A stretch of DNA of 58,633 nucleotides from NCBI GenBank assembly GCA_944358415.1, contig CALVRA010000007.1, positions 1 to 58,633 of the forward strand. Reading direction: 5' to 3'. The translations under genes were made by a program, and so were the position numbers. The notes beneath the pieces are model-generated. The model made no database searches and was not told the DNA's origin. It saw only the letters and a program-made list of their open reading frames with translations. Below, piece after piece: positions 1 to 58,633 of this stretch. How positions within the stretch are numbered: the stretch's first letter is position 1; each line of letters opens with the position of its first letter. This stretch comes from an uncultured Bacilli bacterium (GTDB lineage Bacteria > Bacillota_I > Bacilli_A > RF39 > UBA660).

Positions 1-366
1 TTAAAAGAAGCCAGGGCCTTAGGCGATCTAAGCGAAAATGCCGAATACGATGCAGCTAGAAATGAACAATCAGAAACCGAAAACCGTATAGCTGTCTTAG
101 AAAAGCAAATTGAAAAAGCAATCGTAATTAAAAATGTTAAAACCGATAAAGTTTCAGTTGGTAATACCGTACAGTTAGAATATGTTGGCGATGACGATAA
201 AGAAACATACACTATAGTTGGCGTCAAAGAAGCTGACCCATTTTCTAATAAAATATCTAACGAATCACCAATTGCTAAAGCCATTATGGGTGCTAAAGTT
301 GGTGAAACAAGAGATGTAGATAGTCCAAACGGTCAGTACCAAGTAAAAATATTATCTATAAATTAA
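1..366 (+). CDS. greA: Transcription elongation factor GreA, 3' part
   Basis: This is an open frame from the first base to TAA at 364-366. The 121 visible residues are the C-terminal three quarters of GreA, which binds the RNA polymerase secondary channel and stimulates cleavage of the backtracked transcript. The end of the N-terminal coiled coil is visible (ARALGDLSENAEYDAAR, then EKQIEKA), followed by the FKBP-like C-terminal domain ending in GQYQVKILSI. The start lies outside the window. The gene is followed directly by a strong hairpin with a T run at 390-421. Confidence 0.95.
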   Translation, partial: LKEARALGDLSENAEYDAARNEQSETENRIAVLEKQIEKAIVIKNVKTDKVSVGNTVQLEYVGDDDKETYTIVGVKEADPFSNKISNESPIAKAIMGAKVGETRDVDSPNGQYQVKILSIN

Positions 367-389
367 AAAGACTGTAATTGTGATATGAA

Positions 390-421
390 CCACGTTTCTT
401 GGACATAGAAACGTGGTTTTT
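390..421 (+). terminator. Hairpin terminator after greA, one copy of a dispersed repeat
   Basis: A perfect 9-bp stem (CCACGTTTC with GAAACGTGG, 390-398 and 408-416) has loop TTGGACATA and a run of five T. Stem, loop and flanks recur nearly unchanged at 50947-50978 after polC, so this is more than a generic terminator. Confidence 0.85.
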
Positions 422-1310
422 ATATAGATTGGTAAGTAGTCGCAAAAATATTAGGATTAGTGCAAAATTCCATAACATATTTATTTTTCTTCCTGCAAAT
501 AATCACCCCTACGGTTTCATCATGAAAAGGTTTTCTAATGTATTTATTCACATATCCTATATATTTCATCACTTGCCCAATATATTCTGCCCTCATCTCT
601 GTGACTTTAAGCTCAATAATTACAAAAGAATTATAAATATAATTAAAAAACAAAAAATCTATATAATTATATCTATCACCAATTTTTATTTTCACTTCAT
701 TGCCAATATAAGCAAACCCCATACCAAGCTCTTTCAAAAAATCATCCATATTTTCTAAAATAGACTGATGTAAAGCATATTCAGTTAACTTTTCATTTTC
801 ATTTTTATTTTTAACCTTAATTAATATTGGATTTTTAATTAAACTATTTACTTTAGGTTCTCTGGTATCTACATTTTTGCCTATTCTTTCATACTCTTTT
901 GATTTGATTCTCGCTTTCAATTCCCTAATAGATAGATTTAAATTTTTTGACAAATTAATAAAATAATTAATTTTATTATTATCATTTATTCTTGATAATA
1001 CAACATAATGATTCCAACTTAATTCGCCGAACAGTGTTCGGCATTTTCTAAATTTTAAATATACTTGCCTCATATCCTTTAAATTAGATACACCATATCC
1101 TCTTCCAAGCTCCTTAGTTAATTTTTCTGAGTATTCTTTAATTAATTTATTTCCATATTTGGCTCGCTCTTCACCACCCTGAGCTTCTACTATTAATCTT
1201 CCTACTTCAAAGTAAGTATTTAAATCACTTTTATTTTTTGAATAATCTTTTACTTTTTTATATATTTCATTTTTAATTAATGTTTCTTTTATTTCATTGT
1301 AATAATTCAT
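420..1310 (-). CDS. DUF1016/YhcG-type PD-(D/E)XK nuclease, copy A
   Basis: This 296-residue protein has the two-part YhcG layout. Residues 1-140 form the DUF1016 N-terminal winged-helix region with the family signature LSWNHY. Residues 165-290 form a PD-(D/E)XK nuclease fold with FLKELGMGFAYIG, the acidic residue in YIDFLFF and the catalytic IELK. Such proteins are DNA nucleases seen in restriction and mobile-element settings; the role here is unknown. It is the downstream member of a tandem pair, 14 bp after copy B and convergent with greA. Both ends are very similar between copies, while the middle (about residues 69-135) diverges sharply. A perfect hyphenated palindrome sits in the coding sequence at 1026-1042. 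The RBS-like GAAGTG lies just before the ATG. Confidence 0.85.
   Translation of the reverse strand: MNYYNEIKETLIKNEIYKKVKDYSKNKSDLNTYFEVGRLIVEAQGGEERAKYGNKLIKEYSEKLTKELGRGYGVSNLKDMRQVYLKFRKCRTLFGELSWNHYVVLSRINDNNKINYFINLSKNLNLSIRELKARIKSKEYERIGKNVDTREPKVNSLIKNPILIKVKNKNENEKLTEYALHQSILENMDDFLKELGMGFAYIGNEVKIKIGDRYNYIDFLFFNYIYNSFVIIELKVTEMRAEYIGQVMKYIGYVNKYIRKPFHDETVGVIICRKKNKYVMEFCTNPNIFATTYQSI
1026..1042. repeat. Perfect palindrome inside nuclease copy A
   Basis: The sequence is GCCGAACA-G-TGTTCGGC: 8-bp arms around one base. It encodes part of the segment just before the LSWNHY motif. The homologous place in copy B carries an unrelated palindrome (1933-1951), although both share the centre ACAnTGT. 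Confidence 0.9.
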
Positions 1311-1324
1311 TTAATCACTTCTTT

Positions 1325-2218
1325 CTATACTGTTTCATAAGTAGATACAAATATATTGGGATTACTGCAATATTCCATCACATATTTGTTTTCTTTTTTA
1401 CAAATGATTACACCTACTGTTTTATCATGGAATACTTCCTTAATATTTTTGTCGGCATAATTCATATACTTAGTTATCTGCCCAATATATTCTGCCTTCA
1501 TCTCTGTTATTTTAAGTTCTATAACAACATAACAATTAAATTTGGTATTAAAAAGCAAAAAATCTATATAATTATATCTATTACCAATTTTTATTTTCAC
1601 TTCGTTGCCAATATAAGCAAACCCCATACCAAGCTCTTTCAAAAAATCATCCATATTCTCTAAAATAGACTGATGTAAAGCATATTCAGATAACTTTTCA
1701 TTTTTATTTTTAACCTTAATTAATATTGGATTTTTAATTAAAGTATTTATTTTATCTTCTTCTATATTTACATCTTTTCCAAGTCTTTCATATTCTTTTG
1801 ACTTTATTCTTTCTCTAAGTTCTCTTACTGATAAATTTAATTTAGAAGAAATAGATATATAATATTTTATTTCATCAATATTAGTAAAAGTTAATAGCAA
1901 TTTATAATGACTCCAAGTAAGAACATTAAATTGTTGCCACACTGTGGCAACTTTTTGAAAAAGTAAATAAAACTGACGCATTCTACTTAAATTAGTATAA
2001 GTATAACCTTTACCAAGCTCCTTAGTTAATTTTTCTGAGTATTCTTTAATTAATTTATTTCCATATTTGGCTCTTGCCTCACCACCCTGAGCTTCTACTA
2101 TTAATCTTCCAACTTCAAAGTAAGCATTTAAATCACTTTTATTTTTAGAATAATCTTTTACTTTTTTATAAACTTCATTTTTCACTAAAACATCTTTTAT
2201 TTCGTTATAGTAATTCAT
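1325..2218 (-). CDS. DUF1016/YhcG-type PD-(D/E)XK nuclease, copy B
   Basis: This 297-residue paralogue of the gene at 420-1310 lies immediately upstream of it. Residues 1-68 and the C-terminal half are almost the same as copy A. The middle differs and reads LTWSHYKLLL at the family signature. The nuclease core residues are visible as YIDFLLF and IELK. Start choice is supported by GAGGTGATTAAATG. The leader contains a 17-bp element (2231-2247) that recurs exactly upstream of a small gene near 54.86 kb. A palindrome with 9-bp arms lies at 1933-1951. Tandem duplication followed by divergence or recombination of the central, probably DNA-reading, part is inferred. Confidence 0.85.
   Translation of the reverse strand: MNYYNEIKDVLVKNEVYKKVKDYSKNKSDLNAYFEVGRLIVEAQGGEARAKYGNKLIKEYSEKLTKELGKGYTYTNLSRMRQFYLLFQKVATVWQQFNVLTWSHYKLLLTFTNIDEIKYYISISSKLNLSVRELRERIKSKEYERLGKDVNIEEDKINTLIKNPILIKVKNKNEKLSEYALHQSILENMDDFLKELGMGFAYIGNEVKIKIGNRYNYIDFLLFNTKFNCYVVIELKITEMKAEYIGQITKYMNYADKNIKEVFHDKTVGVIICKKENKYVMEYCSNPNIFVSTYETV
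1933..1951. repeat. Perfect palindrome inside nuclease copy B
   Basis: The sequence is GTTGCCACA-C-TGTGGCAAC: 9-bp arms around one base. It lies just upstream (in coding sense) of the LTWSHY codons, at the position equivalent to the palindrome of copy A. Confidence 0.9.
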
Positions 2219-2230
2219 TTAATCACCTCT

Positions 2231-2247
2231 ATATATAAACATACGAC
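2231..2247 (-). promoter_or_regulatory. Promoter-proximal element shared with 54856-54872
   Basis: On the minus strand this reads GTCGTATGTTTATATAT and ends 12 bases before the ATG of nuclease copy B. The identical 17 bases stand in the same place before the small minus-strand ORF at 54765-54839. TATGTT could be the -10 of a promoter giving a very short leader. The function is inferred. Confidence 0.45.
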
Positions 2248-2424
2248 ATTTTTATTAAAAATCCTTTTTTAATATAATATTTAATCATTAAAAGTGCTTT
2301 ATTATAATTAAAAACAATAATTATTCACCGATCTTTATCCTTTACCATACATATTCTAAAACTAATAGAAATTCTTTTTAAACAATGTCTATTACTTTTA
2401 GAACTCAACAAAAATCAATTTTCC

Positions 2425-2453
2425 TTGACTTCTAGTTATATTCCCTTTACAAT
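2425..2453 (+). promoter_or_regulatory. Promoter of rny
   Basis: TTGACT and TACAAT are separated by exactly 17 bases, upstream of the GGAGGT ribosome site of rny. Confidence 0.8.
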
Positions 2454-2489
2454 AGAATTAGGGAATTAAATTCCTTATGGAGGTAAAAT

Positions 2490-4043
2490 ATGAATAATAT
2501 TGTTTTCTCCATATTGCTAATCTTAATTGGTCTTTTTGTTGGTATTATCTTTATGATAATTTTAAACTCTATTAAATTAATGAATGCTTCTAAAAAAGTG
2601 CAAAACTTAATTGATAATGCAAAAAAAGAAGCAGATAAATTAAAACGTGATAGTATTCTTGAAGCAAAAGAAGAAAATCATAGATTAAAAGTTGAATTAG
2701 ATAAAGAAATAAAAGAAAAAAAACAAGAAATTAAAGACTCCGAAGAACGTCTTTTAGCTAGAGAGGAAAGTATGGACCGTAGGGATCAAACTCTCCAAAA
2801 CCGTGAACAAATGCTTGAAGACAAAGAACAAGGTTTGATACTTAAGCAAAAAGAAATTCAAGACAGGCAAATGGAGTTAGAAAAAACCAAAGACCAGCAA
2901 ATGCAACTATTAGAAAAAATAGCTGGCTATTCAAAAAAACAGGCTAAAGAATTAATTATGAAAAAAGTCGAGGATATGATGAACCTAGAAATAACCTCAT
3001 ATATCAAAGACCGTGAAGCTGAGGCTAAACTGCAAGCTGATAAAAGTTCAAAAGAAATGTTAGTCAGTGCCATGCAAAGATATGCTGCCGATATAGCCGG
3101 TGAACAAACAGTTACTGTAGTAAACTTACCAAACGATGAAATGAAAGGAAGAATTATCGGAAGAGAAGGAAGAAACATCAGAACCATCGAAGCGGTAACA
3201 GGTGTTGATTTAATTATTGATGACACTCCAGAAGCTTTGGTTCTATCAAGTTTCGATCCTTATCGTAGGGAAATAGCTAGATTAACCCTTGAAACTTTAA
3301 TCAAAGATGGCAGAATTCATCCTAGTAGAATTGAAGAAGTTTATGATAAAACATTAAAAGAAATGAAAGCAAGTTTAATTGAAATAGGTAATAATGCCTT
3401 ATTCGAACTTGGCATTACTAAAATGGACCCAGAACTTGTTGAAACAATTGGAAAACTTCAATTTAGAACAAGCTACGGACAAAACGCTTTAAAACATTCC
3501 TTAGAAGTTGCTCATCTATCAGGTCTTTTAGCTGGTGAATTAAATGAAAATATCACTTTAGCTAAAAGAGCAGGATTGCTTCACGACATTGGTAAAGCTA
3601 TCGATCATGAAGTCGAAGGAAGTCATGTTGAATTAGGTGCCAATTTAGCTAAAAAATATGGTGAAAATGACATTGTAATCAACGCCATTGAATCACACCA
3701 TGGAGATAAAGAACCTACAAGCATCATTAGTACCATTGTCGCAATTGCCGATACTATTTCTGCCTCAAGACCAGGAGCTAGAAACGATTCTTTAGAAAAT
3801 TATATCAAAAGACTAACCGAACTTGAACAAATTGGTAATGATACTGAAGGAGTTGAAAAAACTTTTGCAGTTCAAGCTGGAAGAGAACTTAGAGTAATCG
3901 TTAAACCAGAACAAATCGATGACTTAGAAAGTCATAAAATAGCTAGAGAAATAAAAAATAAAATTGAAGAAAATCTTCAATATCCTGGAACTATCAAAGT
4001 CGTGGTAATTAGAGAAACTAGAGTAACCGAAGAAGCTAAATAA
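2490..4043 (+). CDS. rny: Ribonuclease Y
   Basis: This is a membrane-anchored endoribonuclease that starts mRNA decay in Firmicutes. The 517 residues are full length. An N-terminal membrane helix (about residues 4-26) is followed by a long charged coiled coil (30-190). A KH RNA-binding domain follows, with the [15 protein letters not shown] signature near 222-236. The HD phosphohydrolase domain has [12 protein letters not shown] near 363. The start has GGAGGT seven bases upstream and a consensus promoter at 2425-2453. It is transcribed alone; a hairpin overlapping the stop codon ends it. Confidence 0.97.
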
Positions 4044-4056
4044 GGCTTCTTTTTCT
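4031..4056 (+). terminator. Terminator of rny
   Basis: AGAAGC pairs with GCTTCT across the stop codon, followed by TTTTCTTT. Confidence 0.7.
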
Positions 4057-4121
4057 TTACACTTTCCGAAAAAATTGAAAATCTTTGGAGAATGTAACCT
4101 AAAGTTCTTAAAATATAATCA

Positions 4122-4151
4122 TTGACATATAAACTAAACAATATATATAAT
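4122..4151 (+). promoter_or_regulatory. Promoter of the LRR-like gene
   Basis: TTGACA and TATAAT are spaced by 18 bases, about 20 bases before the ATG at 4172. Confidence 0.7.
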
Positions 4152-4171
4152 ATTAATCATAAGGAGACTAT

Positions 4172-5107
4172 ATGATAGAAAAAACAAAACAAGAAAGAAA
4201 TCTCGTTTCTTATGTGAGAAATTATAATAACTTTAATAAACTAAATGATACTCATTTAAAACAATTAAAAAAATTTGCCTCTTTAGATAATGCCATAATA
4301 GAAAAAGTCTTAAATGGGGAAAACTTAAATAAACAAGAATTAAAATTTCTCTATGGCCTATTTAAAATAACCAAATACTTTGACTATAATAACTTTAATG
4401 TTTGCCTATCATCAATCAAAGAAAACCATCAAACAAAATGTAAAAAAATAATTAAAATGAGAAATGTAAAAGAGGATTTATCTTATATTTATAATTGTAA
4501 TCAAAATGAAATTGCCACTAGTTTAATAGAATTAATCAAAAATAATAGTAAAATATTATATGGAAATATGTATATAGATAATTTAACTGAGTTAAGTATC
4601 TTTTCAAACTTAGAAATAATTATTGGTAATTTGTATGTTTCACCAAACTTAAACAGCCTAAATTTACCAAATCTCAAGGAAATTTGGGGAGAAATAAACG
4701 CTCATAATATAAAAAGCATTAATCTAACAAACATAAAACTAGTAGATGGTGACTTAGATTTAGATAACTTATCATCTGCCCAAAACATAAAAAATCTTAA
4801 CTATGTTGGTGGTGATATTAGATTATATAATCTAATATCCGCGCAAGGACTTGAAAACTTAAAATTAGTAGTTGGAAGCTTTTTTACACCAACAAACGAA
4901 AATTTTATCGAAAGTTCAACTATTTATATGAAAAACCTTCAATATACATATTGGATAGATAAGCATATTAAACCAAAAACAAAACAGGCTATAAAAACTC
5001 AAACAATAGAAAAAAAAGCCACCTTAGAAAGATTAAAACAAACACTTTGTGCCTTTTTTCCAATTCCTGAAAAAATTTCAACCCATAAACAACTAATCAA
5101 ACATTAA
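4172..5107 (+). CDS. LRR-like beta-solenoid protein of unknown function
   Basis: I do not recognise this 311-residue protein. Residues 1-110 look helical and charged. Residues 130-245 hold about five repeats of 20-23 residues with a shared pattern of hydrophobic residues around a G-[ND/E]-[LI] step (IIGNLYVS, IWGEINAH, VDGDLDLD, VGGDIRLY, VVGSFF), like a leucine-rich or receptor-L type solenoid. The last 60 residues are basic. There is no signal peptide or membrane helix, so it is probably cytoplasmic. It has its own promoter and an AAGGAG site. A 15-bp direct repeat (aaatctttggagaat) lies on each side, at about 4079 and 5131, as if the gene came in as a unit. Confidence 0.6.
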   Translation: MIEKTKQERNLVSYVRNYNNFNKLNDTHLKQLKKFASLDNAIIEKVLNGENLNKQELKFLYGLFKITKYFDYNNFNVCLSSIKENHQTKCKKIIKMRNVKEDLSYIYNCNQNEIATSLIELIKNNSKILYGNMYIDNLTELSIFSNLEIIIGNLYVSPNLNSLNLPNLKEIWGEINAHNIKSINLTNIKLVDGDLDLDNLSSAQNIKNLNYVGGDIRLYNLISAQGLENLKLVVGSFFTPTNENFIESSTIYMKNLQYTYWIDKHIKPKTKQAIKTQTIEKKATLERLKQTLCAFFPIPEKISTHKQLIKH

Positions 5108-5139
5108 CTTGACATATTTAAAAAAAATGGAAATCTTTG

Positions 5140-5168
5140 GAGAATCCTACTTAAATAGTAGGATTCTC
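5140..5168. terminator. Bidirectional hairpin terminator
   Basis: An 11-bp perfect stem (GAGAATCCTAC with GTAGGATTCTC) has a 7-base loop, between two convergent genes. On the minus strand it covers the stop codon of the small membrane protein. Confidence 0.75.
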
Positions 5169-5534
5169 TTCACTTGTTACATTCACCCCAGACTTAAATC
5201 CAATATACAAAACAATCAAAGAAGCCATTAAAGTAAGCGCACTTGCTAGTATTTGTAAATCCGCAAACTCATCTTCCAAATCATATTTCTTCTTCACGTT
5301 TTTATCTCTAACATTAATATAAACAAATATCAAAGAAATCATAAACATCAAAAATCTGTTAAAAATTAAAATATCATAACTTTTAGAAGCTGAATAAATT
5401 GGTTCCTTTTTCTCAAGTGTCATTAAAAAATTATAAGAAAGACTAATAGAAATAATCGTTGTAAATAATAAAATTAAAGATAAAATAATTTGTGTAATTA
5501 TAAGTTTTGACTCTTCTAAATCATAATTTGTCAT
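5151..5534 (-). CDS. Small integral membrane protein
   Basis: This 127-residue protein has three predicted membrane segments: about residues 10-32 (ITQIILSLILLFTTIIS), 50-73 (ILIFNRFLMFMISLIFVY) and 90-112. A short charged loop with KKKYDLEDEF lies between the last two. No family is recognised. Its start codon overlaps the stop of the upstream polysaccharide deacetylase by four bases (ATGA), so the two are translationally coupled. A role linked to cell-wall modification is only a contextual guess. Confidence 0.65.
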   Translation of the reverse strand: MTNYDLEESKLIITQIILSLILLFTTIISISLSYNFLMTLEKKEPIYSASKSYDILIFNRFLMFMISLIFVYINVRDKNVKKKYDLEDEFADLQILASALTLMASLIVLYIGFKSGVNVTSEENPTI

Positions 5535-6745
5535 TCATTATCCCATAACTTATTAAACTCCAAAAGTTCGCTTATCGTAACAAACTTATAACCCTTGTCC
5601 TTTAAATCTTTAATTATATCCTCTAAAGCATTTAAACCATATTTAAGTCCATCATGCATTAAAATAATACTTCCACTTTTCACATTAGGTAATACATTCT
5701 TTAAAATTTTATCTTTGGATTTTACCTCCCAGTCCCTAGAATCCACATCCCATAAAACAAATCGTAAATCTGTATAGCTCTTCAAAGTGTTCGTATATCC
5801 TCCATAAGTTGGTCTAAATAAAGTGGGGGTAAACCCAGTAGCCTTCTTAATAGCATCCTGTGTCTTATTCACCTCATCTTGAAAATCTTCCTTAGAAAGC
5901 CTTGTCAATAATTTGTGATCATAAGAATGATTTCCTATTTCATTTCCTTCTTCTAAAGTTCTTCTTAGAACATCTCCATAAAAAGGAACTCTATTTCCCA
6001 CTACAAAAAACGTTGCACAAGCCTCATATTTCTTCAAAACATCTAAAATACTAGCCGTATATTTACTAGGTCCATCATCAAATGTCAATGCCACAACTTT
6101 GTCATCTGCCGCAATATTTTTCTTTTTTATAGAAAAATAAAGTTCCTCATCCTTACTTTTATCAATATCAATAAGTAAATCCAAACTGTTCAAAGGAATA
6201 TCTAAATAAATAAGCTCATCATAATTGCTTCGTATTTCCGCCGGATTAAAATATAAAGTCAAATTCTCATCATCAACTGTAAAATAGTCATAACTCACAT
6301 TACTCAAATAGTCCATATCCGCATCTTGATACTTTTTCAAAAGCTCCTTTTTTATTTCGTAATCCAAACTTTCTAAATCATCTACTAAATCTTCCATTGA
6401 AAGAAACTTTTTATTAGATTTATTATAAGTAAAGGTTTTAATCTTATTAATCGTTTTATCAGTTATGATTTCTGTTTTCAAACTAACATTAACCGTATCA
6501 TCATTAATTTCCTTATAAGTATAAGAAATATTAAGTTCTGGTTTATCCTCATACTTCATATTTTTAAATTCATAATAAGTTTTGTTCACATAAGAGCTAA
6601 TTTCCTCATCTAACACATTAATATTAGTAACCGGATAACTAATTGATACATACTCATTATCCTCACTAATATAACTAACATCGCGCTCATTTGTACAACC
6701 AGAAACAAAAAATATAAAAGCCATTAAAACAATTATTTTTTTCAT
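5531..6745 (-). CDS. Lipoprotein polysaccharide deacetylase (NodB/PdaC-like)
   Basis: The chosen start is the ATG at 6745, which has GGAGTGG in front and opens a classical lipoprotein signal (MKKIIVLMAFIFFVSGC, lipobox VSGC). The longer frame to 6892 only adds an F-rich translation of an A/T-rich intergenic tract. The mature part begins with a DUF4163/DUF3298-like region as in PdaC (about residues 20-190). A NodB deacetylase domain follows, with TFDDGPS, the metal-binding GNHSYDH, LFRPTYGG, DSRDW and the late LMHDG histidine. It should act outside the membrane, removing acetyl groups from peptidoglycan or another polysaccharide. It is cotranscribed with the small membrane protein at 5151-5534 and divergent from nrdD. 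Confidence 0.88.
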   Translation of the reverse strand: MKKIIVLMAFIFFVSGCTNERDVSYISEDNEYVSISYPVTNINVLDEEISSYVNKTYYEFKNMKYEDKPELNISYTYKEINDDTVNVSLKTEIITDKTINKIKTFTYNKSNKKFLSMEDLVDDLESLDYEIKKELLKKYQDADMDYLSNVSYDYFTVDDENLTLYFNPAEIRSNYDELIYLDIPLNSLDLLIDIDKSKDEELYFSIKKKNIAADDKVVALTFDDGPSKYTASILDVLKKYEACATFFVVGNRVPFYGDVLRRTLEEGNEIGNHSYDHKLLTRLSKEDFQDEVNKTQDAIKKATGFTPTLFRPTYGGYTNTLKSYTDLRFVLWDVDSRDWEVKSKDKILKNVLPNVKSGSIILMHDGLKYGLNALEDIIKDLKDKGYKFVTISELLEFNKLWDNE

Positions 6746-7165
6746 CAAAACCACTCCAAAATAATTATATGAAATGTTCGTCGCAAACATACCAAAAAGC
6801 GAACATCCTACCTTTAATAAAGTAAAATAACAAATTTTAAAAATGTTAAAAAAACACAAAAACAAAAAACCATAAAAAACAAAAAAACTCAAAAATTAAA
6901 AAAATCAAAAATATTAAAAATAACATTAAAAACTATAAAAAGTCTTAAAAAACAATGAGTTTTTCAAAAAAATAACAAAGATAGTAATATATTTAAAAAA
7001 TCAAAAAACCAAAAAATCAAAACTTTACATTTTTCAAAAAAATAATTTTCCTTAAAAAACAACGTAAACAAAACAAATAAAAAAATTACTTCAAAAAAGC
7101 GAACATTTTCTCTTGACTAAGGCCTAAGACAGTTATATAATCATCTTAGGATAAGGGAGGTACTT
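6746..7165. other. 420-bp divergent intergenic region, extremely A-rich
   Basis: No gene is seen. From about 6812 to 7100 the plus strand is mostly A with scattered T and C, including many AAAAAA runs and repeats of the type aaaaaatcaaaa. At each end stands the motif GCGAACAT (6799-6806 and 7099-7106), inside a shared 12-14 bp context (aaaaagcgaacat). Near the deacetylase the pieces ATGTTCG, CAAACAT and CGAACAT form inverted pairs. The nrdD promoter lies at 7113-7141, and a TATAAT for the minus-strand gene lies at 6764-6769. Confidence 0.6.
7113..7150 (+). promoter_or_regulatory. nrdD promoter with inverted repeat around the -10
   Basis: TTGACT and TATAAT are spaced by 17 bases. CCTAAGA (7123-7129) and TCTTAGG (7144-7150) form a perfect inverted repeat that brackets the -10. 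This suits an operator. It does not match the usual NrdR box well. Confidence 0.7.
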
Positions 7166-9463
7166 ATGACAATTGAAGAAGAAAAATTAGATTATTTAAC
7201 AGTAATTAAAAGAACTGGAAAAAAAGTTCAGTGGAATGGTACAAAAATAGCTTTAGCTATAAAAAAATCTTTTGATAGCTTAGAAAAAGGCGAAGAAAAT
7301 CATTACTCAGAAAAAGATGTCAATAAAGTTTATAACGCTGTAATCAAACGCATCGAAAAAGAATATAAAAATGAAGATAAAATAAAAATCGAAAACATTC
7401 AAGATTTAATTGAATCAGAACTCCAAAAGCAAGGGTACCCAGATGTCTATAAAGAATTTGCCGACTATAGAGAAAGAAGAAATATATCAAGACAGATGTT
7501 CTTTGGAGAAAAAAAACAACATAAATTTCTAAAAGCTTTAGAAAGCCTAGGCTTAAAATCAGCCTCAGAAGTCAATGATAAAAGAGAAAACGCGAATGTC
7601 GATGGCGATACAGCTATGGGCACAATGCTTCAGTATGGATCAACTGTTTCTAAAGAATTTGCCAAAGCATATCTAATGAAACCAAAATTTGCTGAAGCTC
7701 ATGATAATGGTGATATTCATATTCATGACATGGACTTCTTACCAATGGGCACCACAACGTGCTGTCAAATAGATATAAAAAAATTATTTAAAAATGGTTT
7801 TTCCACTGGTCATGGATTTTTAAGAGAACCAAAAGATATCATTAGTTATTCTGCTTTAGCTGCTATTGCAATACAGTCAAATCAAAATGACCAGCACGGC
7901 GGACAATCAATTCCAGCTTTTGATTACTATATGGCCCCAGGAGTTTTAGCCACTTTCAAAAAACAGTTAAAACAAGCTATATATGATTACTTAGACCTAA
8001 CTGATTTAGAGTACTATATAAATATGGATAGAATTGTCAAAGAAATTGATAAACTAAAAACTATTGATATTGACCTAAGTATGTTTGATCAGTTCACTAA
8101 AGGTTCAAAACAAGTTCAAAGACTATTCAAAAAAGCTTATGAAAAAGCCTATGAAAAAACAGATAGACAAACATATCAAGCCATGGAAGCCTTTATTCAT
8201 AATTTAAACACCATGCACTCAAGAGCTGGCGCACAAGTTCCATTCTCATCAATTAACTTTGGAACAGATACATCTCCAGAGGGAAGAATGGTTATGAGAA
8301 ACTATTTACTTGCCACAGATGCTGGCTTAGGAAACCATGAAATCCCAATTTTTCCAATCTCAATTTTCAAAGTCAAAGAAGGCATAAATTATAATAAAGA
8401 AGATCCAAACTATGACTTATTTAGATTAGCTTGCGAAGTATCAGCTAAAAGACTATTTCCAAACTTCTCATTTATTGATGCCCCATTCAACTTGGAGTAT
8501 TATGACCCAAATGATTATGAAACAGAAGTAGGATATATGGGGTGCCGAACTAGAGTCTTGGCTGATATTACCTCAGATCACCCAATAACTCCAGGTAGAG
8601 GAAATTTGTCATTCACATCAATTAACTTGCCAAGACTTGGAATTAAACACGGCATTGTTAGTGGTAAAACTGACTTAGATGGCTTTTTTAAAGAACTAGG
8701 AGAACTTATGGACTTAGTTAAAGATCAATTGCTAGAAAGGTTTGAAATACAGTGTTCAAAAAGAATATATAATTTTCCATTCTTACTAGGTCAAGGCGTT
8801 TGGATGGATAGTGAAAAATTAAAAACAAACGATAGACTAAGAAAAGTCTTAAAACACGGAACCTTAACAGTCGGATTCATTGGCCTAGCCGAATGTTTAA
8901 AAGCCTTAATTGGTAAACATCATGGTGAAAGTGAAGAAGCTCAAAAATTAGGCTTAAAAATCATTGGCTTTATGAGAAAGAAAACTGATGAATATTCTAA
9001 AGAATATAACTTAAACTTTAGTCTAATCGCCACTCCAGCCGAAGGATTATCAGGTAGATTCACCAATATTGATAAAGCCGTATATGGAAAAATAAAAGGC
9101 GTAACCGATAGGGACTACTATACCAACTCATTCCATGTCCCTGTATATTACAATATTTCAATTGTCAAAAAACTAGAAATAGAAGGACCATATCATAATC
9201 TGACAAATGGTGGCCATATCAGCTATGTTGAATTAGATGGAGACACCGCCATGAACATTGATGCCTTTGAAAAAATTATCAGAGTCATGCATGATAATGG
9301 TATTGGATATGGTGCCATAAATCACCCAGTTGACCGTGACCCAGTTTGTGGATACACAGGTGTTATCGGTGACTTCTGCCCAGGATGCGGAAGAAAAGAA
9401 GGCGAGGGTGTACCAATGGAAAGAATAAAAAATGCAAGCCTAAACACTTGCGGAGGAAGATAG
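7166..9463 (+). CDS. nrdD: Anaerobic ribonucleoside-triphosphate reductase, large part without the glycyl-radical tail
   Basis: This is the catalytic chain of class III RNR, which makes dNTPs without oxygen. Residues 5-105 form the allosteric ATP-cone (TVIKRTGKKVQWNGTK). The barrel domain follows with TTCCQIDIK and the thiyl-radical cysteine in YMGCRTR (about 458-464). Near the end is a zinc-knuckle-like stretch (CGYTGVIGDFCPGCG), and the chain stops at TAG after LNTCGGR. The glycyl-radical motif that should follow is absent and is found in the next ORF. The phrase GEGV-x-x-ERI occurs both at the end of this ORF and at the start of the next, as after a duplication. GGGAGG precedes the ATG. 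Confidence 0.95.
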   Translation: MTIEEEKLDYLTVIKRTGKKVQWNGTKIALAIKKSFDSLEKGEENHYSEKDVNKVYNAVIKRIEKEYKNEDKIKIENIQDLIESELQKQGYPDVYKEFADYRERRNISRQMFFGEKKQHKFLKALESLGLKSASEVNDKRENANVDGDTAMGTMLQYGSTVSKEFAKAYLMKPKFAEAHDNGDIHIHDMDFLPMGTTTCCQIDIKKLFKNGFSTGHGFLREPKDIISYSALAAIAIQSNQNDQHGGQSIPAFDYYMAPGVLATFKKQLKQAIYDYLDLTDLEYYINMDRIVKEIDKLKTIDIDLSMFDQFTKGSKQVQRLFKKAYEKAYEKTDRQTYQAMEAFIHNLNTMHSRAGAQVPFSSINFGTDTSPEGRMVMRNYLLATDAGLGNHEIPIFPISIFKVKEGINYNKEDPNYDLFRLACEVSAKRLFPNFSFIDAPFNLEYYDPNDYETEVGYMGCRTRVLADITSDHPITPGRGNLSFTSINLPRLGIKHGIVSGKTDLDGFFKELGELMDLVKDQLLERFEIQCSKRIYNFPFLLGQGVWMDSEKLKTNDRLRKVLKHGTLTVGFIGLAECLKALIGKHHGESEEAQKLGLKIIGFMRKKTDEYSKEYNLNFSLIATPAEGLSGRFTNIDKAVYGKIKGVTDRDYYTNSFHVPVYYNISIVKKLEIEGPYHNLTNGGHISYVELDGDTAMNIDAFEKIIRVMHDNGIGYGAINHPVDRDPVCGYTGVIGDFCPGCGRKEGEGVPMERIKNASLNTCGGR

Positions 9464-9476
9464 GAGGAATTTTAAA

Positions 9477-9644
9477 ATGAAAGCAGACGAAAAAAAAGTA
9501 GGAGAAGGAGTTAAATTCGAAAGAATCAGAAGAATAACAGGTTACCTAGTTGGAACCACAGATAGATTTAATAATGGTAAACGTGCCGAAGAACACGACC
9601 GTGTAAAACATAGTACTGCTGGACTTATGAAAGCTAGTAAATAA
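9477..9644 (+). CDS. Separate glycyl-radical domain of anaerobic RNR (split NrdD C-terminus)
   Basis: This 55-residue ORF begins 13 bases after the stop of nrdD and has its own strong site (TAGGAGGAATTTTAAA before ATG). It reads VKFERIRRITGYLVGTTD followed by RFNNGKRAEEHDRVKH, which is the end of a typical NrdD. RITGYLV contains the glycine that becomes the radical. Its stop overlaps the nrdG start (TAATG). I infer that it supplies the radical in trans, as the small YfiD protein does for pyruvate formate-lyase. A sequencing error is unlikely: besides the stop there is a new RBS, a new start and a duplicated linker. Confidence 0.9.
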   Translation: MKADEKKVGEGVKFERIRRITGYLVGTTDRFNNGKRAEEHDRVKHSTAGLMKASK

Positions 9645-10195
9645 TGCAAATACGTTTAGCTAGTAACTTACAGCCAGACAGTATAGTCGATGGACCAGGA
9701 ATAAGAACCGTCATTTGGACTCAAGGGTGCTCACATAATTGTAAGGGTTGTCATAACCCTTCCACCCATGATTTTAAAGGCGGCTTTTCTGTCAATATAG
9801 AAGATATAAATAATGAATTAGATAAACTAAAAGCCCAGCACGGTATAACTTTCTCAGGTGGTGACCCAATGTTCCAAGCCAAAGCATGCACAGAAATTGC
9901 TAAACACGCCAAAGCCATTGGTTTAGATGTGTGGTGCTATACTGGTTTCACTTATGAAGAAGTGTTAAAAAGCCAAGAAATGAAAGAATTTTTAAAATAT
10001 ATTGACGTCCTTGTAGATGGAAAATTTGAAATAGAAAGCTTCAGTTTAAACATTGACTTTAGAGGCTCAAAAAACCAAAGAATAATTGATGTTCCAAGAA
10101 GCCTTAATGAAAATAAAGTCGTTTTAAAACAAAATTTTATGAAAGAGCACACTCATAAAATAGAGGTGCCAAGAAAAAAACATATATATATTTAA
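9644..10195 (+). CDS. nrdG: Anaerobic RNR-activating protein (radical SAM)
   Basis: This radical-SAM activase installs the glycyl radical on NrdD. The 183 residues contain the CxxxCxxC iron-sulfur motif in QGCSHNCKGCHNP (about residues 29-41), TFSGGDPM for SAM binding, and VDGKFE. Its ATG overlaps the stop of the 55-residue glycyl-radical ORF by one base, so activase and radical domain are translated together. Confidence 0.95.
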   Translation: MQIRLASNLQPDSIVDGPGIRTVIWTQGCSHNCKGCHNPSTHDFKGGFSVNIEDINNELDKLKAQHGITFSGGDPMFQAKACTEIAKHAKAIGLDVWCYTGFTYEEVLKSQEMKEFLKYIDVLVDGKFEIESFSLNIDFRGSKNQRIIDVPRSLNENKVVLKQNFMKEHTHKIEVPRKKHIYI

Positions 10196-10360
10196 GTGAA
10201 ATATGAATAAAGAAGAGTTACAATAAATAACCTATGATTATTATCACCAAGTTAAAAAGTTCTAATCACCATATGAAAATCCAATATATCAAAGAACTAA
10301 AAAAGTATACAAAGAAGTGAATATATTTATGAGAAAAGTCTTAGTCTTTGAAAAATTAGA

Positions 10361-10390
10361 TTGACAAATACCCTCATTTTTTGATATTCT
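10361..10390 (+). promoter_or_regulatory. Promoter of the lipoprotein gene
   Basis: TTGACA and TATTCT are spaced by 18 bases, with the AGGGG site and ATG following. The rest of the gap from 10196 shows only short stop-interrupted frames. Confidence 0.65.
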
Positions 10391-10415
10391 AAAATAAGAA
10401 AGTAGGGGATAAAAA

Positions 10416-11933
10416 ATGAAAAAAAGTTTTAAATTTTTATGTCTCATGTTAACTGTATTCATGATGACAGGTTGTATGAAATATGAATGGAAAATGTCTG
10501 TAAATAAAGACAAATCGATGAATTTTGAAATAACAGCCGCCGTTGCTGCAAGTTTAATGCAACAAGCTGGAAGTAATCAATTAATGACAGATAATGAAGA
10601 ACTTCAATCTATAAAAGATGCTGGCTTTACAGTAAAAAATTACTCAGATGGTACGATGACAGGATATACATTCACAAAAAAAATTGCAAATATTGATGAT
10701 GTAAGTAGTGAAAAAGAAGTGAAATATAATCCTGAACAAGCTATGACTGAAAAAAATCCTAAAATATTCACAGTAAAAAAAGGCTTTTTCAAAAATACCT
10801 ATACATTAAAAGTTGAAAATAACACCTCTGATGAACTAGAAAATGGAATGAATAGTATTGGTACTACAGAAAATATTGATGAAACAGATGATATTACTAA
10901 TGCAGAAGATATTAACATTAATACACCTAACACTACTCAAGATAATACTGAATCAAATACTATAAATCCTGAAAATAGTGAGAATAATATAACCACAGAT
11001 GAAATAGAAGATGATATTGACCTTTCTACATTAACTTCAAGTATGGATATGACTTTCAACATTAATTTGCCATATGAAGCTGTAAGTAGTAATGCAACAT
11101 CTACTGAAAATAATGGAAAAATCTTAAAATGGAATTTATTAGATAACAATTTAAAAAACGTAACAGCAACTTTTGAACTATATAATATGAATAATATTTA
11201 TTTAACTGCAGGTATTGCTGGAGCCGCTGTTTTAGTTATAATTGTTATTATCATAATAAAAAAAAGAAAACCAAAAACTCAAAAACCAGTTCAAGATACT
11301 GTATATAAGGAAGAAACTATAGCCTCAGTACCACAAGGATTAAATGATAGTCAATCTATAAATACAGTTAATCAAATGCTAAATAATGAGATAGTAACTC
11401 CAGAATTAAACAATCAGTCTATGGACATAAACCCTGTTAATCCAACTCCAACAGTTGAAACATTAAATCCAGAAATATCTCAAACACCAGTGACCGCTCA
11501 AGAAAGCAACACTAACGAGACAGTAACTCCAATTTCACAAGTTACAAACACTCAAAGCACACCAAATAATATATCAGCTTCAGAACTAAATAATCATTCT
11601 ATAGACATAAATTCTGTTAATCCAACTCCAACAGTTGAAACATTAAATACAGAAATATCTCAAACACCAGCGACTGCTCAAGAAAGCAACACTAACGAGA
11701 CAGTAACTCCAATTTCACAAGTTACAAACACTCAAGACATACCAAATAACATGTCAACCATAGAACCAAATAATCAATCTATAAACATAAATCCATTTAA
11801 TCAGGTTCCAAATAGTGAAAACGTAACTAATGAAAGCACACAAACTCAGATGGAAACAGATTCAATTGAAACATTAGATATATCAAATTCACAAAATACA
11901 TCTATAGATGAAAAAAACGATAAAAGTCTATAA
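10416..11933 (+). CDS. Lipoprotein with membrane segment and long N/T/P/Q-rich repeat tail
   Basis: This 505-residue protein has a lipoprotein signal (LMLTVFMMTGC). The folded part (about 20-125) resembles LppM/DUF3153-type domains (YEWKMSVNKDKSMNFEI). An acidic Asn/Thr-rich linker and a second beta-rich piece (SMDMTFNINLPYEAV) lead to one membrane helix near 263-283 (AGIAGAAVLVIIVIIIIKK). The tail is low complexity, with two nearly identical 60-residue repeats and a third partial one. With a lipid anchor and one helix, the tail would be cytoplasmic; this is an inference. A hairpin terminator overlaps the stop codon. Confidence 0.7.
   Translation: MKKSFKFLCLMLTVFMMTGCMKYEWKMSVNKDKSMNFEITAAVAASLMQQAGSNQLMTDNEELQSIKDAGFTVKNYSDGTMTGYTFTKKIANIDDVSSEKEVKYNPEQAMTEKNPKIFTVKKGFFKNTYTLKVENNTSDELENGMNSIGTTENIDETDDITNAEDININTPNTTQDNTESNTINPENSENNITTDEIEDDIDLSTLTSSMDMTFNINLPYEAVSSNATSTENNGKILKWNLLDNNLKNVTATFELYNMNNIYLTAGIAGAAVLVIIVIIIIKKRKPKTQKPVQDTVYKEETIASVPQGLNDSQSINTVNQMLNNEIVTPELNNQSMDINPVNPTPTVETLNPEISQTPVTAQESNTNETVTPISQVTNTQSTPNNISASELNNHSIDINSVNPTPTVETLNTEISQTPATAQESNTNETVTPISQVTNTQDIPNNMSTIEPNNQSININPFNQVPNSENVTNESTQTQMETDSIETLDISNSQNTSIDEKNDKSL
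11400..11759 (+). repeat. Two tandem 180-bp coding repeats
   Basis: The pieces 11400-11579 and 11580-11759 are in register (for example, the same 40-base run at 11440 and 11620) and differ at a limited number of bases. Each encodes 60 residues containing NPTPTVETLN and ETVTPISQVTNTQ. A partial third copy starts at 11760. Confidence 0.9.
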
Positions 11934-11946
11934 TAGACTTTTTTTC
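11923..11946 (+). terminator. Terminator of the lipoprotein gene
   Basis: AAAGTCTA pairs with TAGACTTT around the stop codon, followed by T residues. Confidence 0.75.
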
Positions 11947-12007
11947 GTTTGACTATTTGAAAAAAACTTTAGATGTGCTAAAATGATATTATACAAGGGG
12001 TGATGAC

Positions 12008-13330
12008 ATGAAAAGACAAACTTATGTAGATAAAGAAGGTAATACAGTTAATAAAACTTTAGAAAGTAAAAGACCTCTATTAAATTTCTTCTTTGTCTTT
12101 GGTACTATTTTGCCAATAGTAATTATAATTTTTATCATTGTCGCCGTCTTTAAAAATAACGGATGTTTAACAATTTACAACAATCTTAAAACTGCTAGCT
12201 TAAACTATGCTAAAGATGAAGGAACAGTTCCAAATATAGAAGGCGAAAGCATAACTGTTAGATTACAAGACATGTATGATGATGGTTATATAAGTGTATC
12301 TAAAACAGATAATCAAATGTGCTCTGGTGATATAAAAATAACCAAATATAAAGACGATTACATTTATACCGTAAATGCTAGAAATTGTGGAGAATGTTCA
12401 GTAAACAAAAAATATGGCGCTTGGAGTAGTGAACAATCATCATATCCATCAGGAAAAGCTATAGTCGATGTAATCCCATATTATAATTATTATGACCGTG
12501 AAGTAAGTGTTACAAAATGGTCAAACTATTTTGATGAAGATGAACTTCAAGATGAAACATCTGAATATGGTATTAAACTTCCAATGGATTTAGAAGATAT
12601 CCCAGCTGTTCCAACAGAAGCAAAAATCATAAACATAGAAAGTGAAACAGCTTATTATTATCGTTACCGTGATCGTAGTTGGAAATGGTATGATATTCAA
12701 GGAGATTATTCAGGATTTTCATCAGAACAACCAACTGGATATGCTAATAAAGATGAGGATAGTTCAATCTATACAGAATGGTCAGAATATTCATTAAATT
12801 ATCCTGCCGAAAAAGAATATAGAACAATTCAACAAACCACAGGATATAAATTCTATTATTTAAATGATAAAGGAGAAAAAGTTTATTATAATAGCGGAAA
12901 ATATAGTGCTAGAGACGATGTGAATACCGATAAATATGATAGAAAAGAAGAAGATACAGCTACTTTATATCGTTATCGTGATGAACAATGGCGTTGGTAT
13001 AATGGGACAAAAAGAAAATATAGTTCACTTAGTTCAACTGCCCCAAGAAATAGACCATATAAAGATAGAGAAACAGAAAGTCTAGGAAATCCAACTAGTT
13101 GGAGCCCAGAAAGTGATGTTAATGCGGCAAACCAAGAATACCGTTTAGAAGAAAGAAAAATTATGACTAGATTTAGAACTCAATATGAAATGATATCATT
13201 AGAAGTTTTAAAAAATCCTTTAACAAAAAAAGAATTTGAAGAAGAAGTAAAAATGTCCATCCCAGAATTTGCTTCAAATGAAAATTATAAATTAAAAGTA
13301 ACTTATAAATTTAAATACAAAAAAAGTTAG
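12008..13330 (+). CDS. Membrane-anchored envelope protein with two aromatic repeats
   Basis: This 440-residue protein has one N-terminal membrane helix (about 23-49, PLLNFFFVFGTILPIVII) and a large outside part. The region after the helix (CLTIYNNLKTASLNYAKDEG through LQDMYDDGYIS) resembles pilin-like secreted proteins. Two related blocks rich in Tyr, Trp and Arg start near 213 (YYYRYRDRSWKWYD) and 317 (LYRYRDEQWRWYNG). The family is not recognised; a cell-surface or wall-binding role is likely. It has a likely promoter (TTGAAA, 16 bases, TAAAAT with TGTGC before it) and ends at a terminator shared with the convergent regulator. Confidence 0.7.
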   Translation: MKRQTYVDKEGNTVNKTLESKRPLLNFFFVFGTILPIVIIIFIIVAVFKNNGCLTIYNNLKTASLNYAKDEGTVPNIEGESITVRLQDMYDDGYISVSKTDNQMCSGDIKITKYKDDYIYTVNARNCGECSVNKKYGAWSSEQSSYPSGKAIVDVIPYYNYYDREVSVTKWSNYFDEDELQDETSEYGIKLPMDLEDIPAVPTEAKIINIESETAYYYRYRDRSWKWYDIQGDYSGFSSEQPTGYANKDEDSSIYTEWSEYSLNYPAEKEYRTIQQTTGYKFYYLNDKGEKVYYNSGKYSARDDVNTDKYDRKEEDTATLYRYRDEQWRWYNGTKRKYSSLSSTAPRNRPYKDRETESLGNPTSWSPESDVNAANQEYRLEERKIMTRFRTQYEMISLEVLKNPLTKKEFEEEVKMSIPEFASNENYKLKVTYKFKYKKS

Positions 13331-13346
13331 AATATCCTAACTTTTT
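13321..13346. terminator. Bidirectional terminator
   Basis: AAAAAGTTAG pairs with CTAACTTTTT with a 6-base loop, giving T runs on both strands between two convergent genes. Confidence 0.85.
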
Positions 13347-13555
13347 TTCTTTTCCATTGTAACTTTAATACCTTTTATCCTACACCACTGTAAAAAAGTA
13401 TGTAAATATAAATTTCGTTCACCAGTTTCAATTTTTGTAATAGATGAGTAACTTTTATTAACCGAAATTGCAAATTGTGCTTGTGATTCCTCAGACCATT
13501 CTCTAATTAATAAAGCTACATCTTGTGGCGCCATTTTTGTAATATCTGCTTTCAT
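13337..13555 (-). CDS. XRE-family regulator of surface-protein cassette 1
   Basis: This 72-residue helix-turn-helix protein has AQFAISVNKSYSSITKIETG as its HTH core. The start at 13555 is chosen because AAGGAGG stands just before it; the longer frame would begin inside the divergent promoter. It is transcribed away from the lectin-like gene at 13662. Two copies of a short palindrome (CACTATTAGT) flank the divergent promoter, which suggests that this protein binds there and controls the surface gene and itself. The same arrangement occurs at 36.8-37.4 kb and 40.5-41.7 kb with unrelated operators. Confidence 0.8.
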   Translation of the reverse strand: MKADITKMAPQDVALLIREWSEESQAQFAISVNKSYSSITKIETGERNLYLHTFLQWCRIKGIKVTMEKKKS

Positions 13556-13582
13556 ATAGCCTCCTTTCACCAAAAGTGCTAT

Positions 13583-13647
13583 CACTATTAGTATTGACAT
13601 TTTACCTTTAATAAGATATAATTTGTTTAAAACTACCACTATTAGTG
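13583..13647 (+). promoter_or_regulatory. Consensus promoter flanked by two operator palindromes
   Basis: The promoter is TTGACA (13594-13599), 17 bases, TATAAT (13617-13622). CACTATTAGTA ends right at the -35 (13583-13593). CACTATTAGTG (13637-13647), a perfect hyphenated palindrome, lies downstream of the -10. Both are likely sites for the XRE protein. Confidence 0.75.
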
Positions 13648-13661
13648 AAAGTGAGGAAATT

Positions 13662-14566
13662 ATGAAAAAAATAAAAGAATTTTCAAAAAAATATTTAATA
13701 GGATTTACTTTAGGACTAATAACATCAGGAATAGTAGTAGTGTGTGCGGCAACATATTTTCCATCAAATCAAACAACGTATGATAATAGCGTAAGTGGGC
13801 TTAATGCGACAAATGTCCAAACAGCAATCGATGAACTTTATAATACTTGTTTTCCACCTACATTAGGAGATCAAATATTAGAAAATACTGATTTAGAAAA
13901 AGACTCATACGAATGCCGATATTTCTTTACAGGAGCAACCCCCAACAATTACATAACTTTTAATAACGAAACATGGCGTATAGTCTCAGTCGAATGTGAT
14001 GGAACAATAAAAATAATGAAAGCAAGTAGTATAACCAATGATTACTGGGATACATCAAATTCTAATAACTGGGCAAGCCCGCCACACTAAACACATATTT
14101 AAATGGTACATATTTGAATCAATTGGCTTCTACTGCCAAAAATCAAATTGTATCCAAAGATTGGAGTATAGGGGAAGTAACATGGGATAATAATGATTTA
14201 GCAGATCAAATAAATGACGAAAATAGTGAAAAATGGAATGGAAAGATTGCTTTAGTTACAGTAAGTGAATATATAAGAAGCAATAGTAATAAAAGTAGTT
14301 GTGGAACATTAAGTTTATATAATGATAATTATAGTAGCTGTAGAAATACAACATGGATGTATATAAATGATATATGGTGGACTTTGTCGTCCTATGCCGG
14401 CCATTTTTCCTACGTGTTCGGCGTGCGTTCGAACGGCCTTGTCAGCAACTACGACGTCTTCAACTACAGCAATGCGGTCCGTCCGGTCGTCTATCTAAGC
14501 TCTGATATCCAAATCACTGGTGGAAACGGAAGTTCTAGTAATCCATATATTTTGAGTGAAACTTAA
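13662..14566 (+). pseudogene. Lectin-like surface protein, cassette 1, frameshifted
   Basis: The start has GAGGAAATT in front. The protein has one membrane/signal helix (YLIGFTLGLITSGIVVV), then ATYFPSN, a TNVQTAIDELYN motif and a C-terminal domain with WWTLS and AVRPVVYLSS, like C-type-lectin/DUF6273 folds. The first frame ends at 14090. The homologous reading (ATLNTYLNGTYL) continues in another frame and runs from 14114 as an open frame to 14566. Loss of one base in the C run at 14078-14080 would explain it. It is 50-60% alike the intact gene at 40839-41738 by eye. The end of the gene holds a GC-rich patch (14386-14500). It may be a dead copy, a phase-variable gene or contain a read error. 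Confidence 0.75.
14386..14500 (+). other. GC-rich patch over the predicted ligand loops (candidate DGR variable region)
   Basis: I count 64 G/C in these 115 bases (56%), against 26 in the preceding 105 bases (25%). Codons here end almost only in C, T or G, unlike the rest of the gene. The positions between WWTLSS and AVRP are mostly NNC or NNT codons (for example cat ttt tcc tac, agc aac tac gac). This is what adenine-specific mutagenesis of AAC/AAT codons by a diversity-generating retroelement leaves behind. No reverse transcriptase or template repeat is seen in the window. Confidence 0.55.
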
Positions 14567-14596
14567 TAACTCAAATAAAATATGAAATTCCTTTGT

Positions 14597-14619
14597 AGGC
14601 TTAAAATCAGCCTTTTTTG
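14597..14619 (+). terminator. Terminator after cassette 1
   Basis: AGGCT pairs with AGCCT over a 7-base loop, then TTTTT. Confidence 0.65.
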
Positions 14620-14632
14620 AATATAATAAAAT

Positions 14633-15385
14633 ATGAATAGAATTAAATTAAAAAGAAAATTAAAAATTAAACCAATTAATTTTATAGCCATATTTATTGT
14701 TGTTTTCACACTATGTATTATTCTAGTTTTTAATTATATAAAAACTAGAATAATGCCTTCTTTATTTAAATATGCCTCATTAGAAGCAAAAAAATTTTCT
14801 AGTATAATTATTAATGACGCTATTGATAAATATGTTACAGATAAAATAAATATTAATAATTTATTTTTAATAACAAATGATAGTGCAGGTGAAATAAAAT
14901 CTATTGATTTTAATACAGCTTTAATAAATAAATACCTTACAACAGCTACAAAAAACATCCAAAAAAACCTAAAACTAATTGAAAAGGGTGACATTGAAAA
15001 AGTAGAATATAAAGCTGACTTATTAGAAAGTTATGATGAAAAAGCCTTAAAAAACGGTATTATCTATTATCTAAATAGTGGTTTTATTTTCAATAATCCC
15101 ATATTTGCCAATTTTGGAAAACAAATTCCAATAAAAATATCTTTAACTGGTGATGTAATTACTAATATATCAACTGAATTAACTAATTATGGCATCAATA
15201 ATGCTTTAATAAAAGTATATGTAAATATTCATATTTCCCAGCAAGTCATTCTTCCATATTATGAAAAGCCAGTAGAATTAAAAACTAAAGTTCCAATAGC
15301 TTTAAAACTCGTAAATGGTACAGTTCCAAACTATTATGGAAATCTAAATACAACCACCCCTTCTATAACACTGCCAAATGAATAA
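14633..15385 (+). CDS. yunB: Sporulation protein YunB
   Basis: This 250-residue protein has one N-terminal membrane helix (FIAIFIVVFTLCIILVF), a short acidic region and a C-terminal domain with KQIPIKISLTGDV, YGINNALIKVYVNI and the ending KTKVPIALKLVNGTVPNYY, the YunB pattern. In Bacillus YunB is a mother-cell protein needed for normal spores; its biochemistry is unknown. There is no ribosome site: TATAAT at 14622-14627 ends six bases before the ATG, so the mRNA may be leaderless. YutD follows it, and the two genes are near each other in Bacillus too. Confidence 0.8.
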   Translation: MNRIKLKRKLKIKPINFIAIFIVVFTLCIILVFNYIKTRIMPSLFKYASLEAKKFSSIIINDAIDKYVTDKININNLFLITNDSAGEIKSIDFNTALINKYLTTATKNIQKNLKLIEKGDIEKVEYKADLLESYDEKALKNGIIYYLNSGFIFNNPIFANFGKQIPIKISLTGDVITNISTELTNYGINNALIKVYVNIHISQQVILPYYEKPVELKTKVPIALKLVNGTVPNYYGNLNTTTPSITLPNE

Positions 15386-15394
15386 AATATGTGC

Positions 15395-15400
15395 TATAAT
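15395..15400 (+). promoter_or_regulatory. Extended -10 promoter of yutD
   Basis: TGTGCTATAAT is followed closely by GGAGGG and the ATG. The same TGTGnTATAAT form recurs before the genes at 22705, 39503 and 46432. Confidence 0.65.
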
Positions 15401-15416
15401 AAAAACGGAGGGAAAA

Positions 15417-15698
15417 ATGAAAACATATAAAATAGAAAATAATACCTATGAATTAATAAAAGATTATAAAAATGCCTTTGACTTAGAAGCCATCAAAGAA
15501 AGATATACTGAGTACTTTGAAGATTATGATTATATATTAGGTGACTGGTCTTATGGAAAACTTAGATTAAAAGGATTTTGTAATAAAGAAAATTCAAAAT
15601 TCAAAGAAATAAATAATATAGAAAATATAGACCAATATATAAAAAATAATGGTGCCTACGACTGTAAATATTTCATATTAAAAAAAATAGACAACTAA
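15417..15698 (+). CDS. yutD: YutD-like protein (DUF1027)
   Basis: The start at 15417 has CGGAGGG seven bases upstream; an earlier in-frame ATG at 15378 lies in the end of yunB without a site. The 93 residues show the YutD pattern: YELIKDYKNAFDLEAIKERY, then YDYILGDWSYGKLRLKGF and a C-terminal YDCKYFILKK. The family is small, cytoplasmic, widespread in Bacilli and uncharacterised. It has its own extended -10 promoter and a terminator behind it. Confidence 0.85.
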   Translation: MKTYKIENNTYELIKDYKNAFDLEAIKERYTEYFEDYDYILGDWSYGKLRLKGFCNKENSKFKEINNIENIDQYIKNNGAYDCKYFILKKIDN

Positions 15699-15713
15699 AA
15701 TTGTCTGTTTTTT
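15689..15713 (+). terminator. Terminator of yutD
   Basis: AGACAA pairs with TTGTCT with a 6-base loop, then a T-rich run. Confidence 0.7.
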
Positions 15714-15780
15714 CCATTCAAATTCTCTAGTAAATTTACAAATATTTTGATATAATTAATTAATGATAGGAGGAACATCA

Positions 15781-16879
15781 ATGGAACTAAAAGAAACCAT
15801 CAATACTTATGAAAAACACTTAGATAAATTAAATCAACTATGGAGGTCACTTTGACCCAGAAGAAAAGCAAAATAAAATAAAAAAATTAGAAACAGAAAT
15901 GCTATCCCCAAATTTTTGGGATGACAAAAAACATAGTGAAGAAATTATAAAGGAATTAAATAGTGAAAAAAAAGTCCTAGAAGATGTTAAAAACCTATTA
16001 GAAGAAACTAAAGACTACCTAGAAATGGCTAAAGCTTTAGACAAAGATGACTTAGAAAGCTTAAACTGGCTGGAAGAAGAAAATAATATTTTAACTAAAC
16101 AAATTGACAACATTGAAACAATGATACTTTTAAAAGATGAATATGATAAAAACGATGCCGTCTTAGAAATACACTCAGGAGCTGGTGGAACTGAAGCTTG
16201 TGATTGGGCTAATATGCTCTATAGAATGTATACTAGATATGCCGAAAAGAAAAACTACAAAATAGAAATCATCGACAAAGAAGACGGACTAGAAGCCGGA
16301 ATAAAAAGTATAACAATCATTGTTAAAGGATTATATGCCTATGGATATTTAAAAAACGAAAAAGGTATCCATAGATTAGTCAGAATATCTCCTTTTGACT
16401 CAGGCGCTAGAAGACATACCTCATTTGCCTCAGTATCAGTAACTCCTGTCATTGATGATACTGTAAAAGTCGATATTAACGAAAAAGACTTAAAAATAGA
16501 TGTTTTCCATAGTTCAGGAGCTGGTGGACAAAGTGTAAACACAACAGATAGTGCCGTAAGAATAACCCATCTTCCAACCGGTATCGTAGTAACATGCCAA
16601 AACGAAAGAAGTCAAGTTCAAAACAAAGCTAAAGCCATGCAAATACTAAAAAGTAAACTGTATGAAATCGAAGAAGAAAATAAAAGACAAGAACTACAAA
16701 ACCTCAAAGGTGAGCAAAAAGACATAAACTTTGGCTCTCAAATTAGAAGTTATGTTATGCATCCATACTCCTTAGTCAAAGATCATAGGACAAACTGTGA
16801 AGAAACAAACGTTGCTAAAGTTATGGATGGTGACTTAGATAAATTCATAAACGCTAATTTAAGGAGGAATGCTGGATGA
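15781..16879 (+). CDS. prfB: Peptide chain release factor 2, with programmed +1 frameshift
   Basis: RF2 reads UGA and UAA stops. The gene starts at 15781 (AGGAGGAACATCA before ATG) and runs in frame to CTT TGA at 15850-15855. An SD-like GGAGG stands just before this shift site. Skipping one base at 15853 joins it to the long frame (DPEEKQNKI, then METEMLSPNFWDD onward). This is the known autoregulatory shift: low RF2 lets the ribosome slip. The main part contains the RF2 discriminator SPF (RISPFDSGARRHTS) and the catalytic GAGGQSVN. It shows that TGA is a true stop here. The last four bases overlap yitT. Confidence 0.95.
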
Positions 16880-17763
16880 TATTTGCTAAAAAAAAGCAAA
16901 TAGATACTTCTAATCTATTAAAAGAAATAACCAGTAGTAAAAAATTAAAACGTTATGTCATGTTTTTTATCGGTGTTTTACTTTCCGCTGCTGCCTTTAA
17001 TATTTTCTTAAAACCATGTAACCTAATCTTTGGCTTAAGTGGCCTTTCAATCATTACTGAAAAAATATTCAAAATAGATCCATCATTAATAATTCTATTA
17101 GGAAACATTATTCTATTAATCGCAAGCTTTGTATTTTTAGGCACCGAAAAAACCAAACCAACTATCATCGGCTCAATATTATACCCATTATTAATCAAAG
17201 CCACAGAGTTTTTACCAAACTATATTGATTTGGGCGATACTGAAATGATTGTCAGTGCCCTTTGTGGCGCACTTATAAGTGGTATCGGAACAGGCTTAGT
17301 TTTCAAAAATAACTTTACAACTGGCGGAACTGATGTTTTAAAACAAATACTTTCTCATTATGGTAAAATGCCATATAGTAAAGCAAATATCTACTCTGAA
17401 GGCTTAATAATGTTTGCCGGTGGTATCTTCTTTGGTTGGCAATCATTCATATATTCAATCATAACCTTGTATTCATCAGGTATTATCAGTGATAGAGTTA
17501 TACTAGGTATCTCAGAATATAAAACCCTAGAAATTATAACCACCGAAGAAGAAGCAATCAAAAAATTCATCATGGAAAGCTTAAACCATGGTGTTACTAA
17601 AATTGAAGCTGAAGGCGGATATACAAATAAAAAGAAAACAGTTTTGCTATGTGCTCTTCCAACAAGAGAATATTTTATAGCTACTGAAGCTATAAAAAAA
17701 ATAGATAAAGAAGCCTTTGTCATTGTTATTGACACCTATGAAATAATGGGACATAAATCATAA
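16876..17763 (+). CDS. YitT family membrane protein
   Basis: This 295-residue protein has five or six membrane segments in the first 200 residues, with the family stretches FGLSGLSII and NFTTGGTDVLKQIL. A C-terminal cytoplasmic DUF2179 domain follows (TTEEEAIKKFIMESLNHGVTK, then VLLCALPTREYF). The function of the family is not established. It starts inside the prfB stop (ATGA overlap) and is followed by ftsE after 20 bases, so prfB-yitT-ftsE-ftsX probably form one operon. Confidence 0.9.
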   Translation: MIFAKKKQIDTSNLLKEITSSKKLKRYVMFFIGVLLSAAAFNIFLKPCNLIFGLSGLSIITEKIFKIDPSLIILLGNIILLIASFVFLGTEKTKPTIIGSILYPLLIKATEFLPNYIDLGDTEMIVSALCGALISGIGTGLVFKNNFTTGGTDVLKQILSHYGKMPYSKANIYSEGLIMFAGGIFFGWQSFIYSIITLYSSGIISDRVILGISEYKTLEIITTEEEAIKKFIMESLNHGVTKIEAEGGYTNKKKTVLLCALPTREYFIATEAIKKIDKEAFVIVIDTYEIMGHKS

Positions 17764-17783
17764 AAAGAAAGAAGTGAAAACTT

Positions 17784-18479
17784 ATGGATTTAATAAAAAT
17801 GACCAATGTCAAAAAAACATATAAAACTGGCGTCACCGCCATTCAAAATTTAAATCTAACCATATCAAAAGGCGATTTTGTTTTTATCATCGGTTCAACC
17901 GGATGTGGAAAATCAACCCTAATCAAAATGCTATATAGAGAAGAAAAACCAACATCTGGACAAATAATAGTCGGCGGCATTGACGTTGGTAAACTAAGAA
18001 ACGGTAAAGTATATAAAATAAGAAGAAAAATAGGCGTCGTTTTCCAAGACTTTAAATTACTTCCAAAATCAACAGTTTATGAAAACGTTGCCTTTGCCCT
18101 AGAAATATTTGGCCTTCCCAAAGAGGAAATCCATGCCAAAGTCTTAAAAGTCTTAGAATTAGTTGGACTAAAAAATAAAGTCAAAAACTATCCATCACAG
18201 TTATCAGGTGGAGAGCAACAACGTGTCGCCATCGCAAGAGCCATTGTCAATGGACCAAAACTTTTAATTTGTGATGAACCAACTGGAAACCTAGACCCAA
18301 CCACTGGTATGGAAATAATGGAAGTCTTAGAAGAAATCAATAAATTAGGAACCACAATTATCATGGTTACTCATGATATAAATATCGTCAAAAAAATGAA
18401 TAAAAGAGTTATCGTTTTAGATTCAGGTAGAGTACTAAAAGATTATGAGAAAGGAACATACAGTAATGAAAACATTTAG
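17784..18479 (+). CDS. ftsE: Cell division ATP-binding protein FtsE
   Basis: This 231-residue ABC ATPase drives FtsX conformational changes that activate peptidoglycan hydrolases at the division site or side wall. Walker A is GSTGCGKST (residues 37-45). The Q-loop is VFQDFKLLP, the signature LSGGEQQRVAIARAI and Walker B LLICDEPTGNLD. Length and FtsX partner directly downstream (14-bp overlap) fit FtsE and not a generic transporter. Confidence 0.95.
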   Translation: MDLIKMTNVKKTYKTGVTAIQNLNLTISKGDFVFIIGSTGCGKSTLIKMLYREEKPTSGQIIVGGIDVGKLRNGKVYKIRRKIGVVFQDFKLLPKSTVYENVAFALEIFGLPKEEIHAKVLKVLELVGLKNKVKNYPSQLSGGEQQRVAIARAIVNGPKLLICDEPTGNLDPTTGMEIMEVLEEINKLGTTIIMVTHDINIVKKMNKRVIVLDSGRVLKDYEKGTYSNENI

Positions 18480-19365
18480 AATTATCGGAAGAAACTTTAG
18501 AGATGCCTTTAAAGGTGTATTTAGAAACTTTTCACTCTCATTTGCCTCAATCTCTTGTATAACTATAACTCTAATCGTTGTTGCCGTATCAATGGTTCTT
18601 TCAAATAATGTTGATAACTTCACAAAACTAGTTGAAAGAGACGTTACCATTGTCGCTTTCATCAATAATGATGCCAAAGATGAAAAAATTGACGAAATAA
18701 AAGATGAAATAAGCATCATAGATAACGTTGATACTTACGAATTCAGATCAAAACAAAATATTACTAAAGAAATGCGTGAGTCATCAGACGTCTTTGATAG
18801 TATTATGAAAAATTGGACCGATGAAGAAAATCCAATTCAAAATACATTCCAAGTAAAAGTTAAAGATATTGAAAAAATTAAAAATACCGCTAATCAAATT
18901 GAAAAAATAGATGGTATAACCTTAGTTAAATATGGTGAAGGCATGGTTGAACAACTAATTCAAACATTTGACTTTGTCCATAAAATATGCTTAGGTGCCG
19001 TAGTAGCCCTAATCTTAGTTACTGCCTTCTTAATTTCTAACACAATTAAAATCACTATTAATTCAAGACAAAGAGAAATTGGTATTATGAGATTAATTGG
19101 TGCCTCTAACTTAAATATCAGAATTCCATTCATCATCGAAGGATTATTACTTGGTGCCTTAGGCTCTATCATTCCAATATTAACAACAATCTATGGTTAT
19201 AATGCCCTATATAGAAACTTTGACGGTCATCTATTCTCGCCATTCATTAAACTAATTGAACCAGTCCCATTCGTCTACACAACATCATTAATATTATTAG
19301 GAATCGGTATTGCCGTTGGTATGTTTGGCTCATGGAGAGCTGTTAAAAAATATTTGAAAATATAA
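18466..19365 (+). CDS. ftsX: Cell division protein FtsX
   Basis: The start at 18466 (MKTFRIIGRNFRDAFKG) is chosen because AAAGGAAC lies in front; an earlier ATG at 18445 has no site. The 299 residues give a cytoplasmic N-terminus and membrane helix (residues 20-43), an outside domain with the DVTIVAFIN strand, and three C-terminal helices with REIGIMRLIGASNLNIR. It is the permease-like partner of FtsE. A clear terminator overlaps the stop codon. Confidence 0.95.
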   Translation: MKTFRIIGRNFRDAFKGVFRNFSLSFASISCITITLIVVAVSMVLSNNVDNFTKLVERDVTIVAFINNDAKDEKIDEIKDEISIIDNVDTYEFRSKQNITKEMRESSDVFDSIMKNWTDEENPIQNTFQVKVKDIEKIKNTANQIEKIDGITLVKYGEGMVEQLIQTFDFVHKICLGAVVALILVTAFLISNTIKITINSRQREIGIMRLIGASNLNIRIPFIIEGLLLGALGSIIPILTTIYGYNALYRNFDGHLFSPFIKLIEPVPFVYTTSLILLGIGIAVGMFGSWRAVKKYLKI

Positions 19366-19388
19366 CTCTGATTAATTTCAGAGTTTTT
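19364..19388 (+). terminator. Terminator of the prfB-ftsX operon
   Basis: AACTCTGA pairs with TCAGAGTT with a 6-base loop, then TTT. Confidence 0.8.
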
Positions 19389-19441
19389 AAATATCAAAAA
19401 AAGTTAAAATATTGCCTAGATTTAAATAATTTAGCAAATTT

Positions 19442-19481
19442 ACTTCCCTTTTATCTTGTATATTAGATTTAGAAGGGAGGT
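19442..19481 (+). promoter_or_regulatory. Inverted repeat spanning the promoter and RBS of the acetate-kinase homologue
   Basis: ACTTCCCTT (19442-19450) faces AAGGGAGGT (19473-19481) with one mismatch. The space between contains the -10-like TATATT. The right arm is the ribosome site. A similar mirror surrounds the promoter of the regulator at 22705. Confidence 0.5.
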
Positions 19482-19486
19482 TATAT

Positions 19487-20674
19487 ATGAAACTATTGGT
19501 TCTAAATATTGGAAGTACATCATTTAGATTTAGTATTTTTGATATGGAACAATTAAATTTATTAGCATCTGGTAAATTGGAAAATTTAGGCTCACAAGAT
19601 AGTTATTGTATCTATGAAAAATCATCAAAAAAAATAAAATTTAAATATAATATTAAAAATGTGCATGAAGCAATAGATTTAATGAACAAGTTACTTTTAA
19701 ATAATAGTGTAGGTATTATAAACTCGATTAGTGAAATAAATGCAATTGGACATAGAGTAATACATGGTGGTGAAATTTTTTCAGATAGTACAATCGTAAA
19801 TAATAAAACAGAAAATAGTATTGAAAAATTAATTCCATTAATGCCGCTTCATGGGCCAAATATTCTTGAAACAATTAAATTATGTAAAACATCATTTAAA
19901 AATGCAATTAATATAGCAGTCTTTGATACATCATTCCATAAAACAATACCTAAAGAAAATTATCTATACGCAATTCCAACATTATATTATCAAAAATACG
20001 GAATTAGAAAATATGGGGCTCATGGAATATCATATAGTTCTGTTTTAAAAAGATATTCTAACATTATACAAAAAAAACAAGAAGAAGTTAATACTATTAT
20101 TTGCCATCTTGGTGGTGGGTGTTCAATGTGTAATATAAAAAATGGAAAAAGCTTTGATACCACCATGGGATTTACACCTCTTGCTGGATTAATAATGGCA
20201 ACTAGATCTGGTAGTATAGACCCTAGTATAGTTACATATTTGATAAAAAATTGTAATATGACAGTTGAAGAAATAGAACAAATGTTAAATCAAAAAAGTG
20301 GATACTATGGAATAGCAAAAGAAAAGGATGCAAAAAAAATTGTTGAGGAAAGTATCAGTGGTAATCAAAATGCAATTTTATTAAGAAAAATGTTAAATAT
20401 AGATTTCAAAAAAAACTTATTAAGTATGATGGCTGTAAATAGACCAGAATCTATAATTTTAACAGGAGGAATGGGGACAAAAAATAAAGAACAACGAGAA
20501 ATGTTTTTAGATGATTTAAAGCAATTTAATATAATTATAGATAAAGAAAAAAATAATAAAATCTTCGATTCTGAAGCAATTATTAGTACCGAAGAAAGTT
20601 TGCCAATATATGTAATTCCTGATAATGAAGAAAAGGAAATTGCATCAGAATGTATAAAGGTATTAAGAAGGTGA
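19487..20674 (+). CDS. Acetate kinase family protein
   Basis: This 395-residue ASKHA-fold acyl kinase matches AckA in length and motifs: NIGSTSFRF at the phosphate loop, GHRVIHGGE, MPLHGPNIL (usually PLHNP), VFDTSFHKTIP, RKYGAHGIS (usually RYGFHGTSH), HLGGGCS and MATRSGSIDPS. Acetate kinase makes ATP from acetyl phosphate. The altered active-site stretches and the setting, as first gene of a cluster of sugar- and PRPP-type enzymes, leave room for another small acid or sugar-derived substrate. A PduL phosphotransacylase at 34.7 kb could be its partner in acetate formation. Codons are more A/T-ending than in the neighbouring core genes. Confidence 0.85.
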   Translation: MKLLVLNIGSTSFRFSIFDMEQLNLLASGKLENLGSQDSYCIYEKSSKKIKFKYNIKNVHEAIDLMNKLLLNNSVGIINSISEINAIGHRVIHGGEIFSDSTIVNNKTENSIEKLIPLMPLHGPNILETIKLCKTSFKNAINIAVFDTSFHKTIPKENYLYAIPTLYYQKYGIRKYGAHGISYSSVLKRYSNIIQKKQEEVNTIICHLGGGCSMCNIKNGKSFDTTMGFTPLAGLIMATRSGSIDPSIVTYLIKNCNMTVEEIEQMLNQKSGYYGIAKEKDAKKIVEESISGNQNAILLRKMLNIDFKKNLLSMMAVNRPESIILTGGMGTKNKEQREMFLDDLKQFNIIIDKEKNNKIFDSEAIISTEESLPIYVIPDNEEKEIASECIKVLRR

Positions 20675-20678
20675 TTTC

Positions 20679-22124
20679 ATGGATATAAATGTTGCTTTAA
20701 TCGGACTAGGTCCACACGCCAAAAGAATTTATTTAAAATATTTAAAAGAACATAATTTAAATTTTAAATTATTAGTAGAACTAAAAAGTAAAAAGAATGT
20801 TACAATGCAATACCTTGAAAGTGCAGGATTTGAAAATGTGACTATTTGGACATTGCCAGATGAATGTGCTGATTTAACAGAATTACCATTACGTTATGAA
20901 AAAGAATTAGAATTGTTATGTAAGAAAAATAATATTACACATATCATTTCATCAACAGAACCCAAAGGACATAATATGTATTTAGCTTTTGCACTGAAGC
21001 ATAATATTAATATTTTAAGTGATAAACCAATAACCGTAATAAAAGGAATGGACAAATTACAAAATATTGAAACTATCAGAAATCAATATTACCAATTATT
21101 AAAAATGCATCAAGAAAATTCTTGTAAATGCAAAATCATGTGTCAAAGACTATACCATAGAGGATATAGATATGTAAAACAAATTTTAAAAGAAGTTGTC
21201 TCAAAATATAATATTCCAATCACATATATTGATATATATCATTGTGATGGTAACTGGGAAATGCCCCATGATTTAAATAAAGAAAACCATCCTTACAAAT
21301 ATGGATATGGAAAATTATATCATAGTGGATTTCATTTTATCGATTTATTAAGTGAATTATTAAAAATAAATAATTTGACAGATACCAGTAAAAAAATTGT
21401 AAGTGGGAAAATTTATGGAAACATTTTTACACCAAATGATGAACGTGAAGTCTTTAATAAAAATGATTTTTTCAATATTTTTCCAGAAAGTAAAAATATA
21501 AATATATATAAGAATTTAGATAAAATAAACTTTGATAATTATGGTGAAAAAAATTTTTATGGACAGTTAAATTTTTATAATAGACATAATGCATTAATAA
21601 CAACTGCTAATCTAAATTTATTACACTATGGTTTTTCCAGAAGAGGATGGTTTGAGTCAAGGGATTATTATAAAAAAAATGGACGAGTAAGACATGAAAG
21701 AGTCACAATAAATGTAGGCCCACTCCTTACCATTCAAATACAAAGTTATCAGTCAAAAGAAATAAAAGATAGAACAAATTCCAAAGTAGAAACAGAGCCA
21801 GGCGGACTAGAACATTTTGATATAGACATATATAGAAATGTAGATATAATAGGGGGCCAAGTCCATGAAAAAATAAAATTAAAAGATTTATATGACAAAG
21901 ATATTCAAAATGATAATTTTATCGGATATAATGAAAAAAGTAGAGAAGAATTTCTTAATCATTATTTCTACGAAAACGATGATATTGGAAATCTAGAAAA
22001 TGAACAATTAGCACTAGAAATATTATATAGTTGTTCTAAAATAGTTTATAACAAATACAATAATTTAGAAAAAATTGAAATGATTAAAATACCAAAGGAG
22101 GGAGAAGAAAATGAATTGTATTAA
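20679..22124 (+). CDS. Gfo/Idh/MocA-like oxidoreductase
   Basis: This 481-residue protein starts four bases after the kinase. The N-terminus is a dinucleotide fold (VALIGLGPHAKRIYLKYLK). The family's conserved lysine appears in ILSDKPITV (about residues 112-120). The large second part (YHCDGNWEMPHD, GYGKLYHSGFHFIDLLSELL) is the substrate domain and is longer than usual. NAD(P)-dependent oxidation or reduction of a sugar or sugar acid is likely; the substrate is unknown. The last 14 bases overlap the Nudix gene. Confidence 0.8.
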   Translation: MDINVALIGLGPHAKRIYLKYLKEHNLNFKLLVELKSKKNVTMQYLESAGFENVTIWTLPDECADLTELPLRYEKELELLCKKNNITHIISSTEPKGHNMYLAFALKHNINILSDKPITVIKGMDKLQNIETIRNQYYQLLKMHQENSCKCKIMCQRLYHRGYRYVKQILKEVVSKYNIPITYIDIYHCDGNWEMPHDLNKENHPYKYGYGKLYHSGFHFIDLLSELLKINNLTDTSKKIVSGKIYGNIFTPNDEREVFNKNDFFNIFPESKNINIYKNLDKINFDNYGEKNFYGQLNFYNRHNALITTANLNLLHYGFSRRGWFESRDYYKKNGRVRHERVTINVGPLLTIQIQSYQSKEIKDRTNSKVETEPGGLEHFDIDIYRNVDIIGGQVHEKIKLKDLYDKDIQNDNFIGYNEKSREEFLNHYFYENDDIGNLENEQLALEILYSCSKIVYNKYNNLEKIEMIKIPKEGEENELY

Positions 22125-22641
22125 AATAGTAAAGGATGAAGATTTTGGACTTAAAAGTGTAAAATTTAATAATCCCAAAAAAAGAAAAGGTGCGAGAGGA
22201 ATTGTAAAAAGAAACGACGGTAAAATCGCAATATTATATAAAAGCAATATGAATGAATATAAATTGCCAGGAGGTGGTATCGATAATAATGAAGAACCAA
22301 CAAATGCATTTAAACGTGAAGTTTTAGAAGAAACAGGATGCATAATAACAATAGAAAAAGAATTAGGAACAATTGTGGAAAATAAAACGCATGATAATTT
22401 TACTCAAACATCATATGTGTATGTAGGCGGTGTTATAGAAGATAAAAAAGAGTTAAACTTAACAGAAAGAGAAAAAGAAGAAGGCGCCAAACTAATTTGG
22501 GTTATGCCGAGTAAAGCTCTTGAATTAATACAAAAATCCATGGATAATATAAAAGAATCAAAATATGAAAATATTTATCACAGTAAATTTATTATTTTAA
22601 GAGATAAAACAATTTTAGAATATTATCTAAAAAACAAATAA
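22111..22641 (+). CDS. Nudix hydrolase
   Basis: This 176-residue protein carries a full Nudix box, GGGIDNNEEPTNAFKREVLE and then ETG (residues 52-74, G-x5-E-x7-REVLEETG). It hydrolyses a nucleoside diphosphate linked to another group. The gene overlaps the oxidoreductase and is led by GGAGGGAGAAG. In this cluster it may act on a nucleotide-sugar or on a phosphoribosyl product made by the HAD-PRTase protein; that link is an inference. Confidence 0.85.
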   Translation: MNCIKIVKDEDFGLKSVKFNNPKKRKGARGIVKRNDGKIAILYKSNMNEYKLPGGGIDNNEEPTNAFKREVLEETGCIITIEKELGTIVENKTHDNFTQTSYVYVGGVIEDKKELNLTEREKEEGAKLIWVMPSKALELIQKSMDNIKESKYENIYHSKFIILRDKTILEYYLKNK

Positions 22642-22652
22642 AGACGAAATAT

Positions 22653-22699
22653 TTCCTCCATGTGTGTTATAATTTAATAAATTATTACATATGGAGGAA
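22653..22699 (+). promoter_or_regulatory. Promoter of the WYL-like regulator inside a perfect inverted repeat
   Basis: TTCCTCCAT (22653-22661) faces ATGGAGGAA (22691-22699), with TATAAT (22668-22673) between. The right arm is the ribosome site. It could be an operator. It would also hide the ribosome site on read-through RNA from the Nudix gene, but not on RNA started at this promoter. Confidence 0.55.
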
Positions 22700-22704
22700 T
22701 TTTT

Positions 22705-23310
22705 ATGAGTAAAATAACAAATTGTTTCTTAATGCTAGAACTATTAAATAGTGGTAGTGTCTACTCTGTAAGTAAATTAAGCACAGAGTTAGGCGTAACG
22801 GAAAGAATGGTTAGATATTATAAGGAACAACTTGAGTTATCAGGATTTCCAATAGAATCATTTAAAGGACCAGGAGGAGGTTATTTTCTAAATAAAAATA
22901 ATTCTATAAATATAAATTATTTCAATAAATATGATTTAGAAATTTTAGATAGAATTAAAGAAGTTATAAGTGATAAAGCAGATGGAGATTTAAAGCAACA
23001 ATATGGATTATTAAACGAAAAATTTCATTCAATTTATAATATAAACAAAGTATTATCAGAATATAAAACATTAAACTTAACCGTACATGAAAATGATGAA
23101 AAACTAAAGGTTCTTAACGATTGCATAAAAAATCAAAAAAAATTATCTATAAGTTATTTGGGTGCAGATGGAGAAATTACTAAAAGAGACATTATTCCAA
23201 TAAGCATGTTTGAATTTGAAAACATTATATATATAACTGCATTTTGTAAATTGCGGGGAGCTATAAGACATTTTTCCTTATCAGAAATAATTGATTATAA
23301 TGTTAAATAA
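22705..23310 (+). CDS. HTH/WYL-like transcriptional regulator
   Basis: This 201-residue protein has a YafY-type winged helix at residues 1-65 (YSVSKLSTELGVTERMVRYY, then GPGGGYFL). The C-terminal ligand domain (about 130-198) has the WYL layout but with IYI in place of WYL and RHFSLSEI at the end. WYL proteins sense nucleic acids or nucleotides and often control defence or nucleotide genes. It has its own promoter and probably also drives the two large genes behind it, 40 bases on. It is the obvious candidate regulator of the 19.5-27.6 kb cluster. Confidence 0.8.
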   Translation: MSKITNCFLMLELLNSGSVYSVSKLSTELGVTERMVRYYKEQLELSGFPIESFKGPGGGYFLNKNNSININYFNKYDLEILDRIKEVISDKADGDLKQQYGLLNEKFHSIYNINKVLSEYKTLNLTVHENDEKLKVLNDCIKNQKKLSISYLGADGEITKRDIIPISMFEFENIIYITAFCKLRGAIRHFSLSEIIDYNVK

Positions 23311-23350
23311 TATATAAAAGACAAAAGGGGTAAAATGTTAGGAGGCACAT

Positions 23351-25672
23351 ATGAAAATAAATCCAATATTATTAGAAAATTATCATAAATCATTAAATCA
23401 AAAATATACTGCCGTATGTTTAGATATTGATGGAACCTTAACAAAAGATAATTCAAAAGAAATAGACCAAAGAATTATATGTAAATTGGTTGAATTATTA
23501 AAAAGAAAAATACCAATAGTTTTTATAACAGGACGTGGAGAAACAGGGTTAAAAGACTTTGTAAATGATATAATACCAACAATGATAAATAAATATAATA
23601 TAGACACAGAACAATTATCGAAATTATATGTATTGATAAATGATGGAGCTCGTTTATATAAAACAAGTACTAGTTCAAATATATTGTTTGATATGAGCGA
23701 ATATTTAATTTCTAAAACAAGTTTAGAACAATTAAATGCTTTAAATCAAATATTAATAAATAGTAAAGATTACATATGTGGTAATAATAGTTTAATAACA
23801 TACTCATATGATAGTACAAATAATCAAATATTTAATATACGAATAAAAATAAATGATTATAATCAAAGACACCAGTCAAGAAAAACAATAAACGAAATAA
23901 TAAAATCAAATAATTTAAATGATTTAAATATTACAGAAGGAATTTATGAAGGAAACTACATTCTACAAATTGGTACCACAATCAAAAAAACAGCAATTGA
24001 ACAAGTAGAAAAAATTATAGGAATACCACAAAATTCAATGCTTAGAATAGGAGATTGTGGTAATGAAAATGGAAATGATTATACTTTGTTAAATTGTTCA
24101 CAAGGATTTAGTGTATATAAAACTAGTAAAAGTAATGATAAATGTTTTCCAATAATAAAAAATGATAATCAAATCTTAACAGGAACCGATGCCACAATAG
24201 AATTATTGAATCAAGCTAAATTACTACCTACCATTTGCCTAGAAAGTGCTATTGAACAAGACTATAGAAAAAAATATGCAAATATAGAAAGAATGATTAA
24301 CATTGGAAAAAAAGAACAATTAAACAAATATGATAATTTAATAAATTGTATTTATGATTCATATGATGGAATTAACGATTTGTATGACCCAAGTACAGGA
24401 AGTATTATCATACCTATGTATGATTTTGAATTAATAGAAGAAGAAAATCCTTTAAAAAAACTGTGGAATAAAAAAGATGATGAGAATCTTCAATATTCTT
24501 TAAGAGATGACAATAATTATTTGTTAAGGGGCTCTAAAACCTATTATTATTTTTTAGCTAATCGCCAGAATGATGAAAGTATAAACCAAGAAATACTAAC
24601 TAAACAAATGGTATTACAGTGGATGGACAATTATATTGATTTTTTTGCTCTAGCTATACATGCTGTAAATGAAACTCAAGATTTATCAAATATTCAAAAT
24701 AAAAAATTAATACTAGGCATTTTAGATAATATAAGAAATGTTGATCTTATATGTATAAATCAAATTATAAATTATAACTATGGTGATAAAAACTTATTAA
24801 TAAACCTAGAAAAAATAAATAAAAATGAATTACTATCAAAGTATTATCAAAATATTTTGATAACAGATGAAATGATGAAAAATTTAAGTTTTAATAAAAA
24901 ATACTTATTAAATAAAAATGAATTGTTGATTACATTAATCAATGTTTTACAGCTTTTGAAATACCATCGTTCCATAATCACTACCAAAAGTGACACCAAA
25001 GATTATTCAAAAGAATTTAGAGTTTATAGGGAAATAGATAATTTTGCAGAAAATTATATAACTATGGACCTTGCTAATAAAAAAATAAATGACTCAATGA
25101 AGTATGGTATATGTGGATTATCATATGGAGGAATTGAACTTCCTATTATTCAAAAAATATTGAATAAAAACAATCATAATATAGGAATTTTAAGATTTTG
25201 TAAAGATATAGCAAGTTATAAAAATAAACATTCAGTAGAAATTAGAAACTTTGACATTAATGATTATGGTGGAGTTCAAAATTTTGGAATGGATTTAGGT
25301 TTAAAATATATAATAGCCGATGATAATTTATTAACAGCTAAAACCATGCAACTCGCACTCAACACTTTTTATGATATTAAAGTAGATGTAAATAGTATTA
25401 TTACTGTTAGATATCCTAGTATAAATAGAGTAAATCAAATGTTTATGGAAAATCATGGTGCCGTAGACTATAAATACTTCTTTAACTTTATTTACGGTCT
25501 TTGTTTTCAAAGCCCATATACTTGGCGCGATGAAAACAATGATGATATGTATAAAGATTCGCTAGGAGTATTTGACAAAAATCGTCAGAAAATATTAGAA
25601 TGTTTATATAAGAATCATGATTATAAACCAAATAGCGAAGTAGCTAAAATAAAAAAATTAACATTGTATTAA
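23351..25672 (+). CDS. HAD phosphatase - phosphoribosyltransferase fusion
   Basis: This 773-residue protein has a HAD hydrolase at residues 1-290: motif I CLDIDGTLT (nucleophile Asp), motif II FITGRGE, and a cap plus motif IV RIGDCGNENGNDYTLLN as in Cof-type phosphatases. A mostly helical middle (about 300-590) is unrecognised. The last part (about 595-773) looks like a PRPP-binding PRTase, with YIIADDNLLTAKT at 653-665 for the usual VDDvxxTGxT. It may remove phosphate and make or break a ribosyl link on one molecule. RBS AGGAGGCACAT. It is translated just before the PfkB-SIS gene. Confidence 0.72.
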   Translation: MKINPILLENYHKSLNQKYTAVCLDIDGTLTKDNSKEIDQRIICKLVELLKRKIPIVFITGRGETGLKDFVNDIIPTMINKYNIDTEQLSKLYVLINDGARLYKTSTSSNILFDMSEYLISKTSLEQLNALNQILINSKDYICGNNSLITYSYDSTNNQIFNIRIKINDYNQRHQSRKTINEIIKSNNLNDLNITEGIYEGNYILQIGTTIKKTAIEQVEKIIGIPQNSMLRIGDCGNENGNDYTLLNCSQGFSVYKTSKSNDKCFPIIKNDNQILTGTDATIELLNQAKLLPTICLESAIEQDYRKKYANIERMINIGKKEQLNKYDNLINCIYDSYDGINDLYDPSTGSIIIPMYDFELIEEENPLKKLWNKKDDENLQYSLRDDNNYLLRGSKTYYYFLANRQNDESINQEILTKQMVLQWMDNYIDFFALAIHAVNETQDLSNIQNKKLILGILDNIRNVDLICINQIINYNYGDKNLLINLEKINKNELLSKYYQNILITDEMMKNLSFNKKYLLNKNELLITLINVLQLLKYHRSIITTKSDTKDYSKEFRVYREIDNFAENYITMDLANKKINDSMKYGICGLSYGGIELPIIQKILNKNNHNIGILRFCKDIASYKNKHSVEIRNFDINDYGGVQNFGMDLGLKYIIADDNLLTAKTMQLALNTFYDIKVDVNSIITVRYPSINRVNQMFMENHGAVDYKYFFNFIYGLCFQSPYTWRDENNDDMYKDSLGVFDKNRQKILECLYKNHDYKPNSEVAKIKKLTLY

Positions 25673-25685
25673 AAGAGGTGGACAA

Positions 25686-27638
25686 ATGAGAGTAGTAAGT
25701 ATAGGAGATTTAGTAACAGATTACTATTATAAAGGTAAAACATTACTAGGAGTCTGTGGCGGAATGACATCACATAATATAATTGCTAATTTAGCCCATA
25801 AAAAAATACCAACTTTAGTAATTGGCGTATGTGGTAATGATAGTGCTGGAAAAATTGCCATAAAAAGTCTGCAAGACTTAAAAATAGAAACAAAAGTTGA
25901 AATAAAAGATAACATAAAAACTAGATGTTTTCATGTATCATTCATAGAAAAAGAAAATAAAATAAATTTTACTTCCAAGAAATCATGCCCAATTTGTAAT
26001 AAAAAACATTGGTATGAAAATAGTGAAATTGATGTTCAAAACACCTTAAATCTCATTGATAAAAATGATATATTAGTTTTTGATAATTTAAATGAAAAAA
26101 ATATAGAAATAATAAATAACGTGAAAAATATAAAAATGCTTGATTTAGGCTATCAAAATGATTTAGAAAATCTTTCTAATAAAGAAATTAAACAAATTTT
26201 AAGTAAATTTACAATCATTAATCTTAATCAAAGAGTAGAAAAATATTTATGTAAACGTTTTAAAACAACCAATATTTTAAATATTGCTAAAGATTTAAAC
26301 TTATTAATAGTAACCAAAGGAAAATCAGGTGCCGACTTTATATATAGCAATAATCTTATTTCTAAAAAATTAAAAACAATTTCAAAAGAAATAGACCCAA
26401 CTGGAGCTGGAGATGCCTTTTTTGGAACATTTATTTATGAATTTATAAAAAATGATTACCAAATTGATAATAATTATATTCAATCTTCATTTGAAAAAGC
26501 AGTTCATTTAACTAACAAGGTAGTTCAAAATATAGGCTCAAGAGGACATTTAAATAAACTTTATAAAATCAAAAAACTACCTAATATATGTACATGTGAA
26601 AAATTCATATATGAGCCTAGAAAACAGATTACAAGATGTAGTCTCAATGTCAACAATTTAAAATCAAGAGTACTTAATGCTATCAAAAGTCAGGCTTATA
26701 GTCAATTAAAACATATAGATTTTAGTAAATTAAATTCTATATTATTTGTAGGAACTGGTGGCTCTTTTCCCGCTGGAGTATTTGCTAGCAGAGTAATTAA
26801 TAATCTATATGGAGCCAATACTTTAAGCATATTGCCAAGAGATATTTTATTCCGTAATAATAGTAAAGTAGATAAAGCTTTCTTATTTTCTTATTCTGGC
26901 ACCACCAACGACTTATTAGAAGGAGTTAAAAATTTTGATAACAAGGATAAAATAATTATTACAAAAGGTCAAAAAACAAAAGTTTCCGAAAAAACAAGTA
27001 TTCCAAAACAAAACATTATCTCATATAGAACTGTAAATAATAAAGCCAAAGAAAGAGGCTTTCTAGCATTTGAAGGAACACTTTCTCCAGCCAGTTTATT
27101 TTTAAAATTATATTTTGATATTAAGAAATTAAATAATGCTGACGAATTCATTTTAGAAAGTTTAAACTATTGGAATAATTATTTTGATGAATATTTTAAA
27201 AATAATAAAAAATTTTTAAAACAAATTTTAATCAAAGGAAATATTTTAAATATCTTTACTGGAGATTATACAATTACAGCTGGTAAATACTTAGAAAGTA
27301 CCTTAGTTGAATCAGGAATATTTCATATTTTGATTCACGAAAAGAAAAACTTTTCCCATGGAAGATTTATAAATTACGAAAACTTATCTACAAAAACCAA
27401 TTTATATTTAAAAACCAAAAATATGGCGAAATATGAAGAATCATTACTTGACTATTTAAAAGATGGAAATAATATAATTATTGAAAGCAAGTATGAAGGT
27501 ATATTGGGTGAATATGATCTCTTAGTAGCTACACAATATTTAATATATAATATTGGTAAATTATTAAATGTTGATTTGTCTAAACCAAAATATACTGAAA
27601 AGGCCTTAAAAATATACTTCTATAAAGGCAAATTATAA
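25686..27638 (+). CDS. PfkB sugar kinase - SIS isomerase fusion
   Basis: Residues 1-290 of this 650-residue protein form a PfkB/ribokinase fold with CGGMTSHNIIANLA near the start and the anion hole and catalytic Asp in DPTGAGDAFFGTF (about 238-250). A short CxC-containing linker follows. Residues 330-640 form a SIS sugar-phosphate domain with FVGTGGSFPAGVFASR and LFSYSGTTNDLLEGV. Kinase plus SIS plus HAD recalls the heptose route (HldE, GmhA, GmhB), here packed as fusions with a PRTase. The substrate is unknown. It starts 13 bases after the HAD-PRTase gene; no clear terminator follows. Confidence 0.8.
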   Translation: MRVVSIGDLVTDYYYKGKTLLGVCGGMTSHNIIANLAHKKIPTLVIGVCGNDSAGKIAIKSLQDLKIETKVEIKDNIKTRCFHVSFIEKENKINFTSKKSCPICNKKHWYENSEIDVQNTLNLIDKNDILVFDNLNEKNIEIINNVKNIKMLDLGYQNDLENLSNKEIKQILSKFTIINLNQRVEKYLCKRFKTTNILNIAKDLNLLIVTKGKSGADFIYSNNLISKKLKTISKEIDPTGAGDAFFGTFIYEFIKNDYQIDNNYIQSSFEKAVHLTNKVVQNIGSRGHLNKLYKIKKLPNICTCEKFIYEPRKQITRCSLNVNNLKSRVLNAIKSQAYSQLKHIDFSKLNSILFVGTGGSFPAGVFASRVINNLYGANTLSILPRDILFRNNSKVDKAFLFSYSGTTNDLLEGVKNFDNKDKIIITKGQKTKVSEKTSIPKQNIISYRTVNNKAKERGFLAFEGTLSPASLFLKLYFDIKKLNNADEFILESLNYWNNYFDEYFKNNKKFLKQILIKGNILNIFTGDYTITAGKYLESTLVESGIFHILIHEKKNFSHGRFINYENLSTKTNLYLKTKNMAKYEESLLDYLKDGNNIIIESKYEGILGEYDLLVATQYLIYNIGKLLNVDLSKPKYTEKALKIYFYKGKL

Positions 27639-27674
27639 CACTATACATAATTAACGGTAATAAAATATCACTAG

Positions 27675-27703
27675 TTGAAAAAAACTAAAAGTTATGTTAC
27701 CAT
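27675..27703 (+). promoter_or_regulatory. Promoter of the putative RNA
   Basis: TTGAAA and TACCAT are spaced by 17 bases, with TG one base before the -10. Confidence 0.5.
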
Positions 27704-27709
27704 GTATAT

Positions 27710-27830
27710 AGATGAGATTATTCTCATAAAATAAAAAAGGAATACTTAACACTCCAATGTTGAGTACTCGCCAAAAATTTTGGGTAAAGCACTTAATCTA
27801 CAGAATGTAAATTGAGTGCTTTTGCTATTT
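27710..27830 (+). ncRNA. Putative structured small RNA, possible type I antitoxin
   Basis: No ORF is seen. Four stem-loops follow each other. ATGAGA/TCTCAT is at 27712-27727. TACTTAACA/TGTTGAGTA is at 27743-27766 with loop CTCCAA. CCAAAA/TTTTGG is at 27772-27784. A long AAAGCACTTAAT / ATTGAGTGCTTT stem with T residues ends at about 27826. The CTCC loop is complementary to the GGAG of the convergent peptide gene's ribosome site, whose leader also shares AAGGAATA-type sequence. A regulatory pair is inferred. Confidence 0.5.
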
Positions 27831-27838
27831 ATAAATCA

Positions 27839-27913
27839 TTATCTAAATAATAAAATTATAAGTAGAAAGATGATAATGATTAAAGAAGAAATTAAAAAAT
27901 CTTTCTTAGTCAT
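27839..27913 (-). CDS. 24-residue hydrophobic peptide, type I toxin-like
   Basis: The peptide starts MTKKDF, continues with an unbroken run of Ile, Leu, Phe and Ser and ends LLFR, so it is one membrane helix with a charged start and end. The ribosome site is very strong (GGAGG, seven bases, ATG), yet a CCTCC-AAAA-GGAGG hairpin (27934-27921) closes it. Both traits are typical of type I toxins. It faces the structured RNA at 27710-27830, and the two transcripts would meet at the long stem there. It is too short for standard gene callers. Confidence 0.55.
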   Translation of the reverse strand: MTKKDFLISSLIIIIFLLIILLFR

Positions 27914-28049
27914 ATCACCACCTCCTTTTGGAGGCAAGCACTCAAACTGTTAAGATATTCCTTATATAAATTAAACAATATAACTATTCGTTACATAATA
28001 AAAAAACAAAAAATATCATATCAAACCTCAAAACTTTGTAAAAGTGTGA

Positions 28050-28055
28050 TAAAAT
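28050..28055 (+). promoter_or_regulatory. Extended -10 of the ABC transporter gene
   Basis: TAAAAT preceded by GTGTGA, then an AGGGGG site and the ATG at 28080. Confidence 0.5.
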
Positions 28056-28079
28056 GATATTAGAAAGTAGGGGGCTAAT

Positions 28080-30584
28080 ATGATAGAATTTAAAAATGTA
28101 AATAAAATCTATAAAACTAAAAAAGGAGTCGAAACAAAAGCCTTAAATAATATAAACTTAAAAATAGGAAATAAGGGTATGGTTTTCATCACTGGTAAAT
28201 CAGGTAGTGGAAAATCAACTATGTTAAACTTACTAGGTGGCTTAGATAATATCACCAGCGGAGAACTTCTAATCAACAATCAAAACATCAGTAACTTTAA
28301 AAATAAACAGTATGACTCATATAGAAATACATACATCGGTTTTGTCTTTCAAGAATTCAATATCTTAGAAGAGTATAACGTCTATGAAAACATAGAGCTA
28401 GCTTTAAGATTGCAAAATAAAAAACCCCAAAAAGATGAAGTAGAAAAATTATTAAATCGCTTAGGATTAAAAGATTTAGAGCAAAGAAAACCAAATGAAT
28501 TATCAGGTGGTCAAAAACAAAGAGTTGCCATTGCTAGAGCCTTAATCAAAAACCCTAAAATAATACTAGCCGATGAACCAACTGGAAATCTAGATCAAAC
28601 CTCTAGTAAACAAATTTTTGATTTACTAAAAGAAATATCCAAAGAAAAATTAGTAATAGTCGTATCACATGATATGGAATCTGCCGCAACTTATGCCGAT
28701 AGAATAATTGAACTAAAAGATGGCAACATCATTCATGACACTAACCCCAAAACAGAAATAAAAATTGAAGATTTTCATTTAACAAAATCAAAACTACCAT
28801 TTTCTTACAGCATTAAATTAGCTTTAAAATCCCTTACCATAAAACCATTAAAACTTTTAATGACTTGTATATTAACAGCTATGGCTTTAATCTTTATGGG
28901 TTTTACCGTAAACTGTTTAATATTTGATAAAGTAGATTTAATGACCAACACCATGAAAGAAAATGACCAATATGTCTATACTGTGAATAAAACAGAATAT
29001 TATGGATTATATGACCAAAGAACATATGAATTAAAAGAAGAAGACATAAAGCAAATAGAAAAAGACACTAAAAGTATTTTAAACAAAGCCTATATGTTAT
29101 ATGATAATAATTCAATTTTAACATTTGAATTTGGAACGCCAGAAATAGAAAAACCAGATTATTATATGAATGAACCAGCTATTATCAGATTCGTTGAAAT
29201 AACAGATGATAAAGTGGTTGGTAAATTAATCGGTAAACTTCCAGAGACAAATCAAGAATTAGTCATTCATAAATATTTAGCCGAATACATAATTAAATAT
29301 GGTGTTATCGATAGTGAAAATAATTTATATAAACCAAAAAATATCGAAGAGCTTGTAAATTCAAAACACGAATTAAAATTAGGTGATAATAAAGTAACCA
29401 TAAGTGGAGTAGTAGATGATGATAATAGTCAGTTTGAAGAATATAAAAATGGAAATCCGATTAATAATTATGACCTAAGAAATTACATACAAAATGATTA
29501 TATTGAACCATCATGCACCGTTTACGTAAAAGGTTTTACAAATGTAGCTAAATTAAATAGTGATAAAAGAGAAATATTAACTAAAATGTCTATTACCAAT
29601 ATAGTAGATAATGAAAATATTAATCCAGAAGAAATATCCACATATAATTTAAATAGTTTAACCAAAAATAAAACTATAATTACCAAAGAAGGATTAAAAG
29701 AAGTAAACAAATTAAACAAAAATGAAGTAATACTATCTATAAACGATTTAAAAAAGCTAGATCCAAATTATAACCAAGGATTAGAAGAATATTCAAAAAA
29801 TAACAGAACGCTCTCATATAACCAAATTGTAGAAACATATACTCAAAGTTATTTAAATAGTAATAATTTTAATTCCTTAAAAATAAAACTAAAAAAATAT
29901 AATCAAAAAACAAATAAAACCGATAATATTGTTATAAATACTATAGGCGTAACTATAGAAGATAATTCATATGTCAGTAACGAATATGTAGAAGAATATA
30001 CCCCAAAGACAAAAACATTAGAAGAAGTATATATTTATGATGATAATATTAAAAATCTAAAAGAAATTTTTAACAAATATAAATTTAGTCAAATAAGAGA
30101 TTTTAAAAATGGAACATATTATACCTATAGTATACCTCATGAATCAGATATATCTACGGTCATTGGTACATATAAAGCACTATATAAATACATATTAGTA
30201 GTAAGTTTGATCTTTGTTTTATTTGCTATTTTACTATTTTCAAACTTCATAGGAACATCAATATCATATGCCAAAAAAGAAATAGGCATATTAAGAGCCC
30301 TAGGAGCTAGAAATAAAGATACCTTAAAAATATTTACCTATGAATCATTAATAATTGGTTTCATATCATGGATATTATCAGTCATGGGTTGGATATATGC
30401 CTGTAATTTATTAAATAAAAGTATGTTTGGAAATATGTATTATACCCTAAATGGAATAATAAAAAGCCCATTAGTCCCACTAGGTATGTTTATCTTTACA
30501 ATTATAATAGCTTTAGTAATAACATTTATTTCAATTAGTAGAGTAAATAGAATTAAACCAATAGATGCCATATTAAATAAATAG
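28080..30584 (+). CDS. ABC transporter, ATPase fused to FtsX/MacB-type permease
   Basis: Residues 1-225 of this 834-residue protein are the ATPase (Walker A GKSGSGKST, LSGGQKQRVAIARAL, Walker B IILADEPTGNLD). A membrane helix near 255-280 (LLMTCILTAMALIFMGF) begins the permease. A large outside domain spans about 290-690, and three C-terminal helices include EIGILRALGARNKDTLKIF. Fused proteins of this kind in Firmicutes export peptides or lipids or give resistance to antimicrobial peptides. The substrate is unknown. It is a single-gene unit with its own promoter and terminator. Confidence 0.9.
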   Translation: MIEFKNVNKIYKTKKGVETKALNNINLKIGNKGMVFITGKSGSGKSTMLNLLGGLDNITSGELLINNQNISNFKNKQYDSYRNTYIGFVFQEFNILEEYNVYENIELALRLQNKKPQKDEVEKLLNRLGLKDLEQRKPNELSGGQKQRVAIARALIKNPKIILADEPTGNLDQTSSKQIFDLLKEISKEKLVIVVSHDMESAATYADRIIELKDGNIIHDTNPKTEIKIEDFHLTKSKLPFSYSIKLALKSLTIKPLKLLMTCILTAMALIFMGFTVNCLIFDKVDLMTNTMKENDQYVYTVNKTEYYGLYDQRTYELKEEDIKQIEKDTKSILNKAYMLYDNNSILTFEFGTPEIEKPDYYMNEPAIIRFVEITDDKVVGKLIGKLPETNQELVIHKYLAEYIIKYGVIDSENNLYKPKNIEELVNSKHELKLGDNKVTISGVVDDDNSQFEEYKNGNPINNYDLRNYIQNDYIEPSCTVYVKGFTNVAKLNSDKREILTKMSITNIVDNENINPEEISTYNLNSLTKNKTIITKEGLKEVNKLNKNEVILSINDLKKLDPNYNQGLEEYSKNNRTLSYNQIVETYTQSYLNSNNFNSLKIKLKKYNQKTNKTDNIVINTIGVTIEDNSYVSNEYVEEYTPKTKTLEEVYIYDDNIKNLKEIFNKYKFSQIRDFKNGTYYTYSIPHESDISTVIGTYKALYKYILVVSLIFVLFAILLFSNFIGTSISYAKKEIGILRALGARNKDTLKIFTYESLIIGFISWILSVMGWIYACNLLNKSMFGNMYYTLNGIIKSPLVPLGMFIFTIIIALVITFISISRVNRIKPIDAILNK

Positions 30585-30605
30585 TTCCGGGGTGGAACTT
30601 TTTAT
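30583..30605 (+). terminator. Terminator of the ABC transporter
   Basis: AGTTCC pairs with GGAACT with a 5-base loop, overlapping the stop, then TTTTT. Confidence 0.75.
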
Positions 30606-30638
30606 GATATAATAAAATACCATATGGAGGAAGTAATA

Positions 30639-31100
30639 ATGGAAAAGTATGTTTTAAGTAAAATGACAGGTAAAAATTTTTCTAAAGCCATACTCGAAGT
30701 CTATCTTCAAACATCATATAATCATGATCAATACCCTGGATATTTAAAATGGTTTTACACAGTAAATCTTCCAAGAATATTTAAAGGTGAAGGTGATATT
30801 ATTTTCTATTTAGATGGATTAGAAATAGTTAGTCTAGCAACCTTAAAAAACACCGACGAAAAGAAAATATGTACCTTACTTGTAAATGAAGATTATCAAA
30901 ATAAAGGCTATAGCAAACAAATATTAGAAAACTCATTTGAATATTTAGGTACCGATAAGCCCCTTATTACTATTCCAAATAAAAGACTAGATGAATTTAA
31001 TAAAATAATCGATGCCTATCACTGGATAGAAACAGATAGAACTGACGAATATTATAGTGAAGAAATTATCTTTAATGCTCCAAAAGTCTTAAAAAAATAA
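30639..31100 (+). CDS. GNAT-like acetyltransferase
   Basis: The ATG at 30639 is preferred because the ribosome site GGAGG lies within the codons after the earlier ATG at 30624. The 153 residues include the acetyl-CoA region CTLLVNEDYQNKGYSKQILE, the usual position of the R/Q-x-x-G-x-G/A loop, and a C-terminal YHWIETDRTDEYYSEE. The substrate is unknown. TATAAT near 30611 serves as promoter. A terminator overlaps the stop. Confidence 0.7.
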   Translation: MEKYVLSKMTGKNFSKAILEVYLQTSYNHDQYPGYLKWFYTVNLPRIFKGEGDIIFYLDGLEIVSLATLKNTDEKKICTLLVNEDYQNKGYSKQILENSFEYLGTDKPLITIPNKRLDEFNKIIDAYHWIETDRTDEYYSEEIIFNAPKVLKK

Positions 31101-31108
31101 GACTTTTT
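31082..31108 (+). terminator. Terminator of the GNAT gene
   Basis: AAAAGTCTTA pairs with TAAGACTTTT with an A6 loop. Confidence 0.8.
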
Positions 31109-31130
31109 TGTTATAAAAAAACATTCAAAG

Positions 31131-31138
31131 CATATACT
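31131..31138 (+). promoter_or_regulatory. Possible mother-cell sigma -10 before yabG
   Basis: CATATACT resembles the -10 of sporulation sigma E/K promoters (CATA-type) and stands just before the GGTGAT site of yabG. No matching -35 can be claimed. Confidence 0.3.
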
Positions 31139-31153
31139 TCTTTGGGTGATAAT

Positions 31154-31936
31154 ATGGATTTTAAAGTAGGCGACTTAGTCACTAGAAATTCACATAATAA
31201 TGACATCATATTCATAATTCTCAGTATTGAAAATAATACTTGTCAGTTAAAAGGAATTAACGTTAGACTCCTTGTTGATAGTGACATATCTGATTTAAAA
31301 AAACATGAAGGTGGTGACATTGAAGGAGAAACAACATTTTTACAAAGAATTCAAAATCAAGAAAAATTAGATAGAAATGATTTTTTCTACCTTCCAGGTA
31401 AAATCCTTCACATTGATAGTGATAAAGATTTTTTAAAAAGATGCTTAGACTATTATAAAGAAATAAATATTTGGGCTATGGGTATTAATGAAGAAGAAAA
31501 AAACATGCCTGTTCAAATGATAAACTGGCTTGAAGAATATAAACCAAACATTGTTGTCATAACTGGTCATGACGCGTACTATAAAAGAAAAGGCGATAAA
31601 AACACCATCGAAGCCTATAAAAATAGTAAATATTTCTCAGATGCTATAAAAGAAGCTAGAAAGTATGAAAATAGTCATGAAAAACTAATTATCATTGCCG
31701 GAGGCTGTTCATCGTATTATGAAGAATTAATAAGAGCTGGAGCTAACTTTGCCTCAAGCCCTAAACGTATAAACATTCATGCCTTAGATCCTGCTATTGT
31801 CGCTGCAAAAATGAGCTTGTCGGATATCAATAAAGATATAAACATCAAAGATATACTAGAAAAAACCAAATATGGTAAAGATGGTATGGGAGGAATAATT
31901 ACGAAAGGAACAATGTATGTTGGTTATCCCCGCTAA
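31154..31936 (+). CDS. yabG: Sporulation-specific protease YabG
   Basis: The start at 31154 follows GGGTGAT; an upstream TTG is also possible. The 260 residues match YabG: KVGDLVTRNSHNNDIIF at the start, YLPGKILHIDSDKDFLKRCL, VVITGHDAYYKRKGD, IIAGGCSSYYEELIRAGANFASSP and the late KYGKDGMGGIITKGTMYVGYPR. YabG trims spore-coat proteins during coat maturation. It is followed by veg, as in Bacillus, with a 20-base overlap. Confidence 0.92.
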   Translation: MDFKVGDLVTRNSHNNDIIFIILSIENNTCQLKGINVRLLVDSDISDLKKHEGGDIEGETTFLQRIQNQEKLDRNDFFYLPGKILHIDSDKDFLKRCLDYYKEINIWAMGINEEEKNMPVQMINWLEEYKPNIVVITGHDAYYKRKGDKNTIEAYKNSKYFSDAIKEARKYENSHEKLIIIAGGCSSYYEELIRAGANFASSPKRINIHALDPAIVAAKMSLSDINKDINIKDILEKTKYGKDGMGGIITKGTMYVGYPR

Positions 31937-32159
31937 AAAGCTTTATAACTTAAAAACCATAAAAAAAGATATGATGCCTCATCTAAATAAAATAGTCAAA
32001 ATAAAATGTAACCTTGGACGCAATAAATCAGAAACCTATAAAGCAAAAATAATTAAACTATATAACTGTGTCTTTCTAGTAGAATTAACTGAAAATAAAA
32101 CTGTTAAATCATTCTCCTATGCCGATATTATTACTAAAACTATCAAAATATACGAATAA
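31917..32159 (+). CDS. veg: Veg family protein
   Basis: The 80 residues match the Veg fold (small SH3-like): LNKIVKIKCNLGRNKSETYKA, then VFLVELTENKTVKSFSYADI. In Bacillus Veg influences biofilm matrix genes and spore outgrowth; its activity is unclear. It overlaps the end of yabG by 20 bases. The order yabG-veg, with spoVG and yabPQ nearby, follows the Bacillus chromosome. Confidence 0.85.
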   Translation: MLVIPAKKLYNLKTIKKDMMPHLNKIVKIKCNLGRNKSETYKAKIIKLYNCVFLVELTENKTVKSFSYADIITKTIKIYE

Positions 32160-32172
32160 CCCTCTAATTTAC

Positions 32173-32201
32173 TTGATTTTTAGCTAAAAATATTGTACAA
32201 T
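32173..32201 (+). promoter_or_regulatory. Promoter of spoVG
   Basis: TTGATT and TACAAT are spaced by 17 bases. Confidence 0.65.
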
Positions 32202-32235
32202 GAAAATGAAATCATGCTAGAAGGGAGAGGTTAGC

Positions 32236-32505
32236 TTGAAAATTACATCAGTCAACGTTCGTAAAGTCGACAGCGAAAACCGTATGCGTGGTATCGTATC
32301 AGTAGTAGTAGATGATTGCTTCGCAATTCACGGAATTAGAATCATCGAGGGCGATAATGGACTATTTGTTGCCATGCCAAGTCGTAAGAACAGTGATGGT
32401 ACTTATCATGATGTCGCACATCCAATTACACCTGAGTGCCGTAAAATGTTCGAAGATGCAATTCTCGAAGAGTATAATAAAGTTAAAGAAGAAAAAGGCG
32501 AATAA
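32236..32505 (+). CDS. spoVG: Septation/regulatory protein SpoVG
   Basis: The 89 residues are a clear SpoVG (ITSVNVRKVDSENRMRGIVS, GLFVAMPSRKNSDGTY, DVAHPITPECRK). SpoVG is a small RNA- and DNA-binding regulator that affects cell division at sporulation and many envelope genes. The start codon is TTG at 32236, five bases after GGGAGAGG; no ATG would keep the conserved N-terminus. Base composition is visibly less A-rich than its neighbours, fitting a highly expressed gene. A hairpin terminator covers the stop. Confidence 0.95.
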   Translation: MKITSVNVRKVDSENRMRGIVSVVVDDCFAIHGIRIIEGDNGLFVAMPSRKNSDGTYHDVAHPITPECRKMFEDAILEEYNKVKEEKGE

Positions 32506-32517
32506 TTCGTCTTTTTT
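32493..32517 (+). terminator. Terminator of spoVG
   Basis: AAAAGGCGAA pairs with TTCGTCTTTT (one G-T pair) with a TAA loop that is the stop codon. Confidence 0.75.
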
Positions 32518-32548
32518 TACATATACTCTTTTAGAAAGGGTGAAACAA

Positions 32549-32839
32549 ATGGATAAAATAGATAGTGTCATCACTTCATTAAATCATAGTATAACCATAA
32601 ATGAAAGAAAAAATATTATCATTACCGGAGTAAAAAAAATCGAAAGTTTTGATGAAAACGAGTTTTTTATGGAAACTAGTATGGGAAACTTAACCTTAAA
32701 AGGAGAGGGTTTAGAAATAATCAAATTAGATACTTATCAAGGAAATGTGTCTATTAAAGGTAAGGTTGATAGTATCGCTTATACCGAAGAAACAAACAAA
32801 GAAAAAGAAGGCGGACTATTAGGAAAATTATTTAAATAA
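32549..32839 (+). CDS. yabP: Sporulation protein YabP
   Basis: The start at 32549 has AAAGGGTGA in front; the longer frame back to 32312 is only spoVG read in another frame. The 96 residues match YabP: HSITINERKNIIITGVKKI, FDENEFFMETSMGNLTLKG, LEIIKLDTYQGNVSIKGKVD. In Bacillus YabP is a mother-cell sporulation protein needed with YabQ. Its stop overlaps the start of yabQ (TAATG). Confidence 0.9.
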   Translation: MDKIDSVITSLNHSITINERKNIIITGVKKIESFDENEFFMETSMGNLTLKGEGLEIIKLDTYQGNVSIKGKVDSIAYTEETNKEKEGGLLGKLFK

Positions 32840-33117
32840 TGAGCCTAAATATTCAAATAACCTCACTGCTATTTTCCTTCACATTTGGTATATTCTTCGC
32901 TTTATTCATCGATATAAACCACAAAATAATCTATAATACAAAAATCATAATAAAACTAATAGGAACCTTTTTAGTAGTTTTTTTAAGTGTCATAATTTAC
33001 TTTGTCTTACTTTTAAAAATCAACAATGCTACATTTCACCCTTATGAATTACTAATGATAATTCTAGGATTTTTCTCAGAAAGTTTCATAAAAAATAAAC
33101 TAATATCACGTAAATAA
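32839..33117 (+). CDS. yabQ: Spore cortex protein YabQ
   Basis: This 92-residue membrane protein has three helices (about 5-25, 38-60 and 68-84). The position directly behind yabP, with a one-base overlap, and before divIC is that of yabQ in Bacillus. The sequence (FTFGIFFALFIDINHKI, FHPYELLMIILGFF) fits the family. YabQ localises to forespore membranes and is needed for the spore cortex. It is shorter than the Bacillus protein. Confidence 0.78.
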   Translation: MSLNIQITSLLFSFTFGIFFALFIDINHKIIYNTKIIIKLIGTFLVVFLSVIIYFVLLLKINNATFHPYELLMIILGFFSESFIKNKLISRK

Positions 33118-33140
33118 ATTGTCTAAAAATAAAACCCACA

Positions 33141-33169
33141 TTGTAAAAATAAAGGAAAAATGCTATACT
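33141..33169 (+). promoter_or_regulatory. Promoter of divIC
   Basis: TTGTAA and TATACT are spaced by 17 bases, with TGC before the -10. Confidence 0.65.
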
Positions 33170-33193
33170 TTTACTAGAAAGTAAGGTGATAAA

Positions 33194-33628
33194 ATGGCTA
33201 AGAAAAAAGTACCAAAAAAAGCTAAAAGACGTCTTTTAGTCTTTGGACCAATTGCCATCTTTGTCATTATTTACTGCGCATTTACTTTAGTCACAACCGT
33301 CGCAGATTTATGTTCATTAAAAAATGAAGAAACTAACCTTAATAATAAATTAGAAAGCCTTAAAACAAACGCTAGTGACCTTAAAACCGAAATCACTAAA
33401 CTTCAAGATAAAGACTATGTGGCCAGATATGCTAGAGAAAATTACCTCTACACTAAAAATGGTGAATATGTCATAAAAACCGAAGAAAAAACTAAAGAAG
33501 AAAAAAAACAAACAAAAAAAGACGAAACTTATATCATCTATGCTTGTATAACCGCAACCATTTTAATAATATTGTTTATCATCATAAAACATAAAAAAAG
33601 TCGTAAAAAAAAGAAAAGTTCCAAATAA
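33194..33628 (+). CDS. divIC: Septum formation protein DivIC/FtsB-like
   Basis: This 144-residue protein has a basic N-terminus, a membrane helix (about 16-36) and an outside leucine-zipper coiled coil (LKNEETNLNNKLESLKTN) ending in YVARYARENYLYTKNGEYV, the DivIC/FtsB hallmark. It works with FtsL and DivIB at the division septum. Unusually, the C-terminus adds a second hydrophobic segment (IIYACITATILIILFIII) and a lysine-rich tail, so both ends may be cytoplasmic. Confidence 0.88.
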   Translation: MAKKKVPKKAKRRLLVFGPIAIFVIIYCAFTLVTTVADLCSLKNEETNLNNKLESLKTNASDLKTEITKLQDKDYVARYARENYLYTKNGEYVIKTEEKTKEEKKQTKKDETYIIYACITATILIILFIIIKHKKSRKKKKSSK

Positions 33629-33640
33629 CGGAACTTTTTA
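33614..33640. terminator. Bidirectional terminator between divIC and lemA
   Basis: AAAAGTTCC pairs with GGAACTTTT with a 7-base loop and T runs on both sides. Confidence 0.8.
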
Positions 33641-34183
33641 TAATTTAAAATCATCAACAATTTCATCATTCATATCTTTACCATCAAAATATAACTTACT
33701 TTTAAATTTAAAAAATAAAGCAATAATATTTGTTGGGAAAGCCTTAACAAGCTTATTATAATCAGTAATAATATCGTTATAATATTTTCTAAAAGCGACA
33801 ATCTCAGCTTCTGACTCATTTAAAGCAATATCAATTTTCATAAAAGATTCCGCACTTTTAAGTTTAGGATATTCCTCTTTATATTTTTCAAACTCCTTAA
33901 TCGCATCATATAACTTTCTATCTAAATCAAAATTACTAATTTTGCGTGAACGTAACTTTACAATTTGCTCTAAAACATCATTCTCCGTTTTCGTATTGGC
34001 TTTAATCACATCAATAGACTTATTAAGTAAATCAAAACGTTTTCTTAAAACCGCATCAATATTTGCCTCAGCTTCATTAATTCTAATAATTAAAACCTGA
34101 AATTGATTATAGCTACTAGCTACCCAAATAATAAATAAAGATAAAGCAAGTAAAATAGATGTCAAAACTATAAACGTTCCCAT
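33638..34183 (-). CDS. lemA: LemA family protein
   Basis: This 181-residue protein has one N-terminal membrane helix (about 4-24) and a helical outside or cytoplasmic bundle. It has the LemA pattern: YNQFQVLIIRINEAEANIDAVLRKRFDLL, shown here in parts, KANTKTENDVLEQIVKLR, and a late YNKLVKAFPTNIIALFFKFK. The function of LemA is not settled. The promoter carries TGTTATAAT; GGTGAT leads the ATG. Confidence 0.88.
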   Translation of the reverse strand: MGTFIVLTSILLALSLFIIWVASSYNQFQVLIIRINEAEANIDAVLRKRFDLLNKSIDVIKANTKTENDVLEQIVKLRSRKISNFDLDRKLYDAIKEFEKYKEEYPKLKSAESFMKIDIALNESEAEIVAFRKYYNDIITDYNKLVKAFPTNIIALFFKFKSKLYFDGKDMNDEIVDDFKL

Positions 34184-34225
34184 ATCATCACCTTAAAAAC
34201 ATTATAACAAATATCTTACTTCATT

Positions 34226-34585
34226 TCAATTATTTGGATAAAACTCTGGGTCGGAAATAATTCTTTCATCAAATTTAATATAATTCACATATATAATTAA
34301 AATTAAATACCAATCTCCAGTATTTGGATCGCTTAAAATAATATGATCTCTTCCAGATTGTTCAATAATTCCAGAAAACACCTTGTCTCGCCATTCATTA
34401 GAATCAGGATAAGATGCATACACCTCAACCTTTTTACCTCTGTTTAATCTTAAAATATTCTCAATATAAGATTGCTCTAAAGGCGCACTATAATTCATTT
34501 GAACCTGTTGATTAGGTATATTACCACTACCACTATAAATAGGATTTCCAGGAAACCCATTTTGGTTTACAAAACTATTATTCAT
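34226..34585 (-). CDS. gerQ: Spore coat protein GerQ
   Basis: This 119-residue protein has a Gly/Asn/Gln-rich N-terminal third. The conserved GerQ domain follows: LEQSYIENILRLNRGKKVEV, VFSGIIEQSGRDHIILSD, GDWYLILIIYVNYIKFDE. GerQ is a coat protein cross-linked by transglutaminase, needed for CwlJ localisation in germination. It is a single gene with AAGGATGAT before the ATG. It supports real spore biology in this lineage. Confidence 0.9.
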   Translation of the reverse strand: MNNSFVNQNGFPGNPIYSGSGNIPNQQVQMNYSAPLEQSYIENILRLNRGKKVEVYASYPDSNEWRDKVFSGIIEQSGRDHIILSDPNTGDWYLILIIYVNYIKFDERIISDPEFYPNN

Positions 34586-34634
34586 TTTATCATCCTTTCC
34601 ATATAAATATATTCATAAACAAGTAAAATATGTT

Positions 34635-34640
34635 ATACTA
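34635..34640 (+). promoter_or_regulatory. Extended -10 before pduL
   Basis: TGTTATACT is followed by AAAGGGTGAAAC and the ATG at 34663. Confidence 0.5.
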
Positions 34641-34662
34641 AAAAAGGAAAGGGTGAAACAAT

Positions 34663-35241
34663 ATGAAAGTAATTTTAGGAGTATCTAATCGTCATGTACA
34701 CTTAACAAATGAAGACTATCAAACCTTATTTGGTGATGAACCGATGAATAAAGTAAAAGACTTACGCCAGCCAGGACAGTTTGCTTCAGATAAATTTGTT
34801 ACCTTAAAAAATGGAGATAGACAAATTACTCATGTTAGAGTTCTTGGACCAATTAGAAATTATACTCAAGTAGAAATTTCTAAAACAGACGCTTACACAT
34901 TAAAACTAAACCCACCAATAAGAACATCTGGTGATCTAGAAGGGTCAAGTTCCATTACTTTAATTGGACCAAAAGGAGAATTAAATTTAAACCAAGGATG
35001 TATCTTAGCCAATAGACATATTCATATTAGTAAAGAAGAAGTAAAAAAATATAACTTAGAAGGTGTTAAAAAAGTCAAAGTCAAAATAGATGGTGAAAAA
35101 GGTGGAATTTTAAATAATGTTCACCTTAAAGTATTAGAACCATCATTACTTGAAATGCATATCGATACCGATGAAGGTAATGCCTTTAATGTTAAAACTG
35201 GCGATGAATTAGAAATAATTGAATTAGAAAGGGATGAATAA
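34663..35241 (+). CDS. pduL: Phosphate acyltransferase PduL
   Basis: This 192-residue PduL-type phosphotransacylase interconverts acyl-CoA and acyl phosphate. Two related halves carry the metal-binding histidines: SNRHVHLTNEDY and ANRHIHISKEEV. DLRQPGQFAS and VLGPIRNYTQVEISKTDA are also typical. No shell-targeting peptide is evident at the N-terminus, so a cytoplasmic Pta role is likely, with the acetate-kinase homologue at 19.5 kb as a possible partner. The SDR gene follows its stop without a gap. Confidence 0.93.
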   Translation: MKVILGVSNRHVHLTNEDYQTLFGDEPMNKVKDLRQPGQFASDKFVTLKNGDRQITHVRVLGPIRNYTQVEISKTDAYTLKLNPPIRTSGDLEGSSSITLIGPKGELNLNQGCILANRHIHISKEEVKKYNLEGVKKVKVKIDGEKGGILNNVHLKVLEPSLLEMHIDTDEGNAFNVKTGDELEIIELERDE

Positions 35242-36012
35242 ATGAAATTAAAAAACAAAGTAGCCGTTGTAACCGGCGGAGCCATGGGTAATGGCTTAGG
35301 AATTGTTAAAGTTTTTCTAAAAGAAGGATCCAAAGTAGCTATACTAGACTACTCAGAAAACTTAGATGAAACTGTTAAAAACTTAGATAATAAAGTTTTA
35401 GCCTATAAAGTAGATATAAGAGATGTTACATCAGTAAATAACGCCATTAAAGACATTTATGAAAAACTAGGTAATATTGATATCTTAGTCAATAATGCTG
35501 GCGTATGTAAATTAAAACCTTTTATGGAAATGGATGATACCTTAAGAGATTTTCATTTTGATATAAACATTAAAGGAACTTGGAATGTCACTAAAGCCAC
35601 ATTACCTTATATGAATAAAGGATCTATAATAAACTTATCAAGTGTCACTGGACCATTAGTCGCCGATAGCGGAGAAGTTGCTTATGCAACAACTAAAGCT
35701 GCTTTAATTGGTTTTACCAAAGGCTTAGCTGCCGAACTTGCTCAAAAAAACATTAGAGTAAATGCTATAATGCCAGGATATATTATGACTCCAATGGTTG
35801 AAAATATGGCAAAAGAAACAAATAAAGAAAACCCTCAAAGCGTTGTAGATGGTATTGCTAAAGCTATACCAATGCAAAGACTAGGCAACATAGAAGAATT
35901 GGGGAACCTAACAGCCTTTCTAGCCTCTGATGAGTCTAGTTATATAACTGCACAAGGTATCATAATAGATGGAGGCTCAACCTTGCCTGAAACCATGACT
36001 ATGGGTGTATAA
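35242..36012 (+). CDS. Short-chain dehydrogenase/reductase
   Basis: This 256-residue classical SDR has the cofactor loop TGGAMGNGLGI (residues 11-21), NNAGVC, the catalytic Ser in NLSSVTGP and the YATTKAA Tyr/Lys pair, and it ends with IIIDGGSTLPE. It oxidises or reduces an alcohol/carbonyl with NAD(P). The substrate is unknown. It is cotranscribed with pduL, which suggests a fermentative or acyl-related role. Confidence 0.9.
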   Translation: MKLKNKVAVVTGGAMGNGLGIVKVFLKEGSKVAILDYSENLDETVKNLDNKVLAYKVDIRDVTSVNNAIKDIYEKLGNIDILVNNAGVCKLKPFMEMDDTLRDFHFDINIKGTWNVTKATLPYMNKGSIINLSSVTGPLVADSGEVAYATTKAALIGFTKGLAAELAQKNIRVNAIMPGYIMTPMVENMAKETNKENPQSVVDGIAKAIPMQRLGNIEELGNLTAFLASDESSYITAQGIIIDGGSTLPETMTMGV

Positions 36013-36034
36013 ACTACATAAAGTAGTTTTTTTC
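36011..36034 (+). terminator. Terminator of pduL-SDR
   Basis: AACTAC pairs with GTAGTT, then T5. Confidence 0.75.
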
Positions 36035-36063
36035 TTGACATGATATAAAAATTAACCTATAAT
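36035..36063 (+). promoter_or_regulatory. Promoter of the Fic gene
   Basis: TTGACA and TATAAT are spaced by 17 bases, a full consensus. Confidence 0.85.
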
Positions 36064-36088
36064 AAAACACCAAGAAAGGCGTGATTAC

Positions 36089-36799
36089 ATGTCAGAAGAA
36101 CTAATCATAAACGAAACTCCACAAATAACCAATGAGACCATAGTAGAAAGATATACTAATTTCTTTGTAGAACGTTTTGTCTATAGTGTAGCTGAATTAG
36201 AAGAGTTAAACCAAGAACAAAGAACACATTTAATGTTAAATATTTTAGAAGCCCTATCATATCTTATTTGTGACACTGATTATTTAAACTTAGGAAATAT
36301 TAAAACAGTAGGAAATATTATTAATGAAAGTTATGAAGTGCCAAAAGGCCTAAGACGTATTGGAGTAAGTGCAGGAACCAAAGCTACCTTTAATCCAATT
36401 GCTCCAAATCAAATACCAAATGCCTTAAACATGTTATTTTACCAGTATTATCATACTTGGGATGAAATAGACCCATTCCTAAGAGAAGCCATGTTTAACA
36501 TTAAATATATGCGTATTCATCCATTAGAAGATGGTAATAAAAGAAGTGCAAAACTAATTTTAACAGCTAATCTTTGGAAAGAAGGACTAGCTCCAGTAAT
36601 TATCACTAAAGAAGATACCGATGAATACTATGATTTTATTAACACGCAAGACTATGATAGCTTCGCTGAATTTTTAAAACAACGTTCAAATGTCGAAACA
36701 AACACTATGTGTGGATTTTATAAAAGCTTAAAAGGAATATCCTTAACCGAATCAGTAAAAGATGAAGATGTAAAAAAACTTGTTCTTAAAATAAAATAG
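36089..36799 (+). CDS. Fic domain protein
   Basis: This 236-residue protein carries the Fic core HPLEDGNKRSAK (about residues 147-158), the Fic/Doc active-site loop with catalytic His and the GNKR phosphate clamp. Fic enzymes usually transfer AMP to a target protein. I see no (S/T)xxxE(G/N) inhibitory helix motif and no antitoxin gene next to it. Its strong promoter suggests steady expression, so either the target is benign or inhibition works otherwise. A terminator follows at once. Confidence 0.85.
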   Translation: MSEELIINETPQITNETIVERYTNFFVERFVYSVAELEELNQEQRTHLMLNILEALSYLICDTDYLNLGNIKTVGNIINESYEVPKGLRRIGVSAGTKATFNPIAPNQIPNALNMLFYQYYHTWDEIDPFLREAMFNIKYMRIHPLEDGNKRSAKLILTANLWKEGLAPVIITKEDTDEYYDFINTQDYDSFAEFLKQRSNVETNTMCGFYKSLKGISLTESVKDEDVKKLVLKIK

Positions 36800-36820
36800 A
36801 CCTCGAAATGGTCTATTTTT
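36795..36820 (+). terminator. Terminator of the Fic gene
   Basis: AATAGACC pairs with GGTCTATT with a 7-base loop, then TTT; it overlaps the stop of the reversed regulator remnant. Confidence 0.8.
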
Positions 36821-37050
36821 CATCTTCAAAAAAATAAGTAATTTGAACATTCGCTCTTCCACAAATTGCCCCAAGTAATTGAATTGATGGAGTTTTAGGC
36901 GATTTTAAACTAAGTAAATGTCCTAAATAACTTTCACTAAGCCCTAAAACTAAAGCCATTTTAGTAATGCTCCAATTTCTTTCTTTTTTTAATCTCTTTA
37001 AATTTTTTTTTAACTAAATTGCAGTAATAATTGCTTAAATTATCATCCAT
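36813..37050 (-). pseudogene. XRE-family regulator of surface cassette 2, frameshifted
   Basis: From ATG at 37050 (AGGTGAT in front) the frame reads MDDNLSNYYCNLVKKK and then breaks at an A9 run near 37005. In the next frame a clean XRE domain continues to TAG at 36813: NLKRLKKERNWSITKMALVL, GLSESYLGHLLSLKSPKTPS, ITYFFEDEK. One base in the homopolymer is enough to restore about 78 residues. The perfect palindrome at 37091-37111 is its likely operator. The surface gene it would control is deleted to a stub at 37147-37392. Confidence 0.75.
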
Positions 37051-37090
37051 GTTATCACCTAATTCAATAATAACTTAATTAAAATGAATT

Positions 37091-37123
37091 TTTTGTCCTA
37101 TTAGGACAAAAGCGTGATATAAT
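37091..37123. promoter_or_regulatory. Perfect operator palindrome and promoter of cassette 2
   Basis: TTTTGTCCTA (37091-37100) and TAGGACAAAA (37102-37111) are 10-bp arms around one T. TATAAT follows at 37118-37123 for the rightward remnant gene. The palindrome covers the -35 position. Confidence 0.75.
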
Positions 37124-37146
37124 AAATTTGAAAATAAAATAAAAAA

Positions 37147-37392
37147 ATGATAATCATAGTAGTTGCATAAATACAGAATGGATACAGATAGTATATCTTA
37201 TTGGTGGACCTTGTCTGCTGTGGCTGGATATACTGTTGATTCATTCTCTATGCACATTCGAAAATTGGTATTGATAGCACAACAATATATAATCACAGCT
37301 ATGCAGTTCGACCAACTATCTATCTAAGCTCTGATATCCAAATCACAGGAGGAGATGGAAGTCAGTCAAATCATTATCAGTTATCACTATAA
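37147..37392 (+). pseudogene. Lectin-like surface protein, cassette 2, C-terminal remnant
   Basis: This stretch aligns with the last 80 or so codons of the gene at 13662-14566 (NDNHSSC, then WWTLS and later YAVRPTIYLSSDIQITGG). A frameshift lies in an A4 run near 37261. The whole N-terminal part is deleted, so the promoter leads straight into the stub. 28 bases (37319-37346) are identical to 14490-14517 directly behind the GC-rich patch. The loop residues between WWTLS and AVRP differ at nearly every position from the 14.4 kb copy. Confidence 0.75.
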
Positions 37393-37401
37393 AATATAAT
37401 A

Positions 37402-37440
37402 AAAAGAAGATTAATTTTTAAAACATTTTAATCTTCTTTT
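37402..37440. terminator. Bidirectional terminator
   Basis: AAAAGAAGATTAA pairs with TTAATCTTCTTTT with a 13-base spacer, between the remnant and the convergent PBP gene. Confidence 0.75.
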
Positions 37441-39404
37441 TAATCTTCTAGTTTAACCGTTGGAATACTTTCATCCAAAGAACTCTTATTATCTGTAGGC
37501 TCAGTTCCTTTAATATAATAAAGAACCTTTGCCTTTGAACTATTATTAGCTACCTTTCCACTAACAGGATCAATAGCCACTCCAACCACATTTTTAGGAG
37601 TTTCATACCAAAGCTTAGAATCATCCTTGCCTTCTAAATATGTTTCCATTACATCAACCCAAGCATTCTTTAAATTTGAACTATCCTTACTAGATACTTC
37701 CTTATTATCATCATATCCAGTCCACATCCCAACAACCAAATCCTTATCATATCCAAAAATTAAATTATCAGTATTAGTTGTTCCAGACTTTAAAGCATAC
37801 TTGTGTGTCATCTTAGGTGCAATACTAAGACAAGTAGGAGTATTATAACTTTGAAACTCTTTCGCATAAGTAGTTGTCAAAAGTTCATTTAAAACATAAA
37901 CCGTATTTTTATTCAAAACATTTTCTAAACTAGGCTCATACTCATATAAAACATTCCCATCCATATCTGTAACCTTGCTTATAAAATAAGGCTCAACCTT
38001 ATATCCCTCATTAGCTAAAGCACTATAAGCTCCCATCATATCCATCATATTAATCTCTTCTGCACCTAAAGCAAGAGAAGGTAGAGTATTAACTTCTTCT
38101 TCAATACCAACACGCTTTAAAATATCTGGTAAAGCATTATCACCCAAGAACAAATGTGTTTTTACCGCATAAATATTATCTGAATAACTAATCGCAGCTG
38201 CTAAACTAATTGGTCCATTCGCATATTCATCATTGTAATTTTTAGGAGTATACGTTTTATTTCCAGAAAAACTAAAAGTTGTTTTTTCACTAGTAAAAGT
38301 TGTCGACGGTGTAAAACCATTTTCTAAAGCCGAATAGTATAAAAATGGTTTAATTGTTGAACCGACCTGTCTTTTGGCTTTTGTTGCTCTATTATACTGA
38401 CTTTTATTATAATCTCTGCCGCCAGCTAAAGCCAAAACTTTACCACTCTGAGGATCCATCATAACTCCTGCCATTTGAATGTCTTCATTAGTTATATTTT
38501 TATTTACACTATCCTCTAAAGATTTTTGAGCCTTCATGTCTAAATTAGTATAAATTTTAAGGCCACCAGTATCCAAAAACGAAGAGGGGATAGTCTTAAT
38601 TGATTGTAATTCATCCATCACTGCATCCTGGTAGTACATCATCATTTTTAAATTTTCTTCATCAGAACCTTTTTCATAATTAAGTTTAGTATTATAAGCA
38701 CCATCAGCTTGCACCTGTGTAATATAACCATTCTTAACCATCGCATCTAAAATGATTTTTTGCCTTTTTTTAGCCTCATCCTCATTAGTCAAAGGAGAAT
38801 ATTTACTTGGGTTCTTAGGTATTCCTGCCAGCATGCTCGCCTCAGCTAAATTCAAATTTTTCGCACTTTTATTAAAATAATATTTAGAAGCATTTTCAAT
38901 TCCAAATATTCCACCATAATTAATTGTATTTAAATAACCTTCTAAAATGTCATCTTTGCTGTAATGTGACTCTAGTCTAATTGTAATCCATGCTTCTTTA
39001 AGCTTTCTGTCCCACGTCTTGTCAAAATCTAAAAATAAGTTCTTAGAATATTGCTGGGTAATAGTTGATGCACCTTGTAAATTCTCTCCTGATTTTATAT
39101 TAATAAACATAGCTTTAATAATTCTAAGAAAATCAAAGCCATGATGTTTATAAAAATTTTTATCCTCTACCGCAATTGTCGCATTAATCAAATGCTTAGA
39201 AATATCTTTCAAACTAACATTTTCATTGGATCCAGCTGTATAAACCTCACCATTAATATCGTATAAATGATATCCATTTGCTCCACTAATTGGTAATTTT
39301 GGCTGAACTTTCGCATATAAATATATACCAAAGTAAATAGCGATAAAAAAGAAAATAATTCCAAAAATAATAATTAGCCACTTCTTAGATTTTTTCTTCT
39401 TCAT
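37440..39404 (-). CDS. Class A penicillin-binding protein (PBP1A type)
   Basis: This bifunctional peptidoglycan synthase has about 654 residues. It has a lysine-rich start, a membrane helix (about 10-30) and a GT51 transglycosylase with AVEDKNFYKHHGFDFL (catalytic Glu), GASTITQQYSKN and KDDILEGYLNTINYG. The transpeptidase has the nucleophile in GSTIKPF, SYSDN and KSGTTNTD. The ATG at 39404 is taken as the start; a TTG one codon earlier is possible, and the ribosome site is weak. It is a single gene convergent with the cassette 2 remnant. Confidence 0.95.
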   Translation of the reverse strand: MKKKKSKKWLIIIFGIIFFFIAIYFGIYLYAKVQPKLPISGANGYHLYDINGEVYTAGSNENVSLKDISKHLINATIAVEDKNFYKHHGFDFLRIIKAMFINIKSGENLQGASTITQQYSKNLFLDFDKTWDRKLKEAWITIRLESHYSKDDILEGYLNTINYGGIFGIENASKYYFNKSAKNLNLAEASMLAGIPKNPSKYSPLTNEDEAKKRQKIILDAMVKNGYITQVQADGAYNTKLNYEKGSDEENLKMMMYYQDAVMDELQSIKTIPSSFLDTGGLKIYTNLDMKAQKSLEDSVNKNITNEDIQMAGVMMDPQSGKVLALAGGRDYNKSQYNRATKAKRQVGSTIKPFLYYSALENGFTPSTTFTSEKTTFSFSGNKTYTPKNYNDEYANGPISLAAAISYSDNIYAVKTHLFLGDNALPDILKRVGIEEEVNTLPSLALGAEEINMMDMMGAYSALANEGYKVEPYFISKVTDMDGNVLYEYEPSLENVLNKNTVYVLNELLTTTYAKEFQSYNTPTCLSIAPKMTHKYALKSGTTNTDNLIFGYDKDLVVGMWTGYDDNKEVSSKDSSNLKNAWVDVMETYLEGKDDSKLWYETPKNVVGVAIDPVSGKVANNSSKAKVLYYIKGTEPTDNKSSLDESIPTVKLED

Positions 39405-39477
39405 CAAATCACGTCACTTTCTAAAATTATTATTGGAAAAATTTTCAAAAATATAAGTAAAAAAATCATATATGTGT

Positions 39478-39483
39478 TATAAT
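39478..39483 (+). promoter_or_regulatory. Extended -10 of the DUF1934 gene
   Basis: TGTGTTATAAT is followed by a GAGG site and the ATG at 39503. Confidence 0.55.
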
Positions 39484-39502
39484 CTTTGTGCGAGGTAAAA
39501 AA

Positions 39503-39865
39503 ATGAGTAAAATAAATATCGAAGCAGTTTTAAAAACAAAAAATAATATTCATACATTTAAAGGAAAAGGAATCAAAAAAGATAATCAAATTATCTATAA
39601 TGATGAAAACGTCCAAACTAAAATTACTTTAGATAATATAATAACCATTGAAAGAAATTCAGACTATAATTTAAAAATAAACTTTAAACCAGGTATAAAA
39701 TTAAAAGGAACATATATAACTAACTATGGAACCTTAAATGTTGAAACTAAAACTATTAACTTAATTCAAAAAAATAATGAACTAGAAATTACTTATAAAT
39801 TAAAGGTAAATGAAACCCATATTGACACCTTTACATATAATTTAAAATTTACCCTTGACACATAG
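39503..39865 (+). CDS. DUF1934 beta-barrel protein (YwiB-like)
   Basis: The 120 residues, starting at the ATG after CGAGG, are a predicted lipocalin-like barrel as in YwiB: KINIEAVLKTKNNIHTFKG, ITLDNIITIERNSDYNLKI, ELEITYKLKVNETHIDTFTY. The function is unknown. It stands directly before rpoE, whose promoter overlaps its stop codon. Confidence 0.75.
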   Translation: MSKINIEAVLKTKNNIHTFKGKGIKKDNQIIYNDENVQTKITLDNIITIERNSDYNLKINFKPGIKLKGTYITNYGTLNVETKTINLIQKNNELEITYKLKVNETHIDTFTYNLKFTLDT

Positions 39866-39882
39866 ATAGAATATGGTACAAT
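39855..39882 (+). promoter_or_regulatory. Promoter of rpoE
   Basis: TTGACA and TACAAT are spaced by 16 bases, across the end of the upstream gene; GAGGAGG follows. Confidence 0.7.
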
Positions 39883-39912
39883 GTTTTAAGATTAATTCGA
39901 GGAGGTATAAAT

Positions 39913-40368
39913 ATGAAATTGTCAAAAATGTCTAAAGATGAATTAGAACTTTATTCATACACTGATTTGGCATCGATGATTTTAAAAGAAGAAAAAAAGA
40001 GTTTAACCACTCCAGAAATCTTTAAAAAAATCTGCACCCTATTAGATTTATCAGATGAAGACTATGCCAGTAAAATAGGAGACTTTTATACATCACTAAC
40101 TACTGATAAAACATTTATTTTATTGGATGACGCATCATGGGATTTAAGAGATAGACATTCTGTTAAAGTAAATCTTGAAGATGATACCGAAGATGAAGAA
40201 GATTTAACCGAAACAGAAGAGGAACTAGATGATGAATTAGATGACATGGCCCCAGAAGATATGCATGATATGGATGATGATTCACAGTTAGATGACCCAA
40301 ATTTAGACGATGCCGTAGATGTTGACGATGACGATTTAACAATTATAGATGAAGACGAACTTGATTAA
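39913..40368 (+). CDS. rpoE: RNA polymerase delta subunit
   Basis: This 151-residue protein has an N-terminal HARE-HTH domain (YTDLASMILKEEKKSLTTPE, then FILLDDASWDLRDRHSV) and an acidic, disordered tail of about 60 residues made mostly of Asp and Glu. Delta helps RNA polymerase recycle and makes it sensitive to the initiating NTP. It is restricted to Bacilli and relatives, which helps to place the organism. Confidence 0.95.
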   Translation: MKLSKMSKDELELYSYTDLASMILKEEKKSLTTPEIFKKICTLLDLSDEDYASKIGDFYTSLTTDKTFILLDDASWDLRDRHSVKVNLEDDTEDEEDLTETEEELDDELDDMAPEDMHDMDDDSQLDDPNLDDAVDVDDDDLTIIDEDELD

Positions 40369-40436
40369 GTTTGTCTTTTAATATACTATTATTTAGTTGA
40401 CAGAAGTGATAGTAATTTATATCTCTTAAAATAAAC

Positions 40437-40468
40437 AAAAACTGACTTTAAATTTGTCAGTCTTTTTG
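40437..40468 (+). terminator. Terminator between rpoE and the convergent regulator
   Basis: ACTGAC pairs with GTCAGT with a 9-base loop; A and T runs on both sides make it usable in both directions. Confidence 0.7.
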
Positions 40469-40723
40469 TTTTGGTGGTTTGTAAACTAATATATCAGAAA
40501 TATCACAATCTAATACATAACACATTCTAGCCAAAATATTCAAATCAGTACGTACAATCTTGTTTTTCGAATATCTAGAAACTAAATCGAAATCAGTCCC
40601 AATAGAATTTGCTAATCTATTATGAGTAATATTTTTTTCTTTAAGTATTTTATCAAGATTTATATAAACTTCCCCATAATCATCCACAGAAGAAAAGACA
40701 CTTTTTATTTTTGCTTTCCGCAT
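40457..40723 (-). CDS. XRE-family regulator of surface cassette 3
   Basis: This 88-residue HTH protein has YINLDKILKEKNITHNRLAN, IGTDFDLVSRYSKNKIV, and RMCYVLDCDISDILVY at the end. The start at 40723 has GGAG eight bases upstream; the longer start at 40768 would sit on the promoter. It is divergent from the intact lectin-like gene at 40839, with an inverted repeat in between (40776-40802). Confidence 0.82.
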   Translation of the reverse strand: MRKAKIKSVFSSVDDYGEVYINLDKILKEKNITHNRLANSIGTDFDLVSRYSKNKIVRTDLNILARMCYVLDCDISDILVYKPPKQKD

Positions 40724-40762
40724 ATTATCAACTCCATTTATTTCATTATAGCCAATATCATG

Positions 40763-40802
40763 TTGCATTATAATACGTTATATGGTATTATGTTATATAA
40801 CG
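40763..40802. promoter_or_regulatory. Divergent promoter and operator of cassette 3
   Basis: TTGCAT (40763-40768), 17 bases, TATTAT (40786-40791) points right; a TATAAT points left. CGTTATAT (40776-40783) and ATATAACG (40795-40802) form a perfect inverted repeat across the rightward -10. Confidence 0.65.
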
Positions 40803-40838
40803 GTAACGATTTCAAAAATAAAAGGAAGGGTGTTGTAA

Positions 40839-41738
40839 ATGAAAAAGAATTTCAAAAACAAATTACTTTATTTTTGCTTGGGAGTATTAGCTTGCAGTGT
40901 AGTAGGAGTAACTGCTGCCACTTACTTTCCATCCAATGATATTACTTATGATAATAAAGAAAGTGGACTTTCTTCAACCAATGTTCAAGGAGCCATCGAT
41001 GAACTTTATAATGAATGTTTTCCTAAACCATCTATTGGAGAAATTATAGAGAATTTAGAAAAGGACGAATATGAATGTAGATATTTTTTTACTGGAACAA
41101 ATCCAAATAATTATGTAACCTTTAATAATGAGACAGCAGGTTGGCGTATAATCTCAGTAGAATGTGATGGAAGAATAAAGATTATAAAAGCAAATAGTAT
41201 TGTTGAATTAGATTGGTTAAATGGGCAGGAAAGTGTAAATAATGAGTGGAATCAGTCAAGACCGAATATATATTTGAATGATAATTATTATAATATCCTA
41301 ACATCAATTGCTAAAAATCAAATTGTAGAGAGTAATTTTAGTATAGGAAAATTATCTGGTAACGAAGATAATATAATGGTACAAGTAGATAAAGAAAACG
41401 GTACTTTATGGAAAGGAAATATTGCTTTACCAACAATAAGCGAATATTTAAGAACAAATATAGATAAAGATAATTGTGGCACATTTAATTTATACAATGA
41501 AAACTATAATAATTGTAAAAGCACATCATGGATGTTTAATGGTGGAAATTGGTGGTCATTATCTGCCTATTCTGACTCAGCGGGACATATATTCGCACTT
41601 AATACTGATGGAACTATCGGTTATGGATATATGGCTGGTTGGAAATTTGGTGTTTATCCCACCTTATATCTCTCATCAAAAATCAAAATCACTGGTGGAA
41701 ATGGAAGTCAGTCAAATCCTTACCAGTTATCACTATAA
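40839..41738 (+). CDS. Lectin-like surface protein, cassette 3, intact
   Basis: This 299-residue protein has one N-terminal membrane/signal helix (LLYFCLGVLACSVVGVTA), then ATYFPSN, SSTNVQGAIDELYNECF and a repeat-free linker. The C-terminal domain has YECRYFFTG, GWRIISVECDG, SEYLRTN, WMFNGGNWWSLSAYS and YPTLYLSSKIKITGG. This matches the paralogues at 13.7 and 37.2 kb and looks like a C-type-lectin/DUF6273 fold shown outside the cell. Unlike the first copy, its loop region is ordinary A/T-rich sequence. It has AAGGAAGGG before the ATG and a terminator at 41756. Confidence 0.75.
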   Translation: MKKNFKNKLLYFCLGVLACSVVGVTAATYFPSNDITYDNKESGLSSTNVQGAIDELYNECFPKPSIGEIIENLEKDEYECRYFFTGTNPNNYVTFNNETAGWRIISVECDGRIKIIKANSIVELDWLNGQESVNNEWNQSRPNIYLNDNYYNILTSIAKNQIVESNFSIGKLSGNEDNIMVQVDKENGTLWKGNIALPTISEYLRTNIDKDNCGTFNLYNENYNNCKSTSWMFNGGNWWSLSAYSDSAGHIFALNTDGTIGYGYMAGWKFGVYPTLYLSSKIKITGGNGSQSNPYQLSL

Positions 41739-41755
41739 AATATTCATAAAAAAAC

Positions 41756-41790
41756 AAAGAAATCCTTATAAGTAAAGGGTTTCTTTTTGA
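41756..41790 (+). terminator. Terminator of cassette 3
   Basis: AAAGAAATCC pairs with GGGTTTCTTT (one mismatch), then T5. Confidence 0.7.
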
Positions 41791-41882
41791 TTTAATAAAG
41801 TTAAAATGTTTTCATATACTGAGCTAACTAAGATTATATTAAAATTACTAAATAAATATTTAAAAATATATTTTTATAATTT

Positions 41883-42077
41883 TTAATCACTACTAGTAGA
41901 ACTATCATCTAAATTATCAAGAGCAAACTCTATACATTCGTTAATAACTCTGTTAACTGATAAATTATTATCTCTAGCTACATCTTCAATTTTCTTTAAA
42001 GTTGCTAGCTTAATTCTAATAGTTTTTAACACAGATTGTTCATTTTCCACATTTGGTAATTTAAATTTTTCCATCAT
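41883..42077 (-). CDS. Ribbon-helix-helix (Arc/MetJ-like) regulator
   Basis: The 63- or 64-residue protein begins with ATGATG; the second ATG (42074) has the better distance to GAGGTG. VLKTIRIKLATLKKIEDVAR and NLSVNRVINECIEFAL form the strand and two helices of an RHH fold. The tail is acidic and serine-rich. Two tandem palindromes just upstream are likely its own operators. No toxin gene stands next to it, so it may be an orphan antitoxin or a stand-alone repressor. Confidence 0.75.
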   Translation of the reverse strand: MMEKFKLPNVENEQSVLKTIRIKLATLKKIEDVARDNNLSVNRVINECIEFALDNLDDSSTSSD

Positions 42078-42110
42078 TTCACCTCGCTACTCAAATTATA
42101 AATATTCATA

Positions 42111-42139
42111 TTACAAATAGTAAGCATTACAAATTGTAA
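42111..42139 (-). promoter_or_regulatory. Two tandem operator palindromes
   Basis: TTACAAATAGTAA (42111-42123) and the perfect TTACAA-A-TTGTAA (42127-42139) are spaced 16 bases start to start, as for RHH dimers bound side by side. Confidence 0.7.
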
Positions 42140-42190
42140 CACAAATAACTAAATTTTAAATAAATTAAATATTCTACCTTGTTTTCATAT

Positions 42191-42219
42191 TTGATAAAAA
42201 GCATAAAATATAGTATAAT
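42191..42219 (+). promoter_or_regulatory. Promoter of prfA
   Basis: TTGATA and TATAAT are spaced by 17 bases. Confidence 0.75.
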
Positions 42220-42241
42220 TACTTAGAAAAAGGTGATAAAA

Positions 42242-43297
42242 ATGTTAGAAAGATTAATTGCAATTGAAGAAAAATATAATGAATTAACTGAAAAATTAAG
42301 TAGGCCAGAAATTTTAAATAACATTAAAGAAACATTAAAATTAACCAAAGAACAAGCATCACTAAAAGAAGCTTATGACGCCTATCAAAACTATAAAAAA
42401 ATAGAAAATGACTTAAATGAAGCTAAAGAAATGACTAAAGACGAAGAATTAGGAGAATTTGCTAAAGAAGAAATATCAAGATTAAATAAAGAAAAAGAGA
42501 TTTTAGAAAAACAGATTGAAATTATCCTTCTTCCAAAAGATCCAAATGATGGCAAAAACGTTATCGTTGAAATAAGAGGTGCAGCAGGTGGTGATGAAGC
42601 TAATATCTTTGCCGGAGACTTATATAGAATGTATACCAAATATGCTGAAAAAGAAGGTTGGAAAATAGAAGTTATATCTGAAGAACATTCAGATGCTGGA
42701 GGATACCCACTTATCGAATTCATGATTAAAGGTGATAACGTTTATTCAAAATTAAAATATGAATCAGGTGCCCATAGAGTCCAAAGAGTACCAGTAACAG
42801 AAACGCAGGGACGAGTACATACTTCAACCGCAACTGTATTAGTTATGCCAGAGGCCGAAGAAGTTGATATCGAAATAAATCCAAACGATTTGAGAATAGA
42901 TGTTTATAGAAGTACTGGAGCTGGTGGACAGTGTGTAAATACAACAGATAGTGCTGTTAGAATAACTCACTTGCCAACAAACACAGTTGTAACATGCCAA
43001 AACGAAAGAAGTCAAATTCAAAATAAAGAAAAAGCCATGCAAATGCTAAGAACTAGACTTTACGAAGCTAAACTAAGAGAGCAAGAAGAAAAACTAGGAA
43101 GTGAAAGAAGAAGTAAAATCGGAACTGGTGATAGATCAGAAAAAATCAGAACCTATAACTATCCACAAAATAGAGTAACTGACCATAGAATAGGCTATAC
43201 AACTAAAAACTTAGATAGAGTAATGGAAGGTAATTTAGAAGACATCATCGAAGCTTTGATTACTGAGGACCAAAATAGAAAATTAAAAGAAGCATGA
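42242..43297 (+). CDS. prfA: Peptide chain release factor 1
   Basis: This 351-residue RF1 reads UAA and UAG. The specificity tripeptide PVT ([14 protein letters not shown]) marks RF1, as opposed to SPF in the RF2 at 15.8 kb. The catalytic loop is [15 protein letters not shown], with Cys at the residue after GGQ where His or Ser is more common. The ATG at 42242 follows AAAGGTGA; a GTG three codons earlier lies within that site. It overlaps prmC, its modifying enzyme. Confidence 0.96.
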
Positions 43298-44007
43298 AAG
43301 ATGAAGAATATTTAAAAAAATATCTTCCTAAAGATAAATTAGAAGAAGGCCTAAAAAAATTAAAACAAGGAAAACCTGTCCAATATATCGTAGGTAACGT
43401 TGATTTTTATGACATCAACCTATTAGTAAATGAAAACGTTCTAATTCCTAGATTTGAAACAGAATATCTAGTTGAAAAAACTATTAATTATGCTAAACAA
43501 ATGAACCACAAATTAGATATTTTAGATATTGGAACCGGCAGCGGAGCTATTGCTATCACTTTATCAAAACATATAAATAGTAATGTAACAGCCACCGATA
43601 TATCTAAAGAAGCCCTACTTGTTGCTAAAAAAAACGCTGAAAGAAATCATGTAAACATAACTTTTACACAAAGCGATATTTTAAAAAACATAACTGGGAA
43701 ATATGATCTTATTATCAGCAATCCCCCTTATATTGATAAAAGTGAAAAAATAGATCCATTAGTAAAAAATAATGAACCCCATCTTGCTCTTTATGCAAAA
43801 GAAAATGGACTATACTTTTATAGAAACATTTTAGAAAACATAAAACCATTTCTTAAAGAAAAAAACTTAATTGCCTTTGAAATAGGTATGACTCAAAGTA
43901 AACAAATAACAAGCATTGCTCAAACCAATTTTCCAAAAGCTAAAATCATCACTGAAAAAGATTTAACTGGAAAAGATAGATATATCTTTATTTTTAACAA
44001 TTTTTAG
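43294..44007 (+). CDS. prmC: Release factor glutamine methyltransferase
   Basis: This 237-residue methyltransferase modifies the glutamine of the GGQ loop in RF1 and RF2. Residues 85-97 ([13 protein letters not shown]) bind SAM and ISNPPYI is the active-site [17 protein letters not shown] is typical. The N-terminal helical domain is shorter than in E. coli. The start overlaps the prfA stop by four bases, the common prfA-prmC order. Confidence 0.95.
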
Positions 44008-44024
44008 AAATTGTAAATAAAATA

Positions 44025-44053
44025 TTGTTAATTAATTAAAAACTAGTTATAAT
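44025..44053 (+). promoter_or_regulatory. Promoter of rnr
   Basis: TTGTTA and TATAAT are spaced by 17 bases. Confidence 0.65.
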
Positions 44054-44075
44054 AAAAATATAGGTAGGGGAAAAC

Positions 44076-46250
44076 ATGTCAAAAGAAAACTTAAACATTG
44101 AAGAATTAAAAAATGAAATTATGCAAAATATTGAATTTAAGAAGCTTACATTGGACCAAGTGCGTAAAGCCATGCACATCAAAGGGGAAACTATGCAAGC
44201 TTCTTTTATTATTGCTATAAACGAATTAGAAGAAAAAGGCAAAATTTACTTAGATGAAGAGGGATATTATAAAAAATTTGATAGTAAACAATTAGGTAAA
44301 GTACAAGGAACTATTCATATAAATCAAATGGGACAAGGATTTGTTTTTATCGAATATAATGGCCATAAAATAAAATACTTAATAAAAGAAGAGAACCTAA
44401 ATGGTGCTTTAGAAAACGATATCGTTGTTTTAACTAGTATTCATCATGGGAAAACTAATTATGCCGACGCTAAAGTCGAAAAAATAATCAAAAGATATTC
44501 AGGTAAAACAATATTTGAATATAATGGAAATGGTGAATTTATTCCATACACTATCCATGGCAACGTCACCGTAATTTGTCCAAAAGAGCAACTCAGAAAA
44601 ATTGTCGCTGGTGATAGAGTCTTAGTAACCATTGATAAAGAACGTATTGCTACCATTGAAAATAAAGCCGTATTTGAAGCGCAAATAGAAAAAATAGTTG
44701 GCCATAAAGATGACCCAGATATTGAAGTAGCTACCATCGCCGCAGAACATGGATTTTTAAAAGAATTTCCAGAAGATGTCATACAGCAGCTAAAAACAAT
44801 TCCAGATAAAGTAACTAAAGATGACCTAATAAACCGTAAAGATTTAAGAAAAAAGAACATTTTTACAATAGATGGCAAAGACACCAAAGATATGGATGAT
44901 GCCATAAGTATTGTAAAAACAAAAGATGATTATTATATTCTAAGTGTTCATATTGCTGATGTCACTCATTATATAAAAGAAGGTTCACCTTTAGATATTG
45001 AAGCAAAGAAAAGAGGAACTTCAGCTTATCTAGCAGACTCAGTCATCCCAATGTTTCCGCATCAAATCTCCAACGGTATTTGCTCATTAAATGAAGGTGT
45101 AGACCGCTTAACAAAAACAGTAGATATGTATATATCACCGCAAGGTGAAATATTAGACTATCTAATTTATGATAGTGTCATCAACTCCAAAAAGAAAATG
45201 AACTATGACGATGTAAATAAAATACTCAATCAAAACACAATTCCAAAAGGCTATGAACCATTCAAAGACGACCTATTCACTATGCAAGAGCTTTCAAAAC
45301 TCCTAACCCAAAACTTCCAAGATAAAGGAAAAGTCGACTTTGCCTCTGATGAAATCAAAGCTATTATCTCACCAACTGGTGAACCACTATCCTTTGAAGC
45401 CAGGTTCCAGCACGATGCTGAAAGACTAATCGAAAACTTCATGATTGCTGCCAATAGCTGTGTTGCTGAATATCATAAATGGCTAGAAACCCCAGAAATA
45501 TATAGAGTTCATGGTGATCCAAACGACGATAACCTAGTTGAAGCTTTAAAAACTTTAAAAATAGAAGGACTATGTCCAAAAGAAAAAGCCGATTCTTTAA
45601 TCAATAAAATAAAAAACGGCCACTATAACTCTAAAGATTTAAATGCCTTTTTAGAAAACTTTAAAGAAAATGAAAATTACTTACTAATTTCTAAAATCGT
45701 ATTAAAAAGTATGAGTAAAGCTAAATACTTAAGTACATGCGAGGGACACTATGGTTTAGGACTAAATTATTATACCCATTTCACATCACCAATTAGAAGG
45801 CATCCAGACCTAATCGTTCATAGATTTACAAATCCCTATGACAACTATACACCAGAGCAGCTTTTGCCATACTATAGTAAATTAGAGGAAATTTGCGACC
45901 ATGATTCAAAAATGGAAAGAGAAGCCGATAAAGCCGAAAAAGAAACCTTAGATTTAAAAATGGCCGAATATATGCAAAGAGAATTTGAAAATGACCATAC
46001 CACCATATACAAAGGACGTATCATCAATATGACACCTTATGATACAGAAATTAGATTAGATAACAACATCATTGGCCATGTTACTCCACAAGATTTAGCT
46101 CATGCTAAAGCCACCGGTCATAATCAAAAATTAAAACTAGGCCAAAAAGTTTATGTTCTAATCAAAGAAGTATCCATCCCACACCGTATAATATATTTTA
46201 ATTTAAACTATAAAGAACTATCTAAAGCTAAACAAAAAGTAAAAGAATAG
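44076..46250 (+). CDS. rnr: Ribonuclease R
   Basis: This 724-residue 3'-to-5' exoribonuclease has an N-terminal winged helix (about 8-70), two cold-shock domains and the RNB core. The core has FTIDGKDTKDMDDAISI (metal-binding Asp cluster) and GLGLNYYTHFTSPIRRHPDL. A C-terminal S1 domain follows (YKGRIINMTPYDTEIRL). It degrades structured RNA and takes part in trans-translation. Its start has TAGGTAGGGG in front. It runs alone with its own promoter. Confidence 0.96.
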   Translation: MSKENLNIEELKNEIMQNIEFKKLTLDQVRKAMHIKGETMQASFIIAINELEEKGKIYLDEEGYYKKFDSKQLGKVQGTIHINQMGQGFVFIEYNGHKIKYLIKEENLNGALENDIVVLTSIHHGKTNYADAKVEKIIKRYSGKTIFEYNGNGEFIPYTIHGNVTVICPKEQLRKIVAGDRVLVTIDKERIATIENKAVFEAQIEKIVGHKDDPDIEVATIAAEHGFLKEFPEDVIQQLKTIPDKVTKDDLINRKDLRKKNIFTIDGKDTKDMDDAISIVKTKDDYYILSVHIADVTHYIKEGSPLDIEAKKRGTSAYLADSVIPMFPHQISNGICSLNEGVDRLTKTVDMYISPQGEILDYLIYDSVINSKKKMNYDDVNKILNQNTIPKGYEPFKDDLFTMQELSKLLTQNFQDKGKVDFASDEIKAIISPTGEPLSFEARFQHDAERLIENFMIAANSCVAEYHKWLETPEIYRVHGDPNDDNLVEALKTLKIEGLCPKEKADSLINKIKNGHYNSKDLNAFLENFKENENYLLISKIVLKSMSKAKYLSTCEGHYGLGLNYYTHFTSPIRRHPDLIVHRFTNPYDNYTPEQLLPYYSKLEEICDHDSKMEREADKAEKETLDLKMAEYMQREFENDHTTIYKGRIINMTPYDTEIRLDNNIIGHVTPQDLAHAKATGHNQKLKLGQKVYVLIKEVSIPHRIIYFNLNYKELSKAKQKVKE

Positions 46251-46408
46251 TTCTTTTTACATTTCTTTGACATATATCAAAAATATATTTCAAAATAAAA
46301 TTACCTTTAAACAAATAATTTAAACATAAGTACACGTAAAAACTACATTTAAAGCAAATGTAAATCATTTTTAAAAACACTTTCATACCAAAATGTAAAG
46401 TACTGTGC

Positions 46409-46414
46409 TATAAT
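46409..46414 (+). promoter_or_regulatory. Extended -10 of polC
   Basis: TGTGCTATAAT is followed by AAAGGTGATTTGA and the ATG. Confidence 0.65.
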
Positions 46415-46431
46415 AAAAAAAGGTGATTTGA

Positions 46432-49400
46432 ATGGATAAACTTTCTTTACTAATAACTCAATTAAATATTGATAATACATACTTTGAAAATGGTAAACTA
46501 GATAAAATTATTTGTAACAAAAATAAAGACAAATATCTTTTTTGTTTATCATTAAATAATATTTTACCAATAAACATGTATCAAAATTTCATCCATAATC
46601 TAAAAAAACACTTTAATCAAGTAAACGTAAGCGCTAAAATAATTGCTAATAACTATACCGAAAAAGACTTGAAAGAATACTATAATCACTTCTTAGAAAA
46701 CTATTCAAAGCAAGCTCCACTACTAAAAATGTTTATAAACATTAATATTTCCTTAGATGATGATAACCTAATTGTAAATCTTACCAATAAAGCCGAAGAA
46801 ATGAAATTCAAAAGTATTAAAGATAACTTAAAAGAAGATTTAAATAAAGCCGGATTTAATATAAACATTATTACTAAAATAGACGAATTAAAAGCTCAAG
46901 AATTAAGAGAAGAAATTGAAAAAGAAAAAATAAAAATAGTTCCTAAAATAACCGAAAAAAAAGAAAGCCCATTCATCATGGGAAGAGAAATCACTGATGA
47001 AGCAACCCCAATTAACCTAATAACATTTGAAATGGATAACGTCACAGTTGATGCAAAAATATTTGGTATTGACTTCTTCGAATCAGCAAAAAGTAATTTT
47101 AAAATAATTACCCTTAAAATAACTGACGGTACCGATAGTATGTACTGTAAAATATTCTCAAGAGAAGACGATGAATATAATAAATATAAAAAGGCTCTAA
47201 AAGAAGGCAAATACTATATTATTAGAGGATACACTAAAAACGATAAATACTCTGGTGAAATAGTCTTAAATGCTAGAGATATTAATATATCCCAAAAAGA
47301 AGATGTCGCAAGAAAAGACGCAGCAGAAAAAAAACGTATTGAACTTCATGCCCATACCAAAATGAGTCAAATGGATGGTGTAGCTGATGAAGTAAAACTA
47401 GTAGAAACAGCCATGAAATTTGGCCATAAAGCCATCGCCATAACCGACCATAATGGTTGCCAAGCTTTTCCTCATGTCTTTAACTTAGTTACCAAATATA
47501 ACAAAGGAAAAGAAGATAAAGATAAATTCAAAGCTCTCTATGGCACAGAATTAACTCTAATTGACGATAGTGTAAACATTGTTCTAAGACCATCAGACTT
47601 AAAACTCTTAGAAACTACTTACGTCGTATTTGACCTAGAAACAACCGGCTTCAACGCAGGTGGTGCAGACTCTATCATCGAAATAGGAGCTGTAAAAATA
47701 AATAGTGGTGAAATAATAGATAGATTTGATGAACTAATTAACCCAGGTAGAAAATTACCTGCTAAAATTACTGAATTAACCAATATCACCGACGATATGC
47801 TTAAAGATAAAGATACAGAAGAAAACGCTGTTAAAAGATTTAAACAGTGGGTAGGTGACCTTCCAATGGTTGCCCATAATGCTAAATTCGATGTTTCATT
47901 CATCAATATGGCTCATAGTAAATATAACTTAGGCAAATTTACAAACACTGTCATCGATACCTTAGAATTATCAAGAGCTTTAGATACAGGCTATGCAAGA
48001 CATAGCTTATCTGCCTTAGTTAAAAGATATGAAGTGCCATGGGATGAATCTGCTCACCATAGAGGTGATTACGATGCCGAAGGAACTGCCTTAGTCTTTC
48101 ATAAAATGCTAAAAAAACTCGTATCAAGAAACTTTGAAACTATTAAAGACTTAGATAAATTAGTCTCAAAAGATGAAATTCATAAATATGGCGCAAGCTT
48201 CCATGTAAACTTATTAGCTAAAAATAAAAAAGGACTAAAAAATCTCTTTAAAATAATATCTCTTGCTAACACCAAATACCTATATAAAACCCCAAGAATT
48301 TTAAGGAGCGAAATTGAAAAACATAGAGAAGGATTGTTAATAGGAAGTGGTTGCTATGAAAGTGAAATATTTATTCAAGCACGTAGTAAAAATGATGAAG
48401 AACTTGCCAATCTAATAAACTTCTATGACTACATTGAAGTTCAGCCCCCAGAAGTATATGATCACTTATTACAAATGGGTGATTTCGCAAATAAAGCAGA
48501 ACTCCTAGAACACATCAAAAAAATCATCAGAGTTACTAAAGAATCAGGTAAACTAATAGTCGCCACCGGTGACGTTCACCAAATCGAACCAGAAGATAGA
48601 ATATATAGAGAAATTATTGTAAATCAAAAAGTTCCAGGTGGTGGTAGACATCCACTTGCTAAAAAAGGTATTACTCAAATTCCTAATCAATATCTAAGAA
48701 CCACTGATGAAATGATGCAAGACTTTGATTTCTTGCCAAAAGACCTAGCTGAAGAAATTGTTATTACTAACCCTAATAAAATAGCCGATATGATTGATAT
48801 TATTGAAGTTATAATTGATACAGGCGGTATACCATTTGCTCCTAAAATCCCAAACTGTACCGAAACAACAACCGATATGGTTTATAATAAAGCGGAGTCT
48901 ATATATGGTTATCCATTACCTTATAATATCGAAGAAAGACTAGCTTCAGAATTATATGGAGATGAACCATTTAATACCATAAAAAAATTGATACCAAAAA
49001 ATAACCTAACCGAAGAAGAATATCAAACTAAAATTCATAAAAAATTAAATGACGTCATGAAAAGCTATAAAGAAGGCGTAATTAACTTATTTAAAGAAGA
49101 AAATCCCAACCTTACCGATGACGAAATAAAAGATAAAATGACTGGTATTATCGGAGCTAACTTTGATGTTATCTATTTAATCGCTCAAAAATTAGTAAAA
49201 AAATCAAATGACGATGGCTACCTAGTTGGTAGTAGGGGTTCTGTCGGTTCATCATTAGTTGCCAATATGATGGGAATTACCGAAGTAAACGCCTTGCCAC
49301 CTCACTATGTATGTCCAAATTGTAAACATTCTATCTTTGAATTAAATGGAAAATCATTAGGAGAAGATTATGGTAGTGGTTATGATTTACCAGACATGAA

Positions 49401-50925
49401 CTGTCCAAAATGTAAAGCCAAATTAAATAAAGAAGGTCAAGACATGCCATTCGCCACTTTCTTAGGTTTCCATGCCGATAAAGTTCCAGATATCGACTTA
49501 AATTTCTCAGACTTAAACCAAGCAGCCGCCCATGAATATACAAAAGTATTATTCGGTGTAGATAACGTTTATAGAGCTGGAACCATTGGTACTGTTGCCG
49601 ATAAAACAGCCTTTGGTTATGTCAAAGGATACTGTGAAGATAAAGGCATAACCATGAGAACAGCCGAAGTTGAAAGACTAGCTAAAGGATGTACTGGAGT
49701 CAAAAGAACTACTGGACAGCACCCAGGTGGTATAGTCGTTATTCCAGGATATATGGATGTCTTTGATTTCACTCCATTCCAATATCCGGCCGATGACGTC
49801 ACCTCCGCATGGCGTACCACTCACTTTGATTATCACGCCATCGACCAAGATGTTTTAAAACTAGATATTCTAGGACATTCTGGACCAACAAAATTAAGAT
49901 TAATTCAAAACATAACTGGTGATGATGTTACCAAAGTTCCATTAGATGATAAAGAAACTATGGGTATATTCCTTTCACCAAAACCTTTAGGAGTAACTAA
50001 AGAACAAATTATGAATGATACAGGTACCTTAGGAATACCAGAATTTGGAACACCTTTTACCTTACAAATGGTCAAAGAAACCAAACCAAAAACCTTTGCC
50101 GAACTTGTCAAAATATCAGGACTATCACACGGTACTGATGTATGGAATGGTAATGCCAAAGATTTAATTGACCAAGGAATAGTTCCATTCAGTGAAGTAA
50201 TAGGATGTCGTGATGATATCATGGTTTACCTAATGTATCACGGAGTAGAACCAATCAAAGCATTCAAAATAATGGAATTTGTTCGTAAAGGTAAAGCCAC
50301 TAAAGAACCAGAACAATGGGCTGAATATACTGAAATATTAAAAAATGCTGGCATTGAACCTTGGTTCATAGAATCATGTAGAAAAATTAAATACATGTTC
50401 CCAAAAGCCCATGCAGTTGCCTATGTCATCAATGCTTTTAGAATAGCTTATTATAAAGTTCATAAACCTTCAGTCTATTATGCTGCCCAATTTTCAGCAG
50501 AATATGATGACTTTGATATTGAATCCATGATCAAAGGTTATGAAACCGTCAAACAAAGAATCATTGAAATAAACGAAAAAGGCTATGATGCCACCAATAA
50601 AGAATCATCTGTTTTAGAATGTTTAAAAGTTGCTTTAGAAGCTTTAGCTAGAAATATCAAATTTAAACCAGTTGACTTATATAAAAGTCATTATCACGAT
50701 TTTATCATTGATGATGACGGAAATTTAATCCCACCATTTAAAGCCATTGATGGACTAGGGGAAGTCGTAGCTAAAAACATAGTCGAAGAAAGAGATAAAA
50801 AACCATTCATCAGCATCGAAGATCTTCAAAAAAGAGCTAAACTTTCCTCAACCTTAATTGAAAAATTAAGAGCCATGGGCATCTTAGATGGTATGGATGA
50901 ATCTAGTCAGTTATCCTTATTTTAA
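46432..50925 (+). CDS. polC: DNA polymerase III alpha subunit, Gram-positive type
   Basis: This 1497-residue replicase has an OB fold (about 200-290), a PHP domain (RIELHAHTKMSQMDGVAD, then ITDHNGCQAFP) and an inserted 3'-5' exonuclease (YVVFDLETTGFNAGG, about 400-570). The polymerase core carries RGSVGSSLVANMMG, PDIDLNFS and TGQHPGGI. A zinc knuckle (CPNCKHS and CPKCKAK) lies near 964-1005, and LEKLRAMGILDG near the end. It is the leading-strand polymerase. The dispersed hairpin at 50947 follows the stop. Confidence 0.98.
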   Translation: MDKLSLLITQLNIDNTYFENGKLDKIICNKNKDKYLFCLSLNNILPINMYQNFIHNLKKHFNQVNVSAKIIANNYTEKDLKEYYNHFLENYSKQAPLLKMFININISLDDDNLIVNLTNKAEEMKFKSIKDNLKEDLNKAGFNINIITKIDELKAQELREEIEKEKIKIVPKITEKKESPFIMGREITDEATPINLITFEMDNVTVDAKIFGIDFFESAKSNFKIITLKITDGTDSMYCKIFSREDDEYNKYKKALKEGKYYIIRGYTKNDKYSGEIVLNARDINISQKEDVARKDAAEKKRIELHAHTKMSQMDGVADEVKLVETAMKFGHKAIAITDHNGCQAFPHVFNLVTKYNKGKEDKDKFKALYGTELTLIDDSVNIVLRPSDLKLLETTYVVFDLETTGFNAGGADSIIEIGAVKINSGEIIDRFDELINPGRKLPAKITELTNITDDMLKDKDTEENAVKRFKQWVGDLPMVAHNAKFDVSFINMAHSKYNLGKFTNTVIDTLELSRALDTGYARHSLSALVKRYEVPWDESAHHRGDYDAEGTALVFHKMLKKLVSRNFETIKDLDKLVSKDEIHKYGASFHVNLLAKNKKGLKNLFKIISLANTKYLYKTPRILRSEIEKHREGLLIGSGCYESEIFIQARSKNDEELANLINFYDYIEVQPPEVYDHLLQMGDFANKAELLEHIKKIIRVTKESGKLIVATGDVHQIEPEDRIYREIIVNQKVPGGGRHPLAKKGITQIPNQYLRTTDEMMQDFDFLPKDLAEEIVITNPNKIADMIDIIEVIIDTGGIPFAPKIPNCTETTTDMVYNKAESIYGYPLPYNIEERLASELYGDEPFNTIKKLIPKNNLTEEEYQTKIHKKLNDVMKSYKEGVINLFKEENPNLTDDEIKDKMTGIIGANFDVIYLIAQKLVKKSNDDGYLVGSRGSVGSSLVANMMGITEVNALPPHYVCPNCKHSIFELNGKSLGEDYGSGYDLPDMNCPKCKAKLNKEGQDMPFATFLGFHADKVPDIDLNFSDLNQAAAHEYTKVLFGVDNVYRAGTIGTVADKTAFGYVKGYCEDKGITMRTAEVERLAKGCTGVKRTTGQHPGGIVVIPGYMDVFDFTPFQYPADDVTSAWRTTHFDYHAIDQDVLKLDILGHSGPTKLRLIQNITGDDVTKVPLDDKETMGIFLSPKPLGVTKEQIMNDTGTLGIPEFGTPFTLQMVKETKPKTFAELVKISGLSHGTDVWNGNAKDLIDQGIVPFSEVIGCRDDIMVYLMYHGVEPIKAFKIMEFVRKGKATKEPEQWAEYTEILKNAGIEPWFIESCRKIKYMFPKAHAVAYVINAFRIAYYKVHKPSVYYAAQFSAEYDDFDIESMIKGYETVKQRIIEINEKGYDATNKESSVLECLKVALEALARNIKFKPVDLYKSHYHDFIIDDDGNLIPPFKAIDGLGEVVAKNIVEERDKKPFISIEDLQKRAKLSSTLIEKLRAMGILDGMDESSQLSLF

Positions 50926-50946
50926 AACAAGTCTAAATGAACTGAA

Positions 50947-50978
50947 CCCCGTTTCTTGGACATAGAAACGAGGTTTTT
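50947..50978 (+). terminator. Hairpin after polC, second copy of the dispersed repeat
   Basis: CCCCGTTTC pairs with GAAACGAGG (one mismatch) over the loop TTGGACATA, then T5. From TGAAC to TTTTTATAT it matches 386-425 except at two bases. Confidence 0.8.
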
Positions 50979-50980
50979 AT

Positions 50981-51405
50981 ATGTCAAAATTAACTTATGA
51001 AGAAAAAAGATAACTGATATTATAGTAAAAATAGAAGAAACAATAATAAATACAAAATCCACTAAAACTGCAAAAGCAAATATGATTGCCAAAAATAATG
51101 TTTCAATTAACAAGTAGAAAACAGTTAAGAGAAATATCTAAGGAAGATGAGGATTTGGAAAATATGGCAAAAATAATCGAAGATTTAAATGAAGATAAAC
51201 ACATTATAGGTTTATATGACAAAGAAAAAATGGATGAATGGATGAAAAAAATGATCATGACGAAGCAATAAAAGAAGGCCTAGAACAAGGATCAAACAGT
51301 AAAGCAATAGAAATTGCTAAAAAGATGCTTAAAGAAAACAAGAAAATATCTGATATTTCTAGATTAACAGGTTTAGATGAAAAAACTATTCAAAGTTTAA
51401 AATAA
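50981..51405 (+). pseudogene. Remnant of an Rpn/PD-(D/E)XK recombination-promoting nuclease
   Basis: From 51086 the frame reads SRKQLREISKEDEDLENMAK and LYDKEKMDEWMKK and stops at 51271. In another frame the end continues: EAIKEGLEQGSNSKAIEIAK, KMLKENKKISDISRLTGLDE, ending TIQSLK at 51405. This is the helical C-terminal half of Rpn/YhgA-like transposase-related nucleases; the catalytic N-terminal half is missing. A short start (MSKLTYEEKR) at 50981, right after the repeat hairpin, may be the old 5' end. AAGTTC/GAACTT at 51405-51421 with T residues ends it. Confidence 0.65.
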
Positions 51406-51468
51406 AGTTCAAAATGAACTTTTTTCTTATTTCAATAAATGTTACAATATTATTAGGGTGATTTAATT

Positions 51469-54054
51469 ATGAAAAAAATAACAATGATAGATGGAAATAA
51501 TTTAATGTTTAGAAGCTATTATGCAACTGCCTATAATGGCAACTTTATGAATAATAGTAAAGGTTTCCCAACCAATGCCTTATTTGGATTTGTAAACATG
51601 ATTAATAAAATAATAAGTGAAGAAAAACCAGAATATATCTTAGTTGCTTTTGATAAAGGAAAAACCTTTAGACACGAACAGTATGAAGGGTATAAAGATG
51701 GTAGAGTAGAAACCCCAGATGAATTAAAAAAACAATTTCCAAAGGCCAAAGAATTATTAACTGCTATGGGTATAAAATACTACGAAATAGATAATTACGA
51801 AGCTGATGATATCATCGGTACCTTTGCCAAATTCTGTGATGATGACCCTGACTTTATTGGAACCATAGTTAGTAGTGATAAAGATTTACTCCAATTAATT
51901 TCAAATGATGTTGATATCAAACTATTAAAACAAAAAGATTATATTAGATATAATGAAAAAACATTTAAAGAAGATTATGGTATTGAACCGATAAATGTCA
52001 TTGATTTAAAAGCCTTAATGGGTGACTCATCAGATAATATTCCAGGTGTTAAAGGAATAGGAGAAAAAACAGCTTTAAAATTACTTCATGAATATAAAAA
52101 CCTAGATGGTATTTATAATAATATAGATAATATTAAAGGAAAACTCAAAGAAAAATTAATTACAGATAAAGAAAACGCCTATAAATCATATCATCTTGCC
52201 ACTATCATCAAAGATGTCCCAATGGAAATATCCATAGAAAATACTAAATATCAAGGTGAAAACAAAGAAAAACTAACCAAATTGTATGAAGATTTAGAAT
52301 TTTATTCATTCTTAAAAAAACTAAATACCAAAGAAGTTCCTAAAAAAGAAATAAATGTTCAGATAATAAGAAATGTAAATGACATTAAAATTGATGGAGA
52401 TATAGCTATTTACCTAGAAATACTTGGTCAAAACTATCATAAAGCACCAATTTTAGGCATGGGAGTTTATAATGATAAAATAGCTTACTTTATTCCATTA
52501 GAAATACTAAAACAAAACCCTAAATTTCTGAAAGAAAATATTAAATATACCTATGATTTAAAAAAGACTATTGTTGCTTTAAAATGGCAAAATATCGATA
52601 TTGAAAATGTCGCATTTGACACTATGATTGCCGGCGCACTACTTGACTACAATATGAAAGAAGATGTTGCCTATCTCGCAAATCAAATAGATTATAACTT
52701 AGAATTTTATGAAAAAATATATGGTAAAAACTCTAGCCTTAAAAAACCAGATGAAAATATAATAGCTAAAGAATGTGTAGATAGAGCTAAATTTATTTAT
52801 GAAACAAAAAAATTTTTCCAAACTAAAATACAAGAAGAAAATGTTGAATACCTATATAATGAAATAGAACTTCCTCTTGCCACAGTCCTAGCTGATATGG
52901 AATTCACTGGTGTTAAAGTTGACGCTAATGTATTAAGAAACATAGGTGAAGATATCAAAATAAAATTAGAACTTTTAACTAAAGATATTTATAATAACGC
53001 TGGCTGCGAATTTAATATTTCATCTCCAAGTCAATTAAGTGAAGTCTTATTTGAAAAACTAAACCTTCCACATAAAAAGAAAACAGCTAGTGGTTATTCC
53101 ACAGCTATTGACGTTTTAAAAAAATTAAAAGATAAACATCCAATAATAGGTCAAATAATTGAATACCGTAAACTAGCTAAAATATATGGAACTTATGTAG
53201 AAGGATTAATAAACACTATTCATGATGATAAAATTCATACCATTTATACCCAAAACTTAACGAGAACTGGTAGACTATCGTCAGTAGAACCTAACCTTCA
53301 AAATATTCCAGTTAGAGATGACTATGGAAGATTAATTAGAAAAGCTTTCATTCCAAATTATGATTATATACTAAGTGCCGATTATTCTCAAATAGAACTT
53401 CGTGTTCTTGCTCACATGGCTGACGTTCATGCGTTAAAAGAAGCTTTTCAAAATAAAATAGATATTCATTCAAAAACAGCTAGTGATATTTTTAAAGTTC
53501 CACTAGAACTTGTCACTAGCCAAATGCGTAGAGTAGCTAAAGCTGTCAATTTTGGTATTATTTATGGTATCAGTAGTTTTGGTTTAGCTGAAAATATTGG
53601 AATAAGACCAGCAGAAGCTAAAAATTTTATTGATACTTACCTAGAAACATATCCAGGAATAAAAGAATATATGGATAATTCCATTAATAAAGCTAAAAAG
53701 CAAGGCTATGTCACTACTTTATTTAATCGAAAAAGAAATATCCCTGAATTAAAAAACACTGTATATACAATTAGACAAAGTGGAGAAAGAATTGCTTTAA
53801 ATACACCTATTCAAGGCACTGCCGCTGATATAATTAAATTAGCTATGGTCAAAGTTTATAAAGCATTAAAAGAAAATAACCTAAAAACTAAAATGATTAT
53901 CCAAGTACATGATGAATTAATATTTGATGTTCCAAAAGAAGAATTAGAAAAAGTAAAACAAATAGTAACTCAAATAATGGATAATGTAACTAAATTAAGT
54001 GTCCCATTAGATATTGATATTAACATGGGTCAAAACTGGGCTGAGGCGAAATAA
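51469..54054 (+). CDS. polA: DNA polymerase I
   Basis: This 861-residue repair polymerase has a 5'-3' exonuclease at 1-290 (VAFDKGKTFRHEQYEGYKDG, SSDKDLLQ, GVKGIGEKTA). A 3'-5' exonuclease-like domain (310-480) has AIYLEILG where the catalytic DxE is expected, so proofreading is probably lost, as in Bacillus. The polymerase domain has DYSQIELRVLAH, RRVAKAVNFGIIYG and QVHDEL. Its stop overlaps the start of the nuclease gene (TAATG). Confidence 0.97.
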   Translation: MKKITMIDGNNLMFRSYYATAYNGNFMNNSKGFPTNALFGFVNMINKIISEEKPEYILVAFDKGKTFRHEQYEGYKDGRVETPDELKKQFPKAKELLTAMGIKYYEIDNYEADDIIGTFAKFCDDDPDFIGTIVSSDKDLLQLISNDVDIKLLKQKDYIRYNEKTFKEDYGIEPINVIDLKALMGDSSDNIPGVKGIGEKTALKLLHEYKNLDGIYNNIDNIKGKLKEKLITDKENAYKSYHLATIIKDVPMEISIENTKYQGENKEKLTKLYEDLEFYSFLKKLNTKEVPKKEINVQIIRNVNDIKIDGDIAIYLEILGQNYHKAPILGMGVYNDKIAYFIPLEILKQNPKFLKENIKYTYDLKKTIVALKWQNIDIENVAFDTMIAGALLDYNMKEDVAYLANQIDYNLEFYEKIYGKNSSLKKPDENIIAKECVDRAKFIYETKKFFQTKIQEENVEYLYNEIELPLATVLADMEFTGVKVDANVLRNIGEDIKIKLELLTKDIYNNAGCEFNISSPSQLSEVLFEKLNLPHKKKTASGYSTAIDVLKKLKDKHPIIGQIIEYRKLAKIYGTYVEGLINTIHDDKIHTIYTQNLTRTGRLSSVEPNLQNIPVRDDYGRLIRKAFIPNYDYILSADYSQIELRVLAHMADVHALKEAFQNKIDIHSKTASDIFKVPLELVTSQMRRVAKAVNFGIIYGISSFGLAENIGIRPAEAKNFIDTYLETYPGIKEYMDNSINKAKKQGYVTTLFNRKRNIPELKNTVYTIRQSGERIALNTPIQGTAADIIKLAMVKVYKALKENNLKTKMIIQVHDELIFDVPKEELEKVKQIVTQIMDNVTKLSVPLDIDINMGQNWAEAK

Positions 54055-54773
54055 TGAAAAGAAGAAGTAAAAATAAACAAAGAAATCTCTTCCTAACAGT
54101 ATTAACCCTAATTATAATACTTTGTATCACATATCAAAATGAAATAAAAACATTTCTAACAGAGCCTTTAATTGAAAATCACACATACACATTAAATGAT
54201 ATTCCAAAATTTAGTGGAAAAGAATATATTCAAATAAATGACAATAAACCAAACTTTCAAGAAGAAGATTATAATAAACAAACTTTTGAAACATATAGTA
54301 ATTTAGATTATTTAAATAGGGCTGGAACCGCTTTTGCCAAAGTTTCAAAAGAAACCATGCCTAAAGAAGAAAGAACATCCATCGGCATGATTAAACCATC
54401 AGGGTGGCATACAGTTAAATATGATATTGTAAGTGGTAAATATTTGTACAATAGATGTCATCTAATAGGCTATCAATTAACCGGTGAAAACGCTAATGAA
54501 AAAAATCTTATAACCTGTACAAGACAAATGAACACCGGTGCTATGCTAGACTTTGAAAATAAAGTAGCTGATTATATAAAAGAAACAAATAATTCAGTAT
54601 TATATAGAGTAACTCCAATATATAAGGAAGCTAATTTACTCGCAAGTGGTGTTCAAATAGAAGCAAGTTCCGTAGAAGATAAATGTAAATCGCTTTGTTT
54701 CAATGTTTACATTTATAATGTCCAAGACGGAATAACAATTGATTATACAAATGGTGATAGTCATCTATCTTGA
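54054..54773 (+). CDS. Exported DNA/RNA non-specific endonuclease
   Basis: This 239-residue protein has one N-terminal membrane helix (LFLTVLTLIIILCITY) and an outside beta-beta-alpha-metal nuclease. The active site reads NRCHLIGYQLTGENANEKNL, in which His is the general base (DRGH-like) and Asn binds the metal; NLITCTRQMN follows. It resembles streptococcal EndA/Spd nucleases used for DNA uptake or nutrient scavenging. It is translationally coupled to polA. A hairpin with T9 follows at 54840-54898. Confidence 0.88.
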   Translation: MKRRSKNKQRNLFLTVLTLIIILCITYQNEIKTFLTEPLIENHTYTLNDIPKFSGKEYIQINDNKPNFQEEDYNKQTFETYSNLDYLNRAGTAFAKVSKETMPKEERTSIGMIKPSGWHTVKYDIVSGKYLYNRCHLIGYQLTGENANEKNLITCTRQMNTGAMLDFENKVADYIKETNNSVLYRVTPIYKEANLLASGVQIEASSVEDKCKSLCFNVYIYNVQDGITIDYTNGDSHLS

Positions 54774-54839
54774 TTTATAATCAAAATATTCCCAAATAAC
54801 ATAAATAATAAACTTAATTTGTTCAATAAAATAATCCAT
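54765..54839 (-). CDS. Small 24-residue peptide ORF
   Basis: The ORF starts MDYFIEQIKFIIYV and ends FDYKSR. It is aromatic, amphipathic and possibly membrane-active. AAGGAGG stands seven bases before its ATG. Upstream is the 17-bp element shared with the nuclease gene at 2231-2247. However, the ribosome site is also one arm of the terminator for the plus-strand operon, so its presence could be chance. It overlaps the end of the endonuclease gene. Confidence 0.4.
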   Translation of the reverse strand: MDYFIEQIKFIIYVIWEYFDYKSR

Positions 54840-54898
54840 GGAAATTCCTCCTTTCATATATAAACATACGACGAAAGTAGAGGATTTCCTTTTTTTTC
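54840..54898 (+). terminator. Terminator of polA-endonuclease
   Basis: GGAAAT, CCTC and CTTTC (54840-54855) pair with GAAAG, GAGG and ATTTCC (54873-54889) with small bulges; T9 follows. Confidence 0.7.
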
Positions 54899-54902
54899 AG
54901 AT

Positions 54903-54930
54903 AAAAAAGATAAGTTTAATCACTTATCTT
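54903..54930 (-). terminator. Terminator of the helical-repeat gene
   Basis: On the minus strand AAGATAAG pairs with CTTATCTT, then a T run. Confidence 0.65.
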
Positions 54931-54978
54931 ATGCTATTTCTAGTTCACAAAAAATAATAATTAATCAAAAACTTAACA

Positions 54979-56448
54979 TTATTTCTTTGTTAGTTTTTTT
55001 ACCTTCTTGCCATTTGATTTATTAAACTCAAGGGTTGCCTCACCAACCGTTTTATCTTGATTTTGTTCATCTAACATAAATTCCATAAAGTCATAAGCAA
55101 GCTGCTGTGAAGTATTATATGATATATTATTTTCATCTAAATATTTCTGTGCATTATCTATATAAAATACATTTTTAGATGACATAATACCATCCATTAA
55201 AATATTGATTGCATATCCTTTTGAATTTATCAAAAAATTATACATTGCCTCTATATTACCAGAGTTTACAACCGCTTTAGCGCATTTTTCGATATAATTA
55301 ACTAACTGAGATGAATTACTACAGTAGCAGAAGTATATTCCAACTTCCACAATCTTCATAGTCTGGTTTAATTCAAGTAACTTATTAACAATATTATCAT
55401 TTAAAAAATTATAAGTCCTAATAAAATAGCTAATACTATCAGCTAATTGATGTTTAGAAAAACTTAATTTACTTTGGTCATCATACTGTGCTAAAGTATT
55501 TGAAATTTTATCTAAAAGCATAAATTTTAATGAATTATCCCTACATGAATCAACCACCGAAGCCATCATGTTTATATCATCTAAATTATCAAATTTTTCT
55601 ACCGCATGTACTAGCGACGTAAATATGATAGGTAAATTGTCCCACTTAGTTATTCTAGCTAATTCAATAATATTTTTAGCATCATGACTATTAATAATTA
55701 TATCGAAATATTTACCAATATCACCAATTTTTTTATCTGCTAACTCAAGAATATAAGCATATTTTCCATGTTGATCCTGACTATATCTTAAATCAGAAAC
55801 ATAACTGTTATCATCATCAGCTGTCATCAAAGCATCAACTAATTTATTTATCATTTCCTCATTTAGTAGTTTATTACACTCCTTAATAAATTCAAAAATT
55901 TCTGCATCTTTACCATTTTTAATAATATAATCTGTAAATATATTTATATCTCCAATATTATGGTTAACAAAATAAGACATGCACTCAATCTTACCCATAT
56001 AAAATAAAGCGTACTCATTATCCGGTTTTTCCATAAAAGCAGCTATTAAATTATCAGTAGGTACATTTTCACACTTTTGAATAAATTGAACAATATCACT
56101 ATAATTACCACGTTTTATTATGATATCAGAAATTTTGTCAATCGGTGCATTAGGAAAATTTTCAGCAGTATTGATAAAAAACTCTATAGGGATTGTATCG
56201 CCAAATCTCTCAATTATATAATCAAATGAGACACCATCAATATCTGAAATAAAATCATAAATATATTTATTTTTTTCGTTACTATCATAGAAAGAACTAT
56301 AAGTTTTCACAATTGCTTCCGTTAATTTTTGTACTACTTCATCGGAAATTTCCCCATTCATACTAGCTGAGAAATCATATATATACTTAGCATTATTACT
56401 AGCAATAACTTTGTCAGCCCATTTTTTTATAAGTTCATTTGTTTCCAT
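54979..56448 (-). CDS. All-helical repeat protein of unknown function
   Basis: The start at 56448 is chosen because GGAG lies between it and the earlier ATG at 56463. The 489 residues contain about ten or more imperfect helical repeats of 30-45 residues. Examples are IIKRGNYSDIVQFIQKCENV, IIKNGKDAEIFEFIKECNKL, IINSHDAKNIIELARITKWD and VVNSGNIEAMYNFLINSKG. It is acidic overall with a basic C-terminal tail (NGKKVKKLTKK). There is no signal peptide. It looks like a HEAT/ARM-type scaffold. No family is recognised. It lies 34 bases after serS and may be cotranscribed with it. Confidence 0.6.
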   Translation of the reverse strand: METNELIKKWADKVIASNNAKYIYDFSASMNGEISDEVVQKLTEAIVKTYSSFYDSNEKNKYIYDFISDIDGVSFDYIIERFGDTIPIEFFINTAENFPNAPIDKISDIIIKRGNYSDIVQFIQKCENVPTDNLIAAFMEKPDNEYALFYMGKIECMSYFVNHNIGDINIFTDYIIKNGKDAEIFEFIKECNKLLNEEMINKLVDALMTADDDNSYVSDLRYSQDQHGKYAYILELADKKIGDIGKYFDIIINSHDAKNIIELARITKWDNLPIIFTSLVHAVEKFDNLDDINMMASVVDSCRDNSLKFMLLDKISNTLAQYDDQSKLSFSKHQLADSISYFIRTYNFLNDNIVNKLLELNQTMKIVEVGIYFCYCSNSSQLVNYIEKCAKAVVNSGNIEAMYNFLINSKGYAINILMDGIMSSKNVFYIDNAQKYLDENNISYNTSQQLAYDFMEFMLDEQNQDKTVGEATLEFNKSNGKKVKKLTKK

Positions 56449-56482
56449 ATTTTCTCCAATCATAATATTTTAAAAAGAAAAG

Positions 56483-57769
56483 TTAATTTTTAGGAATTAA
56501 TTTTTCTTTACCACCCATATAAGGTCTTAAAACCTCAGGAATATTTACACTACCATCTTCATTTACATTGTTTTCCAAAAATGCAATCAAACCACGTGGA
56601 GTAGCAAGTACCGTATTATTCAAAGTAGTCACATACTCATTACCATTTTTAGTTTTCATACGTATTCCAAGTCTTCTAGCTTGTGCATCACCTAAAATAG
56701 AGCATGATCCAACCTCAAAATATTTGTTTTGTCTAGGACTAAACGCCTCAACATCACAAGACTTAACTTTTAAATCAGCTAAATCACCACTACAACACTC
56801 CAAAGTCCTAACTGGAATATCTAAACTTCTAAAAAACTCCACTGTGTACTTCCACATTTTTTCATAAAATTTCATACCATTTTCAGGTTTACATAAAACA
56901 ACCATCTCTTGCTTCTCAAACTGATGAACTCTATATAAACCTCTTTCCTCAATACCATGAGCTCCAACTTCTTTCCTAAAACATGGTGAATAACTAGTCA
57001 AAGTAATTGGAAGTTCATCCTCTTTAATAATTTGTCCTTGAAATTTACCAATCATAGAATGCTCAGAAGTTCCAATTAAATATAAATCTTCATCTTCGAT
57101 TTTATACATCATCGCATCCATTTCCTCAAAACTCATAACCCCATTTACAACCTCACTTCTAATCATAAAAGGGGGAATGCAGTAGGTAAAACCTTTATCA
57201 ATCATGAAATCACGAGCATAACTAAGCATCGCAGAATGTAGTCTCGCTACATCACCCATCAAATAATAAAAGCCATTTCCACTAGTTCTACCTGCACTTT
57301 CCTTATCTAAACCATTAAGTCTCGCACAAATATCCGCATGATGAGGAATCTCAAATGATGGAATAACCGGTTCTCCAAACTTTTCTAACTCTACATTTTT
57401 AGAATCATCTTCACCAATTGGTACAGATGGATCCATAATATTTGGAATAACCATCATATCCTCATGAATTTTAGCTCTAAACTGTTCTTCTTTTTTCTCA
57501 AGTTCTAAAATTTCATCACCGTATTTACTAACTTCTTTTTTAACTTTTTCTGCCTCATCTTTTTTACCATCGCGCATTAAAGCGCCGATTAAGGCGCTTT
57601 TTTCATTCTTTTCTTTTCTAAGTTCATCACCTTTTAACTTAGCTTCACGGCACTTAATATCAAGTTCATATACTTCATCAACTAAAGGAAGTTTCTTGTC
57701 TTGAAACTTCTTTTTAATATTTTCCTTAACTAAATCTTTATTTTCACGTATTAATTTAATGTCAATCAT
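56483..57769 (-). CDS. serS: Seryl-tRNA synthetase
   Basis: This 428-residue class II synthetase has an N-terminal tRNA-binding coiled coil (about 30-100). The catalytic domain has FRKEVGAHGIEERGLYRVHQ (motif 2), GTSEHSM, FEVGSCSILGDAQARR and TPRGLIAFLENN (motif 3). It charges tRNA-Ser. It overlaps the upstream HD-like gene by four bases, and both are downstream of a T-box leader whose specifier reads UCU (Ser), which fits its product. Confidence 0.97.
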   Translation of the reverse strand: MIDIKLIRENKDLVKENIKKKFQDKKLPLVDEVYELDIKCREAKLKGDELRKEKNEKSALIGALMRDGKKDEAEKVKKEVSKYGDEILELEKKEEQFRAKIHEDMMVIPNIMDPSVPIGEDDSKNVELEKFGEPVIPSFEIPHHADICARLNGLDKESAGRTSGNGFYYLMGDVARLHSAMLSYARDFMIDKGFTYCIPPFMIRSEVVNGVMSFEEMDAMMYKIEDEDLYLIGTSEHSMIGKFQGQIIKEDELPITLTSYSPCFRKEVGAHGIEERGLYRVHQFEKQEMVVLCKPENGMKFYEKMWKYTVEFFRSLDIPVRTLECCSGDLADLKVKSCDVEAFSPRQNKYFEVGSCSILGDAQARRLGIRMKTKNGNEYVTTLNNTVLATPRGLIAFLENNVNEDGSVNIPEVLRPYMGGKEKLIPKN

Positions 57770-58278
57770 CTTATCTCTCCTTCTAAATCATTCAAATATC
57801 CCATAATCTTCTCATATTGAGGTCTATATTTAACTTCAATTCTATTTAAATAATCATCTGTTACTTCAATATCATCTAAATTCATACTTTGTTCAATATC
57901 AGCTTTCTTAATTTGTAAAGCCATATTATTTTTACTACTAATAATTCTATTTATAAATTCATCATAAGATTCTCCTGCCTCTCTTGTCATTAAAACAACC
58001 GTTTTAACAACATCGCTTGGAAAACCAATTTCATTTAAATCATTAGCTGTAATATCTGTCTCTTTCATAATATTGTGCAAAAGCGAGGTAGCCTTTGCTT
58101 TGTCATCAGAAAATCTATCTGCCACCGACTTTAAATAATCTAAATAGGGAACACCAGATTTTCTTTTTTTACCAGCAAAAACTCGCTCACAAATTAAATA
58201 AGCTTTACCATAAAGATTCTCCGCATCCATAAACCCAGCGATTTCCTCTTTATTAAAATACTTTAACCAATTATTCAT
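57766..58278 (-). CDS. Degenerate HD-domain protein, (p)ppGpp-hydrolase-like
   Basis: The 170 residues follow the RelA/SpoT-type HD hydrolase pattern (AYLICERVFAGKKRKSGVPY, SLLHNIMKETDITANDLNEI, VVKTVVLMTREAGESYDEFI, ALQIKKADIEQSMN). The HD pair itself reads HN (LLHNIM), and the early His of AGQ-x-HP type segments is not seen. Metal binding is therefore likely impaired. AAAGGAGGTAGAAAT leads the ATG. It is the first gene after the serine T-box and overlaps serS, so it is made when uncharged tRNA-Ser rises. A sensor or binding role in the stringent response is an inference. Confidence 0.7.
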   Translation of the reverse strand: MNNWLKYFNKEEIAGFMDAENLYGKAYLICERVFAGKKRKSGVPYLDYLKSVADRFSDDKAKATSLLHNIMKETDITANDLNEIGFPSDVVKTVVLMTREAGESYDEFINRIISSKNNMALQIKKADIEQSMNLDDIEVTDDYLNRIEVKYRPQYEKIMGYLNDLEGEIR

Positions 58279-58303
58279 ATTTCTACCTCCTTTTTAAAGC
58301 AAA

Positions 58304-58496
58304 AACAGCCTATTGTTAGGAGTATATGTAATACGGTACCATCCTATACGGCTGTCTTAATTATGATAACGGTCATCCCGGAAGTTTTTAACTTCTCTCA
58401 AAAGTAGATTCATATAAGTTTACCATCAGTTTGCACCACACCACTGACTCTCTAAAAAATAAAGCTTATATTACTATTCTTTGTCATCGATTTACT
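58304..58496 (-). promoter_or_regulatory. Serine T-box leader (riboswitch)
   Basis: On the minus strand the leader shows GAATCTACTTTTGAG, with specifier TCT (Ser) at 58408-58406. The T-box core GGATGGTACCGT follows at about 58345-58334. The terminator is ACAGCC / GGCTGT with T5 just before the HD-like gene. Uncharged tRNA-Ser would stabilise the antiterminator. The layout fits a full-size T-box of about 190 bases. Confidence 0.88.
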
Positions 58497-58502
58497 AACT
58501 TA

Positions 58503-58531
58503 ATATTATCATTTTTTTAATGATTAGTCAA
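58503..58531 (-). promoter_or_regulatory. Promoter of the T-box operon
   Basis: On the minus strand TTGACT and TAATAT are spaced by 17 bases. Confidence 0.65.
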
Positions 58532-58563
58532 CATTTAAAAATAAACATAAATCGTCTTTATGA

Positions 58564-58609
58564 TTAATTTGTGATAATGTCTTAAGTGTTAATTTGCGAA
58601 AATGTCCTA
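58564..58609. repeat. Two tandem 21-bp repeats, IS-end-like
   Basis: The copies at 58564-58584 and 58589-58609 share 18 of 21 bases (ttaatttgygawaatgtcyta) with a 25-base period. Such spaced repeats occur at the ends of IS21-type elements. The region from 58532 to the edge has no gene. Confidence 0.5.
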
Positions 58610-58633
58610 GTAGTAATATTATATGTCACCGAG

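Follow-up and report, generated by a model that had tools for sequence, protein, structure and literature searches.

The analysed window, i.e., the whole stretch of 58,633 nucleotides, contains two DUF6273 lectin-like genes, one of which carries a GC-rich patch and is the main subject here. The relevant features, in coordinates of the window, are as follows:

13337..13639, minus strand: divergent small HTH-like gene adjoining the patch gene (weak HTH match)
13662..14090, plus strand: 5' portion of the lectin-like DUF6273 gene, from the N-terminal hydrophobic segment to a premature end at a frameshift
14081..14566, plus strand: 3' part of the DUF6273 gene in another frame, containing the patch (DUF6273 domain, E 2.9e-8)
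14384..14485, plus strand: patch of 34 codons resembling a variable region (VR), LSSYAGHFSYVFGVRSNGLVSNYDVFNYSNAVRP (GC and codon statistics; alignment with the template TR1 and VRs)
14480..14503, plus strand: conserved 3' boundary of the VR; CGTCCGGTCGTCTATCTAAGCTCT is the same in the paralogue on contig C11 (pairwise alignment, codon listing)
40457..40768, minus strand: divergent HTH_26 (Cro/C1-type) gene adjoining the second paralogue of the window
40839..41738, plus strand: second, intact DUF6273 paralogue

The GC content of the patch (14386-14500) is 55.7%, vs. 24.8% in the preceding 105 bases and 28.6% in the whole window. The GC maximum of the window is a 115-base stretch starting at 14375 (56.5%), which includes the patch, and the next separate stretch reaches 51.3%. 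The codon pattern is equally distinct. In the 34 codons that start with TTG (14384) and end with CCG, the third base is C in 20 cases, G in 7, T in 7 and A in none; the first A-ending codon after the start of the patch is CTA at 14495. In the rest of the window (16,214 codons), A is the third base in 41.8%, and the naive probability of 34 consecutive codons without a third-position A is ~ 1e-8. The run free of such codons extends over 40 codons in the patch gene, and the longest one in any other large open reading frame (ORF) of the window is 17. The GC content at third positions (GC3) is 0.79 in the patch, compared with a top value of 0.59 among 14,854 other windows of 34 codons. The NNG codons present (TTG, TCG, GTG, GTG, TCG, GCG and CCG) belong mostly to the fixed framework and not to the loops. 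Thus, the GC-rich patch free of A-ending codons is a real feature, far outside chance, and the initial annotation, which had described a GC-rich patch without A-ending codons up to CTA, was accurate on both points.

The DUF6273 domain (PF19789) was found in the 3' part of the patch gene. Relative to the full-length C11 paralogue, one base is missing near 14078, and the gene is split into ORFs 13662-14090 and 14081-14566. The frameshift may indicate a pseudogene or an assembly error; if it is real, this copy would no longer make the full protein, and in this respect the frameshift counts against a current function of the gene. For the intact paralogue at 40839-41738, the AlphaFold model (pLDDT 85) has a C-type-lectin-like fold. 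Its top structural match is the N-terminal region of a Thomasclavelia IgA peptidase (Z 15.7); further matches, modest when taken singly since their Z values are below 8, are the C-terminal domain of Legionella Lcl (Z 6.8), many C-type lectins (Z 5-6) and variable protein 1 of Treponema denticola (TvpA, 2y3c; Z 5.6), which is a target of a diversity-generating retroelement (DGR). The patch corresponds to approximately residues 241-274 of the model, in its C-terminal part. At the sequence level, the A2 profile matched none of the solved structures. The lectin-like character previously ascribed to the gene is consistent with both the DUF6273 domain and the predicted fold of the modelled window paralogue. 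In the C11 paralogue, a clear HTH_3 gene occupies the position equivalent to 13337..13639. Divergent small HTH-type genes lie upstream of several DUF6273 targets (13337-13639 and 40457-40768 in the window, 451-666 of stretch L005 and 1840-2055 of stretch L006), suggesting that each target has its own regulator.

These data raise a key question: does the genome possess machinery capable of writing such a patch? The assembly (1.20 Mb, 40 contigs, 75.8% complete) was examined by searches and through selected stretches, and three reverse transcriptases (RTs) were identified. DGR RTs are marked by the motif [ILV]G...SQ; the RT on contig C2 carries IGNMTSQ and YMDD, and that on contig C4 carries IGNETSQ and YMDD. 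The bAvd domain (PF22296) was detected above the cut-off beside both, and the phrog_3206 Avd was also found at C2. Thus, the whole-genome search for a DGR RT proposed in the initial annotation yielded two, each beside an Avd gene. The C2 Avd/RT pair is preceded by an ORF similar to MutS domain I (MutS_I, PF01624), and a MutS domain I-like protein is a known DGR accessory, MSL (PMC10053308). The C2 RT sits among housekeeping genes on a bacterial contig, and a related RT is present in 33 of the 44 genomes of this Bacilli genus. The third RT (C9, L001:1267-2226) matches a retron Ec107-like model (E 5e-124); with its QGAPTSS motif, it was rejected as part of the DGR system.

Upstream of the C2 Avd and RT lies an AAC-rich repeat, TR1, which is present in three identical copies, including 122-base repeats on C4 and C1 that each adjoin a DUF6273 gene. 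Four VRs on contigs other than that of the window, in paralogous lectin-like genes and at a position homologous to that of the window patch, were compared with the 102-base core of TR1. The VRs on C20 and C39 differ from it by 17 and 18 mismatches, respectively, every one at an adenine; for the C4 VR, 18 of 19 mismatches are at adenines, and for the C1 VR, 20 of 21. Pooled, 73 of 75 mismatches fall at adenines (17-20 adenine and 0-1 other mismatches per VR), and the chance of so many is ≤ 3e-9 for each of the four. A similar pattern occurs in the congener G030, where the VR adjoining the RT departs from the template at 17 sites, every one an adenine. Because the TR1/VR differences are almost confined to adenines in this way, the sequences support past action of the DGR in trans on several of the lectin-like genes of this genome. 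The additional TR1 copies (C4:31756-31877, stretch L118, and C1:53207-53328, stretch L119) combine the 5' flank of the C2 template with the 3' flank of a VR and may represent hybrids rather than working templates. TR1 at C2 is in frame with a short ORF (L011:3639-4301) and occupies its 3' end; by eye, this ORF resembles a truncated IS605-type TnpB.

Another important question is whether TR1 could have written the window patch. The patch, LSSYAGHFSYVFGVRSNGLVSNYDVFNYSNAVRP, shares homology with TR1 and with the four VRs written from it, and its alignment with TR1 is free of gaps: 9 of 17 framework codons are identical, and 16 of the 17 codons at the AAY positions of TR1 are NNY, in agreement with the earlier description of nearly all loop codons as NNC or NNT. 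There are 40 differences, of which 19 are at non-adenines, many of them at third positions. Because of these 19 mismatches, TR1 as it stands did not write the patch, and it was rejected as the direct template. In the two 60-base blocks ahead of the patch, identity to the C20 paralogue amounts to 93 and 85%; it falls to 55 and 55% within the patch and is 77% after it. Identity to C11 is 91 and 85% before the patch and 70 and 70% across it, so that the drop is centred on 14380-14500 in both comparisons. The framework of the patch (..GVRSNG..) resembles that of VRs from the congeners G012 and G030, and in G012 there are eight VRs with a window-like framework that differ mainly at NNY loop codons. 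In the 3' edge region, where a signal for the initiation of mutagenic homing (IMH) would be expected, the TR1-written VRs share GCGGTCCGCCCT, and the window patch has GCGGTCCGTCCG. A second VR family occurs beside the C4 Avd/RT pair (L012:7880-8060) and on C26 (stretch L120), its two members being 83% alike; BLAST revealed no template for the VR beside the C4 RT in the assembly or among the retrieved sequences. This class does not match the patch and was rejected as its donor.

The template of the patch was sought with an adenine-aware 87-base pattern, in which A remains A, C is read as A or C, G as A or G and T as A or T, with ≤ 3 mismatches allowed. In a scripted control on the retrieved sequences, the pattern derived from the C20 VR recovered TR1 with 0 non-adenine mismatches. 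The pattern of the patch matched only the patch itself in the 75.8%-complete assembly and only a poly-A tract (in G026) among the 43 congeneric genomes, while a stricter version with the first six bases fixed revealed no template in a sample of 386 family genomes. A genus-wide search with an inferred AAY template returned the patch itself, the TR1 copies and other templates or VRs, and none of these was a better candidate. The initial annotation had predicted a copy of 100-130 bp differing from the patch only at adenines; none was found in the assembly or the 43 congeners. Its proposal that the template and RT act in trans from outside the window agrees with the presence elsewhere in the genome of the RTs, Avd, TR1 and four TR1-written paralogues, but no template for this particular patch was recovered in these assemblies. 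Such an absence is weak evidence, since one of the eight clean G012 VRs, subjected to the adenine-aware test, likewise has no template in its 81% complete assembly; short repeated sequences probably drop out of metagenome assemblies easily. Given the 75.8% completeness of the assembly, the missing template neither refutes nor confirms the interpretation given in the initial annotation.

The patches of this genome can be ranked by their number of A-ending codons. No such codon is present in the window patch or in the four VRs written from TR1 (GC3 0.74-0.79), the C11 and C4:39k patches have one, and the C30, C1:9k, C3 and C22 patches have three to five. Eight are found in the C36 patch and in that of the second window paralogue, where the decayed patch lies at 41559-41660 (8 of 34 codons, GC3 0.24); this AT-drifted patch has the oldest appearance in the series. 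Decay is seen in at least six other paralogues, and GC3 in the other paralogues ranges from 0.24 to 0.54. The window patch stands at the undecayed end. Read as a time series, as we infer it to be, this ranking indicates either that a template outside the assembly continues to serve the window patch or that the patch became an orphan recently. The undecayed codon pattern is compatible with the earlier suggestion of a recently retrohomed region, although the gene is frameshifted.

Taken as a whole, the comparisons support an interpretation of the patch as an orphan remote variable region of a DGR, with trans-acting machinery supported at the level of the genome. We consider it probable that the patch is a remote VR of a DGR system spread over the chromosome, an estimate that includes the case of a dead remnant discussed below. 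An error-prone RT would have copied a sister template with AAY loop codons and a framework related to but unlike that of TR1; the resulting cDNA would have replaced the patch in trans and thereby randomised the loop residues of a surface protein whose fold is C-type-lectin-like. The sister template would belong to the quarter of the genome missing from the assembly, or its recent loss would have left the VR orphaned. A more far-reaching picture is possible, and we advance it tentatively: the lineage may maintain some 15-17 surface lectin-like genes across the chromosome that several coexisting template families rewrite in trans, with copies going from active to orphan to decayed states in the course of template turnover, the patch being freshly orphaned or still active.

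The probabilities given to these readings and to their rivals overlap and are not exclusive. The DGR origin itself would hold if the template lineage were lost, the gene a frameshifted pseudogene and nothing acting now, a sub-case that we regard as plausible but somewhat doubtful. The frameshift near 14078, the lack of a patch template in the assembly or relatives and the several paralogues at stages of decay are in line with it, and leftover remote targets are documented in T. denticola (PMC4891356). However, the patch shows no third-position decay, unlike those of C30, C3, C22, C36 and the second paralogue of the window; an error of assembly may account for the frameshift, and a template is also missing for VRs of clean appearance both here and in a related assembly. 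Import is unlikely, i.e., gene conversion or horizontal transfer of a VR written in another strain or species. The framework (VRSNG) is indeed nearer to the G012 and G030 VRs than to TR1, and 28 bases at the 3' edge of the patch also occur, without a mismatch, in the RT-adjacent VR of G030, but no donor with matching loops was found, and the flanks at 14260-14380 match the C11 and C20 paralogues of the same genome at 85-93%, so that only a short conversion would fit. Finally, the patch often differs from TR1 at sites other than adenines, and these differences affect all codon positions, as would be expected from ordinary diversification of paralogues through selection on lectin loops or from a locally GC-rich ancestor. 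We regard this explanation as highly improbable in view of the 0 of 34 A-ending codons vs. ~ 42% elsewhere, variable NNY codons like those of VRs of the same genome with adenine-only signatures, and the GC3 of 0.24-0.54 in the other paralogues.

Remote targets, action in trans and VRs without a template are all already known. In T. denticola, dispersed lectin-fold genes on the chromosome share one RT and template, and some remote targets are overly mutated or left from a lost template type (PMC4891356). The system described here resembles the TvpA family of that species in its dispersed remote lectin-fold targets, TvpA matching the predicted fold, but it differs in that the targets are DUF6273 proteins of low-GC uncultured Bacilli and in its accessories (Avd and a MutS domain I-like protein, vs. 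an HRDC-type protein in T. denticola). In Thiohalocapsa PB-PSB1, VRs match a distant template at all non-adenine sites, which implies action in trans, and some VRs have no matching template in the genome (PMC10907252). Both situations appear to recur here, although the targets and taxon are different, and population data were available there compared with a single assembly here. DUF6273 is a reported DGR target domain of gut phages, in tentaclins (PMC10743442) and Faecalibacterium prophages (PMC11792537). The likeness extends to the C-type-lectin-like fold and to the location of the VR, inside DUF6273 or at its C-terminus, but the C2 RT lies among housekeeping genes of a bacterial contig, unlike those phage systems. 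Remote CLec paralogues of cyanobacteria likewise have VRs similar to a DGR elsewhere in the genome (PMC7517822); those proteins are mostly predicted to be cytosolic, whereas here they are short proteins with an N-terminal hydrophobic segment.

Surveys confined to the RT neighbourhood miss remote targets (PMC8144416), and base composition alone can reveal a remote DGR target in a low-GC genome. According to the present data, an uncultured genus of Bacilli harbours a chromosomal DGR system with multiple targets, in which more than one template family and an apparent series of decay can be recognised. Internal stops occur in the DGR-type RTs of several congeners (stretches L077, L079, L100 and others), with one in G030 and six in G012, which suggests that the DGR system may have been gained and have decayed repeatedly in this genus.
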